Origin: Moritella sp. JT01
GTDB lineage: Bacteria; Pseudomonadota; Gammaproteobacteria; Enterobacterales; Moritellaceae
NCBI RefSeq assembly: GCF_001574435.1
Contig: NZ_LOCN01000001.1
Span: 391,801 to 455,800, forward strand
Direction: 5' to 3'
Length of the DNA: 64,000 bases
Positions 1 through 64,000 of this stretch are shown one piece after another (the first letter of the stretch is position 1; each line of letters starts with the position of its first letter). A program made the translations under genes and the position numbers. The notes under the pieces are model-generated. The model was not told the DNA's origin. It ran no database searches and saw only the letters and a program-made list of their open reading frames with translations.

Positions 1-55
1 ATAACGGCGCTTCGTCCGTTAATGTATAGATAATCGTTGAATTTTTGTCAGACAT
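1..55 (-). CDS. icd: NADP-dependent isocitrate dehydrogenase, monomeric type (partial, N-terminus only)
   Basis: The reverse strand reads an ATG at 55 followed by 18 codons that begin MSDKNSTIIYTLTDEAPL and run off the left edge. The TIIYTLTDEAP stretch is the typical start of the monomeric (about 740-residue) NADP isocitrate dehydrogenase common in marine gammaproteobacteria. An AGGGAA ribosome site lies just upstream. The enzyme would oxidise isocitrate to 2-oxoglutarate in the TCA cycle. Only the first residues are visible, so the call rests on this short N-terminal match. Confidence 0.6.
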   Translation of the reverse strand, partial: MSDKNSTIIYTLTDEAPL

Positions 56-829
56 ATTATTCCCTGGATTACTAGCGTATTGTCCCCCCTGTTACTATTC
101 GGAACATCGTCTGCTAGCGTCTTTTAAATAAGTGCAGATTCTAGAGGGATTGAAAATTGTTATAGCTAGGTTGCAGAAATCGCAACAGCTGTTATCCTAG
201 CAGATGCTCCGTATCTACTTTTTTCATAGTATCATAAAAATCGTATTATCCATCTTGTTTAACTTCAAAATACTTGAAATCATACCACTTTGTAATTATT
301 TATAACGCCAGTACTTGTCATTAAATAGCTATATGTTCGTGTTCATTAAAACTAAACGGTGGGTTGTTAGTAACCATTGATTAACTAAATATCTACATTT
401 TAAGGTTCTGCGGTTCGCTCTCTATATATAATAACGGGACAGTGAACGACTTTTGTTCTTAACTAGTTTATTTACGCAGATTCATATAGTTATATATTGA
501 ATTTTGGTGGAATAAAATGCTGCTTTGATTTGAGTATCCATAAGCATTATTTGGTGAAACTGAAGGATTTTGTAATCGGTATATTCACGATAATGCAGCG
601 CAATGTATTGTTGTTGAAAATTCGAAGACAGCGCTAAGAGGTTTTTCTGAAGAGAGATATTTTGTCAAATAGCTTTTAGTTAACGGTCAATATTGAGATG
701 TGAAGCACATGTATATTTTTCGGAATTCAGCTTAGAGGTGTTTTGATGTAACACCTCTAAGCTGAAAAAACTAAGCTGCCCTCCAATTAATATTTAAGAC
801 GACAGTTTTGGATTGAGTAAAAGCTAATA
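56..829. other. Long intergenic region without a convincing gene
   Basis: These 774 bases are AT-rich and lie between the divergent icd start and the 3' end of the LysE gene. They hold the icd promoter region, a perfect hairpin at 726-766 and a short open frame without a start codon (544-669, about 41 codons) that resembles nothing I recognise. No other gene is supported. Confidence 0.6.
726..766. repeat. Perfect 17-bp inverted repeat (hairpin)
   Basis: The arms TTCAGCTTAGAGGTGTT and its exact complement are separated by 7 bases. The hairpin lies about 65 bases beyond the stop of the LysE gene on the reverse strand. It has no proper T-run on the exit side of either strand, so it is not a textbook intrinsic terminator, although it could stop or protect the lysE transcript. 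Confidence 0.6.
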
Positions 830-1453
830 TTAGTTTCTACTGATCGCTGCCAGTAACGTGCCTGCGCCAATAAACATGCAGCCGAAAATTCGATTCTGAA
901 TCATAAGATGGCGTTTGCTCTGTATTAAATGAGCCACTCTGGTCGCTAACATTGAATAACCCGCCATTACCGTCAGATCCACAACGACCATAGTGATACC
1001 AAGAATTTGCATTTGCTGTAAGTATGAGCCTAATGGATCGATAAACTGAGGCAATAAGGCAACTAGAAAAACAATGCTTTTAGGATTGGTTATGTTGATA
1101 AATACTGCTTGAGTAAACACTTTCCATGCGCTTTCATCTTGACGACGTTCTAATTCATTACAGTCGGTGGTACTTTCTCTGAATTTCTGGATCCCCAGAT
1201 AAATCAGATAAATAATACCTGCCCACTTGATCGTAAAAAACATGACCTCAGACTGGGCAAGTAATGCACCTAGCCCTGCACCTACAATCGTAATATTAAT
1301 GATATTACCAACTTGTAATCCAAGGTTAGAGATTAAACTACGTTTAAAGCCATGTTTCATGGCGATAGACATGCTATTTACCGCCCCTGCACCAGGGGAT
1401 ATCGCCAGTACGATGCAGGCAACTAAAAATGCCAGCCATAAATCAAAATTCAT
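830..1453 (-). CDS. LysE/RhtB family amino-acid exporter
   Basis: A 207-residue hydrophobic protein with about six membrane segments. The N-terminal signature AISPGAGAVNSMSIAMKHG and the later NPKSIVFLVALLPQF motif are typical of LysE/RhtB exporters, which push amino acids or derivatives out of the cell using the proton gradient. Length matches the family. A LysR-type regulator is transcribed divergently 116 bases away, the usual arrangement for an exporter controlled by its neighbour. The substrate cannot be read from the sequence. Confidence 0.88.
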   Translation of the reverse strand: MNFDLWLAFLVACIVLAISPGAGAVNSMSIAMKHGFKRSLISNLGLQVGNIINITIVGAGLGALLAQSEVMFFTIKWAGIIYLIYLGIQKFRESTTDCNELERRQDESAWKVFTQAVFINITNPKSIVFLVALLPQFIDPLGSYLQQMQILGITMVVVDLTVMAGYSMLATRVAHLIQSKRHLMIQNRIFGCMFIGAGTLLAAISRN

Positions 1454-1569
1454 AGATTACTCCGGTTAATAGTGACAGCTCTGGACTTGAGCTGTAATTA
1501 GAGCTAGTTTAATTAGCATTGTTCGTTAGACATAATATGTTTATGTTTCTTTCTTCGTAAGGAAAAGTG

Positions 1570-2454
1570 ATGGATACTAGATTTATTGATAGCCTGATTG
1601 CTGTTGCAGAGGAAGGATCAATTGCTGGGGCTGCAAGGTCACAAATGATAACCGCTGCCGCAGTCAGCCAGAGAATTCAGTCACTCGAGCGTGAATTTAA
1701 ATGTAAGTTATTCAGCCGAGCTGGCAATACGGTACAGCCAACCGATGCTTGTTTAACTATTCTTCCAAAAGCTAAATCCTTTGTTAGGGAGGCTAGGGAT
1801 CTACTTGAAGTCGTTCAGGGTTCAGGGTTTAGTGGTACGTTAAGGATTGGGGCTAATTCTACCTCGTTAGCTGCTTTTATTCCGGCGACACTTAAGTCAA
1901 TTAGAGCCTCGGCACCTGAAGCAAAGTTTCATATTACACCGGGTAATTCGATTGATTTATACCGCAGCCTGATCGATGGTGATATTGACACTGCTATCAT
2001 GGTTATGCCTGCCTCTACTATCCCTAAATCGTTGAAATACTGGATTCTAAGGGATGAACCTTTGGTTCTAATTCATCATAAAAGCATAAAAGGGACTATA
2101 ACTGAAATACTTGATAACAACCCTTATATCCGATATGACCCTACTTGTTGGGGAGGGCAGATGTCAGAGTTATGCATGATTGAAAAAGGGATGACTAAAA
2201 ATACGATCTTCGATCTGGATTCACTTGAAGCGATTGCTCAACTTGTTTCTGAAGAGGTCGGTGTGTCAATGGTACCAGTCTGGGCAGGATTAGAGCAGTA
2301 CAACGAGACCATTACTAGCGTTATTATTCCTGATAGAAAGTATGATCGAAAAATGGTGCTAATGCATGCTTATCATCCCCGTCAGCCCAGGCTACAGGAA
2401 CTATTCATGAAGCACTTAAGTGAGCTGGAATCGATTGATGTTACTGAGCCTTAG
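1570..2454 (+). CDS. LysR-family transcriptional regulator
   Basis: About 294 residues. An N-terminal winged helix-turn-helix (residues 1-60, with AARSQMITAAAVSQRIQSLE as recognition region) is followed by a type-2 periplasmic-binding-like effector domain. The frame could start at GTG 1567, but ATG 1570 has an AAGGA site six bases ahead and fits better. It is divergent from the LysE exporter, so it probably senses the exported amino acid and controls that gene (inference from the arrangement). A bidirectional terminator follows. Confidence 0.88.
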   Translation: MDTRFIDSLIAVAEEGSIAGAARSQMITAAAVSQRIQSLEREFKCKLFSRAGNTVQPTDACLTILPKAKSFVREARDLLEVVQGSGFSGTLRIGANSTSLAAFIPATLKSIRASAPEAKFHITPGNSIDLYRSLIDGDIDTAIMVMPASTIPKSLKYWILRDEPLVLIHHKSIKGTITEILDNNPYIRYDPTCWGGQMSELCMIEKGMTKNTIFDLDSLEAIAQLVSEEVGVSMVPVWAGLEQYNETITSVIIPDRKYDRKMVLMHAYHPRQPRLQELFMKHLSELESIDVTEP

Positions 2455-2476
2455 GGGAGGGCTGTAAAGTACAATA

Positions 2477-2510
2477 AAACCCTGAGCTTGGTGCATCAGG
2501 GTTTATGATT
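2477..2510. terminator. Bidirectional terminator between lysR and the cnoX-like gene
   Basis: Stem AAACCCTGA / TCAGGGTTT (2477-2485 and 2496-2504) with a 10-base loop. A T-rich run follows on the reverse strand and a weaker one on the forward strand. It sits between two convergent genes. Confidence 0.75.
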
Positions 2511-2516
2511 TAACTA

Positions 2517-3368
2517 TCAATACATTAAGCTATAGAGTTTACGGCGGTAGTCTGCCACGAGTGCTGCATCAGTAATTACCGATAATAATTCTAAATAAAC
2601 TTTTCTTGCGCCACCCTCTAAGAAATCATATTCCGTGCTTAAGATCTTAAATAACAATACTATCGCATCGTTATGTTTGTTGGCAATTTGCAGTTGCAGT
2701 GCCAGATCATAAGCAACTTGTAAATCATCTGGGTTTGCTTCATGCGCAGCTGTTAATGCGATGATTTCCGGTGTTTCTGCTGATTTTTTAGCTGTCTCTA
2801 AATGTGAACGTAGCGTTTGATATTGGTTACTTTGTTGTTCATCTTCAGCAAATGTATCAAGTAATGCTTCGGTGGCTTCAACTTGGTGTGAACCGAGAAG
2901 TGCTTGTGCATAAGCTATTTTGATATCGGTATTATCCGGTGCCAGTTCGTAAGCTTGACCCATTAGCGGCACTGCTTCTGCAAACTTGCTGTCCATTAAC
3001 AACATCTGTGCTTGTTGCAACAATACTTCTTCTTGCTTTGGTAAATGACGGCTAATGATTTCACGGATAGCCGCTTCTTCTTGTTCTCCGACAAAGCTAT
3101 CAACGGGTTTACCATCCTTAAAGATGGCAATGGTCGGTAGGCTTTTAATGCCAAATTGCTGAACTAATTCTGGATGACGGTCGCAATTTAATCGAGCCAG
3201 AATTATTTGACCATTTAAGCTTTGGGCGATATTTAATAGGCGGGCACTTACCTGGTTTTCTGGCGAACGTTCAGACCAGAAATCAATGACGATTGGTTGC
3301 TCGTATTTACCTTGTAGTAAGATCTCTTGAAAGTTTTCACTGGTAAGGTCAAGGATATAATTCTGCAC
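2517..3368 (-). CDS. cnoX: Thioredoxin-fold TPR co-chaperone, CnoX/YbbN-like
   Basis: A 283-residue protein with a thioredoxin fold (about 1-110; VIDFWSERS, LPTIAIFKDG with the cis-proline) followed by TPR-like helices (about 115-283). The family member CnoX protects proteins from oxidative aggregation and hands them to GroEL/DnaK. The active-site position reads SPEN (residues 35-38) with no cysteine, so it cannot act as a dithiol oxidoreductase. Start is GTG 3368, preceded by GGAG with 7-base spacing. It is divergent from the DUF1800 remnant. Confidence 0.82.
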   Translation of the reverse strand: MQNYILDLTSENFQEILLQGKYEQPIVIDFWSERSPENQVSARLLNIAQSLNGQIILARLNCDRHPELVQQFGIKSLPTIAIFKDGKPVDSFVGEQEEAAIREIISRHLPKQEEVLLQQAQMLLMDSKFAEAVPLMGQAYELAPDNTDIKIAYAQALLGSHQVEATEALLDTFAEDEQQSNQYQTLRSHLETAKKSAETPEIIALTAAHEANPDDLQVAYDLALQLQIANKHNDAIVLLFKILSTEYDFLEGGARKVYLELLSVITDAALVADYRRKLYSLMY

Positions 3369-3545
3369 TGATTAACTCCGTCAAATTGCGTATCGATATA
3401 AATTCGGTATATGAAAGACATATGGGGGGTAAAGTTAGCATAATCAAGTCTAATGTATCTGTCTATGAGTGAGATCTTGATCACTGTCGTCAAAACAAAA
3501 ACAGCATATATTGATAGGTTACTGGTATCAAGGATGTGTTCTAGG

Positions 3546-4544
3546 ATGAGTAAGTCTTTATTTATAAACAGCATCAGTTGTGCTCTGCTTGCTTGTTTAA
3601 ATTCAACTTCTGCGTTTGCCAGCACTAATACAGAAGTGACTACAGAAAATGGCAATGCGGCGGAAAAATTATCGTATCAAGCTAGTTTTGGGCCAACACC
3701 TGAAACATTGTTAAGTGCTCAGCAAATCACGCGTCAGCAATGGATTACTGCGCAGCTGCAATTGGCACCCAGTTGGCATTATTCGTTAGCGGCGAAAGAT
3801 CAATTACATCAACGGGTGGCATTTGCTTTGTCTCAGATTTTTGTGGTGTCGAGTCAAGAACCTGCATTGGCTAAATACAGTGATGGTTTAGTTTGGTATT
3901 ACGATCTGTTCGTGAAGCATAGCTTTGGTAATTACCGTGATTTATTGCAAGACATCACTTTGTCTCCCACTATGGGGACTTACCTGTCGATGCAAGGTAA
4001 TCGTAAAGCTAATCTGAATGAAAATACACTCCCAGACGAAAACTATGCCCGTGAAGTGATGCAGTTATTCAGTATTGGCCTGTATCAATTAGATATCAGT
4101 GGAGACGTTATTTTAGATAAGCAGGGGAATAAAATTCCGAGCTACCAACAAGCGGACGTTGAAAATTTAGCGCGGATATTTACAGGCTGGGATTTAGTCG
4201 AAAACAAACGCTATGGTCATCGTCGTAGTGGGCGTTATGACACCTTTATGGAATTGTCGCCTAAGCAGCATGACTACAACGAAAAAATATTACTTGGTCA
4301 GCACATCATAGCGGGAATGAAAGCGGATAAAGAATTGTCTGTCAGTCTCGATGTGTTATTTAATCACCCCAATGTCGGACCTTTTATTAGTCGCCAGCTG
4401 ATCCAGCGTTTGGTGGAATCAAATCCATCACCTGATTATATTAAACGCATTGCAACGGTATTTAATGATAATGGCGAAGGTATACGCGGTGATTTAAGTG
4501 CTGTTGTGCACGCTATTTTACTTGATGATGACGCCCAGGTTTAA
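3546..4544 (+). pseudogene. DUF1800 family protein, truncated at the C-terminus
   Basis: From ATG 3546 the product starts with a signal peptide (SLFINSISCALLACLNSTSAFA). It carries DUF1800 motifs: SFGPTPETL, LHQRVAFALSQIFVVS, NENYAREVMQLFSIGLYQL-like segments, ARIFTGW, and PFISRQLIQRLVESNPSP. It stops at 332 residues, directly after the AVVHAILLDDDA motif, where family members normally continue for 100 or more residues. The usual partner DUF1501 gene is missing. The N-terminal part before the QRVAFALSQ motif also looks short. I infer a decayed gene; an intact but short variant is possible. The family is secreted and of unknown function. Confidence 0.65.
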
Positions 4545-4918
4545 AGCTTTATCCTTTTCAGCTTTCATTGCTGTTATGGATATGTAAACCCATGCCATTA
4601 TATTATTGATATATCTTGGCATGATTAGCCCCCGCTAAATCCTCTGTGAAAACGAAGTCCTCACTCATATGAACTTAACGGGGACGAATAAACCAAATTC
4701 CTATATTTGAATGTTCCAGTTAGCCAAACTCTAACGTACCACTGTCATCAGCATTGAAGCTGAGTACATGCTTAGCCGAAATCTTTGTATCCCATCTATA
4801 TCTTCTTCTATATCGTCATCGATATTTCAATAATTCTTAATTCTAAAATCTCAATTGTTCGCTGTAATAAATCGTACATGTTAGATATTGCATGACTATT
4901 TATTACGTCCATTTCTAA
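4545..4918. other. Gene-poor stretch with a short reverse-strand remnant
   Basis: No full gene. On the reverse strand, 4720-4815 is open for 31 codons and ends in a stop. The residues WDTKISAKHVLSFNADD look like a real protein C-terminus, but no start exists and I do not recognise the family. The rest is AT-rich and has many stops. With the truncated genes on both sides, this reads as a deletion scar. Confidence 0.4.
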
Positions 4919-5248
4919 ATAAATTTTAAACGAACTAAAGCATTATCAAATATTGGTACATTAACCTTGCTGCCGAATAGAAAACGTTGTGTGGAGTTGA
5001 TGACGTTACAAATGCAAAAGAAAGAATCCTTGTGTTGCTTCTTTATAGACCTAAATGGTTTTAAACAAATTAATGACACGATAGGTTACCAAGGCGGTGA
5101 TGAGGTGCTTAAAATTATAGCGAAAAGAGTATCGCATAGTATCAGCGGCAGTGATATTTTTGCTCGTCTTGGTGGTGATGAGTTTATTTTAATTCTGTGT
5201 GATTATGGCTCGCCGAGTCATATTGATATCATCGTTGAAAGAGGGTAA
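4919..5248 (+). pseudogene. GGDEF domain fragment (diguanylate cyclase remnant)
   Basis: The frame is open from 4919 and reads TLTLLPNRK, FFIDLNGFKQINDTIGYQGGD and ARLGGDEFILIL, which are the hallmark segments of a diguanylate cyclase. The catalytic GGDEF is intact. The reading frame ends about 20 residues after GGDEF, so roughly the last third of the domain is lost, and no sensor domain precedes it. An internal ATG-less start (TTG 4967) has no ribosome site. It is almost certainly a non-functional leftover. Confidence 0.75.
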
Positions 5249-5565
5249 TTCGAGTAATTATCAATATTACTAATTTGTTGTTTTTATCTGAGGGGCTTTT
5301 TCTTTTAAGGCATTGAGTATACAAAGTTAAGTAAAGTGTTGGATTTTTTATAGTGGTGGATTGTTATTTTATTGAACATTTATTTATAGGATTACAAGTT
5401 ATAATCGATTAAAATAGAGGCAAGGTTGAGGTTTTTTGAGTTTCATCACATTTCTGTGCTCTGTTAACCACTATCTATTTCTTGGTAGAATCATTTTTAC
5501 ATTTGATCGCCAATTCGTTTCTACTTTCGATAAAAAGTATTGCAGGATATACCCAAGCATTAATT
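5249..5565. promoter_or_regulatory. Leader region of the first BCCT gene
   Basis: No gene. It contains a 19-base sequence (5396-5414) with the palindrome TAATCGATTA that recurs exactly at 10213-10231. Its last 60 bases resemble the sequence just before the second BCCT gene, including AAAAAGTATTGCAGGATAT. The promoter should lie here, but I cannot place it. Confidence 0.4.
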
Positions 5566-7182
5566 ATGGATAGTTCGTTAAATAAGTACCGTTCGACAGA
5601 TAAATATAATTCGACAAATAAATACAGTATTGAAACTACTAATTACCAAGTTGGTCAGGACAACATTAAAAAATGGGGTTTCGATATACACAACACTGTA
5701 TTCGGTATTAGTGCAGGTTTAATCTTCCTGTTAATTTCAGTCCTCCTCTACGTAGACCCTTCCACTGCAAAAGAAGCCCTAACGAATGTTCGAAATAGCA
5801 TCATGGCAGAATTTGATGTGGTCTTTATGTGGTCAACCAACTTCTTTGTTCTTTTTACTATGCTATTGATTATATCGCCGTTTGGTAAAATCCGTATTGG
5901 TGGTAAAGAAGCAAAAACAGATCACTCAACCCTATCTTGGTTAACAATGCTATTTGCCGCGGGTATGGGCATTGGCCTGTTGTTTTGGGGGGTTGCTGAA
6001 CCAACCGCTTATTTCACTAACTGGTGGGGTACGCCATTAAATGTTGAACCATTTACGGCAGAAGCTAAATCATTAGCGCTGGCGGCAACGGTTTATAACT
6101 GGGGGATTCACGGTTGGGCTGTTTACGGCGTTATCGGTCTTGCTCTGGCTTTCTTTTCTTATAACAAAGGTCTGCCACTATCCATTCGTTCGGTATTTTA
6201 CCCGATTATTGGTGATCGCACGTGGGGTTGGGCTGGCCACATTGTTGATATTATGGCTGTACTGGCGACATTATTTTCGCTAGCGACATCACTTGGCCTC
6301 GGCGCACAGCAAGCGGCAAGTGGTATTAATCATGTATTTGGTACTGAAGGCGGCCTTGGCTTGCAGTTGGTTGTCATTGTGCTTGTGACCCTAGTGGCAA
6401 TAATCTCTGTGATCCGTGGTATTAATGGCGGCGTTAAAGTATTGAGTAATATCAATATGGTTTTTGCATTTGGGTTATTAGCCTTTGTACTGGTTATTAA
6501 TTTTGATGTCATCATCGTAACAATTCCTGACACATTTATTGCTTACGCAGAAAACTTTGTGACTTTAAGTAACCCGCATGGTCGTGACGATCTGGCGTGG
6601 ATGCAGGGTTGGACGGTATTCTATTTTGCATGGTGGATTTCATTAGGACCATTCGTCGGTATGTTCATTGCGCGTATTTCCAAAGGCCGTACAGTACGTG
6701 AGTTCTTATGTGCAGTGATTTTTGTGCCAACGTTAGTGACACTGATATGGATGGCGACGTTCGGTGGTATTGCTATCGATCAAGTGATTAATAAAGTCGG
6801 TGAGCTTGGTACCAATGGTTTAACTGATATTTCTTTATCATTATTCCATGTATACGATGCAATGCCGTATGGTGATATGTTGTCAGTATTATCGATTGTA
6901 TTGGTGTTAATATTTTTTATTACCTCATCAGATTCAGCTTCGCTAGTCGTCGACAGTATTACGTCGGGCGGTAAAGTGGATGCACCTGTTCCACAACGTA
7001 TTTTCTGGGCTGTTATACAAGGCTCAATTGCGGCGACGATGCTTTGGATTGGTGGTACCGATGCGCTGCAGGCCTTGCAAGCGGGTGTTGTAACGACAGG
7101 ACTACCATTTGCCTTGTTAATGTTAGTAATGTGTGTGAGCTTAATGAAAGGCTTGAATTCAGAGTATCATTTATACAAGTAA
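5566..7182 (+). CDS. BCCT family betaine/choline/carnitine-type transporter (copy 1)
   Basis: A 538-residue membrane protein with 12 predicted segments and BCCT hallmarks (GMGIGLLFWGVAEP, GLPLSIRSVFYPIIG, GMFIARISKGRTVREF, FITSSDSASLVVDS). These transporters import quaternary ammonium compounds, usually with sodium, for osmoprotection or as nutrients. ATG 5566 is chosen because the paralogue at 8100 starts at the same residue (MDSSL); the open frame extends 28 codons further upstream. In the substrate-site helix it reads FYFAWWISLGPF where copy 2 has FYWAWWISWSPF, so the two may differ in substrate. A strong terminator follows. Confidence 0.92.
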   Translation: MDSSLNKYRSTDKYNSTNKYSIETTNYQVGQDNIKKWGFDIHNTVFGISAGLIFLLISVLLYVDPSTAKEALTNVRNSIMAEFDVVFMWSTNFFVLFTMLLIISPFGKIRIGGKEAKTDHSTLSWLTMLFAAGMGIGLLFWGVAEPTAYFTNWWGTPLNVEPFTAEAKSLALAATVYNWGIHGWAVYGVIGLALAFFSYNKGLPLSIRSVFYPIIGDRTWGWAGHIVDIMAVLATLFSLATSLGLGAQQAASGINHVFGTEGGLGLQLVVIVLVTLVAIISVIRGINGGVKVLSNINMVFAFGLLAFVLVINFDVIIVTIPDTFIAYAENFVTLSNPHGRDDLAWMQGWTVFYFAWWISLGPFVGMFIARISKGRTVREFLCAVIFVPTLVTLIWMATFGGIAIDQVINKVGELGTNGLTDISLSLFHVYDAMPYGDMLSVLSIVLVLIFFITSSDSASLVVDSITSGGKVDAPVPQRIFWAVIQGSIAATMLWIGGTDALQALQAGVVTTGLPFALLMLVMCVSLMKGLNSEYHLYK

Positions 7183-7230
7183 TGATCTCGCTTACAATTT
7201 AAGTGCTAACACTTAATATGCTAAATGCCG

Positions 7231-7265
7231 ACGGCCTCAAATGTATGTTTGAGGCCGTTTTTGTT
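7231..7265 (+). terminator. Intrinsic terminator of BCCT copy 1
   Basis: Stem ACGGCCTCAAA / TTTGAGGCCGT (7231-7241, 7248-7258), loop TGTATG, then T-rich sequence. The same hairpin, loop included, follows BCCT copy 2 at 9806. Confidence 0.92.
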
Positions 7266-7386
7266 TTTGTTCGCATGGATGGGAATTTATTTTCGGATAT
7301 TGTAATTTGTCGTTTCAAAACGTTCTCGACTAGACTCATAACTTAGCTTTACTTAAAGTTTATAACTTACTAGGCGGGAGTTAAGT

Positions 7387-7831
7387 ATGGCTAAAATTGC
7401 CATTATTCAAGAAGCGCCTTATGTGCTTGATAAAGCGAGAACGGTAGAGCAAGCCGCGAATATTATTAATACGGTCGCCGCTCAAGGCGCTGAACTTATT
7501 GTATTTCCAGAAGCGTTTATTCCGGGTTATCCGGCATGGATATGGCGGCTTAGACCCGGTGGTGACTGGGGGGTAAGTGAAGAGTTACATACGCGCTTAC
7601 TTAGGAACGCCATTGATCTTTCTTCAGATGATCTTAAGCCTATTATTGCCGCTGCAAAATCCAATAAGGTCACTGTCGTTTGTGGTATGAATGAAAGTGA
7701 TAATGAGAATAGTAGAACAACCCTCAACCTCAAAACGTGCGCTCGATGTCGCCGGACACTATTCAAGGCCAGATGTTTTTACACTAGAAGTGAATAAAGT
7801 ACGTCAATCACCAATACAATTTAAAAATTAA
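7387..7831 (+). pseudogene. Nitrilase pseudogene (internal deletion with frameshift)
   Basis: The first 113 or so residues are a clear nitrilase start (MAKIAIIQEAP, IVFPEAFIPGYPAWIW with the catalytic Glu, VVCGMNES). The frame then shifts: the following bases encode a nitrilase C-terminus in another frame (RALDVAGHYSRPDVFTLEVN, ending at the stop at 7831). About 160 residues in the middle, including the catalytic Lys and Cys, are absent. The gene therefore cannot make an active enzyme. It lies between the two BCCT copies and was probably a functional neighbour of one of them. A good ribosome site (GGCGGGAG) is still present. Confidence 0.85.
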
Positions 7832-8099
7832 AACGGATAAAAGCATCTACTCATGTTGATTTAAAGGCCGTTACTCATAGATTGGTTATACATATATAAA
7901 TGTATATATAGATTTTTATGTGTTTCACATAGTTATCTTGTTGAAAGCCCTATAAATAGAGTTTATTTGAGTTTTAATGGTATCTTTGCTACCCTGCTAG
8001 GCGTTTTATTACTGGTATCACCATGGTTGTAACTGGTGAACTTTTCGTTTTTACTTTTCGATTAAAAAGTATTGCAGGATATATGCTTAAGCATAATTT
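7832..8099. promoter_or_regulatory. Leader region of the second BCCT gene
   Basis: AT-rich with a TATACATATATAAATGTATATA repeat-like segment and a small perfect palindrome TATGTGTTTCACATA at 7917-7931, a possible operator. The last 60 bases match the region before BCCT copy 1. No gene seen. Confidence 0.35.
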
Positions 8100-9716
8100 A
8101 TGGATAGCTCGTTAAAAAATAATAATTCGTTAAACAAAAATAGTACGTTCAACAAATATAGTATTGACACCACTGACTACCAAGTCGGTCAAGATAACGT
8201 TCAAAAGTGGGGTTTTGATATACATAACCCCGTATTCGGCATTAGCGCTGGCCTCATTTTCTTCTTCCTTTCTGCACTTCTCCTCGTTGACCCAACTACC
8301 GCTAAAGAAACATTAAACAGTGTGAGAAATAACATCATGGCAGATTTTGATGTGTTCTTTATGTGGTCTACTAATTTCTTTGTATTTTTCACTATGGTAT
8401 TGATCTTATCGCCTCTTGGTAAGATCCGTATTGGTGGTGTAGGAGCAAAAGCAGAGCATTCAACCATTTCTTGGATGGCGATGTTATTTGCAGCAGGTAT
8501 GGGGATTGGTCTGTTGTTCTGGGGTGTTGCAGAACCTACTGCTTACTTTACTAACTGGTGGGGAACACCATTTAATGTCGAGCCACTAACGCCAGAAGCA
8601 AAATCGTTAGCACTTGCTGCAACGATTTATAACTGGGGTATCCATGGCTGGGCTATCTACGCTATCGTTGCTTTATCATTGGCTTTCTTTGCTTATAACA
8701 AAGGTCTCCCGTTATCAATTCGTTCGGTGTTCTATCCGATAATTGGTGACAGAGCGTGGGGCTGGGCTGGTCACATTGTTGATATCATGGCTGTGCTTGC
8801 GACGTTATTTGGTCTAGCGACATCGCTTGGCTTGGGCGCGCAACAAGCGGCAAGTGGTATCAATCATGTGTTTGGTATTGATGGTGGCATTGGCTTACAA
8901 TTGATTGTGATTGCCTTTGTGACATTAATTGCGATCTTCTCGGTGATGCGTGGCATTGACGGTGGCGTTAAAGTCTTGAGCAATATCAATATGTTGTTTG
9001 CGTTCGCATTACTTATTTTTGTCATGATCATTGGCTTTGATGTGATCACGGTATCAATTCCTGAAACCTTTATTGCTTATGCACAAAATTTTGTTAGTTT
9101 AAGTAACCCTCATGGTCGTGATGATACAGCGTGGATGCATGGTTGGACTGTATTCTATTGGGCGTGGTGGATTTCATGGTCACCATTCGTCGGTATGTTC
9201 ATTGCGCGTATTTCTAAAGGCCGTACAGTACGTGAGTTCCTTTGCGCTGTGATCTTTATTCCAACGTTAGTCACACTTGTGTGGATGGCGACGTTCGGTG
9301 GTATTGCTATCGATCAAGTTGTTAATAAAGTCGGTGAATTGGGTACCAATGGTTTAACTGATATTTCACTGTCTTTATTCCAGGTATACGATGCACTGCC
9401 GTTTGGTGATGTGTTATCAGTATTATCGATCATCTTAGTATTAATCTTCTTCATTACGTCATCTGACTCTGGCTCACTTGTGATCGACAGCATCACATCG
9501 GGCGGTAAGATTGACGCGCCAGTGCCACAACGTATTTTCTGGGCAACTGTAGAAGGTACAATTGCGGGTGTTATGCTATGGGTGGGTGGTACGGAAGTTC
9601 TACAAGCGCTGCAAGCTGGTGTTGTAACAACGGCATTACCATTTACGTTTGTATTGCTAATCATGTGTGTCAGCCTCATTAAAGGTCTGAACTCAGAGCG
9701 TCATTTATACAAGTAA
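8100..9716 (+). CDS. BCCT family betaine/choline/carnitine-type transporter (copy 2)
   Basis: A 538-residue close paralogue of the gene at 5566, aligned without visible gaps over nearly its whole length. It keeps the canonical BCCT substrate-site helix FYWAWWISWSPFVG, like well-studied glycine-betaine carriers, whereas copy 1 has changed two of the tryptophans. ATG 8100 is the only possible start because an in-frame TAA lies just upstream. The gene is monocistronic between its own leader and the terminator at 9806. A tandem duplication produced the pair, with the nitrilase gene in between. Confidence 0.93.
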   Translation: MDSSLKNNNSLNKNSTFNKYSIDTTDYQVGQDNVQKWGFDIHNPVFGISAGLIFFFLSALLLVDPTTAKETLNSVRNNIMADFDVFFMWSTNFFVFFTMVLILSPLGKIRIGGVGAKAEHSTISWMAMLFAAGMGIGLLFWGVAEPTAYFTNWWGTPFNVEPLTPEAKSLALAATIYNWGIHGWAIYAIVALSLAFFAYNKGLPLSIRSVFYPIIGDRAWGWAGHIVDIMAVLATLFGLATSLGLGAQQAASGINHVFGIDGGIGLQLIVIAFVTLIAIFSVMRGIDGGVKVLSNINMLFAFALLIFVMIIGFDVITVSIPETFIAYAQNFVSLSNPHGRDDTAWMHGWTVFYWAWWISWSPFVGMFIARISKGRTVREFLCAVIFIPTLVTLVWMATFGGIAIDQVVNKVGELGTNGLTDISLSLFQVYDALPFGDVLSVLSIILVLIFFITSSDSGSLVIDSITSGGKIDAPVPQRIFWATVEGTIAGVMLWVGGTEVLQALQAGVVTTALPFTFVLLIMCVSLIKGLNSERHLYK

Positions 9717-9805
9717 AAACTGGGCTTAAAGTTAAGTGTTAAAGCTTAAGTATTAAATCTAAGTTTGAAAACGACATCTTTAAAAATGTCATCTGGTGAA
9801 CGTCT

Positions 9806-9839
9806 ACGGCCTCAAATGTATGTTTGAGGCCGTTTTTTG
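9806..9839 (+). terminator. Intrinsic terminator of BCCT copy 2
   Basis: Stem ACGGCCTCAAA / TTTGAGGCCGT (9806-9816, 9823-9833) followed by six T. Stem and loop are identical to the hairpin at 7231. Confidence 0.93.
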
Positions 9840-9938
9840 TTCTAGTCAGATCGCAAATTTCATGCATTATAATTTCAACTGTGTGTTTTACGTTATATTT
9901 TAGGATATGGGTTATTTTAAATACACACGGAGATATGG

Positions 9939-10214
9939 ATGAATAAAGTAATTCTAAAAGGGTTTATCATAGTCCCTACGGCTGATTTATCTGCGGTTAA
10001 GAAAGCGCTAATAAGTCATAAAGAGTTAACGCGTAATGAACCCGGATGCTTGATGTTTAACGTCACTCAATCTGAAGTTAACCTTAACCGTTTCGATGTG
10101 TATGAAGAATTCATTAATAAGGCTGCGTTTGATCAGCACCAAGTCAGGGTTAAAAACTCAGCGTGGGGCAAGGCTGCCGCTAATGTAAAAAGACATTATG
10201 AAATACTTGAGTAA
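9939..10214 (+). CDS. Antibiotic biosynthesis monooxygenase (ABM) domain protein
   Basis: A 91-residue single-domain protein of the ferredoxin-like dimeric alpha/beta-barrel type. Typical elements are the N-terminal strand ILKGFIIVP, ELTRNEPGCLMFNVTQ and RFDVYEEFINKAAFDQHQ. Members act on small aromatic or quinone-like compounds without a cofactor, or have unknown roles (YgiN-like). The ribosome site CGGAG precedes ATG 9939. It stands alone between the BCCT terminator and the LysE gene; the substrate is unknown. Confidence 0.8.
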   Translation: MNKVILKGFIIVPTADLSAVKKALISHKELTRNEPGCLMFNVTQSEVNLNRFDVYEEFINKAAFDQHQVRVKNSAWGKAAANVKRHYEILE

Positions 10215-10231
10215 GTTATAATCGATTAAAA
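10213..10231. repeat. 19-bp exact repeat with palindromic core
   Basis: The sequence AAGTTATAATCGATTAAAA occurs here and at 5396-5414. In both places it lies about 150 bases before the start codon of a transporter gene (LysE at 10380, BCCT at 5566). The core TAATCGATTA is a perfect palindrome, so a shared regulator site is possible. Confidence 0.5.
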
Positions 10232-10379
10232 ATGTGAGTTAATACAGAGAAAGGAAGTGCTGATGGATATAGAGGTTTTTGGCCTTGAGTGTATGCTTGA
10301 GATAGATTGAATGGCTATGATATAGTCATTTTATTAAACAGTGTTGTTTCTTTAAAGGTTTATTTAAAAGGAGTTATAA

Positions 10380-11009
10380 ATGTCACTTGAGTCCGCAATT
10401 ACATTTTTTATCGCAATATTTATTTTTGGTATCACACCTGGACCTGGTGTATTTGCGATCTTGGCGCGAGCCATGGTTGATGGACCCAAGAAATGTATCA
10501 TGCTCGCAATGGGGATGATTGGCAGTGATGTGCTTTATCTGATATTAGCTTGTTTGGGTCTTGCGACAATTGCTGAGAACTGGTCAGAAGTATTCACCGC
10601 TATTCGTTATTTAGGTGCCAGTTATTTGATTTATCTTGGTTATAAAATGCTGAAAGCCTTACCTCAGATTAAAAGTGACATTCAAGCGGAAACAACCGCG
10701 CAGAAAGAAAAAGCAATGCTAGCGAGTTTTACGCAGGGCTTTTTAATTTCGGCCTCAAACCCGAAAGTGATCTTGTTTTATATTTCATTTTTGCCAACGT
10801 TTATCGACTTGACTGTACTAACGGCGCAAGATATTGCGTTAGTGTCCGTCTTGTCATCGATAGCCTTGATGTCTGGGTTGATGTTGATCGCTTTTGGTGC
10901 GAGTCGAATGGCTGGAATGCTAAAGACACCAGCGGCACATCAGCGATTAAACCGAGGCGCTGGTGGCATTATGATTGCGGCAGGTGCGTACTTGGCTATA
11001 AGTAAGTAA
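10380..11009 (+). CDS. LysE family exporter
   Basis: A 209-residue inner-membrane protein with about six segments. FGITPGPGVFAILARAMVDG and SNPKVILFYISFLPTF are the two conserved LysE-family motifs. It should export an amino acid or derivative. A strong AAGGAG ribosome site is placed correctly before ATG 10380. The DJ-1-like gene follows after 37 bases on the same strand, so the two are probably co-transcribed. It is not closely related to the exporter at 830. Confidence 0.88.
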   Translation: MSLESAITFFIAIFIFGITPGPGVFAILARAMVDGPKKCIMLAMGMIGSDVLYLILACLGLATIAENWSEVFTAIRYLGASYLIYLGYKMLKALPQIKSDIQAETTAQKEKAMLASFTQGFLISASNPKVILFYISFLPTFIDLTVLTAQDIALVSVLSSIALMSGLMLIAFGASRMAGMLKTPAAHQRLNRGAGGIMIAAGAYLAISK

Positions 11010-11046
11010 TATTGATTTTTTATCTGCAACCACAAAAGAAAACACG

Positions 11047-11637
11047 ATGAAAATTTTAGCGTTGGTATTTGATGATTATGAAACATTGGATTTACATGGG
11101 CCAATTGAGATGTTTGGCCATATGGAAAATGTAGAAATAAAACTCGTTGGTGCTAAATATATAACGAGAAGCTATCAAGGACCAAGAGTCGTTACAGATG
11201 CTAATTTAGATGCTGTGACTCCATGTGATCTGCTTATTATTCCTGGTGGTTTAGGAACTCGAAAGCTGGTCGAAGATCAAACATTGATGATCTGGTTACA
11301 AAAACAGGAAAAAGTGTCCGCAAAGGTATTTTCTATTTGTACTGGTTCAGCTTTATTGGCTCAAGCAGGCATATTGGACGGGATCCAAGCGACGACAAAC
11401 AAGATGGCTTATAATTGGGTGACGAGTTTATCAAATAAAGTGTATTGGCAGTCTAGTGCTCGTTGGGTTGATGATGGCAAGTTTTTGACTTCTTCAGGTG
11501 TCTCCGCGGGCACTGATGCCGCGCTTTTCTATATACAGCAGATCAAAGGTAAGTCTGAGGCTAAACGTATTGAGCATTTGACTGAGTACCATTGGAATGA
11601 CGACGCGACTAATGACCCTTATGCTGTTATGAGCTGA
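11047..11637 (+). CDS. DJ-1/PfpI family protein
   Basis: A 196-residue protein with a flavodoxin-like DJ-1/PfpI fold. IIPGGLGTRKL and the nucleophile elbow FSICTGSALLAQAG (Cys98) are diagnostic, and Glu21 is in the usual acidic position. It resembles the isonitrile hydratase / AraC N-terminal-domain branch, but has no DNA-binding part. Possible roles are a small-molecule hydratase or glyoxalase-like enzyme; the exact reaction cannot be assigned. It follows the LysE gene and probably shares its transcript. Confidence 0.82.
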   Translation: MKILALVFDDYETLDLHGPIEMFGHMENVEIKLVGAKYITRSYQGPRVVTDANLDAVTPCDLLIIPGGLGTRKLVEDQTLMIWLQKQEKVSAKVFSICTGSALLAQAGILDGIQATTNKMAYNWVTSLSNKVYWQSSARWVDDGKFLTSSGVSAGTDAALFYIQQIKGKSEAKRIEHLTEYHWNDDATNDPYAVMS

Positions 11638-11939
11638 AGGTCATTTAATCTTTTCTTAGCTCCTAGGAACTAAGGCTTTTTGTAAACTCAGAATATAGAG
11701 TCGCTGGTACCGCCAGTGATTACGTCAGTTAGTTTTTTTATGGCTCATCGCTTGTCCCGTTTTGTTTGAACAGTAAGTCACCTATGATGATTAATATCAT
11801 ATTTTTTTATCTACCTTTTCTTCTAAAGTGAAAATTTTCTTGTTCTCTATGGATGCTAGGATTAGTGTAATGATAATTATTTTCATTTGCTGTCACGGTT
11901 TTGGCTAGGCAGTACAATTGATACCAGGTGAAGTGAATT
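11638..11939. promoter_or_regulatory. Upstream region of the phosphohexomutase, with a possible Fur box
   Basis: About 300 bases without a gene. At 11866-11884 the sequence TGTAATGATAATTATTTTC matches the classical 19-base Fur consensus at 15 of 19 positions and lies 56 bases before the start codon. Iron control of the mutase would be unexpected, so this is only a candidate site. Confidence 0.3.
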
Positions 11940-13661
11940 ATGGACACAAAATTAAAGTTTAAAGTTAATCATTGGATTAAAAACGATCCCGATCCTCGTA
12001 CTCGACAGGAATTGCAGGCGCTTCTTGATACCAGTAATGAAACTGAGTTGCAGCAACGATTTTCGGGGCGACTGGCATTTGGTACTGCTGGGTTGCGCGG
12101 TATTGTTGCCGCTGGTCCTATGAGAATGAATCGTTTAGTCGTGCAGCAAACCTCTGCGGGCTTAGGTGCATACCTTAAACAACAGATAAAAGATATTGAG
12201 GCTCGAGGTGTCGTCATTGGATATGATGGCCGCCATGATTCAAAGCAGTTTGCCCACGATGCAGCAGGTGTACTCGCTGCAATGGGAATTAAAGTCTATC
12301 TGACCAGTAAGGTTGCGGCGACACCGTTAGTTGCATTTGGGGTAACTCATCTTAATGCCGCTGCGGGTATTGTGGTGACGGCGAGTCATAACCCCCCTCA
12401 GTATAATGGGTATAAAGTATATTGGGGGAACGGTGCACAGATCATCCCGCCTCATGATTCAGGAATCGCAGCATGTATCGATAAGGCAGCAACAGAAAGT
12501 ATTCGTGTACTAACACCGGAAGCCGCGATTGCTGAAGGTCGACTTATTATGCTGGAGGATGATTACTATCAAAGCTACCGCCAAGGAATAAAGGATGCGG
12601 CTGTACTGCAGAATCATACCCAGCCAGAGTTAGTTAGCCTATCCTATACCGCCATGCATGGTGTTGGCGCCGAAATGGCTGAAACAGTGCTTAATGATGC
12701 TGGTGTCTCTCAGGTTTATTCAGTGGCGTTGCAGCGAGAACCCGATGGAGACTTTCCGACAGTAAATTTTCCTAATCCTGAAGAGAAAGGGGCGATGGAT
12801 CTCGTTATTGCCGAGGCGCAGAAGTATGATGCAACGCTGGCTTGTGCTAACGATCCGGATGCAGATCGGTTTGCTGTAGCAGTGCGTACAGAGACAGGTA
12901 AGTATCAGATGCTCACTGGCGATCAGGTCGGCGTATTATTGGGTCATTACCTCATGAATCATGCAAGTGAACATAATCGTTTAACCTGCACAACTATTGT
13001 TTCCTCTAGTTTATTATCGAAAGTAGCAGCGAGCTTAGGTGCGACTTGTTTGACAACTCTGACTGGTTTTAAGTGGTTAACGAATGTGGCTATGGCTGAG
13101 CAAAGTGATGATAACCAGTGTCTGTTTGCCTATGAAGAAGCTTTAGGCTATATGGTTGGTTCAATGGTATGGGATAAGGATGGTTTATCTGCACTCGTGG
13201 CATTTGCCCAGTTAACGGCTGAATTGGCTAGCCAAGGACAGACTATTTGGGATCGGTTAGAAGAGATTTATCGTGAGCATGGTTTTCACTTAAACACTCA
13301 GGTGAGTATCGCCCTTAAGCCTACGACCCCGAACATTGGGGATTGTCTGCGTAAAGATCTACCGACAGAGATTGCTAATAAACAGGTTTTGAGTACAGAT
13401 GACATTAGCTGCGGTCTGAGAATCTTTAAAGATGGGTCTACAGAGTCAATTGATTTACCTGCTAGTGATGTGCTTATCTTCAAGTTAGAAGGTGGCTCGC
13501 GCGTCATTGTTAGACCGTCAGGCACTGAGCCTAAAATTAAATGTTATTATGAAGTGGTCGAAACTATGACCGATGAAGATGGTTTAGATAGTGTTCAGGC
13601 TCGAGCCCAGGCAGAGATGGACGCCTTTATTTTGGTCCATCAGGCATCATTGCCTCAGTAA
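11940..13661 (+). CDS. Phospho-sugar mutase (phosphoglucomutase/phosphomannomutase family)
   Basis: A 573-residue alpha-D-phosphohexomutase with the four usual domains: the phosphoserine loop TASHNPPQYNGYKVYW, the metal loop DPDADRF, the sugar loop with EEALGY, and the C-terminal phosphate-binding RPSGTEPKIKCYY. It probably interconverts glucose-1-phosphate and glucose-6-phosphate. That would suit the maltodextrin phosphorylase encoded further right, though the genes are 40 kb apart. Ribosome site AGGTGAAG precedes ATG 11940. Mannose-phosphate or ribose-phosphate activity cannot be excluded. Confidence 0.9.
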   Translation: MDTKLKFKVNHWIKNDPDPRTRQELQALLDTSNETELQQRFSGRLAFGTAGLRGIVAAGPMRMNRLVVQQTSAGLGAYLKQQIKDIEARGVVIGYDGRHDSKQFAHDAAGVLAAMGIKVYLTSKVAATPLVAFGVTHLNAAAGIVVTASHNPPQYNGYKVYWGNGAQIIPPHDSGIAACIDKAATESIRVLTPEAAIAEGRLIMLEDDYYQSYRQGIKDAAVLQNHTQPELVSLSYTAMHGVGAEMAETVLNDAGVSQVYSVALQREPDGDFPTVNFPNPEEKGAMDLVIAEAQKYDATLACANDPDADRFAVAVRTETGKYQMLTGDQVGVLLGHYLMNHASEHNRLTCTTIVSSSLLSKVAASLGATCLTTLTGFKWLTNVAMAEQSDDNQCLFAYEEALGYMVGSMVWDKDGLSALVAFAQLTAELASQGQTIWDRLEEIYREHGFHLNTQVSIALKPTTPNIGDCLRKDLPTEIANKQVLSTDDISCGLRIFKDGSTESIDLPASDVLIFKLEGGSRVIVRPSGTEPKIKCYYEVVETMTDEDGLDSVQARAQAEMDAFILVHQASLPQ

Positions 13662-13909
13662 CATAGACTTTTATTTTTATTATTTCGCGCACCAACTTGG
13701 TGCGCTCAACACTCTCAAGCACTACTATCGTCCTCTTAAACCTTATTTCAAAGTACTAAAATTTACTGTAACCCTTACTTTCACGCATTTTCAATACATT
13801 TTCCTCGTGATCTACGTCTACTTCCCCCCAAACGATAGACTTGGCTGAGTTTTTGCTTTATCTATATATATATAAATGAATATGAATATGCGTAAACAAG
13901 GATGAACAT

Positions 13910-16582
13910 ATGCAGAAGCTAACAAAAATACCCAAGTGGGTTAAAACGACATGTCCTTATTGCGGTACCGGTTGTGGTGTCGAAGCGCAAGTAAATCAAG
14001 ACAACTCAGTTACTATTCGTGGTGATGAATCACACCCAACCAATTTAGGTAATCTTTGCTCAAAAGGATTAACGCTAGCCGATACCCTAGTCCCAGAAGG
14101 ACGTCTTACTGAATGTTATATTCGTGGTCAAGCGCAGAGTATGGAAACCACATTAAGCTATGTTGCATCATCGTTTAACAAAGTGATCGCCGAGCACGGC
14201 CCTGACGCTGTGGCCTTTTATGTATCGGGTCAGTTGCTCACCGAAGATTACTATATAGCCAACAAATTGATGAAAGGGTTCATCGGCAGCAGTAATATCG
14301 ACTCTAATTCACGCCTGTGTATGTCTTCTGCCGTAGTCGCGCATAAACGTGCCTTTGGTGAAGATGCGGTACCTGCTTGTTATGCGGATATCGAAGAAGC
14401 TGAACATATTTGTTTAGTGGGTTCTAATCTCGCTTGGTGTCATCCCATCTTATTTCGTCGTATTAAACAGGCGAAAATGGCAAATCCGAATTTAAAAATA
14501 ACCGTCATCGACCCGCGTCGCACGGACACCTGTGATATAGCGAGTTTGCATTTAGCCATTCGACCGGGCACGGATGTCGCACTTTACAATGGTTTGTTAG
14601 AGTTTCTTGATCAAGAAAACGCATGTGACCTCGATTATATTGCCCAACATACCGAAGGTTTTTCAGAAGCACTTGCGTCTGCTTATCAATCAACCCCAAG
14701 TTGGGTCGAACTGGCTGAATTCTGTAATCTAGAACTCGATACTATGATGGCTTTTTTCCGTCGTTTTACCGATATTGATAAAACCTTAACGCTATTTAGT
14801 CAAGGTGTGAATCAATCAACCAGCGGTACTAACAAAGTAAATGCCATTATTAACTGCCACCTAGCAACTGGCCGTGTCGGTAAGCCTGGTGCGAGTCCAT
14901 TTTCCGTGACCGGTCAGCCAAATGCAATGGGTGGCCGTGAAGTGGGTGGCCTTGCCAGCATGTTAGCCGCGCACATGGACTTTACACCAGAGAGTCATAA
15001 GCTGGTGAGTGAATTTTGGCATACCGATAAATTGGCGACCAATACTGGTGCCAAAGCCATTGATATGTTTGACCAAGTGCATCAGGGCAAGATAAAAGCA
15101 ATTTGGATCATGGGTACTAATCCCGTCGTAAGCTTACCGGATTCAGACAAAATTCAGCAGGCGTTATTAAATTGCCCGCTGGTGGTTGTCTCTGATTGTA
15201 TCGCTAAATCAGATACCATCGCCTGTGCGGATGTATTGTTACCGGCGCAAGGTTGGGGTGAAAAAACCGGTACAGTGACTAACTCAGAGCGCTGTATATC
15301 ACGTCAACGTGCTTTTTTACCGAGTGTCGGTGAAGCAAAAGCCGATTGGTGGTTATTAGCGGAAGTGGCCAAACGCATGGGGTTTGGTAAAGCGTTTAGT
15401 TTTGACAGCGAAGCGGACGTATTTGCTGAGTATGCGCAGATGACCGGATTTAAACAAGACACTTTACCGCGTGGTTTAGATATTTCGGTATTGGCAGAAC
15501 AAGATTACCAACAACACCAGCCTATGCAATGGCCAATACATGGCGACGAGTCACAAGCGCGATTATTCACTGATGGCCAGTTTTCAACACCGTCAGGTAA
15601 AGCGAATTTCATCCCGCTTTATTACAAATCAGCGGCAAGTGAAGTCTGTAAAGATTACCCGATGATCTTAAATACCGGTCGTAATCGAGATCAATGGCAC
15701 AGCATGAGCCGAACAGGATTAGCGACCAAACTTAATGGTCATATGCCTGAACCGTTATTGTCGATTAACCCGCAAGATCTAACCGACCGTGGGATCAAGG
15801 ATGGCAGTTTAGTTGCGGTCGAAAGTTTACAAGGGAAGTTACTGGTCCGTACACATGCCACGGTGAGTCAAAACCCGGGTGAGTTGTTTTTACCTATTCA
15901 CTGGAGTCGTCAAAATGCCAGTGCAGGGGCCATTTCGAGTTTAGTGGCAGGACATACCGATCCGTTATCTGGACAACCGGAAAACAAATATACTCCGGTG
16001 AGCGTCAGTGCGTGGTCACATTCATCTCGTGCTGCGTTATGGAGTCAACGTCGTTTACAAGTTGCTAAGATATTACCTATGGTAGATTACTGGGTTGAGC
16101 GTCGTTTAGAACAAGGTTTCTTATATTACCTTGCGAGTGTGACTGAGCCCGCGACTTTCTTTCAGCAATTAAAATTAGCTTTGTATAATGGCTATATGAC
16201 CAAACAAGTTGATTATGAAAATACGGCAGAAAAAAAATACCGTTTTGCCATGAGCTTCCAAGACAATTTGGATGTCAGCCTAATGGTGACCCTCGCGAAC
16301 GATGTTGATGATGATTCTTGGTTAGCCAGCCTAACCATGTTAACGCCGGATGTGGGTTTACGTGCGACGCTAAAAGGGGAAGCGGAAACACCGCCTAGTC
16401 GTATGGTATGCGCATGTCATCAAGTGACCGAGAATGATATTATTAAAGCCGTTGAATCGGGCGCTGATACCGTTGAAGCGGTTGGTGGTTGCAGCAAAGC
16501 GGGGACTGGGTGTGGTTCTTGTATTCCCGAAATTAAACGGGTAATGGCAAGTTGTGAAATTGCCATTACCTTAGTTAGTTGA
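13910..16582 (+). CDS. nasA: Assimilatory nitrate reductase, molybdenum catalytic subunit
   Basis: An 890-residue molybdopterin oxidoreductase. Cys15, Cys18, Cys22 and Cys50 form an N-terminal 4Fe-4S site. Cys137 (SRLCMSS) is the likely molybdenum ligand, and a dinucleotide-binding domain lies at about 600-710. A BFD-like 2Fe-2S domain sits at the C-terminus (CACHQ ... GCSKAGTGCGSC). There is no twin-arginine signal, so it acts in the cytoplasm, reducing nitrate to nitrite for nitrogen assimilation. Nitrite reductase genes, often adjacent, are not here. ATG 13910 has an AAGGATG site. Confidence 0.9.
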   Translation: MQKLTKIPKWVKTTCPYCGTGCGVEAQVNQDNSVTIRGDESHPTNLGNLCSKGLTLADTLVPEGRLTECYIRGQAQSMETTLSYVASSFNKVIAEHGPDAVAFYVSGQLLTEDYYIANKLMKGFIGSSNIDSNSRLCMSSAVVAHKRAFGEDAVPACYADIEEAEHICLVGSNLAWCHPILFRRIKQAKMANPNLKITVIDPRRTDTCDIASLHLAIRPGTDVALYNGLLEFLDQENACDLDYIAQHTEGFSEALASAYQSTPSWVELAEFCNLELDTMMAFFRRFTDIDKTLTLFSQGVNQSTSGTNKVNAIINCHLATGRVGKPGASPFSVTGQPNAMGGREVGGLASMLAAHMDFTPESHKLVSEFWHTDKLATNTGAKAIDMFDQVHQGKIKAIWIMGTNPVVSLPDSDKIQQALLNCPLVVVSDCIAKSDTIACADVLLPAQGWGEKTGTVTNSERCISRQRAFLPSVGEAKADWWLLAEVAKRMGFGKAFSFDSEADVFAEYAQMTGFKQDTLPRGLDISVLAEQDYQQHQPMQWPIHGDESQARLFTDGQFSTPSGKANFIPLYYKSAASEVCKDYPMILNTGRNRDQWHSMSRTGLATKLNGHMPEPLLSINPQDLTDRGIKDGSLVAVESLQGKLLVRTHATVSQNPGELFLPIHWSRQNASAGAISSLVAGHTDPLSGQPENKYTPVSVSAWSHSSRAALWSQRRLQVAKILPMVDYWVERRLEQGFLYYLASVTEPATFFQQLKLALYNGYMTKQVDYENTAEKKYRFAMSFQDNLDVSLMVTLANDVDDDSWLASLTMLTPDVGLRATLKGEAETPPSRMVCACHQVTENDIIKAVESGADTVEAVGGCSKAGTGCGSCIPEIKRVMASCEIAITLVS

Positions 16583-16598
16583 TTATTGGATTATTGGC

Positions 16599-17285
16599 TT
16601 ATTGGCTTATTGGCAGTATATAGAAGTAAATCGTCACAAAGTGGCAAGCGCTGCCAAGCAACACGAATATGTGCCAAATAGCATGGTTATACGGAATACG
16701 TTTATTGGCATAGAAGATAGCGCCAATTGAATAAGCAAGTCCACCGGCAATCAACCAGTACAGGGCGCCGGTGGCGAGTTTACCTAATAATTCATCGCCA
16801 GAAAAAACAATTAACCAACCCATAATAAGATAGAAAAACAGCGATACTTTCTTAAATCGTTCAGCCCAATAGATTTTAGCTATGATACCAAATATCGCCA
16901 TTGACCAGACTACACCGAAGATACTCCAGCCCAGTACACCACGCAGTTCAATCAGTAACAATGGCGTATAAGTACCTGCGATCAATAAGAAAATAGCACA
17001 ATGGTCGAGGGTCTTTAATTTCGCTTTAGTCGCTGGATTCGATGCATAGTGATAAGCGCTTGATGCAAAAAATAATAAAAACATCGAGATGCCATAAATA
17101 CTAAAACTGGTAATACGCCAAGGATCTGCTTGTTGTATTGAGGGTACTAATAGTGCGATAAGCGCGGCAATACTCAGTAATGCACCTATAATATGAGACC
17201 AAGTATTCGCGGCTTCTTCTTTTACACTATAAGGGGCGGCGACTGCGCTGGTCGCAGTGATTATCGGTGTAGCACTTTGTGACAT
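16599..17285 (-). CDS. Hemolysin III family (TrhA/PAQR-like) membrane protein
   Basis: A 228-residue protein with seven predicted membrane segments. The conserved family motifs are SAYHYASN, LDHCAIFLLIAGTYTPLL and NHAIWHIFVLLGSACHF, whose His and Asp residues may bind a metal. Relatives are involved in membrane-fluidity homeostasis; haemolytic activity was reported only for a few. It converges on nasA, leaving just 16 bases between the stops. AGAGGATG precedes the start. Confidence 0.88.
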   Translation of the reverse strand: MSQSATPIITATSAVAAPYSVKEEAANTWSHIIGALLSIAALIALLVPSIQQADPWRITSFSIYGISMFLLFFASSAYHYASNPATKAKLKTLDHCAIFLLIAGTYTPLLLIELRGVLGWSIFGVVWSMAIFGIIAKIYWAERFKKVSLFFYLIMGWLIVFSGDELLGKLATGALYWLIAGGLAYSIGAIFYANKRIPYNHAIWHIFVLLGSACHFVTIYFYILPISQ

Positions 17286-17520
17286 ACATCATCCTCTGTT
17301 AAGTTGTCCTGGCCATTAGGCGTACAAGTGTACGCTTAAAATATTTTAATTTAAAGGCAATAAATTCATTCTATTGTTTTTTAGTATTATCAAATGACTA
17401 AATTAATAAAATTAAGTACTATTATCAATATTATAATAGTTACTATATTATTTTATACGTTGGTTGTAGATACCTTATCGTGGATTTTATAGAGAATTAA
17501 GAGGGTTATAGATAATTGTT

Positions 17521-18477
17521 ATGACAGTATTGAGATGGACACTGAAAATAGTCGTGTGGGGCTTATTGATTGCAGGCATTGTTGCTGTCATCGGTCATTT
17601 TTATTGGTCAAAACCGCTGCAAAACTATCCTGTACTTGAGATACAGATACAAACATCACTACAAAATAGTGTGAAGGAAAGTTCTTCGCTGGCTCAATTT
17701 AGCGGCCAAATTTGGACGGCGAACGATAGTGGTGACGGTGCTAATTTATATCAAATAGATGAGAAAACAGGGCAGGTTATTAAACAGGTGCATGTCAATG
17801 ACGTCATCAGCTATGACTGGGAATCGTTAGCGCAAGATGCCGGTAATCTATTCGTTATGGATTGCGGTAACAACCAGGGAACCCGTGACAGTCGCACCAT
17901 TATTAACATAGATACTGACGTGCTAATGAAAGCACAGGACGGTTCAAGTATTGCTGCGATTAACACCACTCGTTTTTCAATGGCGGATAAACCAGACGAA
18001 GCGTTAACTATGTATATGCATGATTATGATTGTGAGGCGTCGGCTGTGGTTGATGAAGAATTGTGGGTTTTAAGCAAAAATTGGACGAACTTTCAAAGTC
18101 GCTTGTATCGTCTAGATTTAATTGAGATTACTCGCGGTACTGCAAGTGATAAGGTAATCCCAGTGATTCCAGACCAAACACTGAATGTGGACGGGTTGAT
18201 AACAGCGGCAGATTATAATGCTGCCACAGGTCAGCTGGTTTTACTTGGTTATGATGACAATATTATTTACAAACATCCCTTCATTTGGATTATCCCTGTT
18301 GAAAATAAAGACTTGAATTGGGATGTGGCAAAGCGCTTTAATCTTGCGCCTTACGGACAATGGGAAAGTATTCTTTGGCAGGGCGAACAACAGCTATTAC
18401 TGACGGCTGAAGCCAGTTGGTGGAGTGCTGGACGTGTTGGTATTGTGGCATTAAGTTCGTTAACAGTATTAGATTAA
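17521..18477 (+). CDS. Membrane-anchored beta-propeller-like protein of unknown function
   Basis: A 318-residue protein with one N-terminal membrane segment (about residues 8-28) and a large, presumably periplasmic, domain. The motifs IWTANDSGDGANLYQID and YDWESLAQDAGNLFVMDCGNN resemble propeller repeats of the DWEdIA...DiGNN type seen near phytase-like/esterase-like families. No catalytic residues can be named. It has its own upstream region and is not clearly in an operon. Confidence 0.6.
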   Translation: MTVLRWTLKIVVWGLLIAGIVAVIGHFYWSKPLQNYPVLEIQIQTSLQNSVKESSSLAQFSGQIWTANDSGDGANLYQIDEKTGQVIKQVHVNDVISYDWESLAQDAGNLFVMDCGNNQGTRDSRTIINIDTDVLMKAQDGSSIAAINTTRFSMADKPDEALTMYMHDYDCEASAVVDEELWVLSKNWTNFQSRLYRLDLIEITRGTASDKVIPVIPDQTLNVDGLITAADYNAATGQLVLLGYDDNIIYKHPFIWIIPVENKDLNWDVAKRFNLAPYGQWESILWQGEQQLLLTAEASWWSAGRVGIVALSSLTVLD

Positions 18478-18614
18478 TATCGCGTAAAGGAGTATTCTAC
18501 TAGCGAAAATTACCGATTTGAGTACGATATATTAGCGGACATACCACTACCATAGAGGTATAATTCTGCACGTCAACAGCGTATTCAGTGATTTAATGAT
18601 TAGCTAGGCGCAGT

Positions 18615-19229
18615 ATGCAAGACGATTTACAAAATAACTTACAAGATTGTTTACCAGACGATTTACATAATAAGCATCAGTATCAAGATTTGATTCGTAT
18701 TTTTAACCACACATTTTCAAGTGAATTTAATACTCAATTAGTCAAAGGCGATGATGAACCAATATACATGCCGATGAATACTGATTTTGAACAATATGTT
18801 AGTTGTAATCATCACCGTATTATTTTTGCCCATGGTTTTTTTTCCAGTGGCATGCACGAAATTTCGCATTGGTTAGTGGCGGGATTAACGCGTCATCAAT
18901 TGGTGGATTTTGGTTACTGGTATATTGCTGATGGTCGTAATGCGCAGCAGCAAGCTGAATTTGAAAAAGTAGAAATTTCGCCTCAGGCGATTGAATGGAT
19001 TATTTGTGTTGCCGCAGGTACTAAGTATCGTGTCAGTGCAGATAACTTATCTGATATTATTATTGACCGATTGGCTTTTCAGCACAAGATCCACAAGCAA
19101 GTACAAATCTATTTAGAAAAAGGCTTATCAACGCGCACGCAAGCTTTGGTAAGTGCACTAAAAGCGTTTTACAAGACCAAACCGCTGACATTAGCAGATT
19201 TTGATTATCGAGGTATGTATGAATGTTAA
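18615..19229 (+). CDS. epmC: Elongation factor P hydroxylase
   Basis: A 204-residue EpmC (YfcM) protein. The family motif IFAHGFFSSGMHEISHWLVAG includes HEISH, the likely metal-binding residues, and it ends in a DFDYRGMYEC-type tail. EpmC hydroxylates the lysyl-lysine of EF-P after EpmA and EpmB have acted, which tunes translation of polyproline stretches. The N-terminus (DDLQNNLQDCLPDDL) is a poorly conserved repeat-like extension. The ribosome site is weak. It overlaps the next gene by 11 bases. Confidence 0.9.
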   Translation: MQDDLQNNLQDCLPDDLHNKHQYQDLIRIFNHTFSSEFNTQLVKGDDEPIYMPMNTDFEQYVSCNHHRIIFAHGFFSSGMHEISHWLVAGLTRHQLVDFGYWYIADGRNAQQQAEFEKVEISPQAIEWIICVAAGTKYRVSADNLSDIIIDRLAFQHKIHKQVQIYLEKGLSTRTQALVSALKAFYKTKPLTLADFDYRGMYEC

Positions 19230-20352
19230 GCCATTTAAACTGGGTATTATTGTTAATCCAGTTGCCGGAGTTGGTGGCAGCGTTGCATTAAAAGGCAGTG
19301 ATAATGTTGCCCAGCAAGCGCTTAGTTTAGGTGCTATTCCGCAAGCGAACAATCGTATGTTACAAGCATTGGGCCAGTTTTCTGATCTTGCTCAGCGTTT
19401 TACCGTTGTGACTGCGGGTGGCGAAATGGGCGAGCGCTGCAGTTTAGAACTAGGGTTTAATGTTGAAGTTGCTTATAGACCTAAAAATGATGTTACAACC
19501 GAGCAAGATACCTATGCGGCAGTTGATGCATTATTAACGCAAGATATTGATTTATTATTGTTTGCTGGTGGAGATGGTACCGCGCGTAATATTTGCGCCA
19601 GTATTAACGATACCGTCCCTGTATTAGGCGTGCCAGCGGGCTGTAAAATCCATTCTGGTGTTTATGGTGTGACCCCGAAAGCTGCCGGTTGCGTTGTACG
19701 TCGACTGATCTTAGGCGAACTTGTTACCTTGGCTGACGCTGATGTTATGGATATTGACGAAGTCGCATTTCGTCAAGGTACAGTAAAAGCGAAACGTTAT
19801 GGCGAGATGATGGTGCCGTCTGATTTACGTTATGTACAAAGCGTGAAAATGGGGGGGATTGAGTCTGATGAATTAGTGCTAACAGACATAGCTGCCGATG
19901 TGATGGCCGATATGGAAGATGAATATTATATTATGGGTTCCGGATCAACGGTGGCATTCACCATGGCTGAACTGGGACTGGATAATACATTATTAGGTGT
20001 TGATGTTGTGCATCAGCATGAATTGATCGCTTCGGACCAAACGGCTGCGCAGTTATTAGCGTTGACGGAAGACAAATCCTGTAAATTAGTGATCACCTTA
20101 ATTGGTGGGCAGGGCCATATTTTTGGACGTGGTAATCAACAATTGTCGCCGCAGTTGATTAAAAAAATCGGCAAAGAAAATATTATTGTGCTGGCAACCA
20201 AAACAAAGTTGTCGGCATTAGCAGGACGTCCCTTAATTGTAGACACAGGGGATGTTGAATTAGACCAAGCATTATCAGGTTTTATTCGTGTAACCACAGG
20301 TTATCGTGATTACATCATGTATCGTGTCGCCAACCCAGAGTATGAGGAATAA
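19219..20352 (+). CDS. ATP-NAD kinase family protein
   Basis: About 377 residues from ATG 19219, which follows a GAGG site inside the end of epmC. The GGDGTARNI motif marks the NAD/diacylglycerol-kinase fold, and NPVAGVGG is the usual start. The family is a second, longer type of ATP-NAD kinase-like protein often found beside epmC/yfcL genes or in acetoin operons. Substrate specificity is unproven. The TTG at 19201 would add six residues but has no ribosome site. Confidence 0.82.
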   Translation: MNVKPFKLGIIVNPVAGVGGSVALKGSDNVAQQALSLGAIPQANNRMLQALGQFSDLAQRFTVVTAGGEMGERCSLELGFNVEVAYRPKNDVTTEQDTYAAVDALLTQDIDLLLFAGGDGTARNICASINDTVPVLGVPAGCKIHSGVYGVTPKAAGCVVRRLILGELVTLADADVMDIDEVAFRQGTVKAKRYGEMMVPSDLRYVQSVKMGGIESDELVLTDIAADVMADMEDEYYIMGSGSTVAFTMAELGLDNTLLGVDVVHQHELIASDQTAAQLLALTEDKSCKLVITLIGGQGHIFGRGNQQLSPQLIKKIGKENIIVLATKTKLSALAGRPLIVDTGDVELDQALSGFIRVTTGYRDYIMYRVANPEYEE

Positions 20353-20355
20353 TCA

Positions 20356-20625
20356 TTGTCTAAAGCTACTTATCAAAGCAAGCTAATGGAAAAGCTTGAT
20401 GGATTTGTAGAACAAGGAACGTCGGATCAACTATTTGCGGCTGAATATTTACACGGCCACGTTATTTTCGCAACAGCGAAGTGCGAAAATATAGGTAAAA
20501 TATATCCCCACGATATTAAATTTCAGGTCGTGCACAGTTTGCGAGATGCGCTTGTTGCTAATGAGTTAACCCCTCATAAACAAGAGCTAGTACTTAGCAT
20601 GTGGGATGCGATCAATAAACATTGA
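20356..20625 (+). CDS. yfcL: YfcL family protein
   Basis: An 89-residue helical protein of the YfcL family, unknown in function and conserved near epmC in gammaproteobacteria. The start is TTG 20356, three bases after the previous stop and eight bases after GAGGAAT, so the three genes are translationally linked. The hairpin at 20697 ends the operon. Confidence 0.8.
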   Translation: MSKATYQSKLMEKLDGFVEQGTSDQLFAAEYLHGHVIFATAKCENIGKIYPHDIKFQVVHSLRDALVANELTPHKQELVLSMWDAINKH

Positions 20626-21220
20626 TATTCGATAAAATGATTATTAATAACCAAGCTTGTTAATTATTCACTATAAATTAATGTTGTTTGCCAGTTAAAA
20701 CCAGCGATTATATTGCTGGTTTTTTTTCGTCTATTATTTACCGTAATTAAGATTACATCTTTTAATAAAGTGCCAACTTGATATCCACATAAATTTAATT
20801 TATTTGCTCTGCTTAACGTCCAAGCCATACCTTAGTATGATCTAGGTCTAATAAATATAAATATGTTTATAAAAATAAAGCTTAATTTAAATATTAGTTT
20901 TTCACAACAATGTTATTTATTAACAATGAGTTATTTAAAACCATAAAATTAATGATACGAAATCCTTAATGGCAGTGAATTTATCTAACTTGGTGTCTTA
21001 TGCTGCCATTTTTGTTTATTGTGATTACTAGTGCTAACTTTAAACTTTAAACTTCCCATTTAATTCTGGTATATCTGTTAATTTGATGAATAACACTACT
21101 AGATGCAATCTGGTTGTACCTGTTATTTTTTTGCGTTATAACTTTCCTGCACTCAAATCGAGACAGGTTGTCACTATCGGGTGCGTTATTTTGCGATAAC
21201 TCAAAAATAAAGGATTAGAT
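20626..21220. other. Long AT-rich intergenic region before the lipase gene
   Basis: Apart from the terminator near 20697 it holds no gene. A pair of distant arms (AATGGCAG at about 20968 and CTGCCATT at about 21002) could fold as a long-loop hairpin. The lipase promoter must lie towards its right end. Confidence 0.5.
20697..20728 (+). terminator. Intrinsic terminator of the epmC-yfcL operon
   Basis: Stem AAAACCAGC / GCTGGTTTT (20697-20705, 20715-20723) followed by a run of T. It lies about 70 bases after yfcL. Confidence 0.9.
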
Positions 21221-22210
21221 ATGTTAAAAAAAACTCGGACTTTACTCCCTATCTTAATTGGAGCCTTGTGTTTCATCGTCGCACCTGTTCAAGCTGATAC
21301 CTCGGGTAAAACCAAATATCCGGTGGTATTAGTACATGGACTGGCGGGATTTGATAGTGTGTTAGCAGATTATTTTTATGGTGTTAAGGGGGCATTAGCA
21401 GATGTTGGCGCGACTGAAGTATATACACCACAAGTCAGTGGTTATGATACAAGCGAAGTACGTGGCGAACAGTTACTCAGTTATTTAGAAGAACTCAGTG
21501 CTATTACTGGCGCGGAAAAATTTAACTTAATTGGTCATTCTCAAGGTGGGATTGATTCACGCTATGTTGCCTCTGTGCGACCAAACCTTGTGGCTTCGGT
21601 TACTTCTGTGGGCTCTCCACATCTTGGTACAGGTACCGCCGATTTAATTAAGGACTCGCCATTAGAAGGTCCTGCGATGGCAATCGGTAATGCCATTGCG
21701 AGTTTATTAGCTGTTGTAACAGGTAATAATGAGCAGCAAGCAAATGTGATGGGCTCACTCGAAGCTTTGAACTCTAAAGATGCGGCTATTTTTAATGCCA
21801 AATACCCTGAGGGTTTAAGACAAGGCGAGTGTAAAGCGACGCCAAGTTATAACGCTGGTTCGTGGTGGTGGCCAAACTGGATTTATGATTACTCAGTCAA
21901 TGACGGCGATCATAACGTGAATGGTGTTTCTTATTATTCATGGAGTGGGACATACAATCCACTATTCAACTCAAATGTAATTGACCTTGCTGATGGTTTA
22001 CTTGCTGTTACCTATTTAACGATTGATGAAGCCAATGATGGGCTTGTAGGTCGTTGTTCGTCACACCTAGGTAAAGTGATTCGTGATGATTATACCATGA
22101 ACCATGCAGATGAAATTAATGGTATGTTTGGTCTACGTGGTTTAGGTAGTACAAGTCCATTACCGTTATATGCTGCACATGCTAAGCGTTTAACGAGCGC
22201 AGGCCTGTAA
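21221..22210 (+). CDS. Secreted triacylglycerol lipase, foldase-dependent (family I)
   Basis: A 329-residue protein with a signal peptide cleaved near Ala25. The mature enzyme has the oxyanion-hole motif VLVHGLAGFD, nucleophile Ser107 in GHSQGG, a DEANDGLVGRCSS segment with the catalytic Asp and second Cys, and a NHADEINGMFG segment with the catalytic His. The cysteine pair (GECKAT and GRCSS) should form the family disulfide. It hydrolyses long-chain acylglycerols after type II secretion. Folding needs the dedicated chaperone encoded next. AAAGGA precedes ATG 21221. Confidence 0.92.
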   Translation: MLKKTRTLLPILIGALCFIVAPVQADTSGKTKYPVVLVHGLAGFDSVLADYFYGVKGALADVGATEVYTPQVSGYDTSEVRGEQLLSYLEELSAITGAEKFNLIGHSQGGIDSRYVASVRPNLVASVTSVGSPHLGTGTADLIKDSPLEGPAMAIGNAIASLLAVVTGNNEQQANVMGSLEALNSKDAAIFNAKYPEGLRQGECKATPSYNAGSWWWPNWIYDYSVNDGDHNVNGVSYYSWSGTYNPLFNSNVIDLADGLLAVTYLTIDEANDGLVGRCSSHLGKVIRDDYTMNHADEINGMFGLRGLGSTSPLPLYAAHAKRLTSAGL

Positions 22211-22232
22211 CCAACTTATTTTTAATAAAGCA

Positions 22233-22263
22233 CTAAGCACTGTAAATATATTGCAGTGCTTAG
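22233..22263. repeat. Perfect 10-bp hairpin between lipase and foldase genes
   Basis: Arms CTAAGCACTG and CAGTGCTTAG (22233-22242, 22254-22263) with an 11-base AT-rich loop. There is no T-run, so it is more likely an mRNA-stabilising or attenuating hairpin that keeps foldase expression below that of the lipase (inference). Confidence 0.6.
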
Positions 22264-22281
22264 CTACGTAGGACGCTTGCT

Positions 22282-23403
22282 ATGTCATTAAAACCAAACG
22301 CACTTCTTGTTGTCACTGTATTATTCTGTGGTATCGCCATTGTTGGTGGTACATTATTTCTATCGGAAGGTGATGCTAACTCGATTGCCATAGAGCCAGC
22401 CCCAACGTTAGAGCCGCATCAAGATATTTATCCATTATCAACGGAGAAAATTAACGCGCTAGTTAATGTGACAAGAGAGAGTTCGGCTCAGGAACGGGAT
22501 TCTCAACCAGTACAAGTAATACCTTTGTTACTACCAAGCTCATTATTAGGTTCAACGCTACCATTAACACTTGATGTTAATGAGAGTGGGGAACTGATCA
22601 TTAATAAAAAAATTCAGCATTTATTCGATTTTTACCTCTCGGCTATGGGTGAGGAAAGTTTAGATATCATCGTTACACGCATTAAACATAGTCTTACATC
22701 ACAACTCGTTGATCCTGCTCTGACACAAAGTGTGGACATATTAACGGGTTATTTGCAGTACCTTAATGAAGTTTCGGCAATTAAGCAGCAGTTTGAACAG
22801 GATATTGATCCAGAGAACATAGGGGAGTATGCATTAGAGAATGTTATTCAAGTCCGAGAAATGGTACTTGATGCCAGGGCGAGTTATCTTGATAGTAATG
22901 TGATCGATGCTTTTTTTGGTCAAGCTGATGAGTACGAAGATTACATGTTAAGTCTGGCTATGATTAATAAAAATAATGAATTAGATACTGCCGAAAAGCA
23001 ATCGGCAAAAGCAGAACTCGATGCCGCAGCACCTGCGTGGTTATTGGCGCAGCAGCGTAATGCAAATCAGCTAAATACATACCGAGATCAATATAAGACG
23101 CTGCAAGAACAAGGGGCGAGTCAGACTGAATTACAAGACTTCACTCAACAGTCATTTTCACCAGAAGTGGCTGACCGATTAGCGACACTTGATGAAAAGC
23201 GTCAGCAGTGGCAAGTCAAGCTAGACGAATACAGAGAGCAACTTGCTGTTATTACAGCTCGCGCTACTTACAATAATAACGACAATGATAGCGATAGTGA
23301 GCAACAACAGCTGGAAATTACACAGTTGCGGAAGGTTTACTTTACCCCCCAGGAAATTAAACGCGTTAGTGCATTAGATGGAATCACGACCACTGCGTTG
23401 TAA
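22282..23403 (+). CDS. Lipase-specific foldase (lipase chaperone)
   Basis: A 373-residue steric chaperone with an N-terminal membrane anchor (about residues 8-26), a variable linker and a long helical domain. The motif HLFDFYLSAMGEE corresponds to the RxxFDxxxSxxGE signature of foldases, with a changed first position. It is anchored in the inner membrane and folds the lipase in the periplasm. It lies 71 bases after the lipase gene. Its last 30 bases overlap the 3' end of glgX on the other strand. Confidence 0.9.
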   Translation: MSLKPNALLVVTVLFCGIAIVGGTLFLSEGDANSIAIEPAPTLEPHQDIYPLSTEKINALVNVTRESSAQERDSQPVQVIPLLLPSSLLGSTLPLTLDVNESGELIINKKIQHLFDFYLSAMGEESLDIIVTRIKHSLTSQLVDPALTQSVDILTGYLQYLNEVSAIKQQFEQDIDPENIGEYALENVIQVREMVLDARASYLDSNVIDAFFGQADEYEDYMLSLAMINKNNELDTAEKQSAKAELDAAAPAWLLAQQRNANQLNTYRDQYKTLQEQGASQTELQDFTQQSFSPEVADRLATLDEKRQQWQVKLDEYREQLAVITARATYNNNDNDSDSEQQQLEITQLRKVYFTPQEIKRVSALDGITTTAL

Positions 23404-25341
23404 TACCACCATAGAACGGCCTGATAATTGATAGTGATCGTTTACATTCAGAGCGGCTAATTGCATCGAACTGGTATCACAAACACGATGCCAAATTGGC
23501 GGTACATTAGGCAGTTTAAAATCGACTGGAATATCGACTTGATTGAATAATAATAATAATTCATCGCCATCAGTGCCTAGGCCTAGATGTAACCCCATGC
23601 AGGTTTGGTGCTCCCAGTCATGTTGTTGCATGGTACTACCATCACTGCAGTACCAATGAATGCGGTGGTCATTACGGCCATCCCCCGTAAACGCATTAAT
23701 GAACGGTAGCATGTATTGCTTACGCACTTTGATCATCTTGCTTAACCAATCTTGGAAATCTTGTTTTACCTCGTCCATTTCCCAGTTTAGCCAGCTGATC
23801 TCATTATCTTGGCAGTAGGCATTATTGTTCCCGCCTTGTGTATGAGAAACGGTATCGGCGGCTAATATATGTGGAATACCAAAACTAAACATTAACGTGG
23901 TGATCAGATTACGCTTTTGTTTTTCACGAAAAGCGATGATAGCTAAATCATTTGTTTTACCTTCAATACCGCAGTTGTATGAGCGATTGTCACCATGACC
24001 ATCGCGGTTGTTTTCACCGTTGGCGTTATTATGCTTATCGTTATAAGACACTAAATCTTGTAGAGTAAATCCATCATGATAAGCGATATAATTTACCGGG
24101 AGTTTGTGTGGCCAACGTCCACCACTAAAGAAGTGGCGAGAGCCCATGATCCGCGTCGCGAAATCTTTTAGATAACCGTTATCACCTCGCCAAAAACTAC
24201 GCACTGTGTCACGGAATTTATCATTGCATTCATTCCAACCATCTGGGAAATACCCTAGCTGATAACCGTCAGGACCAATGTCCCACGGCTCGGCGATAAG
24301 CTTTGTAGGCTGTAAAATAGGATCTTGCGCAACAGCGTGGAAAAATGGTGCTTGTTGATTGAAACGGTCGCCATCACGGCCAAGTGTCGCGGCTAAATCA
24401 AAACGGAAGCCATCAATATGATATTCAGTTACCCAATAACGTAGGCTATCCATGACTAAATTAAGGCTAGCTTGGTGGGTCAGATCCAAGCTATTACCAC
24501 AACCAGTGTAGTTTCTCAGGCCGTTTTCATCACGTAAATAATAACGGTGATCCAAGGCTTTAAGATTGAATATCGGCCCATCTTGGCCACCTTCTGCGGT
24601 GTGGTTGAATACCACGTCCAAGATCACCTCGATGCCGTGTTTATGTAATTCTCTGATCGCTGTTTTTAATTCGATTACTGCATCTTTGCTAGCAAAGCGA
24701 GGATCTGGCGCCATAAAGGCGAGGGTGCTATAGCCCCAATAATTTACACCTTGCTGGTTTAATAAGTGCGGCTCGTGCATGCAAACTGCAACAGGTAAGA
24801 GTTGTACGCTAGTGATGCCTTGTTGTTTTAATAATGTGATATTGGCCGGATCGGCGAGCGCTTGGTAAGTACCTGGCTGCGCTGAGGTGATGGCAGGGTT
24901 GAGTTGAGTAAACCCTTTGGTATGTGTTTCTAGCAATAAGGTTTCTGCCAGGGGGACATCTGGCTGGGGTACACCTTGCCAATCAAATGCGTTATCGATG
25001 ACAACCGCTTTGGTTAGATGCCAACTTTTTTCAGCATCATAAGGAGGTTGATAATAAGGCGCTTCGCTGACGGCTCTTGCATAAGGGTCGAGTAATAGCC
25101 AGTCTTGCCCGTCAATATTGGCGGAGAATCCATACTCTTGTCCCGCGGTGACATCTGGGATAAATATATGGTGAATGCCCGCATATTTTTCTTCGATAGT
25201 GAAACTACGTTGTGTTTTGTCATTAAACAATATCAATTGCAAATTGCGGCAGTCTGGTGCGTATATCGCGAAGTTACAGCCTTGCTTTGTTAAAGTGTTG
25301 GCTGGTTGTAAGTGCGCTCCAAGGGGATAAGGTTTTGACAT
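23374..25341 (-). CDS. glgX: Glycogen debranching enzyme, isoamylase-type
   Basis: A 655-residue GH13 enzyme with an N-terminal carbohydrate-binding module (LGAHLQPANTLTKQGCNFAIYAP) and a TIM barrel. The catalytic residues are visible: Asp in DGFRFDLAATLGRD, Glu in LIAEPWDIG, and His-Asp in YHDGFTLQDLVSYNDKHN. It removes short alpha-1,6 branches after phosphorylase action and thus feeds MalP/MalQ. The start lies only about ten bases from a CRP-like site. The 3' end overlaps the foldase gene by 30 bases in convergent orientation. Confidence 0.93.
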   Translation of the reverse strand: MSKPYPLGAHLQPANTLTKQGCNFAIYAPDCRNLQLILFNDKTQRSFTIEEKYAGIHHIFIPDVTAGQEYGFSANIDGQDWLLLDPYARAVSEAPYYQPPYDAEKSWHLTKAVVIDNAFDWQGVPQPDVPLAETLLLETHTKGFTQLNPAITSAQPGTYQALADPANITLLKQQGITSVQLLPVAVCMHEPHLLNQQGVNYWGYSTLAFMAPDPRFASKDAVIELKTAIRELHKHGIEVILDVVFNHTAEGGQDGPIFNLKALDHRYYLRDENGLRNYTGCGNSLDLTHQASLNLVMDSLRYWVTEYHIDGFRFDLAATLGRDGDRFNQQAPFFHAVAQDPILQPTKLIAEPWDIGPDGYQLGYFPDGWNECNDKFRDTVRSFWRGDNGYLKDFATRIMGSRHFFSGGRWPHKLPVNYIAYHDGFTLQDLVSYNDKHNNANGENNRDGHGDNRSYNCGIEGKTNDLAIIAFREKQKRNLITTLMFSFGIPHILAADTVSHTQGGNNNAYCQDNEISWLNWEMDEVKQDFQDWLSKMIKVRKQYMLPFINAFTGDGRNDHRIHWYCSDGSTMQQHDWEHQTCMGLHLGLGTDGDELLLLFNQVDIPVDFKLPNVPPIWHRVCDTSSMQLAALNVNDHYQLSGRSMVVLQRSGRDSI

Positions 25342-25344
25342 AAA

Positions 25345-25448
25345 TCACTCAGTTTGTTAGCTAGGTCACATTTATAGGTTAGCTTCATCTTATGTAATTC
25401 AGGGTGTTAAAAGGAGCTTTTACACGAATAAACATGATCGAGTTAACA
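25345..25448 (+). repeat. 104-bp element, copy A (beside glgX)
   Basis: Aligns without gaps to 31521-31624: I count 77 of 104 identical positions (about 74%). Conserved blocks include CATTTATA, TTATGTAATTCAG and TAAACATGAT. It contains the CRP-like site next to glgX. In copy B the same element points towards lamB. Confidence 0.75.
25351..25373 (-). promoter_or_regulatory. CRP-like site upstream of glgX
   Basis: The sequence TGTTAGCTAGGTCACA matches the TGTGA-N6-TCACA consensus at nine of ten positions and is followed by TTT. It lies about ten bases before the glgX start codon, so it may regulate glgX from close range or the opposite promoter. Catabolite control of maltodextrin genes by CRP is established in relatives. 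Confidence 0.55.
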
Positions 25449-25490
25449 TTATATTTTAACTTTCCGGTTAAAAAGATGTCAACGACCAAT

Positions 25491-25526
25491 AAAAATGCCT
25501 GTGAGTTAAAACTCACAGGCATTTTT
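25491..25526. terminator. Bidirectional terminator after the EF-hand gene
   Basis: A long stem, AAAAATGCCTGTGAGT paired with ACTCACAGGCATTTTT, and a TAAA loop. The T-run on the reverse-strand exit makes it a strong terminator for the EF-hand transcript. Confidence 0.92.
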
Positions 25527-25555
25527 ATATGTAGGGATGAATTATTTTTGATTTA

Positions 25556-26107
25556 TTAACGCTTGTTATGTTGCGCTGCCATGTCTTCTTTCGTGATGAA
25601 ACCATCGCCGTTAGTGTCTAATTTATCAAAGTATTGATTCATTTCCTCTTTTGAAATTTTACCGTCATTGTTGGTGTCCATTTTCTTGAACATCATGCCT
25701 TTATGATGTCTACCACGTTTTGGTAGTTCATCTTTGGTAATGAAGCCGTCGCCATTTTTATCTAATTTATCAAAGTTCTCGGCTAGACGGCCAGTTGCTT
25801 CTTCACGAGAAATTTTACCGTCGTTATTGGTGTCCATTGCTTTAAACATTTTACCTCTATGATGTCTGCCTTTGTTTGGTAAATCTGCTTTGGTAACGAA
25901 ACCATCGTTGTCAGTATCAAATTTATCAAAGTTGTCAGCTAGGCGTCCTGTAGCTTCATTTTTCGAAACTTTACCATCTTGATTGATGTCCATTTTTTCA
26001 AAAGACATGTGATGACGCTGATTGTTATCGCTATTTGCATAAGCAAACGTTGTGGTTGTCATCGCTGTTAATAAGGCGGCGGTAATAAAGAATGTCTTTT
26101 TCATCAT
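25556..26107 (-). CDS. Secreted EF-hand calcium-binding protein
   Basis: A 183-residue protein with a signal peptide (KKTFFITAALLTAMTTTTFA) and six EF-hand loops in three near-identical pairs: DINQDGKVSKNE, DTDNDGFVTKAD, DTNNDGKISREE, DKNGDGFITKDE, DTNNDGKISKEE and DTNGDGFITKED. All keep the Ca2+-coordinating positions. The repeats are joined by RHHKG-type linkers rich in His and Arg, which may also bind metal. It lies 116 bases downstream of the response regulator and points the same way, so it is probably controlled by that two-component system. Its precise role is unknown. Confidence 0.85.
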   Translation of the reverse strand: MMKKTFFITAALLTAMTTTTFAYANSDNNQRHHMSFEKMDINQDGKVSKNEATGRLADNFDKFDTDNDGFVTKADLPNKGRHHRGKMFKAMDTNNDGKISREEATGRLAENFDKLDKNGDGFITKDELPKRGRHHKGMMFKKMDTNNDGKISKEEMNQYFDKLDTNGDGFITKEDMAAQHNKR

Positions 26108-26223
26108 AATCTCACTTTGTTACTTGTTGTTAATCTGTTGATGGGGTAACTATAAGCAACAAATGCGCAGGAATTATGGAGAAAATATGGAGATTAATTG
26201 TAATTTTAAAAAAGTATGGATAA

Positions 26224-26901
26224 TCACAAGGTAAACTTATAACCAACCCCATAAATTGATTTGATGTATTCACCCTCTGGATTTGCATCTTGTAGCTTTT
26301 TACGTAAATTTTTAATGTGGCTGTCAATGGTACGATCGGTGACTAAGCGATTATCGGCATAAATTTTTTGCATGAGTTGGTCACGGTTAAATACTTGCCC
26401 TGGGTGCAGATTAAAGAAACTCAGTAAGCGAAATTCTGCTGGCGTTAATGTTAACTCTTGTTCATTAAATGCTACTTTCATTTGTTTATCATTAATAACC
26501 AAGCCATTTTGTTGTGGTGTAGCAGCTTCTACAGTACGACGTAATACATTTTTGATACGCGCCACGACTTCACGCGGGCTATATGGTTTACAAATGTAAT
26601 CGTCAGCGCCGAGTTCAAGTCCCAATAATCTGTCTATTTCATCCACACGAGCAGTTGCCATGACGACTGGGACTTGGCTAAAAGTACGTAACTCACGATA
26701 AATATCTAAACCGTCACGATTAGGCAACATCAAATCAAGGATCAGTAAGTCAGGACTTTTTTGCTTTACCCAGTCAATAACCTCGAGGCCGTTATCAATG
26801 ATGTGGGTTTGAAATCCTGCCTGGGCGAGGTATTCACATAATACGATAGCAAGGGAAGGTTCATCTTCAACCACGAGTATTTTTTTTGCTAAATTTATCA
26901 T
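26224..26901 (-). CDS. OmpR-family response regulator
   Basis: A 225-residue regulator with a receiver domain (acidic pocket Glu12-Asp13, phospho-acceptor Asp56 in LILDLMLPNRDG, Lys in CKPYSP) and a C-terminal winged helix (LTPAEFRLLSFF, VTDRTIDSHIKNLRKKL, IKSIYGVGYKF). It is closest in style to BaeR/CpxR-like regulators. The histidine kinase gene precedes it with a three-base gap, so the two are co-translated. It probably activates the EF-hand gene downstream; this is inference. Confidence 0.92.
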   Translation of the reverse strand: MINLAKKILVVEDEPSLAIVLCEYLAQAGFQTHIIDNGLEVIDWVKQKSPDLLILDLMLPNRDGLDIYRELRTFSQVPVVMATARVDEIDRLLGLELGADDYICKPYSPREVVARIKNVLRRTVEAATPQQNGLVINDKQMKVAFNEQELTLTPAEFRLLSFFNLHPGQVFNRDQLMQKIYADNRLVTDRTIDSHIKNLRKKLQDANPEGEYIKSIYGVGYKFTL

Positions 26902-26904
26902 GGG

Positions 26905-28326
26905 TTAATTGTCCTTAATCGGAAGTGATATCGCTATTTTTAAGCCGCCAAGTTCGGAGTGCTGTGCACTGATATGACCGTTATGTCTTTTGACGATGTT
27001 TTCACAAATGGATAAGCCTAAGCCGGAACCGCCATTGGCACGACTACGGGATTTATCAACGCGGTACAAACGCTCAAACAGCTTTGGTAATGCGGCGTCA
27101 GGTACGGTGGGTGCACTATCTTCAATGGTTAATAATATGTTGTCGTTGATTTGTTGTAAGTTGATTTGTATGTGTCCATTTTGATCTGTGTAGCGATAGC
27201 TGTTTTCGAACAGGTTACCGATAAGCTGAGCTAATGATTTGGCATCGGCATGTAATAACGTCGGTTGATGGTGATCGTATAAACGTTGTATTACAATATG
27301 CTTGTCTGCTAAACGTACTTCGTTTTGGTTGGCGATATTGTTAATGATATTGGTGATATCGACATTGTGTGATGTATCGATAAGGATGCCACTGTCTGAC
27401 TGTGATAATGAATATAAATCATCAACTAAGCGGGTTAGAGTCATGACTTGATTATGTAATGACTTAATATATTTAGGTTCCGGTTTACGAATACCGTCTT
27501 CAATCGCTTCTATTTCGCTGAGCAAGACGGCAATCGGCGTACGCAGTTCATGAGAAATATCGGCGAGCCATTGCTCTCGTGATAATTTCTGAGCCTTTAA
27601 GGTGGTGGTTAATAAATTAAATGCGAGTGATAGTTCGGCGAGTTCATCTTTACCGCGCACGTCAATTTGATAATCAAAATTACCATTAGACAGTGATTTC
27701 GCTGCGGAATGTAAGTTTTTTAACGGTTTTAAAAAATGACGAACTAATAACGCAGCAACGATAAAGGAAAATAAAGCGGCCCAAGCGGCAATCCAATAAA
27801 AGTTGTCCAGTTGTTGCCTTAAGAAACGTTCGGCTAAATGACCTTTAATTTTTTCTCTTTGTAAAATAGATAACCAACCAATGGTTTGTTCATTTTTGGT
27901 GATCGCAATCTTAGTAATTTGTATATTTGCATGTAAACGATGAAAATTTTTAGGATCGCCGATAATAGTGTTGCCATTTAGATCTAGTAAGTTAAGGCGT
28001 GCTGCGAGTCGGTTGTAATTTGATCTGGTTTTCCTTGATGTCATTTCGGCGACTTTTTTTGGTTTTCTGGGATACTCACCAATGTTTCTTAATAGTCTTC
28101 CCCATAATTCTGGCTGCTGTTGTAGCTTGCGCCAGCCTTGGTCTGATGAATAATAATCACTGATATTTTCAGCCATATTTTCAATGCGTTCTACTTCACT
28201 TTGATTCAGATAACTTTGAAAACCATTTTGAAAGCTATTGTTAATCAACAACGCCATGCCAATCATCATAATTGAGCTAATTAGCATTAAAGAGATGAAC
28301 AATTTATGAAAAATGGTTAAACGCAT
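26905..28326 (-). CDS. Sensor histidine kinase
   Basis: A 473-residue two-TM kinase: TM1 at about 8-28, a periplasmic sensor of about 140 residues, TM2 at about 178-195, HAMP, then the dimerisation helix with His259 in WLADISHELRTP and a HATPase domain (NLFENSYRYT, GGSGLGLSICENIVKRHNG). It belongs to the BaeS-like group. The periplasmic domain is basic and has no recognisable fold motif, so the signal is unknown; the EF-hand neighbour suggests calcium or another cation (inference). Confidence 0.92.
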   Translation of the reverse strand: MRLTIFHKLFISLMLISSIMMIGMALLINNSFQNGFQSYLNQSEVERIENMAENISDYYSSDQGWRKLQQQPELWGRLLRNIGEYPRKPKKVAEMTSRKTRSNYNRLAARLNLLDLNGNTIIGDPKNFHRLHANIQITKIAITKNEQTIGWLSILQREKIKGHLAERFLRQQLDNFYWIAAWAALFSFIVAALLVRHFLKPLKNLHSAAKSLSNGNFDYQIDVRGKDELAELSLAFNLLTTTLKAQKLSREQWLADISHELRTPIAVLLSEIEAIEDGIRKPEPKYIKSLHNQVMTLTRLVDDLYSLSQSDSGILIDTSHNVDITNIINNIANQNEVRLADKHIVIQRLYDHHQPTLLHADAKSLAQLIGNLFENSYRYTDQNGHIQINLQQINDNILLTIEDSAPTVPDAALPKLFERLYRVDKSRSRANGGSGLGLSICENIVKRHNGHISAQHSELGGLKIAISLPIKDN

Positions 28327-28460
28327 TTAAGTGCCTTTTGAATGAGTGAGTCCATATCATTATATGTGTTTGTGACTGATTATGGAAAATTAAATAGCTG
28401 GTCGCGACAGAGGAGGCTGTTTCTCGTTATATAAACTGAAATGAATTTTGGCGGTAAAAT

Positions 28461-28496
28461 AAAAACCACCACCAATTAATATTGTGTGGTGGTTTT
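28461..28496 (-). terminator. Terminator of the lipoprotein/LruC operon
   Basis: Stem AAAAACCACCAC / GTGGTGGTTTTT with an AT-rich loop, located after the lipoprotein stop on the reverse strand and usable in both directions. Confidence 0.88.
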
Positions 28497-28543
28497 TGCT
28501 GGAGGATTACTTTTGGAATTAAATTAACGTGCTGTTAGCACCG

Positions 28544-29074
28544 CTATCGTATTGCAACTTCAATAGCAGTGTTTTGTATTGTTTCCTCATAATAGCTGGT
28601 TGTGTCTTCTAGATTTAAGTTAATTACCTCGATTAATAATTTACGTTGCTGACTTAGCAGGTAGATTGAGCCTGAATATGCACAGTTTTCTGAATACATT
28701 TGCAGGACTCTGCTGCCTATGGCAGGGGAAAATTTATGCCCTGAGACTTTATTATATTTTGTGTATATATTGATATGACAAGCGTCACCGCTCTGTGATG
28801 TTATCGTTAATTCCTGCTGTTTAGCTGCTGTGAATTTTTGTGTTATTGGTGCGACTATATCCTGTAATCTGAGGTCATCACTCTCTGTGGAAATAAACCC
28901 ATCATCGTCAGAGAGTAATACTTGTTTAGGACCATCGATTGCAGGAGTGGCAACATTCCCTGTGGGGGTACTTACATTTCCTGTTGGGCTGTCGCTTGCA
29001 CTTCCACTTCCACTATCACTACAAGCAGAAATAAAGGCAATATTACAAATAATCAGTGTTTGAATAAGTTTCAT
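28544..29074 (-). CDS. Small lipoprotein of unknown function
   Basis: A 176-residue protein with a lipobox (FISAC, Cys18) and a low-complexity, Ser/Gly/Thr-rich spacer containing a repeated TGNVxTP unit. A compact domain with two cysteines follows (DACHIN and ENCAYSG). No family recognised. The start is nine bases after the LruC gene stop, and its ribosome site (GGAG) lies in the gap, so the two proteins are made together and may act together at the cell surface. Confidence 0.7.
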   Translation of the reverse strand: MKLIQTLIICNIAFISACSDSGSGSASDSPTGNVSTPTGNVATPAIDGPKQVLLSDDDGFISTESDDLRLQDIVAPITQKFTAAKQQELTITSQSGDACHINIYTKYNKVSGHKFSPAIGSRVLQMYSENCAYSGSIYLLSQQRKLLIEVINLNLEDTTSYYEETIQNTAIEVAIR

Positions 29075-29083
29075 GATCTGCTC

Positions 29084-31210
29084 CTAATCGACGACTTTAT
29101 GGAAAACTGGGTTATCAAACCAAAATTCGTTATTGACACCATCACTGGTGATGAATGTATTGAATTCAGGATAAGCACAAGCAATATCTGTTTCTTCGAG
29201 TGGTGCTTTCCATTCGGTATTACCTATCTCAGCAGCCCAAGGTAAATTGGTTGAGGTTCTGAATGTGGTAGTCGGTGGATTTGAATCATCATCACCAAGT
29301 CCGAAGTAAGCACTGTTACCTAAATCCGTGAGAGGTTTATCTGGTAAATGAATCTCTAAATCACGTCCAATTTGCCCACTAAAGAAATCATTTCTGGTAT
29401 GGTTTTCGGCCCCAAATATAAAGGGGTTCAGTGGCATTGCTGGCATGCTAGCAACATCAATTGGATTATTCAGTGGAATGTTGACTTCGAATGTAAAGAT
29501 ACTCGTGTTGCCCATACAAGCAGGCTCGGTATTAAAGAAGAACTCTCCACAAGTCGAAGTAAATTCTGTTTTTAAGTTATCAGAAATAACAACGACAGCA
29601 TCAGTCTGACCCGCTTCTAAAACACCGCTGGTAGGCGCTGATACAGAGTTAAAACTGACTTGTAATAAGTCTTCATCAACATTACTACGCAGTATTCCCG
29701 GTAAGTGGACAGCAAAACCGTTGGAATATGAGGCACCATAATTGATGAGTTCACCTTGTATATCGATACGAGAAACTTGATTGTTTTTAACTGTCTGCAC
29801 TACTCGATAAAAAATAACGACATCGTTAAAATCATAGTCACCTTGTTCTGGCCAGCGATCTTCGTAAGCAAGTGTGACAAATTCATCCTCAGCTGGGTAA
29901 TAAATACTGGTGGTATTACCATCTACAATGGTAATCGGATAATCTTCGACTTCACCATTTGCGTAACCACCACCACTGGTTATATTATCTTGGTCTCCGA
30001 CACGGAATCGCGCCCACGTATTACCGATTAATGCGGTAGCTGGCACAGTTAAAGTGAGATTGTGTGAATTTGAGTCTAGCGACCGACTATCAAACACATG
30101 CTCACCTGCATCATCAAAATCGCCATCTTGATTCCAATCAAACCAACCATTGAAATAGACACTGTCTTGACCACCACTGATCGTGGCATTTATTTGTGCA
30201 TCTAAACCTGTGATGAGTGTGGTTTGAAATAGAATGCCATCTTCATCTGCAAGGTTATCTGCATCATCTGTATTGGGTGATACGTTAGCATCATCTTCTG
30301 CATCAATAAGGCTACCAAGTATATAGTTGTTGTAGTCAATCAGATGTCTTGCCCCATTTGCCGCTAAGCTTGTTCCATATGAGTCGGGAGCATCACCATA
30401 ATCCGTATTTGTTGATACAACAGCCGCCTCAGAACAACGAGCACCGTCATTACTGTTACTTGCTGAAGCTTTAGCAAAATACACGGATGCGCCAGTAATA
30501 TTGTTCGGATCGGTAATGTCAGTCCGGTAAATATTACCGTCATTATTACGGAGGAAATAAAGATAACCAGCGGAGTCGAAGTAAGCAGCACCAAACGCAC
30601 TACGTGGGGACTTAAACCCGGTGCTGGCTACATTGGTTGCAACACCTGTCGTTGGATCAATACGGTATAAGTTACCCGTTCTACCTTCTACTGCGTATAT
30701 ATTGCCATCGGTCGGGTGGAATGCAAAGTCAGCAATTCTAATGCTTTTATTCGACCCCACTATTTTTGTAATGGTGAGGTAGTCGGGTGCACTGCTGTCT
30801 AGATTTGTGTAATAAAGACCAAGGTAGCGGCGATAGAAATAGAACTTATTATCTTTTATATCACCCACATAAAAATTATTGTTTGGTGGGTTAGTAAAGT
30901 TTAAAATGGTTGCTTTAAAATCGCTATCAAATTTGACTAATGCCAGTTGATTGCGGTCGAAACCATAGATATATTTATCTGTGTTATTGAAGGCAATTGC
31001 ATTAATTGAATCAGAGCCTAAGCCATCATCGGTTTGTAGCGTTGTGATTAAACCTGTACTCAGGTCCACCGATTTATAATGTGTTCTACCATTTTTGTAT
31101 TGGGATAGAAATGCTTCAGTCGGGCAACTAGCAAAAGGCGCCGATATAGCATTTAAGCTATAAAGGCAGGTAGACATTAATAATAGTGTCTTGTACTGAC
31201 ATGTTTTCAT
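29084..31210 (-). CDS. Secreted LruC/GEVED domain protein
   Basis: A 708-residue protein with a signal peptide. The N-terminal region (about 25-260) looks like a propeller-type domain with repeated phrases (DKYIYGFDRNQLALVKFD, DGNIYAVEGRTGNLYRID). It is followed by the linker DYGDAPDSYGT, a GEVED domain (NGWFDWNQDGDFDDAGE), and a C-terminal LruC domain (EDRWPEQGDYDFNDVVIFYR). Such proteins occur in marine bacteria as large surface or matrix proteins, of unknown function. It is followed by the lipoprotein gene in one operon. Confidence 0.8.
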   Translation of the reverse strand: MKTCQYKTLLLMSTCLYSLNAISAPFASCPTEAFLSQYKNGRTHYKSVDLSTGLITTLQTDDGLGSDSINAIAFNNTDKYIYGFDRNQLALVKFDSDFKATILNFTNPPNNNFYVGDIKDNKFYFYRRYLGLYYTNLDSSAPDYLTITKIVGSNKSIRIADFAFHPTDGNIYAVEGRTGNLYRIDPTTGVATNVASTGFKSPRSAFGAAYFDSAGYLYFLRNNDGNIYRTDITDPNNITGASVYFAKASASNSNDGARCSEAAVVSTNTDYGDAPDSYGTSLAANGARHLIDYNNYILGSLIDAEDDANVSPNTDDADNLADEDGILFQTTLITGLDAQINATISGGQDSVYFNGWFDWNQDGDFDDAGEHVFDSRSLDSNSHNLTLTVPATALIGNTWARFRVGDQDNITSGGGYANGEVEDYPITIVDGNTTSIYYPAEDEFVTLAYEDRWPEQGDYDFNDVVIFYRVVQTVKNNQVSRIDIQGELINYGASYSNGFAVHLPGILRSNVDEDLLQVSFNSVSAPTSGVLEAGQTDAVVVISDNLKTEFTSTCGEFFFNTEPACMGNTSIFTFEVNIPLNNPIDVASMPAMPLNPFIFGAENHTRNDFFSGQIGRDLEIHLPDKPLTDLGNSAYFGLGDDDSNPPTTTFRTSTNLPWAAEIGNTEWKAPLEETDIACAYPEFNTFITSDGVNNEFWFDNPVFHKVVD

Positions 31211-31860
31211 AAGCAGTCCCTTGATTGCGAAGTATAAAAAGAAATATCATTGGTACCGTTGTTATGGCATATCTCGTGCCATATTTTTTGTACTTTAAAA
31301 ACATAGATTTATTTTTTTTGTTGTTTTTTTTTTGTTAAATCGATCGCATTTTAAGAATTAATTTTCGCAAAATGCAATTTTAATTCGCAGTTTGCAAAGA
31401 ACACAATGGCTTGTTAATTTGTTTTTATTTGCTTGTTAGCCAACGCGATAGAATGTCGTGATGAGTTTGGTTATTGCGTGGTTGAAGAGTTCATTTATAA
31501 AACCAGTATTAATTCATTAATCATTCAGTTTGCAGCTTAGATCACATTTATAAATGAGCTGGGTTTTATGTAATTCAGAGCGCTAATATAGCGATTTAGA
31601 CGATTAAACATGATCCAGTTAACAGTGTCTTTTATGTAATTATTTAAAGATCATGTAAATACGCCCTGCTTTGGTGATCTCCCTCATAAAAATAGGCCAC
31701 TCATTTTTTTCTCAGCCTTTTTCATCCTCCTTAAATTAACACGGGGTGGAGGAGGTCAGTTATTTGAAAATTCTTTAGTATGAATTTGTCTTCTGAGCCA
31801 ATCCTATCTTGGTCACAGGCTCGAAAAATGACACCAAACTCATTCAAGGATTTAGATTAT
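31211..31860. promoter_or_regulatory. lamB upstream region
   Basis: About 650 bases: the LruC promoter region to the left, copy B of the 104-bp element, a CRP-like site (31527-31549), and MalT-type boxes close to lamB. At 31746-31755 GTGGAGGAGG matches nine of ten MalT-box positions, and at about 31723 the reverse strand carries GAGGATGAAA. The open frame extends 27 codons above the chosen lamB start but is non-coding by signal peptide logic. Confidence 0.6.
31521..31624 (+). repeat. 104-bp element, copy B (upstream of lamB)
   Basis: Gap-free match to 25345-25448 (77 of 104 by my count). It lies about 240 bases before the lamB start and contains a CRP-like half site TAGATCACATTT. The two copies are direct repeats that flank the block from the EF-hand gene to the LruC gene. 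Confidence 0.75.
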
Positions 31861-33099
31861 ATGAAAAACTTAAATCGTGTTGCGATTGCTGTATCAGCAG
31901 CCTTACTTTCTTCTGCTGCAGGCGCTGTTGATTTTAATGGTTACATGCGAGCAGGTACTGGTATTAGCGGAAATAATGGCGAAAATATTAGTTTTGAGAA
32001 AAACAAAATTGGTCGTTTAGGTAATGAAAATGATCTTTATGCTGAGTTTGGTTTCCGCCAAGAACTACCAAAAATAACCGGAATGGAAGATCAAACTTGG
32101 ATTGTTGACGCCATGATCGCGCAGGGCAACTCAGGTAATAATGGTTGGGAAGACGGTGACTTCAACGTGGCTCAATTTAACGTACAAGCGACGGGATTGA
32201 TCGCGAGCGATAAAGAAGCAACGATGTGGGCGGGTAAACGTTATTACCAACGTAAAGATATTCACATTACTGATTTTTACTACTTAAATACCTCAGCGGG
32301 TGCTGGTGGTGGTATTGAAAACTTAACCGTCGGTCCTGGTAAATTGTCTGCAGCTTGGATGCTCGATGAAGGTAGTCAAGCGAGTACGAATGGCTTATCA
32401 CAAGACAGCTCATGGTCTAATGATTCCCAGGTAAATGGTAATATTTTTGATGTCCGTTATTCAGGTCTTGAATTATGGAGTGGTGCGAATTTAGAAGTCG
32501 CTGCGATTTATAATTTTGCCAATGAGAAAGCAGAGCAGACTTTAGAGGCTGATGATGGCGTGATGTTAACGGCTATTTTACAACAGGGATTAAGCAACGG
32601 TTTTAACCAAACCGTATTGCAATATGGTACCAGTTCTTATGGTGCTCAAATGGCTGACTTAGGCAGTGGTGCTTGGTTTGACCGCTCTGGAAAACAAAAT
32701 GATGCGACAGGTTACCGCGTGATCAACTGGGGCGTGGTTAGTGTTGGCGATAAGATCGAAGTAGGCCATCAATTAATGTATGCAAATTCTACTGATGTAG
32801 GCTTGGCCAAAGAAGAGCATGAGCTGTTCAGTGTTGTGGTACGTCCGATGTACAAATGGAACCAGAACATGAAAACCATTTTGGAATTAGGTGTGTTCTC
32901 TGAATCACAAGGTTCTACAGATAAAGGTGGCAGTAAAGCGACCATTGCACAAGCATGGTCAATGGGTGAAAGTTTCTGGGCTAGACCTGAACTGCGCGTA
33001 TTCGCGTCATACATCACAGATGATGAAGGGACGACTTTGGGATCAAGTAAAGGCGACAGCGACTATACTATAGGTATGCAAGTTGAAGCTTGGTTCTAA
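31861..33099 (+). CDS. lamB: Maltoporin
   Basis: About 412 residues from ATG 31861, chosen because the signal peptide MKNLNRVAIAVSAALL ending AGA starts here and AAGG lies ten bases upstream. The mature protein begins VDFNGYMRAGTG, the typical LamB start, and has alternating strands rich in Trp/Tyr (WAGKRYYQRKDIHITDFYY is a strong LamB motif), ending in an aromatic EAWF tail. It forms the trimeric 18-strand outer-membrane pore for maltodextrins. The MalT boxes upstream indicate regulation by MalT and CRP. Confidence 0.95.
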   Translation: MKNLNRVAIAVSAALLSSAAGAVDFNGYMRAGTGISGNNGENISFEKNKIGRLGNENDLYAEFGFRQELPKITGMEDQTWIVDAMIAQGNSGNNGWEDGDFNVAQFNVQATGLIASDKEATMWAGKRYYQRKDIHITDFYYLNTSAGAGGGIENLTVGPGKLSAAWMLDEGSQASTNGLSQDSSWSNDSQVNGNIFDVRYSGLELWSGANLEVAAIYNFANEKAEQTLEADDGVMLTAILQQGLSNGFNQTVLQYGTSSYGAQMADLGSGAWFDRSGKQNDATGYRVINWGVVSVGDKIEVGHQLMYANSTDVGLAKEEHELFSVVVRPMYKWNQNMKTILELGVFSESQGSTDKGGSKATIAQAWSMGESFWARPELRVFASYITDDEGTTLGSSKGDSDYTIGMQVEAWF

Positions 33100-33187
33100 T
33101 ACCTCGCGTATAGCTGGCATAAGTAGAAAGCAAGATAGTTAAAAAGGGGGCGCATTTTTGTTTGCAGCAAAAACCCCGAGTCATAAG

Positions 33188-33223
33188 AATGCCTAACAGT
33201 GAAAGCTGTTAGGCATTTTTTTG
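33188..33223 (+). terminator. lamB terminator
   Basis: Stem AATGCCTAACAG / CTGTTAGGCATT (33188-33199, 33206-33217), loop TGAAAG, followed by a T-run. Confidence 0.93.
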
Positions 33224-33291
33224 TCATATCGTATTTATTCTGTGCATAGAATCAGTCATCGCTTAGTGACATACAACGTTATCGTTTTGAA

Positions 33292-34368
33292 TTATGTATC
33301 AAAATCCTGATGGTTAAACGATTTATGTGTATAAGGCGAGGACATAGCAAGTAAAATCGCACCGTAATCTAAGTTGAACTGTACCTTTTGGCCGACGAGC
33401 AAGGATTCTCCAGATGTTTCAATAACCAGATGATCACTGGTTGATGAAACAATTTTTATGCCTGCTGGCGGTTTAAGTCCTGAAATATGGACATCTAGGC
33501 GACCTAATGCGATCAGCGCTTGTGACACATCCCCTCTATTTGGGATGGCTTGTTTTTCTCCAAAGGCATTTTTGCCTCGCTCACCCCAAGGTAAAGACGG
33601 TTTTATTTTTGACTCAATAACTTCGGCCGTGAGCGTGATGGCATCGGTAAACAATCCTTCGATAGGCTCTTGATATAATGGTTCGCAACCGAGGAAAATG
33701 GCTTCACCTATTCGTAGGTTGTTAATACGGCTGTTTTTACCATGATTTACTGCCCAACTAATCGAGGCTGAATTACCGCCTGAGATAATGTCTAACTGAA
33801 TAGAAAATGCTTCTTCGACTTCATTTGCAAGTGCAGACAGTTGAGACATTTTGTCATTATCAGGTGATATACCATAGCGGCAGGCCAAATTTGTACCTAT
33901 GCCTTTTATTACTATGTTCGGTAAATTAATGATCTTACCGATAAATGCCAATAAATTGTTCGGCATTACGCCTTCCCGCAGATCCCCTAGCTCGACCATG
34001 ATGATAATGCCATGGATAATATTTGTTTGGTTAGCAATAAGGGATAGTTGTTCAATTACAGCTATTTCACTGTTAAGGCTGATATTACAATACTTAACAA
34101 CGTTTGAAGCCTGACTTAACATAGGTGTACGGATCAGCATAGTCGGTAATGACATACCCGACTTCCTCATCTTTTCAATATTCTCGACACGGGAATCCGC
34201 AATCATATGCGCCCCTGCGCTAATCAAAGTATTAGCAATGATAGGGTGGCCTAAACACACTTTGGTGACGGGGGTTACCGATATGCCTTTATGATTTAAT
34301 CGATTTATCAATGTTTGAGTATTATGGTAAATTTTAGCGCAGTTGATGTCTACCCTAGGGTAGTTCAA
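33292..34368 (-). CDS. Alanine/ornithine racemase-family PLP enzyme
   Basis: A 358-residue fold-type III PLP protein. Lys36 in PVTKVCLGHP is the cofactor lysine; the family marks MIADSRVENIEK, VELGDLREGVMPNNL and ISGGNSAS are clear. It most resembles the ornithine-racemase-like branch (single-domain alanine racemase relatives) and should racemise an amino acid in the cytoplasm. Its start overlaps the stop of the DUF1611 gene by four bases, so the pair is translationally coupled. The substrate is not predictable from the sequence. Confidence 0.8.
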   Translation of the reverse strand: MNYPRVDINCAKIYHNTQTLINRLNHKGISVTPVTKVCLGHPIIANTLISAGAHMIADSRVENIEKMRKSGMSLPTMLIRTPMLSQASNVVKYCNISLNSEIAVIEQLSLIANQTNIIHGIIIMVELGDLREGVMPNNLLAFIGKIINLPNIVIKGIGTNLACRYGISPDNDKMSQLSALANEVEEAFSIQLDIISGGNSASISWAVNHGKNSRINNLRIGEAIFLGCEPLYQEPIEGLFTDAITLTAEVIESKIKPSLPWGERGKNAFGEKQAIPNRGDVSQALIALGRLDVHISGLKPPAGIKIVSSTSDHLVIETSGESLLVGQKVQFNLDYGAILLAMSSPYTHKSFNHQDFDT

Positions 34369-35522
34369 GACGTTAACGTCATTTTGCGTTCTAGGTGGGG
34401 ATAAGCAGAAGAAACGATTTGTACAAGGTGGTCTGTTGGTTGGGATAGCGCGTCGGTAACTGGTATCCTTAATCGAGTTGCGAAGTCATCAATCGAGTCT
34501 AGTGTTTCCTGCGAGGACATATCTTCATGATTAAGCGTTAAGCCAATCACGTTGGTATCTGAAAATGTTTCAATAAGATTTATTTCTGACGCGACTGAAG
34601 GCATCAGTGCTTTAGGGAAATCAGCACGGTATAAACGTTTAGGCGCATGTTGTAAAATGACACTTGTTGGGCAGCTGCCGCGAAGTATAAAAGAACTAGT
34701 AGAAAATGCGGGGTGACTCAATGATCCTTGTCCTTCAATAATGATCAGGTCTGGATTTTCTTGTTCGTACGCTTTGACGATGATCGCTTCTAGTTCACCT
34801 GCACAAAATTGAGAAGGAACTGCATCTAACGCAACACCATAGGGTGCGCCTTGAATAATGCCAGTTTGCCCTGTTGCAATCATGACAACGTTAAGCCCTT
34901 TTTCTCGTAGTGCTTGAGTTAATATTGTGGCTGTTGTCCGTTTTCCGATAGCACAATCGGTTCCCATAATTGCGATACGTGGACATTTTACATTATGTAT
35001 TTCGCCGCTGAACGTCTGTAATTCTTCTTTGTTTTTAGGTTTTCGGATATCTAAAATACTGACATTGTGTTTTATGCTCGCCGCTAAAAAAGTAGGGTCC
35101 TCGCTTAAGAATTCATGTAATCCATTAACTATATTCATCTTTAATGACATAGCATCTAAAATAATCGTTTTTTCAGCATCGGATAACAAACCACTTGATG
35201 GTGCAATCCCAAAAATGAAGTAGTCAGGAATTGTGCCTGCATGTGTTAGTGCTGCTTCCATGTTGGTCAAAATAGGGATGTCATTTGTTCCTTCATTCAG
35301 CACTTCACCTGAATTTAAACCTGCCGTTTTGCTATCAATCACAGAGAGAATGCGATAGTTGTGAGAATGTCTAACAAGACCATTCGCTGTTTTACCATCA
35401 ATTTTGCCAAAGTGACCTTCACAATAAATAATCGCAGTGGGTATTACGGAATCGTTCGTTTCTGTGTTTTTTGTTTTAGTAAAAGGAAAGATATTCGTTA
35501 AATTCTGAGTTGAATCAGACAT
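34365..35522 (-). CDS. DUF1611 family protein, possible D-amino-acid N-acyltransferase
   Basis: A 385-residue protein with an N-terminal Rossmann-like half and a C-terminal P-loop half (GTDCAIGKRT, residues 187-196, then PDLIIIEGQGSLSHPA). DUF1611 includes DgcN, a D-glutamate N-acetyltransferase known from marine bacteria. The first ~20 residues are polar and variable. It is the first gene of a two-gene operon with the racemase and diverges from a BCCT transporter. I infer action on a D-amino acid; the acyl donor and substrate are unknown. Confidence 0.75.
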   Translation of the reverse strand: MSDSTQNLTNIFPFTKTKNTETNDSVIPTAIIYCEGHFGKIDGKTANGLVRHSHNYRILSVIDSKTAGLNSGEVLNEGTNDIPILTNMEAALTHAGTIPDYFIFGIAPSSGLLSDAEKTIILDAMSLKMNIVNGLHEFLSEDPTFLAASIKHNVSILDIRKPKNKEELQTFSGEIHNVKCPRIAIMGTDCAIGKRTTATILTQALREKGLNVVMIATGQTGIIQGAPYGVALDAVPSQFCAGELEAIIVKAYEQENPDLIIIEGQGSLSHPAFSTSSFILRGSCPTSVILQHAPKRLYRADFPKALMPSVASEINLIETFSDTNVIGLTLNHEDMSSQETLDSIDDFATRLRIPVTDALSQPTDHLVQIVSSAYPHLERKMTLTS

Positions 35523-35851
35523 AATATTACCTAGTGCTTTAAGGCTTAGGAGGGCGACTGAAAAGTGCCGATATACAACGTCGGAAAATATGAGAAGTCC
35601 CTACTAAGCGGTAGGGGGGGGACATATACCGTAACATAGTTAACATATTAATGTGGATATATTAACAATTGACTTTTGGTTTATAGTCATGGTGGTTATT
35701 AGAGAAAATCTAATTTACCTACCTGTATTCATTATCGGTATTTTTAAGTGGTTTAATCTTAAAATTCAATGTTTTATGTTGAATTGACTTGCGTAAATTA
35801 TATTTAGGTAGAGTATGTGTCTTTTAGTTACACTACTAGGCTATTTAAATC
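35523..35851. promoter_or_regulatory. Divergent promoter region between DUF1611 and BCCT copy 3
   Basis: No gene. It contains a near-perfect palindrome GTTAACATAT / ATATATTAAC (35639-35666), suitable as an operator shared by both directions, and a run of seven or more G near 35614. One regulator could control both the racemase operon and the transporter. Confidence 0.45.
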
Positions 35852-37414
35852 ATGTTAAAAACTTTGCTGTTGGGAGATCCGACAAAAAACTCTCCCTCAA
35901 TTGATTGGTTATCAATATTAGTATCCTCTTTCTTTGTTTTTATTGTTATTGGTAATATAGTCATTTATCCAGAAGCCGTTAATGATTTTTCATTAATGAT
36001 CATGGATGTACTTTTAATAAAATTTGGTTCTGTTTATTTATTCTTAGGAATAATTGTTTCTTTATTTTTACTCTGGCTTGCGTTTGGGAAATACGGTGAT
36101 GTGGTTCTTGGCGGCTCGTCAAAAAGTATAGAGTTCTCGACGTTTAGTTGGGCGTCTATGATTTTCTGTGCCGGGATTGGTTCCAGTCTTTTTTACTGGG
36201 CATCTATTGAAGTTATTTACCATTATATATCACCTCCTTATGGGTTGGAGGCCGGTTCTCAAGCCGCTGCTTCTGTTGGGATGGAATATGCTCTCTATTT
36301 TTGGGGGTTACCTGGGTGGTCTATTTATACTTTATGCTCAATTCCTATTGCTTATTCTTTTCATGTAATGAAGAGACCATATTTAACAATAAGCTCAGTA
36401 TGTCATTCAATTATCGGGTCGAATGAAAGAAGCTGGAAAGCAAGAGTTATCAATATTATCTTCTCAGTCTCACTGATCCTTGCCTCTGGTGCTTCAATTT
36501 CATTAAGTGTCCCACTCATTTCTAATATATTTAGTCAGCTATTCAATATTGAACATAACTTTTCGCTCGATATTTTTGTGATTTTAATAACAACTATCAT
36601 TTTTTCTATCAGTCTTATGTTAGGACTTAAAAATGGTATTAAACGCTTAAGTAATATGAATGTGATCCTGTTATTCTCTTTTGTATTGTTTGTTTTTATT
36701 GCAGGGCCGACGGTATTTATTTTTAACTTTGGGCTTGAAAGTTTAGGGGCGATGTTCAGTAATTACATAAAAATGAGCACCTGGACATCCAGTTTTGGTC
36801 AATCTGATTTCCCGTTTAAATGGACTGCATTTTATCTAGCATGGTGGTTTGTTTATTCTCCATTTGTGGCTATTTTCATTGCGAAAATATCAAAAGGAAG
36901 AACGATTAAACAAATACTTATCACTGGAACCTTGATCGGAAGTCTATCTTCTTGGTTATGTATTATTGTTCTGGGTGGCTATACTATCAATTTAAATATT
37001 TTTGATATTGCTGATACAGTCAGTGTACTCCAATCCACAAATGCAAGTACGGCCATTATAAGTATATATAATAATTTACCTGGGTTTAAAATTGTTATAG
37101 CTGTTATCGCGATCATCTGCATTATATCTCAGGCATCAACGTTTGATTCTGTTTCCTATGTTCTTGCTTTATCCTCTTGCAAAGAGATAAAAGAAAATGA
37201 AGAGCCTAAAAATCTTCATAAATTCTTGTTTTCATTTTTAATCTCGATTATTCCTCTTGGTTTTGTTTTTATTGGTGGTTTAAATATACTCCAGACATCA
37301 TTAATATTGGCTTCTGTACCCATTGTTTTAATTTATATTTTAATGTTGGTTTCTTTTCTTAAGGATATAAAAAATAAAGACACCGCCAGCGTATCTCATT
37401 CAGACGAGAATTAA
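35852..37414 (+). CDS. BCCT family transporter (third, divergent type)
   Basis: A 520-residue, 12-segment membrane protein with BCCT motifs (WASMIFCAGIGSSLFYWASIE, AWWFVYSPFVAIFIAKISKGRT, QASTFDSVSYVLA). It differs clearly from the pair at 5.6-9.7 kb. The substrate-site helix reads FYLAWWFVYSPF, and the first TM helix has GIGSS instead of GMGIG, which suggests a sodium-independent or unusual substrate mode as in carnitine-type antiporters (inference). Its divergence from the racemase operon suggests it imports that pathway's substrate. Confidence 0.88.
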   Translation: MLKTLLLGDPTKNSPSIDWLSILVSSFFVFIVIGNIVIYPEAVNDFSLMIMDVLLIKFGSVYLFLGIIVSLFLLWLAFGKYGDVVLGGSSKSIEFSTFSWASMIFCAGIGSSLFYWASIEVIYHYISPPYGLEAGSQAAASVGMEYALYFWGLPGWSIYTLCSIPIAYSFHVMKRPYLTISSVCHSIIGSNERSWKARVINIIFSVSLILASGASISLSVPLISNIFSQLFNIEHNFSLDIFVILITTIIFSISLMLGLKNGIKRLSNMNVILLFSFVLFVFIAGPTVFIFNFGLESLGAMFSNYIKMSTWTSSFGQSDFPFKWTAFYLAWWFVYSPFVAIFIAKISKGRTIKQILITGTLIGSLSSWLCIIVLGGYTINLNIFDIADTVSVLQSTNASTAIISIYNNLPGFKIVIAVIAIICIISQASTFDSVSYVLALSSCKEIKENEEPKNLHKFLFSFLISIIPLGFVFIGGLNILQTSLILASVPIVLIYILMLVSFLKDIKNKDTASVSHSDEN

Positions 37415-37446
37415 CGTCAATAAGTTGTAGTTGTTTAGTGAATTTG

Positions 37447-37470
37447 GCCTCCTCGTTGGAGGCTTTTTTA
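37447..37470 (+). terminator. Terminator of BCCT copy 3
   Basis: Stem GCCTCC / GGAGGC (37447-37452, 37458-37463), loop TCGTT, followed by six T. Confidence 0.9.
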
Positions 37471-37557
37471 ATCGTGAGGTAAAACCGTCAATATGCGACA
37501 GAACTGGCCGTTTACGGTAAGTACTCAGTCTTTTGATATTTTTCTGCAGCTGGCGAG

Positions 37558-39237
37558 TTACTTTAATTTGAAGTAACTGATTGAACTGAGTAGCTCCTTG
37601 CTAAGGCCTGATAGTGACGATGCTGAAGTCATTGATACGTGAGCGCGAGTCGTGTTCTCCTCGGTGACTTGATTGACATCGTTGACATTGGTCTGGATCT
37701 CATCAAGTGTGTTAGTTTGCAATAATGACGCGGCCGATGTTTCTTTGGCAATGTCTTTAATTTGGTTAACGGACCTATTAATCTCATCTATCACGTTGCC
37801 AGCATTTGATACATATTCCACACTTTCCAGTGATTTGGTATGACTGTTATTGATGGCTGATACAGCGATAAGGGTGCTCTTCTTAAGTGTCTCAAGTGTG
37901 AATTGAATTTCTGCTGTAGCATCTTGAGTCCGTTTCGCTAAATTTCTGACTTCATCAGCAACCACCGCAAAGCCACGACCTTGTTCACCAGCTCGAGCCG
38001 CTTCAATGGCTGCATTTAACGCCAAGAGGTTGGTTTGTTCGGCAATGCTCTTGATGACCTCAAGAATACTGGTAATACTGTCCGCTTCGGTATCCAGTTG
38101 CTGAATTACAGAGACTGAATTTTCAATTTCGCCTGCTAAATTCTCAATAGACGCAATGGTTTCATTGACGATTGTTTTCCCTTTTTTGGCCGATGCAATC
38201 GCATTATCTGATTTAGTCAGTGCGTCGTCTGCATGTTCAGAGACCTGTGTTGAAACTGAATAAAGCGCGTCGACAGAACCAGAAAGCTTGGTCATTTGTG
38301 AGTGCTGGAATTCTGCGTCATTAATCCTTTGCTTGTTGTCACTGAGCAGGCCATCTGTTGACTCGTTTAAATTGTTAGCCAGTAACGTGACAGACTTAAA
38401 AATATTATTCAGGTTGTCAGTCATGCTGAATACCGATCTTTTTATTTCACTGATTTCGTCCAAATCGTCTCCAGCTTCGAGCGTTCGGCTAAGATCACCT
38501 TTGGCTAAGCAATGTGTCACTGACACAATAGACTGTAAATCTTTTTTCAGTTTCCGAAGCATCAAGAAGGACATAATAATAACGATAAAGAAAATGCTGA
38601 TTGCTAGAATCGTCGATTGAATAACAATTTTATTTTGAGCTGCAATGATTTTTTCTGACCGTATGCTGACCAATTCGTCATGCATCAGGTTGATGGCGTC
38701 AATGGTTTCAATAACGGGTGGAAAAGCGAGGTTAGCCGCCTTTTCTGCTTTTTTTCGGACGACAAACGTTGCCTTGGTTAGCCAAACATTGGTTAATGTT
38801 GCTAGCGATGAATTAAGGTGTTCTGCTCGCTCTACAAGTTGGTCTCGAGTATAAAATACGCCGTCCTCTTGACGGAGTTCCAGTACTGAGTTCCATTCAT
38901 TTTCAAGCGTTGTGTTCGCAGTCAATAAACTGGCCACGTAATCGTTAATCAGCGTTTCAACTTTAGTGGTGGCTTCTTCTAGCTGTGCTTGTTCCACTGC
39001 TCTTGCTGAAAATTTCATGCCCATATCTTCTGAAAATTTATAGGCTTTGAGAATGTCTTTCCACTTATTATTGATGTTTGAATAAAATTGCCTAATTTCA
39101 GAATCTAAGACGATGTTTTCAACCACGGCTCGACTATTGACGATAAGATTGACAGAAATAAACAGCAATGAACACAGTAAAACAATGACAAGGCTTGATA
39201 TTTTAAATGATAGCGTTAAGTTTCTAAATAAATCCAA
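37558..39237 (-). CDS. Methyl-accepting chemotaxis protein
   Basis: A 559-residue receptor: TM1 at about 13-33, a helical periplasmic domain of about 150 residues, TM2 at about 205-225, HAMP, and a cytoplasmic signalling domain with the conserved tip ([40 protein letters not shown]). The periplasmic part looks like an all-helical four-helix-bundle sensor and has no cache or PAS motif. There is no C-terminal CheR-docking pentapeptide. The ligand is unknown. Position between the racemase module and mal genes suggests, but does not prove, a sugar or amino-acid attractant. Confidence 0.92.
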
Positions 39238-39630
39238 GCTAAGTACCTATTGTCTAATAAATTCTGTTAAAAAGGCGATTGAGGAATAAGTTTTTGACAA
39301 GCATCTTAGTTTGCATAAACTTTATAAAACCTACGTCACGGATGGGGTGAATAGAAGTACTTTCACCAAAACTGCTTGGTCGAATAATACTTCCATCTAC
39401 CCATTTCACATTTATACAACATTTTATCAACATTTGTTATTACCCTTTGGAAGTATCGGTTTTTGTTCGCTGGTTTATCTGACCGTGACTCATCTTTTCC
39501 GTATGGGGGAATATATGGAAAATAGATTAAGCATATTTTGAGGGCGTTGAAGTGCTAATACAGAAAGGGATATGTCGAGTTAGCGAGGCTAGCTAACTCG
39601 TTCGTGGGTAGGAGAGTGTGAGAGTATCGA
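39238..39630. other. Intergenic region between MCP and malK 3' end
   Basis: No gene supported. It contains the MCP upstream sequence and a hairpin CGAGTTAGC / GCTAACTCG at 39576-39600, 30 bases after the malK stop, which may end the malK transcript although no T-run follows. Confidence 0.5.
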
Positions 39631-40740
39631 TTAGCGCGTCGTTTCTTTATGCAAACGCTGGCAAGCTAAACCATCTTTATGGAACAAGTGGCAGCGGTGC
39701 GCAGGAATACCAATATCTAGCTTCTCACCCGCATCTATCGACAGGGTATCAGCGACGCGATAAATCACATCTTCGTCACAGCCTTCAATGTGCAAATAGA
39801 CTTGTGTTTCATTACCCAATTTTTCTACCACAATGGTTTCACCCGCAATGACGATATCAGCATCTTCAGCTGGCACTAAGTGTTCAGGGCGAATACCGAG
39901 GATCATTTCATCACCGGCATTCACCGTTTTCCCGTCAACGGGGATCCAAATACTCTGGCAATTCGGTAACAGTACTTCGACACGTTCAGCTTCGACAGCT
40001 TGGATATGTACGTTAATGAAGTTCATTTTTGGTGAACCAATAAAACCTGCCACAAAAAGATTTTTAGGGTAATGATAAATCTCTAATGGTGCCCCGACCT
40101 GGGCCACATCACCACCGTCGAGTACCACGATCTTATCGGCCATCGTCATCGCTTCAACTTGATCGTGGGTCACGTAGATCATCGTACAGCCCAATTGTTT
40201 GTGTAGTTTGGCTAATTCAATGCGCATTTTTACGCGTAACGCCGCATCTAAATTAGACAGCGGCTCATCTAATAAAAATACTTTTGGTTGTGATACCAAG
40301 GTACGACCAATCGCTACACGTTGACGTTGCCCACCGGATAAAGACTTCGGTTTACGATCTAATAATGGTGTTAGTTGCAGAATGTCAGCGGCATGTTTAA
40401 CGCGATCTTTGATGAGCTGTTTATCTGCTTTCGCTAATTTTAAGCCAAATGACATGTTATCGGTTAAATCTAAGTGAGGGTAAAGGGCATAAGATTGGAA
40501 TACCATACCGACACCACGTTTTGAGGGTTCGACATCGTTCATGCGTTTGCCGCCAATAAATAAGTCCCCCGAGGTGATATCTTCAAGGCCTGCAATGCAA
40601 CGGAGTAAGGTTGACTTGCCACAACCTGATGGACCAACGAAAACCACAAATTCACCATCATTTATTTCGAGATCTACGTTTTTAGAGATAAGTACATCGT
40701 CATATGCTTTACATACATTTTTTAACGTGACATTTGCCAT
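39631..40740 (-). CDS. malK: Maltose/maltodextrin ABC transporter ATPase
   Basis: A 369-residue ABC ATPase. Walker A is GPSGCGKST (36-44), the signature is [13 protein letters not shown], Walker B is [14 protein letters not shown], with His in [13 protein letters not shown]. The C-terminal ~130 residues form the regulatory OB-type domain found in MalK, which binds MalT in enteric bacteria. It energises MalFG uptake. It is divergent from malE, sharing the 396-base regulatory region. The start has AAGGA eight bases ahead. Confidence 0.95.
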
Positions 40741-41136
40741 CTCGCGAGTCCTTTTTATGATTAATTATAATATCTTACACAGCATTATTCGATGTTGATA
40801 GTGTGTTTTATATGCCCTTATACTGCATCATCCTTGGCAAAAACTTTTAGGGTGGAGAAGACAGGAGGAGTGCATGGATCACATTTTAACAATAGCTGTC
40901 TAATTATTACTCCAAATAGGTACTTGATCGCGTTTTAGTGTGCGAGCCATCGCATTTTTATCGCCTTTATTAGCCAACTAAGTAAAATTAATCGTTCAAG
41001 TTCACGCTTTTTGCTTTGCAGGGGTTAGGCGTAGGATAAAGGATGATGTGAGCAGTGGGCTTTTGTATGACTATATCCTCCAACGCAGACAACTTGTCTG
41101 GTAAGTTTGAAAGCTAATTTAATAAGGATATAAGTG
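40741..41136. promoter_or_regulatory. malK-malE divergent control region
   Basis: About 400 bases with several MalT-like boxes: GTGGAGAAGA at about 40852, CAGGAGGAGT at about 40862, AAGGATGATG at about 41039 and GGAGGATA on the reverse strand near 41085 (each only a partial match to GGGGA(T/G)GA(A/G)G). A CRP half-site GGATCACATTTT is at about 40876. The arrangement mirrors the enteric malEp/malKp region. Confidence 0.55.
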
Positions 41137-42312
41137 ATGAGAAAAACCTTAACCGCGGTAGCACTGCTAACTGCAATGAACTCTTTTTCTGCTTTTGCTG
41201 CTATTGAAGAAGGCCAGTTAACAATTTGGATTAACGGTGACAAAGGTTACAACGGTCTTGCTGAAGTAGGTAAGCAGTTTGAAGCTGATACCGGTATCAA
41301 GGTGACGGTTTCGCATCCAGATAGCTTACAAGACAAGTTCCCTCAAGTTGCTGCTACGGGTGATGGTCCTGATATCGTATTTTGGGCTCATGATCGTTTT
41401 GGTGGTTATGCTCAGGCGGGTTTATTAGCCGAAATTAAACCATCAAAAGAGTTAAAAGACAGCATGATTGACTTTACTTGGGATGCGGTTAAATACAAGG
41501 GTAAATATATCGGCTATCCAGTGGCGGTTGAATCACTCTCACTTATCTACAATAAAGATTTAATTAAAACCCCACCAAAAAATTGGGAAGATATTGCAGC
41601 ATTAGACAAGCAGCTTAAAACCCAAGGTAAGTCTGCGATTATGTGGAATCTAAAAGAACCGTACTTCACTTGGCCGCTAATGGCGGCTGACGGTGGTTAT
41701 GCCTTTAAAGCCAATGCTAACGGGTATGATGTGAAAGATGCGGGTGTAAATAATACGGGCGTTAAAAGCAGTATGCAGTTAGTGAAAAAGCTATTGGCCG
41801 ATAACGTCATTTCACCCGATATGGATTACTCGGTATCAGAATCTGAGTTTATCAAAGGTAATGTGGCATTAACGATTAATGGTCCGTGGGCATGGGGCAA
41901 TATAGACAAGTCTGAGATTAATTATGGCGTTGCGCAGTTACCTAAATTTAATGGTCAGCACTCTAAACCGTTTGTCGGTGTATTAACGGCGGGTATTAGT
42001 ACTGCGTCACCAAATAAAGACTTAGCGGTTGAGTTTATCGAAAACTATTTATTGACCAATGAAGGTCTGGCTACAGTGAATAACGACAAACCATTAGGTG
42101 CCGTTGCGCTGACATCATTCCAACAACAATTGTCGAGTGATAGCCGTATTGCGGCGACGATGGACAATGCGATGAACGGTGAGGTGATGCCGAATATCCC
42201 ACAAATGAATGCATTTTGGGGCGCGACTAAAAATGCCATCATTAACATTGTTGATGGTCGTCAATCGATTGATGCGGCATTAAGCGATGCAGAAAAACAG
42301 ATGACGAGATAG
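41137..42312 (+). CDS. malE: Periplasmic maltose-binding protein
   Basis: About 391 residues from ATG 41137 (AAGGA eight bases upstream; the GTG at 41134 is one codon earlier). The signal peptide ends in AFA near residue 21. The mature protein starts [19 protein letters not shown], the classical MalE start, and has the aromatic ligand-pocket segments ([41 protein letters not shown]). It delivers maltodextrin to MalFGK2 in the periplasm. Confidence 0.96.
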
Positions 42313-42356
42313 TGTTTTTAAGTACTCCCTGTTGTAGTGATAGGAAGTTATAAAAT

Positions 42357-42381
42357 AAGAGGATAGATTATCTCTCCTCTT
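42357..42381 (+). repeat. Hairpin between malE and malF
   Basis: AAGAGGA and TCCTCTT (42357-42363, 42375-42381) with inner arms AGAT/ATCT form a near-perfect 25-base hairpin. In enteric bacteria, structures at this position allow more MalE than MalF to be made; the same role is likely here. Confidence 0.6.
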
Positions 42382-42454
42382 GCTGTTTATACCCGTTGCA
42401 TTAAATAAATGATCATCTGTTTAGTGTGATAGGTATTATGAGGTAGGTTTTTCC

Positions 42455-44053
42455 ATGCAGACTGTTAAAGTAGCTGAGATTCTGGGTGATACACCAGAAT
42501 CTCAACAGACTTGCGACCAAGTCAATTCTAGATTTTTTTCTCCGCATTTTATTAAATGGTGCACCCTCACACTTATTGGGTTAATGAACGGTTATGCGTC
42601 GGTATTGATGTACTCACGTGGTGAGACGTCATTTGCGGTGTTAACGCTTATTTTAACCTCGTTAGCTTTGTATATTTTTGGTAGTAAAAAGACCTACGCA
42701 CACCGTTATATTTACCCAGGTGTCGCGGGCATGATCTTGTTTATTGTTTTTCCACTGGTATATACGGTGGGTATCGCGTTTACCAATTACAGTGCCAAAA
42801 ACCAACTGTCTTTTGAACGCGCGCAGTCAGTGTTACTTGATAGTACTTATCAAAGTGGTGACAGTTATAAATTTGATTTGTATCGCAGTGAAAATGGTTA
42901 TCGTCTTGCGATTAAAGACGGTGCGCAATTATTAGTGACTGATGAGATAAATTTAACGTTGCCAGCAAACCGACGTTTAGTGCTAACCGCGGCAGATGCC
43001 GTTGTTGGCAGCAAAGCGAAAATAAAAGAAATTATCAAAAACCGCGCCACGTTAAACACGGTGGACTTGGTATTACCCAATGGTAATGAAATTCGCATGA
43101 GCGGGTTACGTAAATTTGCCGCAGTACAACCGCTTTACAGTGTTGAAAGCGACGGGACCACGTTAATTAATAATAAAGATAAAACGGTATTGATCCCGAA
43201 TATGGACACCGGTTTTTATCAAACCATTGATGCCGAAGGTAACTATATTGGCGATCCATTATCACCGGGTTTTACGGTAGTTATCGGTACCGCCAACTTT
43301 GAACGAATTTGGCAAGATGATGGTATTAAAGAACCCTTCATTAGTATTTTCTTTTGGACGATTATTTTCTCTGGATTATCTGTGGTTGCTACTGTGATCA
43401 TCGGGTTGGTGCTGGCGAGTATTGTGCAATGGGAAGCGTTACGCGGCCGTGCTATTTACCGTATGCTGTTAATTTTACCTTACGCCGTACCGTCATTTAT
43501 TTCTATCTTGATTTTCAAAGGGTTATTCAACCAAAGCTTTGGTGAAATTAATATGGTGTTAGAAGCCATGTTCGGTCTGTCGCCAAGTTGGTTCTCGGAT
43601 CCAATCTCGGCTAAAGCCATGGTATTAATGGTTAATATTTGGCTCGGTTTTCCGTACATGATGATCTTAAGCATGGGCATGTTGAAATCAATACCGGATG
43701 ATTTATACGAAGCATCGGCGCTTGATGGTGCAGGACCGCTGCAAAACTTCAAGAACATTACGTTCCCGATGATGATGAAACCATTAATGCCGTTAATGAT
43801 TGCCAGCTTCTCGTTTAACTTTAATAACTTTGTATTGATTCAGCTGTTAACGCAGGGGGGGCCAAACATGATCGGTACCAGTGAACCGGCGGGTTATACC
43901 GATTTGTTAGTCAACTATACCTATCGTATTGCCTTTGAAGGTGCTGGTGGCCAAGACTTTGGTTTAGCCAGTGCAATTACAACGCTTATCTTCTTGTTAG
44001 TGGGTGGTTTAGCGCTCTTTAACTTACGTTTTACCAAGCTGTCAGAAAAATAA
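42455..44053 (+). CDS. malF: Maltose ABC transporter permease MalF
   Basis: A 532-residue inner-membrane protein with eight predicted segments and a large periplasmic loop between the third and fourth (about residues 110-280), as in enteric MalF. The cytoplasmic EAA loop reads YEASALDGAGPLQNFKNITF. It pairs with MalG to form the channel and contacts MalK through the EAA loop. GAGG precedes ATG 42455. It lies between malE and malG, in the standard operon order. Confidence 0.96.
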   Translation: MQTVKVAEILGDTPESQQTCDQVNSRFFSPHFIKWCTLTLIGLMNGYASVLMYSRGETSFAVLTLILTSLALYIFGSKKTYAHRYIYPGVAGMILFIVFPLVYTVGIAFTNYSAKNQLSFERAQSVLLDSTYQSGDSYKFDLYRSENGYRLAIKDGAQLLVTDEINLTLPANRRLVLTAADAVVGSKAKIKEIIKNRATLNTVDLVLPNGNEIRMSGLRKFAAVQPLYSVESDGTTLINNKDKTVLIPNMDTGFYQTIDAEGNYIGDPLSPGFTVVIGTANFERIWQDDGIKEPFISIFFWTIIFSGLSVVATVIIGLVLASIVQWEALRGRAIYRMLLILPYAVPSFISILIFKGLFNQSFGEINMVLEAMFGLSPSWFSDPISAKAMVLMVNIWLGFPYMMILSMGMLKSIPDDLYEASALDGAGPLQNFKNITFPMMMKPLMPLMIASFSFNFNNFVLIQLLTQGGPNMIGTSEPAGYTDLLVNYTYRIAFEGAGGQDFGLASAITTLIFLLVGGLALFNLRFTKLSEK

Positions 44054-44104
44054 GCGACAACAGTAACTGACAGCACTAACCTACAACAAATGAGGAGTAA
44101 CAGT

Positions 44105-44995
44105 ATGGCTATGGTACAAGGAACATCATTAAAATATCGGGTATGGGCTGCCCACCTAGCACTGTGTGCACTGCTGGTGGTGATTATTTTCCCCTTGGTT
44201 ATGGTAGTGGCAATTTCGTTGCGTGAAGGTAACTTTGCGACGGGTGGCATTATTCCGACATCACCGACATTAGATCACTGGCGTTTAGCGTTAGGTTTCT
44301 CGGTAACGAATGCAGATGGCAGTATTACACCGCCGCCATTTCCAGTGTTGTTGTGGTTGTGGAACTCGGTAAAAGTAGCTGCAATATCGTCAGTGATGAT
44401 TGTGGCGTTGTCGACCACGTCTGCGTATGCATTTGCGCGTTTACGTTTTGGTGGTAAAGACACCATTTTAAAAGCGATGATGATCTTCCAGATGTTCCCA
44501 GCAGTATTAGCGCTGGTGGCGCTGTATGCTTTGTTTGATAAGTTAGGGCAGTATATTCCCTTCTTAGGGCTGAATACCCACGGCGGTCTCATCTTTGCTT
44601 ATCTGGGCGGTATTGCACTGCATGTATGGACAATTAAAGGTTACTTCGAGTCGATAGATGGTTCATTAGAAGAAGCGGCTGCATTGGATGGCGCTACGCC
44701 TTGGCAAGCATTCCGTTTGGTATTGTTACCACTGTCAGTGCCCATTCTTGCTGTGGTCTTTATCCTTGCGTTTATTGCAGCGGTAACAGAAGTACCAGTA
44801 GCTTCGTTATTATTGTCTGATGTGAATAACTACACCTTAGCGGTTGGCATGCAGCAGTATTTGTATCCACAAAACTACCTGTGGGGTGACTTTGCAGCGG
44901 CAGCCGTGCTATCGGCATTACCTATTACAGCGGTGTTCTTAATGGCGCAGCGCTGGTTAGTTGGCGGCTTAACGTCGGGTGGTGTGAAAGGCTAG
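44105..44995 (+). CDS. malG: Maltose ABC transporter permease MalG
   Basis: About 296 residues from ATG 44105, which follows GAGGAG; the upstream codons are a frame extension. The product starts MAMVQ as in enteric MalG and remains strongly similar along its length ([44 protein letters not shown], and the final GLTSGGVKG that reaches the MalE-binding pocket). It forms six membrane segments. The transcript ends at the hairpin at 45060. Confidence 0.96.
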
Positions 44996-45386
44996 GGTTA
45001 GCTCATTTTGTAATGCTTCTTAATATAACGAAAGCGACGTAACAAAATCGAGAGTATTGAAGCCAGCGGATAATGTACTATTCTTTAAAAGACGTCGTTG
45101 TCCACTGGCTTTATTTTTTGCGTTAAGTCTTTGTCGGTACAAGAAATTACATTAACGTGTTTCAGCAAGTTTGTCTTACTTCCTCACTTTTCGTTAATGT
45201 CATCTCTGTGCTCACAAATATCATAAATAGCGGTGTTTCACTATGCTATTCTTAACGGTAATAAGGCAAAACATGATGCACCTATCATTTAATTTAAATA
45301 CAAAGAGTAGGCTGAAGATACTTTAACTTCTTGATCTCTTCCGAGAAGTTATTCAATGACAATTCCCATCATATTAGAGAGATATT
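44996..45386. other. Region after malG, with operon terminator and immunity gene leader
   Basis: The left part holds the malG terminator. The region up to about 45172 (ATTAACGTGTTTCAG) is repeated in degenerate form at about 45902-46020. The right part (45180-45386) should contain the promoter of the Imm51-like gene, which has a GAGAG ribosome site. No other gene. Confidence 0.55.
45060..45119 (+). terminator. malEFG operon terminator
   Basis: Arms AAGCCAG and CTGGCTT (45060-45066, 45105-45111) with a 38-base loop, followed by TATTTTTTG. The long loop makes it an unusual terminator; a degenerate copy lies at 45926. Confidence 0.65.
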
Positions 45387-45746
45387 ATGAAGCAAGCAAA
45401 TGTTTACTATCCATTTTTGTTTTCAACTTTCAAACGCGACCATAGCTTGATGTTAAGTGATTTAAAATGGAAAGCTTTTGAAGCGCATGACTTTTTAGGA
45501 GATGGTGAAGATTGGGCGTTGCTGTTAGAAAATATGCTGTCAGAAAAGGACCCAAGCTTATTCGAAAAACTGACTTTTGGTGATGAAACCTTGATGTTTA
45601 CTATTCATAGTGAAGACAAAGATGCATTGCATACAATTGTTGATATGGTCTCTGAGTTTTATGATGATGAAGATTTATTAGATGCTTGTATTGCCCGTTA
45701 TGCTCAGTACGAGTTCGAACCTGAATTAATAAGTAAATCTAACTGA
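45387..45746 (+). CDS. Orphan Imm51-like immunity protein
   Basis: A 119-residue acidic protein. The pattern NVYYPFLFSTFKRDHSLML, HDFLGDGEDWALLLENML, SLFEKLTFGDETLMFTIHSEDK and a C-terminal acidic helix fits immunity protein 51, a polymorphic-toxin antidote family. No toxin gene lies next to it, and the gene stands between malG and a degraded second copy of the malG end. I suggest a mobile or orphan antitoxin-like gene; the family assignment is from memory of the pattern and not certain. Confidence 0.55.
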   Translation: MKQANVYYPFLFSTFKRDHSLMLSDLKWKAFEAHDFLGDGEDWALLLENMLSEKDPSLFEKLTFGDETLMFTIHSEDKDALHTIVDMVSEFYDDEDLLDACIARYAQYEFEPELISKSN

Positions 45747-46230
45747 TTCCTAAGGCGAACCTGATTTAAACGTTAATTTCAACTTAGCAATACTTGCAGT
45801 AATACGAGCCTTCCAGTTTGAAACCTATGCTCTATGCCATTAATATCCATTATTGTCTGACGTGAATAACTGTATCTTAGCAGTCGGAATGTAACAGTAT
45901 CCTTGTAATAGTTTTTATATAACGAAAGCCAGCGGATGATGTACTCTTTATTTTATAAAGACGTACTGTCAGCTGGTTTTTTTGCGCTCGATTTTTAGAT
46001 TAACGCGTCTCAGAAGTTGTAGCCGTTTAGGCAAATTTATTTATCTAGACCCTATAAAAAATCTCAATCATTATGGAGTAAAGTGGTCAGTTCTGGCTAA
46101 GTGAAAGTATGTAATGCATTGATTTTAAAATTAGTTTAAGGTGGTATTTAAATTTAAATTTTAAGTTTAGCAATGCTATAAACCAGACCCAGCAAGTTAT
46201 AGCGGCGTTAGTCGTTTAAGGTCATTGAAC
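45747..46230. repeat. Degenerate second copy of the malG 3' end and its downstream sequence
   Basis: 45850-45900 reads LLSDVNNCILAVGM, stop, QY, against [17 protein letters not shown] in malG; 41 of 50 bases match 44811-44860. The sequence then jumps to the malG downstream region: AATATAACGAAAG, CCAGCGGATAATGTAC and ATTAACGTGTTTCAG all have counterparts up to about 46020. A nonsense codon and deletions show it is a decayed duplication. The rest, to the dipeptidase gene, holds nothing else except a small GCTATAA/TTATAGC hairpin at 46173-46203. Confidence 0.75.
45926..45983 (+). terminator. Degenerate copy of the malG terminator, after the Imm51-like gene
   Basis: AAGCCAGC pairs with GCTGGTTT around an AT-rich loop, followed by more T. 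It is a repeat of the malG terminator and could serve the immunity gene. Confidence 0.6.
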
Positions 46231-46905
46231 ATGAGTGCATCGCCACAAGAGATACTGATAATTGATAATAATGAGGAACTTATTGACGTCAGGCTTAGCG
46301 GCGGGATTCATTATGGACCACCACCTGAATGCCCTGAAACTGAGCAGGATTATTGTTTGATCCGCATCGGAGTTTATCAGCGGTTGCTTCAAGTCCAGTC
46401 CTCGCTACCAACAGGTCTGTTTCTGCGTTTGTATGAGGGTTTACGAAGTTTATCTGTACAGTCGCAACTTTTTGATGAGGAACTAAATAGAGTTAGGCAA
46501 AGGTTTCCGTCATTTAGTGATTCCGATATTCACATAGAAACTGAAAAATTGGTATCGTCTGTCAGAAATCATGATGGCTCAATTAATATACCTCCGCATA
46601 GTACAGGAGGCGCGGTAGATGTTGAGATTATAGATGAGAGTGGTCGTGCTATTGATTTCGGAATGGAAATTAAAGATTGGGTTAATGTGGCTCCTGAACT
46701 TATTACTCCTAAGCCTATAGGACTATCTGTACAGGCCGCCAAAAATAGGCTGTTGCTCGTGACGAAGATGCAAGAATCTGGATTTGTCCTCTATGAACAT
46801 GAGTGGTGGCATTTCTCGTATGGTGATCGATATTGGGCAAAAAAAACAGGGGCTTCGCACGCAATTTATGGTGCCTGTATTAATTTAACCAATACAGTAT
46901 CTTGA
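46231..46905 (+). CDS. D-alanyl-D-alanine dipeptidase family protein (VanX/DdpX-type)
   Basis: About 224 residues from ATG 46231 (AAGG nine bases upstream). It has the zinc motifs HSTGGAVDVEI (HxxxxxxD) and YEHEWWHFSYG (ExxWH), plus Arg in LYEGLRSL. DdpX enzymes cut D-Ala-D-Ala in cell-wall turnover; VanX does so in glycopeptide resistance. No resistance genes are nearby, so a cell-wall-recycling role is more likely. No signal peptide is visible, so it is probably cytoplasmic. It is in the accessory stretch between malG and malT. Confidence 0.88.
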   Translation: MSASPQEILIIDNNEELIDVRLSGGIHYGPPPECPETEQDYCLIRIGVYQRLLQVQSSLPTGLFLRLYEGLRSLSVQSQLFDEELNRVRQRFPSFSDSDIHIETEKLVSSVRNHDGSINIPPHSTGGAVDVEIIDESGRAIDFGMEIKDWVNVAPELITPKPIGLSVQAAKNRLLLVTKMQESGFVLYEHEWWHFSYGDRYWAKKTGASHAIYGACINLTNTVS

Positions 46906-47002
46906 GTGACATTCGACTAATAATACGTAGTACATATATTAATAGTCCCCGGTAGTTGAGTCGGGCGTATAAAGCAATTATATACTAAGGAGTAATTCTA
47001 AA

Positions 47003-47794
47003 ATGGATTTAAAAATTAATGTTATAGACGCATTCTCTGATGCTACTTTTAAAGGTAACCCTGCCGCTGTAATTATTACTGAAAACTGGCTATCACCTGA
47101 GCTAATGCAATCAATTGCTGTTGAGAATAATTTGTCAGAAACGGCATTCGTCAAAAAAATTGATAGCCAACATTATGAAATACGCTGGTTTTCACCTATA
47201 ACAGAAATTGCTTTTTGCGGGCATGCAACCCTTGCAGCCTCATTTGTAATCTTTGCTGAGAATAACGGCTTAAAAACGATAAATTTTTTCGCTGAAGCGG
47301 TTGGGAACTTATCGGTTACAGAGACAGATAGTGGCTATATTCAAATGAACTTTCCAAATAGGAAACCTGAAGTCATAAATGATATACCATTAGCCTTATT
47401 GAACGGTTTATCAATTAAGCCAATAGAAGTTCTATTAAATGACCAAGCATATTTCGTTGTTTATGAACAAGAAAGTGATGTGCTTTCAGTTGAACGCAAC
47501 AATGAACTACTAAAAAAACTTGCCCCTTATGATGTAGTCGTTACATCTAAATCTACTGAGTATGATTTTGTTTCTCGTTACTTCTGGCCTGCAAATGGTG
47601 GGGATGAAGATCCGGTAACTGGATCTATCCATGCTGGCTTAGCGCCATATTGGGCTGATAAATTAAATAAGCCTGAACTCGTTGCCTATCAAGCATCTAA
47701 GCGCGGTGGAACATTAATATGCAGTGTTGAAAGTGATAAGGTTTATATTTCAGGCAAAGCTGTTCAATACCTAGAAGGAAAAATAACGGTTTAG
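47003..47794 (+). CDS. PhzF family isomerase/epimerase-like protein
   Basis: A 263-residue protein of the diaminopimelate-epimerase-like fold. It carries the PhzF marks VIDAFSDATFKGNPAAV, ENNLSETAFV with the catalytic Glu, EIAFCGHATLAAS and GDEDPVTGSIHAGLAPYW. Members isomerise small acidic metabolites; specific substrates are usually unknown. AAGGAG precedes ATG 47003. The gene has its own leader and is not clearly co-transcribed with its neighbours. Confidence 0.9.
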   Translation: MDLKINVIDAFSDATFKGNPAAVIITENWLSPELMQSIAVENNLSETAFVKKIDSQHYEIRWFSPITEIAFCGHATLAASFVIFAENNGLKTINFFAEAVGNLSVTETDSGYIQMNFPNRKPEVINDIPLALLNGLSIKPIEVLLNDQAYFVVYEQESDVLSVERNNELLKKLAPYDVVVTSKSTEYDFVSRYFWPANGGDEDPVTGSIHAGLAPYWADKLNKPELVAYQASKRGGTLICSVESDKVYISGKAVQYLEGKITV

Positions 47795-48104
47795 TGGTTC
47801 TTACTTTATAGCAAACTATTTAGAAGTGCGTTAACAGGGCGTTAATCTAAATTAAGTCATATTTTCAAGGGGCTTACCCGCTTACATGAACTATGGCTTA
47901 GAGTAATAACGCTAAGCCATTCCTGCCCCTTTTTGTCTTAGGGTTAAAACTCACACATTATCCAGTAACAGCATTTTGACTGAATTTTTCTAATTCATAA
48001 ATACTTGTTTGCGGTATTTTTTGGTCAATGCAATACCGAAGAGGAAGACCATACCATTCGTAAACTGATAGAATAGACTCTTGGATTCAAACAGGTAGTA
48101 AAAG
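47795..48104. other. Intergenic region with a compound hairpin
   Basis: About 310 bases without a gene. Apart from the terminator at 47867-47935 it holds the sequence GCGTTAACAGGGCGTTAAT (about 47828), which has the feel of an integron-type core but lacks a matching partner. Confidence 0.5.
47867..47935 (+). terminator. Compound hairpin terminator after phzF-like gene
   Basis: Outer arms AAGGGGC / GCCCCTT (47867-47873, 47925-47931) enclose inner arms ATGGCTTA / TAAGCCAT (47893-47900, 47913-47920), followed by TTTTTG. The nested structure with T-run is a plausible terminator. Confidence 0.7.
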
Positions 48105-48986
48105 TTGAAAATTTTAGTTACAGGATCAGCTGGTCGAGTAGGACGTGCAATTTATATAAAATTGATGAAGACACACAAAGTCGTAGGAATAGATAAAACT
48201 CCTTGCTCTACAGTAGACTATGTTGGAGACATTCGTGATATTGGTTTGTTAACTGAGGCTGTAGAGGATGTGGATGTCATTGTTCATACTGCTGCATTGC
48301 ATGCGCCGCATGTAGGCTTGGTATCTGACCACGAATTCGAAGATATCAACATAAAAGCAACGGAGCAGCTAGCACTATTAGCAGTAAAAAAAGGGGTTAA
48401 ACATTTTGTGTTTACGAGCACTACAGCCCTCTATGGTTTTTCTTCAACGCCTGATGGCGTTGCAGGATGGGTCAATGAAACGGTTACTCCTAGACCTAAA
48501 ACGATTTACCACAAATCCAAGATACAAGCAGAACAGATTTTGGAAAATATCTCAAACTTGTTTAATTTACCTGTCACTGTACTTCAAATGTCTCGCTGCT
48601 TTCCTGAACCTGCAAATTTAATGGCTCTCTATCGTCTTACGCGTGGCATTGATGCTCGAGATGTAGCGAATGCTCATGCTTGTGCCATCGAAAAACGTCT
48701 TTCGGGGTTCAGACGTTATATTATTTCTGGAAAAACACCATTTAATAAGACATGTTGTGAGCAGCTTTATCTAAACGCTGATGATGTCGTAAAAGAGTAT
48801 GCCGCGAAGCTTGCAAAAGACTTCGCAGATCGAACTTGGCATTTACCTAAAAGTCTCGACCGAGTTTATGACTCTAGTTTGGCGCAATTAGAATTAGGGT
48901 GGCAGCCGAAATATGGTTATGAGAGTGTATTAGATATGCTGGATAATGATTTCGCAGAAGTGCTTCCCGCAATTAGTATTAGCTAA
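48105..48986 (+). CDS. NAD-dependent epimerase/dehydratase (extended SDR)
   Basis: A 293-residue Rossmann protein with GSAGRVGRAIY at the NAD site, DIRD, an SDR active site (Thr/Ser in FTSTTALYG and YHKSK) and a divergent C-terminus. It starts at TTG 48105 (MKILVTG...). The substrate is probably a nucleotide sugar or a small carbonyl compound, which cannot be specified. The ribosome site AGGTAG is modest. It is a single gene with a hairpin (49028-49057) downstream. Confidence 0.85.
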   Translation: MKILVTGSAGRVGRAIYIKLMKTHKVVGIDKTPCSTVDYVGDIRDIGLLTEAVEDVDVIVHTAALHAPHVGLVSDHEFEDINIKATEQLALLAVKKGVKHFVFTSTTALYGFSSTPDGVAGWVNETVTPRPKTIYHKSKIQAEQILENISNLFNLPVTVLQMSRCFPEPANLMALYRLTRGIDARDVANAHACAIEKRLSGFRRYIISGKTPFNKTCCEQLYLNADDVVKEYAAKLAKDFADRTWHLPKSLDRVYDSSLAQLELGWQPKYGYESVLDMLDNDFAEVLPAISIS

Positions 48987-49027
48987 CAAAATTTAATATT
49001 TCAGGATACTGTTCCTAATCTAAGTTC

Positions 49028-49057
49028 ACTGCGTTAGAGTATTAAATCTAACGCAGT
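49028..49057. repeat. Perfect 11-bp hairpin after the epimerase gene
   Basis: ACTGCGTTAGA / TCTAACGCAGT (49028-49038, 49047-49057) with an 8-base loop and no T-run. Its right arm also begins the attC-like structure reported as a finding. Confidence 0.65.
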
Positions 49058-49214
49058 CCTGTCCATTTATGGATTAGAGCAATAAAACTAAACTGAATTT
49101 CCCCCATACCTGCTTAGATGCAAAATCTCATTCACATACTGCTAATTTGGACTTGTGATCTCAGTGCTAATGTGAAATGGCAGACGTTAGACCTTCACTC
49201 TGCCCAAACTTTTT

Positions 49215-49430
49215 CTAGCCCAATCCTAAAACTCTATGTGTAATGCGTTGTGCTAAAGGTGAAACAATAAACGAAATAACACCTGCAGCAGGCCACGCTA
49301 ACAGGAATGCAGTTCCCCACATGTTTAAAAATTCTGGTGTATTCCCTAGGTTGATATAGGTTACCCACAATGTCATTAATGAAGAAAGGAAAAATGACAT
49401 TATTACAGTGAACAAAATACGTTGTTTCAT
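49215..49430 (-). CDS. DUF2798 family small membrane protein
   Basis: About 71 residues from ATG 49430 (GAGG eight bases ahead); an upstream in-frame extension of 12 residues has no site. Two membrane helices: ILFTVIMSFFLSSLMTLW and AFLLAWPAAGVISFIVSPL. DUF2798 proteins are of unknown function and are often paired with a LysR gene, as here, where the regulator at 49540 is divergent. Confidence 0.8.
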   Translation of the reverse strand: MKQRILFTVIMSFFLSSLMTLWVTYINLGNTPEFLNMWGTAFLLAWPAAGVISFIVSPLAQRITHRVLGLG

Positions 49431-49539
49431 ACTAAATACCTCGAAGATGTTAATGATTGATGACAAGTACTATATTTTGTAGCGATAATGATATCTAGAC
49501 CTTAATTTGGGTTCATGAAACCCATATATGGAATTGAGT

Positions 49540-50424
49540 ATGTTTGATGATATTTCGTTATTTATAGCGGTTGTGGAAGCTGGTAGCCTAAAATCAGCAA
49601 GTGAAAGTTTGAAAATCCCGTCATCTACCGTGAGTAGACGTATAAAAGCATTAGAAGTTGAGTTTGGTTGTAAACTATTGAATAGAAGTAGTCACAATTT
49701 TGAAATGACGAGAGAAGGGCATAAGCTTTTTAACAATGCATACTTCCATGTAAACTCGGTTGATTCGATTATCAATGAAATTCAAAACGATATATCAGGA
49801 GATAAAGGCCACATCAAAGTACTTGCTCCAACCAATTTGGTTGCAAGTTGCTTGCAAAGATATATGTCTTGTTATTTGCATCAAAGCCCTGAAATAGATT
49901 TGGAGTTGGAATTAAGCAATACCCTTACCGAATTCTATTCTTCCAATGCTGATTTTGCTATTAGAGTCGGTAAACAAAAAGATTCAGATCTTACCTCGCT
50001 TAAGTTAGGTAGAATAGAAACCATGCTGGTTGCGAGTCCTTTGTATATAGAATCCCAAGGCATGCTAGAGCAGCCTCAAGATCTTGAAGAAGCGGACATC
50101 ATTATTAGCAACCCTTTGACTGCTTCATGGGAGTTATTTGAATGTGCTAACACGAACAATCGAATAGTCTTCAAACCTAGAAAAAGAAGAATAGTGGTTA
50201 ACGATCTACAGATTGCAAAGCAGTTTTCAATTAGTGGGTTAGGCATCACGTTGCTACCATCAACTGAGATAAAAGATGAGCTTAAAAATCAGCAATTGGT
50301 TCGGGTTTTACCAAATTGGCAAGGTGCAAATAGAGATGTTTATGCCGTTTGGTATAGACGGCAGCTATTGAGTTCCAGAGCCTCGAAGTTAATTGATTAC
50401 TTGAAACAGAACGTTGATTTCTAA
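49540..50424 (+). CDS. LysR-family transcriptional regulator
   Basis: About 294 residues from ATG 49540. N-terminal winged helix (FDDISLFIAVVEAGSLKSAS, SSTVSRRIKALEVEF) and effector domain of type-2 periplasmic-binding fold. It is divergent from the DUF2798 gene with a 109-base gap and probably regulates it. The inducer is unknown. Confidence 0.88.
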   Translation: MFDDISLFIAVVEAGSLKSASESLKIPSSTVSRRIKALEVEFGCKLLNRSSHNFEMTREGHKLFNNAYFHVNSVDSIINEIQNDISGDKGHIKVLAPTNLVASCLQRYMSCYLHQSPEIDLELELSNTLTEFYSSNADFAIRVGKQKDSDLTSLKLGRIETMLVASPLYIESQGMLEQPQDLEEADIIISNPLTASWELFECANTNNRIVFKPRKRRIVVNDLQIAKQFSISGLGITLLPSTEIKDELKNQQLVRVLPNWQGANRDVYAVWYRRQLLSSRASKLIDYLKQNVDF

Positions 50425-50548
50425 TATGGGTGTTTATGGGCGACATTACTCGGTGCCGTTAGCCTGTAAAATATAAAAAATAATCTGATTACCATAGATA
50501 AATGCTAACGGTATTAACCGCTAGCATGTAAGTCATCCCTCGTTAGTA

Positions 50549-53260
50549 CTAATAGCCAATCATCTTCAATAAATTCTCTGCGGTTTCAATCGCCTCTCTA
50601 CGATTGGCAATATTTAACTTCTGATACAGATTACGAATATGGGTTTTGATGGTCGTAGAAGCCACATCCAGCTCTATTGAGATCTGTTCATTGCTGTAAC
50701 GGGAATAAATCAAGCCAAGCACTTGCCACTCTCTATGCGTCAGTGGGCTGGTGCGGATCAGTTCTGGCAGATTGTGGTTGTTCAATAGTTTATGTACAAA
50801 GTCTTTATCAAAATAAATCGCGCGGTTGTGACGTTTTATCGACATTTCAGCAAGTAGCTTTTCAGCACGATAACGTTCTAACTCGGCCATATTACCTTGT
50901 TTCAATAAGCCGTTAAGTAATTCTGCAATCACTTTGGCATCAATCAAGAAATCGCAAATTGAGCTGGTGGTATTTGTCAATGTCAGTGCGGTTTGTAACT
51001 TGTCTAACGCTTGTATTTGGTCACCGGATTGGCTGTTGAGCACGGCTTCCAAGGTGGCATTTTTTTGCTGTTCGAAAACCAGTTGATGACGCGTTGCCGC
51101 CTGTTGTAAGTGGGCGAGGATCTGGAGTGCTTGCGTGTAGTTCTCCGTTAGCATATAAGCTCGCGCCAGATTACGACCGTGACTCTGCGTAAAGTGGTTA
51201 CAGGCATTGTCTGCGACTGGCAGGCTTTGTTGCAGCCATTGCTCAACTGGACTGTTCAGTCCCTTAGCTTGCCAGTATAACAATTGCGAAAAGTTAGCAT
51301 TGGCTATCCAGTCAGCATGGTAATCGGACTGATCGATAAGCTCGCCACACAAGTCGATATAACGACCGGCTTTATCCAGTTCTCCACGCGATATATGTAC
51401 GCGCGCTAAGATGGCATACGATTGTAAATATTTAGACTGACAATATTTAGGTAACACATTTAACCCTTTATGGGCGAACTCTTCTGCTAGGTCTAAATGA
51501 TTCCAACGCCAATAGATTTGACTACGAATGCGTTGTAAAAATTCATACAAGGGCAGTTGCTGTAGATGTTGTTTGTCAGCGAGTTGGTCAGCACTGTCGA
51601 GTAATTCAAACGCGGATTGGATATGACCTTGGGCAATTAAAATCTCACTTTGTTGTAACAGCGACCATAATGCTTGCGGGTAAACATGGTACTGGCGCGC
51701 CATGCGTTCTGCTTGTTGCATCATGGCCAGTGCACGGTCTAAATGACCGAGTACATGGTTTACTTCACCAATTACCGAGGTCGCGACAATTCGGCTGCGA
51801 TAATTACGAGGATCTAATTGTTCCAGGGCATTTTCAGCCAGTTGTAATGCCAGTTCTGGGTTGTTTTGGTTAATTGCTACCTGCGCACGCAGGGCATTAA
51901 ATTCACCTTGCTCAGCTAATGTTAACTCGATATTACGCTGTTTTAATTCGATTAATGCTTGCGCGAGTAAATCACCAACTTGATCATAACTGTGTTGGCT
52001 TTGGGCTAACCAAGCACGTAATAACGGCAGGCGGGGACTTTGATATAAGGTATCCGGTTGCAGCTGGCCAATGGTGGTTTCTAAATTGGCTAATTCACCC
52101 TGATTAAACATGTGCCAACCGTGTGCTAATAAGATCTCGGCGGTTAAGGTGCTGTCTTTGGCTCGTTGGGCATGAAACAGTGCTTGTTGGGGGTTATCGT
52201 GTTTTAACCAAGCGCGCGCTGCGTCTTTATGTAATTGCTTGCTACTCTGTGCAAGCTTGGTATGGCGTTGGTGTTTAAGAAAATCAGAAAATAAGTTGTG
52301 AAACCGATACCAATTCTGTTCACCTTCGAGGGAGTGTAGAAATAACCCGTGTTTATCTAATGATTCTAATAAGTTGTTTGCTGCTTCATTATCAAAGAAC
52401 TCAGTGATTAAACTGGTATTGAATATGGTAAAGACTGAGCATTGCATTAAAAATACTTGTAAGGGTTTATCTAATAAATCAAATACTTCTTCAGCCAAAT
52501 AGTCCCACAGGTGGGATTGCTTGATTTGTGAGATCCACTCCGTCGATTCGGCCACACTGTGTTGCTTCTGTTTTACTTGCAGGGCGATTAATTGTAATGC
52601 CGATGGCCAGCCTTCAATTTTCTGTTGTAATTTTTGGACTTCAGTATCGCTCATGTTAAAGCCAATACGTTGTTCAAAAAATTGTACAATTTCTTGGTCG
52701 TCAAACGCTAATAATTCACTGTCGAGTTCGATAAGCAGATCGCGAATACGCAAGTTTGCGGTATTCAGGGGGGGCAAAGTACGACTGGTGACAACTAACG
52801 TGCAGTTCGCTGGCATGTATTTAAGGAAGAAACGTAAGCCTTCATGGATCTCATCATTGTTAATACAGTGGTAATCATCTAAGACCAGATAAAACTCACT
52901 TTGATAGTTAGCCAGTTCGGCAAACAGTTCACTAAATAAATTAGGCAGCGAGCTATATTGGCGACGTTCGGCCAATGCTTGTGAATTGATGCAGGCTTGC
53001 TCGGTGACTTTGTTAATCGCTTGAATAAAATAGTTCACAAAACGAAACGTATCGTTATCGGTTTCATCGATATTAAACCAACCTACTTGGCTGTGGTCTT
53101 TGAGCCATTGCGCTGCCATGGTGGTTTTACCATAACCCGCAGGTGAACGAAATAAGACTAATTTATTAAATGCTGCGTCTTGAAGGTGACCTAAAATACG
53201 AGTACGGGAGATTGAATTGTGTAAGCGAGTTGGGCGATTTAATTTTGATGTTATCCACAT
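50549..53260 (-). CDS. malT: Maltotriose-responsive transcriptional activator MalT
   Basis: A 903-residue LuxR-type STAND ATPase. Walker A SPAGYGKT (39-46), Walker-B-like FYLVLDDYH, then a winged and helical TPR-like sensor region (about 250-800), and a C-terminal LuxR helix-turn-helix (LTHREWQVLGLI, SYSNEQIS-like, ASTTIKTHIRNLYQKLNI). Binding of maltotriose and ATP drives it to activate mal promoters. It is divergent from malP. MalK represses it in relatives. Confidence 0.95.
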   Translation of the reverse strand: MWITSKLNRPTRLHNSISRTRILGHLQDAAFNKLVLFRSPAGYGKTTMAAQWLKDHSQVGWFNIDETDNDTFRFVNYFIQAINKVTEQACINSQALAERRQYSSLPNLFSELFAELANYQSEFYLVLDDYHCINNDEIHEGLRFFLKYMPANCTLVVTSRTLPPLNTANLRIRDLLIELDSELLAFDDQEIVQFFEQRIGFNMSDTEVQKLQQKIEGWPSALQLIALQVKQKQHSVAESTEWISQIKQSHLWDYLAEEVFDLLDKPLQVFLMQCSVFTIFNTSLITEFFDNEAANNLLESLDKHGLFLHSLEGEQNWYRFHNLFSDFLKHQRHTKLAQSSKQLHKDAARAWLKHDNPQQALFHAQRAKDSTLTAEILLAHGWHMFNQGELANLETTIGQLQPDTLYQSPRLPLLRAWLAQSQHSYDQVGDLLAQALIELKQRNIELTLAEQGEFNALRAQVAINQNNPELALQLAENALEQLDPRNYRSRIVATSVIGEVNHVLGHLDRALAMMQQAERMARQYHVYPQALWSLLQQSEILIAQGHIQSAFELLDSADQLADKQHLQQLPLYEFLQRIRSQIYWRWNHLDLAEEFAHKGLNVLPKYCQSKYLQSYAILARVHISRGELDKAGRYIDLCGELIDQSDYHADWIANANFSQLLYWQAKGLNSPVEQWLQQSLPVADNACNHFTQSHGRNLARAYMLTENYTQALQILAHLQQAATRHQLVFEQQKNATLEAVLNSQSGDQIQALDKLQTALTLTNTTSSICDFLIDAKVIAELLNGLLKQGNMAELERYRAEKLLAEMSIKRHNRAIYFDKDFVHKLLNNHNLPELIRTSPLTHREWQVLGLIYSRYSNEQISIELDVASTTIKTHIRNLYQKLNIANRREAIETAENLLKMIGY

Positions 53261-53642
53261 AAGCTGTTCTTATTTGTCAGAGTATAAAGGCGAGGTCGCG
53301 TCTTGCTGATTTTTATTTTCATTATCAATATTTATATAATAACTAAACCAGATGCTAAAAACGGTGATAGGGCTATAACTTGTTTCATTTTGTTACATTT
53401 AAATGTGGTAATAATGCGACTAAAATCACTTAAATTCGTTCATCCTCCCCCATAAACTGCGAACTCTATCACGGCGACTATCACGCCAGCCTAGAAATAG
53501 ACGCGTCTACGCCTAAACCACTCCTCCTTTAATTTATCGACACAGGAGGATGTTGGTGTTTACGGATTAAGGCAAGATTCATCTCATTGAAAATTTATTT
53601 AGTTTTAACTTTGAACCTGTAGCATTAGCATTAGGATGTAAG
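53261..53642. promoter_or_regulatory. malT-malP divergent control region
   Basis: About 380 bases. Reverse-strand GGGGAGGATG at 53441-53450 matches the MalT box at nine of ten positions. Weaker boxes are AAGGAGGAGT (reverse, about 53521) and CAGGAGGATG (forward, 53543-53552), so a group of boxes lies 90-200 bases before malP. No gene otherwise. Confidence 0.65.
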
Positions 53643-56099
53643 ATGAAATCGACAGTAAACAAAAGCTTTGATAAAACAGCATTCCAAGCCGCCGTTAATA
53701 AATACTTAACGACAAAATTAGTGACATTACCAGCGCAAGCGAGTGCACATACGTGGCGCTTAGCGATGGAGTATGCGCTAGCTGAAACCACGACGATGAA
53801 TTTGCTTGCAACAGAACAAGATACCAAGATAAAAAATGCCCGCAGCATTAACTATCTCTCATTAGAGTTCCTCATTGGCCGCCTTACTGGTAATAACCTG
53901 ATTAGCATGGGCTTGTATGAACAAGTCACAGCAGCAATGGCTGAGTTTGGTCAAAACCTCACTGATTTATTAGAAGAAGAGCGTGACCCGGCATTAGGTA
54001 ATGGTGGTTTAGGTCGTCTAGCGGCTTGTTTTATGGATTCACTTGCAGCGGAAGAATACCCCGCGGTAGGTTATGGTTTACATTATGAATATGGCTTGTT
54101 TAAGCAAAATTTTAATGACGGCCGTCAACAAGAAGCACCGGATGTATGGCGTGATGAAACGGGTTACCCTTGGGAAGTTATTCGTCCTGCACTGGCGCAA
54201 AAAGTCGGTTTTTATGGTCATGTAGAAGAGTATTTCGATCGTGATGGCATCAGTCAACGTCGTTGGGTTCCGGGTTTACAAGTCGAGGGTATGGCGTGGG
54301 ATTTACCGATTGTTGGTTATAACAATAATTCTGTGTATCCATTGCGTTTATGGGAGTGTCGTGCACCAGCGCCGTTTAATTTGAACCGCTTTGATGAAGG
54401 TAATTATGTTGCAGCACAAGCAAGCCATATTCAGGCCGGTAATCTCACCAAAGTGTTATACCCAAATGATAATCATGACAAAGGTAAAGAACTACGTTTG
54501 ATGCAGCAGTACTTCCACTGTGCTTGCTCTGTGGCGGATATTTTACGTCGTCATAAAGCCGCTGGTCATTCGATTATGGATTTAGCTAAGTTAGAGTCTA
54601 TTCAACTTAATGATACCCATCCAACGATTGCGATTCCTGAGTTATTACGCATCTTACTTGATGAGCATCACTTAAGTTGGGATGACGCATGGGCGATCAG
54701 CTCAAAAACATTTGCTTATACCAACCATACCTTACTGCCTGAAGCATTAGAGACATGGGGGGAGGACTTGATGAAGACGTTATTACCTCGCCACATGGAG
54801 ATCATCTTTGATATTAATTTACGCCTAATGGGGCTGGTAGCAGACAAGTGGCCAAACGATATTGAGAAATTACGTAAGTTGTCAATTATCCAAGAAGGGG
54901 GCGAGCGTCGTGTTCGTATGGCCAATTTATGTGTTGCCAGTACGTATGCGGTAAACGGTGTTGCGGCGATGCATTCTGACCTTGTGAAGCGTGATCTATT
55001 CCCTGAGTTTAATGAGTTGTTCCCGGGGCGATTACATAACGTCACCAATGGTGTCACGCCACGTCGCTGGCTGAAGTTCTGTAATCCACTACTGTCCGAT
55101 TTAATTAGCAGTAAAATTGGTAGCGGTTGGGTTAAAGATCTGGACCAACTAAAACAGTTAGAAGCATTTGCAGATGATCGTCAATTTCAAACAGATTTTA
55201 TGTGTGTTAAAAAAGCCAACAAACAACGTTTAGCAGATTGGGTTGCTGAGCATATGGATATAACCCTTAATCCTGATGCTATTTTTGATGTACAGATTAA
55301 ACGTTTACATGAATATAAACGCCAGCACCTTAATTTACTGCATATCTTGTCTTTGTATCATCGTTTAATTAACGATGCCACTTTCACTATGCAACCAAGA
55401 GTGTTCATTTTTGCTTCAAAAGCGGCACCAGGATATGAGTTAGCTAAAGAAATTATATTTGCAATTAACAAGGTCGCAGAAAAGATTAACAATGACCCGC
55501 GAATTGGTGATACCTTAAAAGTAGTATTTTTGCCTGACTATCGAGTCAGTTTAGCTGAAATTATTATCCCTGCAGCGGATGTATCTGAGCAGATCTCAAC
55601 GGCGGGTAAAGAAGCCTCGGGTACCGGCAATATGAAGATGGCACTGAATGGTGCGTTGACGATCGGGACGATGGATGGTGCCAATGTTGAGATCCGTGAA
55701 GAAGTGGGTGATGACAACATCTTTATCTTTGGTCTTAATGTTGATGAAGTGCAAGCACTACAGGCTCAAGGTTATAACCCTTACGATTATTATGATGCTG
55801 ATCACTTATTACGTGCTTCGCTGGATCTGCTGGCGGGTGATGAATTTACACCGGGTCAATCTGGGCTACTGAATGCCACACGTCATAGCCTGTTAGAAGG
55901 CGGTGACCCATATTTAGTATTGGCGGATTTCGCTGATTATGAGCAGGCACAAGCACGTATTGATAAGCAATATTGTGACCCACAGGGCTGGGCGAAAATG
56001 GCAATTTTAAATACAGCACGTAATGGTAAGTTTAGCTCTGATCGTAGTATTCGTGATTATGCTAACAACATTTGGCAATTAAACGCGGTTAGCCGTTAA
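53643..56099 (+). CDS. malP: Maltodextrin phosphorylase
   Basis: An 818-residue GT35 phosphorylase with motifs LALGNGGLGRLAACFMDSLA-like (in DPALGNGGLG), GYGLHYEYGLFKQ, and the PLP-lysine region EASGTGNMKMALNGALTIG. It releases glucose-1-phosphate from maltodextrin. Glycogen phosphorylase (GlgP) is closely similar; the neighbouring MalT boxes and malQ make MalP the better call. ATG 53643 follows an RBS-poor leader. It is the first gene of malP-malQ-glgB. Confidence 0.93.
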   Translation: MKSTVNKSFDKTAFQAAVNKYLTTKLVTLPAQASAHTWRLAMEYALAETTTMNLLATEQDTKIKNARSINYLSLEFLIGRLTGNNLISMGLYEQVTAAMAEFGQNLTDLLEEERDPALGNGGLGRLAACFMDSLAAEEYPAVGYGLHYEYGLFKQNFNDGRQQEAPDVWRDETGYPWEVIRPALAQKVGFYGHVEEYFDRDGISQRRWVPGLQVEGMAWDLPIVGYNNNSVYPLRLWECRAPAPFNLNRFDEGNYVAAQASHIQAGNLTKVLYPNDNHDKGKELRLMQQYFHCACSVADILRRHKAAGHSIMDLAKLESIQLNDTHPTIAIPELLRILLDEHHLSWDDAWAISSKTFAYTNHTLLPEALETWGEDLMKTLLPRHMEIIFDINLRLMGLVADKWPNDIEKLRKLSIIQEGGERRVRMANLCVASTYAVNGVAAMHSDLVKRDLFPEFNELFPGRLHNVTNGVTPRRWLKFCNPLLSDLISSKIGSGWVKDLDQLKQLEAFADDRQFQTDFMCVKKANKQRLADWVAEHMDITLNPDAIFDVQIKRLHEYKRQHLNLLHILSLYHRLINDATFTMQPRVFIFASKAAPGYELAKEIIFAINKVAEKINNDPRIGDTLKVVFLPDYRVSLAEIIIPAADVSEQISTAGKEASGTGNMKMALNGALTIGTMDGANVEIREEVGDDNIFIFGLNVDEVQALQAQGYNPYDYYDADHLLRASLDLLAGDEFTPGQSGLLNATRHSLLEGGDPYLVLADFADYEQAQARIDKQYCDPQGWAKMAILNTARNGKFSSDRSIRDYANNIWQLNAVSR

Positions 56100-56117
56100 G
56101 TATTCATGGAGGATAAA

Positions 56118-58325
56118 ATGGAACAAAGTAATGTGCTGAAAAAAGTTGCAGAACAAGCGGGTATCGCAGATAGCTATACCAATGCTTGGGGTAACAATGA
56201 AGTCGTCTCCGATGACACGCTAACACGTTTATTAGCTGCGCTAGGCTACGATACTCAATCTGAACAAACACTACTCGCGTCGGCTGATAAAAAGCACCAA
56301 ACGCCAATTTTAGCGGCTGTAAAAGTGGTTAAAGATGGCGAATCTATTCATATTGATTTGAATTTGGGGCAAAGCGCGCGAGTCAGTGATTTTAGCTGGC
56401 GGCTCGAAACGGAACAAGGTGAGGTTGTAGAAGGTTATCTGCAATCGCAAATTGTTGCCGATACCCGTGACGAAGGCGGAGTACTTACCTTTTCGTTACC
56501 CAATGATCTTGCTTTGGGTTATCACAAATTACAGGTATTACGCCGTCGTCGTAAATCACCTTACGAAATGACGCTGATCATTGCGCCCCAAGCGTGTTAC
56601 AAACAACCCGCGATTGAGCAAGGTAATAAGTCTTGGGGCCCAAGTGTGCAGTTGTATACTTTGAAAACCGATCATAACTGGGGTATCGGTGATTTTGGCG
56701 ACCTGAAACAGCTGGTGGCTGATATTGCGGCGCGTGGTGGTGATTTTGTTGGCTTGAATCCGATACATTCTTTATTTCCTGCTAATCCCGAAGGCGCGAG
56801 CCCATACAGTCCGTCATCGCGTCGCTGGTTAAACCTGTTATACATAGATGTGACTGCGGTACCTGAATTTGCATTATGTTCAACAGCCCAACAACGCGTT
56901 GGTAGTAGCGATTTCCAGCAAGCCTTACATGCTGTTCGTGCCACTGAGTGGGTTGATTACAGTGAAGTGTCACGTTTAAAAATGAGCGTGTTACCGCTAT
57001 TATTTAGCGAGTTCCAACAACGTCATTTAGCGGCGAATAGCGCACGTGCACAAAATTTCTTAGCATTCGTGGCGAAAGGTGGGGATAGCTTATTACATCA
57101 AGCAAGCTTCGATGCGCTGCATCAACAGCTACATGATAAAGATGAAAGTGTGTGGGGGTGGCAAGTATTCCCTGCTGAATTGCGTGATATTAACAGCGAT
57201 GCAGTACAAACCTTTATTAAACAAAACCAGCCCGCTATCCAACGTTATATGTACTTGCAGTGGATTGCGGATGAACAGATCGCAGATGTACAAAAATTTG
57301 CGTTAGAACAAGGCATGAACATGGGTATTTACCGTGATCTTGCGGTTGGCGTTGCCGATAGTGGTGCTGAAGTTTGGGCTGATGAAGGTACTTTGTGTCA
57401 AGATGTGAGTATTGGTGCGCCACCTGACGTATTAGGGCCTTTAGGACAAAATTGGGGCTTGCCGCCGCTTAATCCAGCGCAATTAAAAGCCACGGGTTAT
57501 GATGCCTTTATTCAATTATTACGTGCCAACATGCAGCATTGTGGTGCCCTGCGTATCGATCATGTATTAGGACTGCTACGTCTGTGGTGGATACCAAAAG
57601 GTGAGGCTGCGACATCTGGCGCTTACATGTATTATCCGGTTCAGGATATGCTGTCTATTTTGGCGTTAGAAAGCCATCGTCATCAGTGCGCTGTGATTGG
57701 TGAAGATCTTGGCACCGTGCCTGATGAGATCGTGAGCTTGTTAAGTGACGCGGGTATTCATTCTTACAAAGTCTTCTTTTTTGAAACAGCTGAAGATGGT
57801 GGCTATTTTTCACCAGCCCATTACCAACCGCAATCAATGGCAACACTGTGTACCCATGACATGCCGACACTACGTGGCTTCTGGCATTGTGAAGACCTTA
57901 AATTAGGTCAAACCATAGGGCTGTATCCAGATCAAGCACAGTTGGATGGTTTGTTTGATGATCGCTGCAAATCGAAACAAGAAATACTCAATAGTGTGTC
58001 GTGGCACGGTAATTTGGCAGAATCGGTAGGGCGCAATGCAAACTATGTTGCTATGGATCAAGCACTGAGTAACAGCTTACAATTACATTTAGCAGCAGGT
58101 TCAAGCAGCTTGTTGAGTTTACAGCTCGAAGACTGGCTAGCCATGGATAAGCCTGTTAACGTACCGGGAACGGTAGATGAATACCCGAACTGGCGTCGTA
58201 AATTATCAGCAACATTGGATGACATGTTTAGCTGCCCGAATGTTAATTATTTAACCGCAGAGTTGACTGCCGCACGCGCAAAAGCCAGTGATGAAGCTGC
58301 AAGTCGCGACGTAGTGAACAGCTAA
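56118..58325 (+). CDS. malQ: 4-alpha-glucanotransferase (amylomaltase)
   Basis: About 735 residues from ATG 56118, which is preceded by GGAGGATAAA; the ATG at 56106 is part of that ribosome site and has none of its own. GH77 motifs: [54 protein letters not shown] with the catalytic Asp, [12 protein letters not shown], and [12 protein letters not shown]. It disproportionates maltodextrins, releasing glucose. It has an extended N-terminal domain like enteric MalQ. It starts 18 bases after malP. Confidence 0.95.
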
Positions 58326-58347
58326 TCGTAGTAGAAAGGACGTTTTA

Positions 58348-60282
58348 ATGCAATTGGTTGCAAATGTGGCAGTGATCCACAACCTTGAAGCATATTCTGG
58401 CTTGATGCCAAGTATGGAAACATTACATACCCCAACACTCATGCACAAAGAGATGGGGGCGCAGTGTGTCAGTTTTATGCACGACGGTCAGCGCGTATCG
58501 GGTGTGCGCTTTTTAGTGTTTGCACCGCATGCCAGTAAAGTCAGTGTGATTGGTGATTTCAATGATTGGAATACTAACGACCATGCCTTGCGTCAATTGG
58601 ACGCAGGTCTATGGGGTGTATTCATTGCTAACTTAAACATTGGTGAGCGCTATAAGTTTGCCATTGTGGATAGCAATGGTAAGAGCTTGCCATATAAATC
58701 CGATCCATGGGGGGCGCATGCAGAACAGTACCCTTCATTTGCATCCTTGGTGTATCAGCAAGATAGTTATCAATGGCAGGATGATACATGGCAACAACGT
58801 GCTGTCACCGAAAAGCACAAACAAGCATTATCATTTTATGAACTTCATGTCGGTTCTTGGCTGCGTGATGCAAATGATGAGTTTTTAAATTATCGTCAAT
58901 TAGCGGAAAAACTTATTCCGTATCTGCAAAAAATGCATTACACCCATGTTGAATTGATGCCAATTTCAGAGCATCCGTTTTACGGTTCTTGGGGCTATCA
59001 GCCGATTGGACTGTTCGCCCCAACCAGTCGTTTTGGTCACCCCGATGATTTTAAGTTTTTTGTTGATCAGTGTCATCAAGCAGGCTTTGGCGTTATCATC
59101 GATTGGGTGCCTGCGCATTTTCCTGAAGATGATCACGGTTTAGCGAATTTCGATGGCACGGCATTATTTAATGATCCCGATCCGAAACGTGGTTGGCACC
59201 AAGATTGGCACAGTTATATTTATGACTGCGGTAAAGATCATGTACAGCGATTTTTAGTGTCGAATAGCTTGTATTGGTTAGAGCAATTTCATGTGGATGG
59301 TATCCGCGTTGATGCTGTTGCGTCGATGCTGTATCTGGATTATTCGCGTAATGATGGCGAGTGGATCCCTAACTGCGATGGCGGTAATCATAACTACGAT
59401 ACCATCAAGGTATTAAAGTGGATGAATGAAGAAATTTATAACCATTTTCCTAATGCCATGACGATTGCAGAAGAGTCGACTGCATACCCAGGGGTATCGA
59501 AACCGACTTTCTTAGGTGGTTTAGGGTTTGGTTTTAAATGGAATATGGGCTGGATGCACGATAGCTTAAACTACATGCAAGAAGAGCCGATTAACCGTCA
59601 ATACCATCACAATACGATCACGTTCCCGCTAGTTTATGCATTTAGTGAAAACTATGTATTAGCCTTATCCCATGATGAAGTGGTTTACGGTAAAGGTTCT
59701 TTATTGGGTAAAATGCCCGGTGATGAATGGCAAAAATTCGCTAATTTACGTGCTTATACGGGTTATATGTATGGCCAGCCGGGTAAGAAACTGAACTTCA
59801 TGGGGGCTGAGATAGCGCAATCACGAGAGTGGAACCATGATAGTCAACTGGATTGGGGGCTGCTACAACATGCCCACAATGCGGGTGTGCAACAATTGAC
59901 TGCAGATTTGAACCAGTTGTATCAGGCGGAACCTGCACTGTATCAACTAGATTGCGATCCAGCGGGTTTTGAGTGGCGCTTACAAGATAACAATGCCGAA
60001 AGTGTGTTAGCGCATGAACGTATTAGCGAGAGTGGCGAACGCATCTTGGTGATCAGTAATTTTACGCCAATACCAAGAGATAACTTCCGTCTCGGTGTGC
60101 CGAATGCTGGTCGTTATGATCTGTTATTAAACACCGATGCTGAATGCTACGCTGGCAGTAATTATCCACTGGTAAGCAGAGCTGACAGTGAAAAAGTACA
60201 GAGTCAGGGGCTTACAGATTCTGTTCGATTAATATTACCACCATTGTCGACGGTATTTTATCGCTGGGTACCTGCAGGATGA
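58348..60282 (+). CDS. glgB: 1,4-alpha-glucan branching enzyme
   Basis: A 644-residue GH13 branching enzyme. It has a CBM48 module ([20 protein letters not shown]) and a barrel with catalytic Asp in [15 protein letters not shown], Glu in [11 protein letters not shown], and His-Asp in [13 protein letters not shown]. The extra N1 domain of enteric GlgB is absent; the first 40 residues look unstructured. AAAGGA precedes ATG 58348, 22 bases after malQ, so it is the third gene of the mal operon rather than in a glgCAP cluster. It introduces alpha-1,6 branches in glycogen. Confidence 0.94.
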
Positions 60283-60320
60283 ACAATCAATATAAATAGA
60301 TTCACAGGTTATCTAATTTA

Positions 60321-60349
60321 AAGGTAAGCGATCTTCTTGCCTTTTTTTA
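60321..60349 (+). terminator. malPQ-glgB operon terminator
   Basis: AAGGTAAG / CTTGCCTT (60321-60328, 60336-60343) with one G-T wobble, followed by six T. Confidence 0.85.
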
Positions 60350-60431
60350 CTTCATTCTACCGAAAACTTCTCATTAAACGGATAATTCAGCAGGTGGTTG
60401 TTATACAAGGTTATATGTTTTACTCGTAAGA

Positions 60432-60647
60432 CTAAGGAAAATATTTTCTAGCGTACTCAGCTGATTTAGCAAGTATAAATAGTGATGGAACGATAATCAC
60501 AAAACCTAAAGTAAATATTAAATTTTGATTTTCTAATAACTCATATGCTGAATAAAAAACAATACACGGTAATAGGGCAATATGCACCTTATGGAGTTTT
60601 GGGTTGCTTATCGAAAATTTACAGTATTTTCTAATCATAATTTCCAT
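60432..60647 (-). CDS. Small two-helix membrane protein of unknown function
   Basis: A 71-residue basic protein with two membrane helices, about residues 22-40 (IALLPCIVFYSAYELL) and 44-61 (IFTLGFVIIVPSLFILA). Nothing is known of it, and I recognise no family. The ATG is only weakly supported by ribosome-site sequence. It lies alone between glgB and the OmpA gene in the opposite orientation. Confidence 0.5.
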   Translation of the reverse strand: MEIMIRKYCKFSISNPKLHKVHIALLPCIVFYSAYELLENQNLIFTLGFVIIVPSLFILAKSAEYARKYFP

Positions 60648-60983
60648 CTTGTGCTATTTAGTGCGTTAGTATGGCGATGATTATACATATAATTACATAT
60701 GCTTAAACACATGTTTACATCCGGACATTAAAATATGTATTTTGGAGTAGTAATTTATTAATGCTATGAGTATGGCCATTTAGTAACATTATGTGTGAAC
60801 GTTAATCCTTATTATTCTATTCAATATTGGTATTTATATCCTTTAGTGTTAACTGTTTTGTGACACAGAGCGTCACATTTACCTAACTTGATTTATACTT
60901 ATCTTGATTTTAAATATTTTTAAATAAAACCATGTACTTTCAATATCTATTAGTTAATATTGTTTAAATACAAGGAGAGGTTA
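60648..60983. promoter_or_regulatory. Upstream region of the OmpA-family gene
   Basis: About 335 AT-rich bases without a gene. A palindrome GTGAC-acagagc-GTCAC (60860-60876), followed by ATTT, lies about 110 bases before the start codon; it resembles a CRP site but has a 7-base spacer instead of the usual one. It could be an operator. Confidence 0.4.
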
Positions 60984-62078
60984 ATGAAAAATATAAATGG
61001 AAAATTAAGTTTGATTATGTGCGCTATGGTCGCATCTGTGCAACCTGCTCTTGCTGAAAAGGCCGGAACGATTTATCTAAATCCCGCCGCCGGTTATCAT
61101 ATGTTTGGTTCAAAATTAGGCGTTGAAGACGGCGCAGCATTGGTTATTGGTGGAGAATACGTTATTAGCCCGAAGTTTGGTGCAGAAGTCAGTTACCTCT
61201 ATGGTAACTCTGATATTGACGGATCTTCTGTCGATGTAGATAACGCACAATACACGCTTGATGGGCTTTACTACACACCTGAAATAGGGAATTGGCAACC
61301 ATTTATCAATGCCGGTGTTGGCCATGGCACATTTGATTCAGGAGCCAATGACACCAAAGAAACACAACTTAATGTCGGTGTTGGTAGTCGTTATCACTTT
61401 AATGATAAATGGTCTGCTCGATTACAAGCTAAGATGATTAACAGTTTGGACGAGGAACGTTGGGATTCATTAATTACTGTGGGTGTGAGTTATGCATTTG
61501 GTCGTAAGAGTAAAGCACCTGCTGCTGTTGTGGTATTGCTGGATGGCGATGGCGATGCAATCCTTGATAAGAATGATCAATGTTTAAATACGCCAAGTGG
61601 TGTTTATGTTGATGATAGTGGTTGTGCACTCGATCGTGACGGTGATGGGATCCCTGATTACCTCGATCACTGTCCTGATAGCGTGTCGACTGATTCTATT
61701 GACGACAATGGCTGTGTAATTGTAATGGAACAACCCGCATCGATGAAACTCAAAGTTCATTTTGGCAATAACTCGGCAGTCATTCCTGAGTCCGCAAAAA
61801 GTGAAATTAGAGACGTTGCCGACTTGATGACGCAGTTTTTAAATGCGAATGTGGTGATAGAAGGGCATTCTGATAGTAGTGGGAAAGCAGCTTATAATAA
61901 AGCCTTGTCACAACGTCGTGCCGATGCGGTACGTGATATCCTGATTAGCGAGTATGGAATTGATACTTCACGGGTATCTGCGGTAGGCTATGGGCAAGAA
62001 CAACCGGTTGCCAGTAATAGTACAAAAGAAGGTCGCTTAGAAAATCGACGTGTAATGGCTGAAATCAGCTATAAATAA
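60984..62078 (+). CDS. OmpA/OprF-family outer membrane protein
   Basis: About 364 residues from ATG 60984, preceded by AAGGAGAGG. A signal peptide (about 24 residues) is followed by an eight-stranded barrel (to about 170), thrombospondin-type-3 calcium-binding repeats (LDGDGDAILDKNDQC, DRDGDGIPDYLDHCPD) and the C-terminal OmpA peptidoglycan domain (VHFGNNSAVIPESAK, IEGHSDSSGKAAYNKALSQR). It anchors the outer membrane to the wall. The TSP3 repeats suggest calcium-dependent stability, as in OprF-type porins. Confidence 0.93.
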   Translation: MKNINGKLSLIMCAMVASVQPALAEKAGTIYLNPAAGYHMFGSKLGVEDGAALVIGGEYVISPKFGAEVSYLYGNSDIDGSSVDVDNAQYTLDGLYYTPEIGNWQPFINAGVGHGTFDSGANDTKETQLNVGVGSRYHFNDKWSARLQAKMINSLDEERWDSLITVGVSYAFGRKSKAPAAVVVLLDGDGDAILDKNDQCLNTPSGVYVDDSGCALDRDGDGIPDYLDHCPDSVSTDSIDDNGCVIVMEQPASMKLKVHFGNNSAVIPESAKSEIRDVADLMTQFLNANVVIEGHSDSSGKAAYNKALSQRRADAVRDILISEYGIDTSRVSAVGYGQEQPVASNSTKEGRLENRRVMAEISYK

Positions 62079-62139
62079 AGCGTATTAATGATCGAGACTA
62101 TTGTTTCGTTCGATCTAAAGATACAGAGCTCAAATTAAG

Positions 62140-62165
62140 AAGCCAGCGAAAGCTGGCTTTTTAAT
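62140..62165 (+). terminator. OmpA-family gene terminator
   Basis: AAGCCAGC / GCTGGCTT (62140-62147, 62152-62159) with a GAAA loop, followed by T-rich sequence. Confidence 0.9.
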
Positions 62166-62306
62166 ATCGTATTATCAATCAATACTAGTGTGTTTTATGT
62201 TTAAAACACTATAACCATAACATTTTAATGATAATTTCTGCTGTAGAATACCTACTGATCTATTCTTAATAAGAACTATGTTTCAAATGGATTTGGGGGG
62301 TGTAAG

Positions 62307-63956
62307 GTGATAAATAAAAAAAGATTTTTAATCATTGATGACTCTATCACTATCATCTCTTTAATGCGTTGGATGCTCAACAGTGCTGGTGTTTCGAATG
62401 ACTTTATTGATAGTACTACTGACAGTTTAAAAGCTATTCGTTTGTTATCTCAACATCAGTATGATGTGGTTCTCTGTGATTATAATATGAATCATCATAT
62501 CGATGGTGCGCTTATTTTCGATGAGGTTAAACAGCGAAAATTAATTTCATCCAATACCGTGTTTATTTGTGTGACTGGCGATAGTTCACGTTCTGTAGTT
62601 ACACATTTGATTGAATTAGAACCCGATGATTATTTGCTTAAGCCTTTATGCTCACAAGAGTTTATTCATCGTATTGAAAGCGTATTAGTACGTAAAGCCG
62701 TGATCGCACCGTTATTATCGGCCATGGATAATCAAGATTATCAATTAGCCCTGGAGTTATGTGATAACTATCGCACCAATAACATGCAATATGTTAATTA
62801 TATAGATCGTATCTATGGTGATTGTTTATTACGTTTAAGACGGCATGATGAAGCCTTAGCATTTTATCAAAAATCCTGTGAAGAAACGGACTCCATCTGG
62901 TCTGAAATCGGTTTAGGTCAAACTTACCAATCGCTAGGCGATTTGGATAAAGCTGAGAATGTGTTCAAGGCGATATTAACCAAGCACCCTCGTCAACCTG
63001 TTGCCCGTCAAAGCCTTGCTAATTGCATGATGGTTAGGGACAAATTACCGGATGCCATTCGTGAATTTAATATTGCGCATAAAGTGAATCCTGCAAACCC
63101 ACATCGTGAGCTCATACTTGCTAATTTGTATACGGCACTGCAGCAACATGATAAAGCGGCGGCTGGTTTTCAGCGCTTTATTACTAAGGTTAAAGATACT
63201 AGTCGTTATAGCTACGGCGTTGCGATGAATACTTATGTGTCACTTTTACTCGCAAGTTTATATACTGAATCGACCCAAGAACACGATGAATTATTGAGTC
63301 AAGCGCAGTATAAAATTCATGAGTATAGTGCGAAACCTGAAGGCGACAGCATCGCTGAGTTTAATTTGTTAATTGGGCTTGGTATTCTTGCTTACATCAA
63401 TGGTGATATTAAAAACGCTTTGATTGTGGTGCATAAATTAAGTGTTGCTGATAAACCAACAGTGGACTTTTATACTGAATTGAACATTACAAGGCTATAT
63501 GGCTTGTGTGGTATTCCGGAGTTGTATGAAGCGTCGGTGTTACGTGCGCAGGCATTGTGTAAAAACACCAATGAAGATATCTTAATGTTAAGTCAAATTA
63601 AGATGCTCGATGGCGCCAAACATGAAATCCAGCAACGCCTACAAGAAGGTAAAATACTGACCGAAAAAGCACAAGCACAACGTCAAGAAAATGCGGCTAA
63701 TCAAGCGATTAGCTATGCTTATAAAGCTTTTCACCGAGTCCCGTTTAATTATAAGAATTGCCGTTTGATTATTGAATTAACGGCATTGGCAACACCCTCA
63801 GAATCTCAATCAGAAACCAGTATTCACGAACGTGAAAGTATTCTTAAATCTTGCGACTGGATCTACGAAAATGATAACCGCCCCACAACAGAAGAAAAAC
63901 GTCGTACACATGAACTGTTTCATTTAGCCATCGATAAGCTGAGCTTTCACATGTAA
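62307..63956 (+). CDS. Response regulator with C-terminal TPR repeats
   Basis: A 549-residue protein with an N-terminal CheY-like receiver (acidic Asp11-Asp12, phospho-acceptor Asp58 in VVLCDYNM, Lys in YLLKPLC). A long helical region of TPR repeats follows from about 140 to 500 (SIWSEIGLGQTYQSLGDLDKAE, QPVARQSLANCMMV, NPHRELILANLYTALQQHDKA). No DNA-binding or enzymatic output is seen, so it probably signals by protein contact. The start is GTG 62307 with a G-rich site ahead. No cognate kinase is adjacent. The end lies at the window's right edge. Confidence 0.88.
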   Translation: MINKKRFLIIDDSITIISLMRWMLNSAGVSNDFIDSTTDSLKAIRLLSQHQYDVVLCDYNMNHHIDGALIFDEVKQRKLISSNTVFICVTGDSSRSVVTHLIELEPDDYLLKPLCSQEFIHRIESVLVRKAVIAPLLSAMDNQDYQLALELCDNYRTNNMQYVNYIDRIYGDCLLRLRRHDEALAFYQKSCEETDSIWSEIGLGQTYQSLGDLDKAENVFKAILTKHPRQPVARQSLANCMMVRDKLPDAIREFNIAHKVNPANPHRELILANLYTALQQHDKAAAGFQRFITKVKDTSRYSYGVAMNTYVSLLLASLYTESTQEHDELLSQAQYKIHEYSAKPEGDSIAEFNLLIGLGILAYINGDIKNALIVVHKLSVADKPTVDFYTELNITRLYGLCGIPELYEASVLRAQALCKNTNEDILMLSQIKMLDGAKHEIQQRLQEGKILTEKAQAQRQENAANQAISYAYKAFHRVPFNYKNCRLIIELTALATPSESQSETSIHERESILKSCDWIYENDNRPTTEEKRRTHELFHLAIDKLSFHM

Positions 63957-64000
63957 CGTTATCAATAATGCCGGGTATTTACGCTAATGTACCTAAATAT

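Follow-up and report, generated by a model that had tools for sequence, protein, structure and literature searches.

The locus investigated in this study raises the question of whether a pair of enzyme genes and a divergently oriented transporter gene constitute a common pathway. It is contained in a 64,000-nucleotide stretch of the genome of Moritella sp. JT01 (the window), where the initial annotation had recognized a possible D-amino-acid or betaine pathway. The three genes are located where they had first been placed:

33292-34368, minus strand: Orr-like PLP racemase of fold type III (358 aa; TTG start overlapping the stop codon of the DUF1611 gene)
34365-35522, minus strand: long-type DUF1611 enzyme, a homologue of DgcN (385 aa; P-loop GTDCAIGKRTT)
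35852-37414, plus strand: BCCT open reading frame (520 aa; divergent from the enzyme pair)

The racemase and DUF1611 genes form a mobile operon

The reading frames of both enzymes share a 4-nucleotide overlap (TTGA), and since they overlap in nearly every genome with a long DUF1611 gene, their coupling, which had already been proposed from the window, is not a matter of chance. Among 299 searched Pseudomonadota, with the genome of origin excluded, an Orr-like racemase follows the long DUF1611 gene in all five carriers, and the same pairing is also found at 57 loci. The cassette moves between marine bacteria, and its hosts comprise Moritella, Shewanella, Vibrio, Salinivibrio, Rhodobacterales and a Verrucomicrobium. 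The two genes constitute a single mobile operon, which travels together with a leader RNA described below and which is found at unrelated genome positions and on plasmids, often within islands of accessory stress genes, with a usual overlap of 4 nucleotides. No amidase, dehydrogenase or LysR regulator is conserved in the neighbourhoods of the pair. At 12 of the 57 pair loci, accessory genes encoding HflK/HflC of a distinct subfamily, GroEL, DnaK, aconitase or fumarase are located within about 8 kb. The same stress genes are also present near one locus containing DUF1611 only, at none of nine DgcN loci, and not near the pair locus of the window itself.

A phage origin of the pair was dismissed, since jumbo phages of Erwinia and Dickeya carry only distant DUF1611 proteins (~30%), and neither the leader nor an Orr-like racemase was found in these phages. 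A function in defence was equally rejected, as PADLOC matched neither the pair nor the BCCT protein nor two genes upstream.

Both enzymes are relatives of characterized families

In family profile searches, the racemase scores 79.5 bits against Ala_racemase_N and, over its full length, 366.9 bits against the NCBIfam model of ornithine racemase Orr (NF040742). As the latter value is below the curated cut-off of 480, its sequence identifies the protein as a relative of Orr and not as a member. It belongs to the same family as Orr of the Acetoanaerobium/Clostridium type, being about 38% identical to one such protein from Acetoanaerobium, and its core motifs and PLP-binding lysine, the invariant K36, align with those of Orr. 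The fold-III barrel is found in its AlphaFold model (pLDDT 88), whose top PDB matches are alanine/lysine racemases. Unlike Orr, it is part of a separate clade (support 0.86) and coupled to DUF1611. In Shinella, a related unpaired Orr-like racemase adjoins a D-amino acid dehydrogenase and RidA.

The second enzyme scores 233 bits against DUF1611 and 77 bits against DUF1611_N, whereas its 163.4 bits against the NCBIfam model of DgcN (NF041892) fall short of the cut-off of 480, thus placing it by sequence as a relative of DgcN and not as a member. The suggested homology is upheld by a common fold, with a model (pLDDT 84) that matches the PDB entries 2obn, 2g0t and 7xrj (DgcN), and by the P-loop and IEGQGSLSHP motifs, both of which are shared with DgcN. 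The BioD-like P-loop is kept across the entire clade, and there are weak matches to the BioD profile and to the structures of BioD and cobyrinic acid a,c-diamide synthase. In the title of entry 7xrj, DgcN is named an acetyltransferase.

As in the DgcN-DgcA pathway for D-glutamate of Pseudoalteromonas sp. CF6-2, whose DgcN structure is 7xrj, a DUF1611 protein is translationally coupled to an amino-acid racemase. In contrast to this system, the protein investigated here is only about 30-37% identical to DgcN and carries an extra N-terminal region, its partner is a fold-III PLP racemase of the Ala_racemase_N family instead of an enolase-superfamily racemase, and the pair lacks the DgcR-type LysR regulator that is present at DgcN loci. 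The neighbourhoods confirm that a PLP racemase takes the place of the enolase-type partner, which was found only at loci with a DUF1611 protein of about 335 aa. The two pathways are related but not identical. Our literature search found DgcN in only two papers on D-amino acids (PMC12363236, PMC10845958), and no paper covering DUF1611 together with a racemase.

The BCCT gene is a neighbour and not a partner

The transporter scores 416 bits against the BCCT family, and its closest counterparts are DddT, which transports DMSP, and CaiT, which carries carnitine. Its divergent orientation next to the pair, as described in the initial annotation, is confirmed in this one genome, whereas the functional link that had been attached to it does not hold. 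A segment of 1,709 bp containing the gene is precisely missing from a syntenic sister Moritella genome, where the upstream region of the pair is present, and none of the 10 further Moritella genomes searched contains it either. The other pair loci likewise showed no BCCT gene. We also counted the difference in GC content (33.8% versus 40.4%) towards its independence. The neighbourhood analysis that had been suggested earlier revealed no conserved transporter at all at the pair loci, so that the objection foreseen at that time, of a pair occurring with unrelated transporters everywhere, applies. The absence from the sister genome and the neighbourhoods rule out a BCCT gene within the unit; it is a recent, unrelated neighbour of the pair and its presence a single-strain coincidence. 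That the BCCT protein imports a substrate for a D-amino-acid or betaine pathway, as its adjacency in this genome and its proximity to DddT and CaiT would suggest, is in light of these absences highly improbable.

A conserved leader RNA precedes the DUF1611 gene

A search for intergenic repeats detected no strong operator-like palindrome. The one obvious palindrome, CCCTACTAAGCGGTAGGG (35599-35616), corresponds to the 5' hairpin of a leader RNA of the DUF1611 gene and persists at loci without a BCCT gene. Both observations rule out the palindromic operator that had been assumed between the divergent genes, whose place is taken by this hairpin. A promoter scan was uninformative. The elements of the leader, with helices as predicted, are:

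35542-35618, minus strand: core of the structured leader RNA (87.4 bits with covariance model R1; E 2.8e-17 for the set of loci searched)
35599-35616, minus strand: 5' hairpin A (CCCUA/UAGGG), which excludes helix P1
35599-35609, minus strand: 5' arm of the long-range helix P1
35544-35554, minus strand: 3' arm of P1, overlapping the anti-SD strand
35568-35584, minus strand: hairpin P2 inside P1, with three of four pairs changed on both sides
35529-35550, minus strand: 3' hairpin C, pairing an SD-like AGGU (35529-35532) with the 3' arm of P1 (moderate support)

The leader of about 95 nucleotides is located at a fixed distance upstream of the DUF1611 start codon (83-87 nucleotides from motif to ATG). 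It was matched in 15 of 395 genomes, once in each and always before a long DUF1611 gene, and it is absent from the pair loci of Rhodobacterales and the Verrucomicrobium. Rfam searches that admitted E values up to 5 for the window, and up to 2 for seven other loci, found no family at the leader; this conserved RNA is undescribed. A coding function was rejected, since stops interrupt all frames in at least 22 of 25 leaders and no short reading frame is conserved.

The leader has the conserved secondary structure with compensatory changes that characterizes riboswitches, in limited number, since its primary sequence is so strongly conserved that covariation is restricted and most pairs of P1 are never doubly changed. 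Such changes are found in both of two mutually exclusive folds. In hairpin A, 89.4% of cells are paired and two pairs are changed on both sides. P1 and P2 together show 94.3% pairing, a value that leans in favour of P1 as this helix was proposed by eye on a trimmed alignment, with five doubly changed pairs (2/500 shuffles). The trimmed alignment was used in place of the unrefined one, on which RNAalifold found hairpin A and not P1. A pyrimidine-pyrimidine mismatch is kept in 23 of 23 leaders, and the conserved junctions read GACUUCU and AGUCGCC. The mutual exclusion of hairpin A and P1 is clear, and hairpin C is moderately supported.

In the predicted default state, the SD is paired with a probability of about 0.9 and P1 with about 0.1, the latter being the minor state for most leader sequences. 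Hiding of the SD moderately exceeds that of shuffles (0.89 versus 0.69), with nine of 18 leaders at 0.1 or better, and it does not exceed shuffles in the leader of the window. An RNA thermometer was rejected, since the predicted states do not change consistently between 4 and 42 °C; a comparison by constrained folding was discarded as it contradicted the unconstrained results. On these predictions, the leader looks like an on/off switch. With helices predicted to exclude each other and an anti-SD hairpin that uses one strand of the core helix, it resembles translational ON riboswitches such as add, the adenine riboswitch of Vibrio. It differs from these by its core sequence and the missing Rfam match, its ligand being putative.

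Discussion

We see about an even chance that the two genes form a mobile operon equipped with a translational RNA switch of its own, a stress-island cassette that racemizes an amino acid and then N-acylates its D-form. By default, the leader would form hairpins A and C and hide the ribosome site, and a ligand or factor stabilizing P1 and P2 would break both hairpins and turn translation on. A PLP racemase needs a free α-amino group and cannot use an N-acylated substrate, hence it would act before acylation. From this chemistry, we infer that the racemase converts an L- into a D-amino acid, which the DUF1611 enzyme would then acylate, thereby pulling the equilibrium forward. The proposed order is opposite to that of DgcN-DgcA and would yield a stable N-acyl-D-amino acid as stress metabolite. 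That the cassette modifies a D-amino acid is probable, whereas its substrate, the reaction direction and the switch ligand are what we infer. We are doubtful of the more far-reaching proposal that a new riboswitch class senses a stress-signalling metabolite and thereby governs a two-enzyme route to an N-acylated D-amino acid, serving as protective small molecule on marine mobile stress islands.

The same enzymes could instead act in catabolism, with the racemase turning an environmental D-amino acid into its L-form and DUF1611 on a side branch, as a variant of DgcN-DgcA. The homology to DgcN and the setting of the Shinella racemase would suit such a role, which we regard as unlikely given that neither amidase, dehydrogenase, LysR regulator nor transporter is conserved with the pair and that an N-acylated substrate would be unusable for the racemase. 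It is similarly improbable that DUF1611, instead of being an N-acetyltransferase, belongs to the ATP-dependent ligases or transferases of the BioD/cobyrinate-synthase type and works on the racemase product or a side chain. The clade-wide P-loop and the weak matches to BioD and the diamide synthase point in this direction, but the P-loop alone does not discriminate between ligase and acetyltransferase because DgcN, by its title an acetyltransferase, has the same P-loop and motifs. A more serious contender, to which we nonetheless assign a less than even chance, is a genuine leader that responds to a protein, an sRNA or temperature instead of a metabolite. This would be consistent with the stress-island setting, and the strong conservation of primary sequence would also suit a protein site, but the predicted states lack a consistent response to temperature, and a single leader per genome, solely before the pair operon, agrees at least equally well with a sensor dedicated to a metabolite.

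This exclusive position ties an RNA sensor to an uncharacterized pathway, and each can therefore be used to identify the other, as the ligand would point to the metabolite and the enzymes would narrow the set of ligands. Our work also widens the range of DUF1611 proteins from D-glutamate catabolism to partners of PLP racemases, and the pair can serve as a marker of marine stress islands of a kind that has been little described. The tLST/LHR heat-resistance locus is a mobile stress-tolerance island in which, as at the loci described here, chaperones and protease-associated proteins are present as accessory copies moved by horizontal transfer. In contrast to tLST/LHR, the islands described here reside in marine hosts and hold special HflKC, aconitase, fumarase, NhaA and cold-shock proteins together with the pair.

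The racemase and DUF1611 genes form a mobile operon

The three genes described in the initial annotation, encoding a racemase, a DUF1611 protein and a BCCT transporter, were all found as stated:

33292-34368, minus strand: Orr-like PLP racemase (family scan Ala_racemase_N), with a TTG start within the DUF1611 stop (TTGA)
34365-35522, minus strand: DUF1611 enzyme (family scan DUF1611 and DUF1611_N)
35852-37414, plus strand: BCCT transporter (family scan BCCT)

The nearest NCBIfam models are ornithine racemase (Orr) for the racemase (367 bits versus a cut-off of 480) and DgcN for the DUF1611 protein (163 bits versus 480). Since both scores are below the cut-offs, the enzymes are relatives of Orr and DgcN, respectively, and members of neither family.

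Length and identity to the window's protein split the DUF1611 proteins of the order in two. The long group (about 385-430 residues, 69-94% identity) is followed by an Orr-like racemase, usually with a 4-nt overlap, whereas the short group (about 335 residues, 27-37%) comprises DgcN types, most of which have an enolase-superfamily gene directly downstream. The operon varies the DUF1611-racemase theme by using another class of racemase. The pair is found in Moritella, Shewanella, Vibrio, Salinivibrio, Rhodobacterales and one Verrucomicrobium; long DUF1611 is carried by 54 of 246 Rhodobacterales, and a racemase adjoins all five further long DUF1611 genes from a search of 299 Pseudomonadota. Pair-linked racemases form a single clade (support 0.86), outside of which fall the Acetoanaerobium Orr and unpaired relatives. 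The location of the pair varies within Moritella, with other positions in three other genomes, and it also resides on Vibrio and Rhodobacterales plasmids. Racemase and DUF1611 together are a mobile operon. Incomplete versions exist: the Vibrio coralliilyticus plasmid pVs58 carries DUF1611 and its leader without racemase, the racemase of the sister Moritella locus L033 (8256-9334) is frameshifted with DUF1611 and leader intact, and DUF1611 is broken in genome G1174.

In the window, LamB and MalK/MalE/MalF-like genes (31780-33099, 39631-44995) flank the pair, which looks as if inserted into a maltose region. In four Vibrio plasmids (loci L066, L067, L073 and L155, about 8083-8474), gspS2, encoding a type II secretion pilotin-like protein, overlaps or closely follows the racemase gene. 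Erwinia and Dickeya jumbo phages (records H71-H90) encode a distant DUF1611 protein of about 30% identity; a search of these records found no racemase relative.

The BCCT gene lies outside this unit. L033 shares the flanking gene order of the window and exactly lacks 1,709 bp (35837-37545), the two alignment pieces abutting at 11222/11223. No BCCT relative was found in the other ten Moritella genomes (E<=1e-60) or at any other pair locus examined, and those of these loci that are annotated list no BCCT transporter. The segment has a GC content of 33.8% versus 40.4% for the window, and the nearest solved relatives of its protein are the DMSP transporter DddT and CaiT. Of the module initially proposed, the racemase-DUF1611 pairing recurs across genomes; its BCCT partner has to be dropped.

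A conserved leader RNA

The 95-105 nt upstream of the DUF1611 start are conserved well past the level of the flanks. The motif CUUAGURGGGRC is located 83-87 nt upstream of the ATG in all close gammaproteobacterial loci, with diverged forms upstream of DUF1611 at L133, L134, L135, L142 and L143. The leader matches no Rfam family. Run on 395 genomes of the order, our covariance model R1 matched once each in 15, ten matches being known pair loci and the other five confirmed upstream of DUF1611, and it matched nowhere in the Rhodobacterales or DgcN loci searched. Judged by Rfam 15 and the literature searched, this structured RNA has not been described before.

When 23 leaders are aligned, a long-range helix (P1) that encloses a hairpin (P2) has 94.3% of cells paired, and in five pairs both sides have changed, a number reached in 2 of 500 shuffles; slid partners gave much lower values. 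A pyrimidine-pyrimidine mismatch in P1 is retained in 23 of 23 sequences, as UC, UU or CU. The 5' hairpin A, which shares a strand with P1, is 89.4% paired with two doubly changed pairs, and it is this hairpin that had been taken for a palindromic operator. Close to the start codon, a predicted third hairpin (C) would pair the SD-like sequence with the 3' strand of P1; the letters of C vary by lineage with pairing kept (AAGCCUU/AAGGCUU, AAACCU/AGGUUU, UCCUCU/AGAGGA). The mean SD pairing probability is 0.89 versus 0.69 with upstream sequence shuffled, and 9 of 18 sequences, the window's leader not among them, reach 0.1 or better against shuffles. Unliganded folding is predicted to prefer A and C, with P1 averaging about 0.1 and showing no consistent change from 4 to 42 °C, except in the window's leader, where predictions have P1 prevailing above about 20 °C. 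The predicted folds suggest a translational switch, in which A and C would be mutually exclusive with P1.

Stress genes in the neighbourhood

Outside Moritella, the pair is recurrently accompanied within about 8 kb by stress genes: HflK/HflC at L036, L040, L053, L054, L067, L069, L128 and L136 (at L156 near DUF1611 alone), GroEL at L056, L068/L145 (one record), L073 and L115, DnaK at L036 and L056, aconitase and/or fumarase at L036, L040, L054 and L156, and also NhaA or Hsp20. Such neighbours occur at 12 of 57 pair loci plus L156 versus none of nine DgcN loci, counts that ignore shared ancestry. HflC proteins from alpha- and gammaproteobacteria share 68-100% identity and no second copy was found in the same genomes (E<=1e-30), which together define a distinct mobile HflK/HflC subfamily. 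It resides on 19 plasmids, and on several of them genes for cold-shock proteins, AcnA or NhaA lie close by. In Ruegeria, the same small genes, from clusters 7 and 3, lie upstream of the DUF1611 operon and of hflKC alike.

At the HflK/HflC loci named above and at L162-L165, the subfamily is borne on marine plasmids and islands, several of which also have AcnA, NhaA, cold-shock proteins or chaperonins. Small genes (clusters 7, 3 and 2) lie upstream of Rhodobacterales pair operons, often with a divergent Crp/Fnr regulator near:

L069, 4203-5712 and 13086-13855: small genes
L068, 4226-5719: small genes
L071, 4188-5762: small genes

Proposed chemistry

The models show a fold-III PLP racemase (pLDDT 88) and a DUF1611 fold (pLDDT 84) matching 2obn, 2g0t and DgcN (7xrj). 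K36 and the core motifs of the racemase are invariant, as are the DUF1611 P-loop GTD..xGK and IEGQG motifs. PLP racemases require a free alpha-amine, and for this reason racemisation would have to precede alpha-N-acylation by DUF1611. This order is the reverse of that in the DgcN-DgcA pathway and fits synthesis better than degradation. The pair has no conserved transporter, deacylase or dehydrogenase beside it. Of what we infer, the translational switch is best supported, followed by the stress role and then the substrate. In Shinella (L072), an unpaired Orr-like racemase is encoded beside D-amino acid dehydrogenase, RidA and 5-guanidino-2-oxopentanoate decarboxylase, a neighbourhood that suggests D-arginine use.
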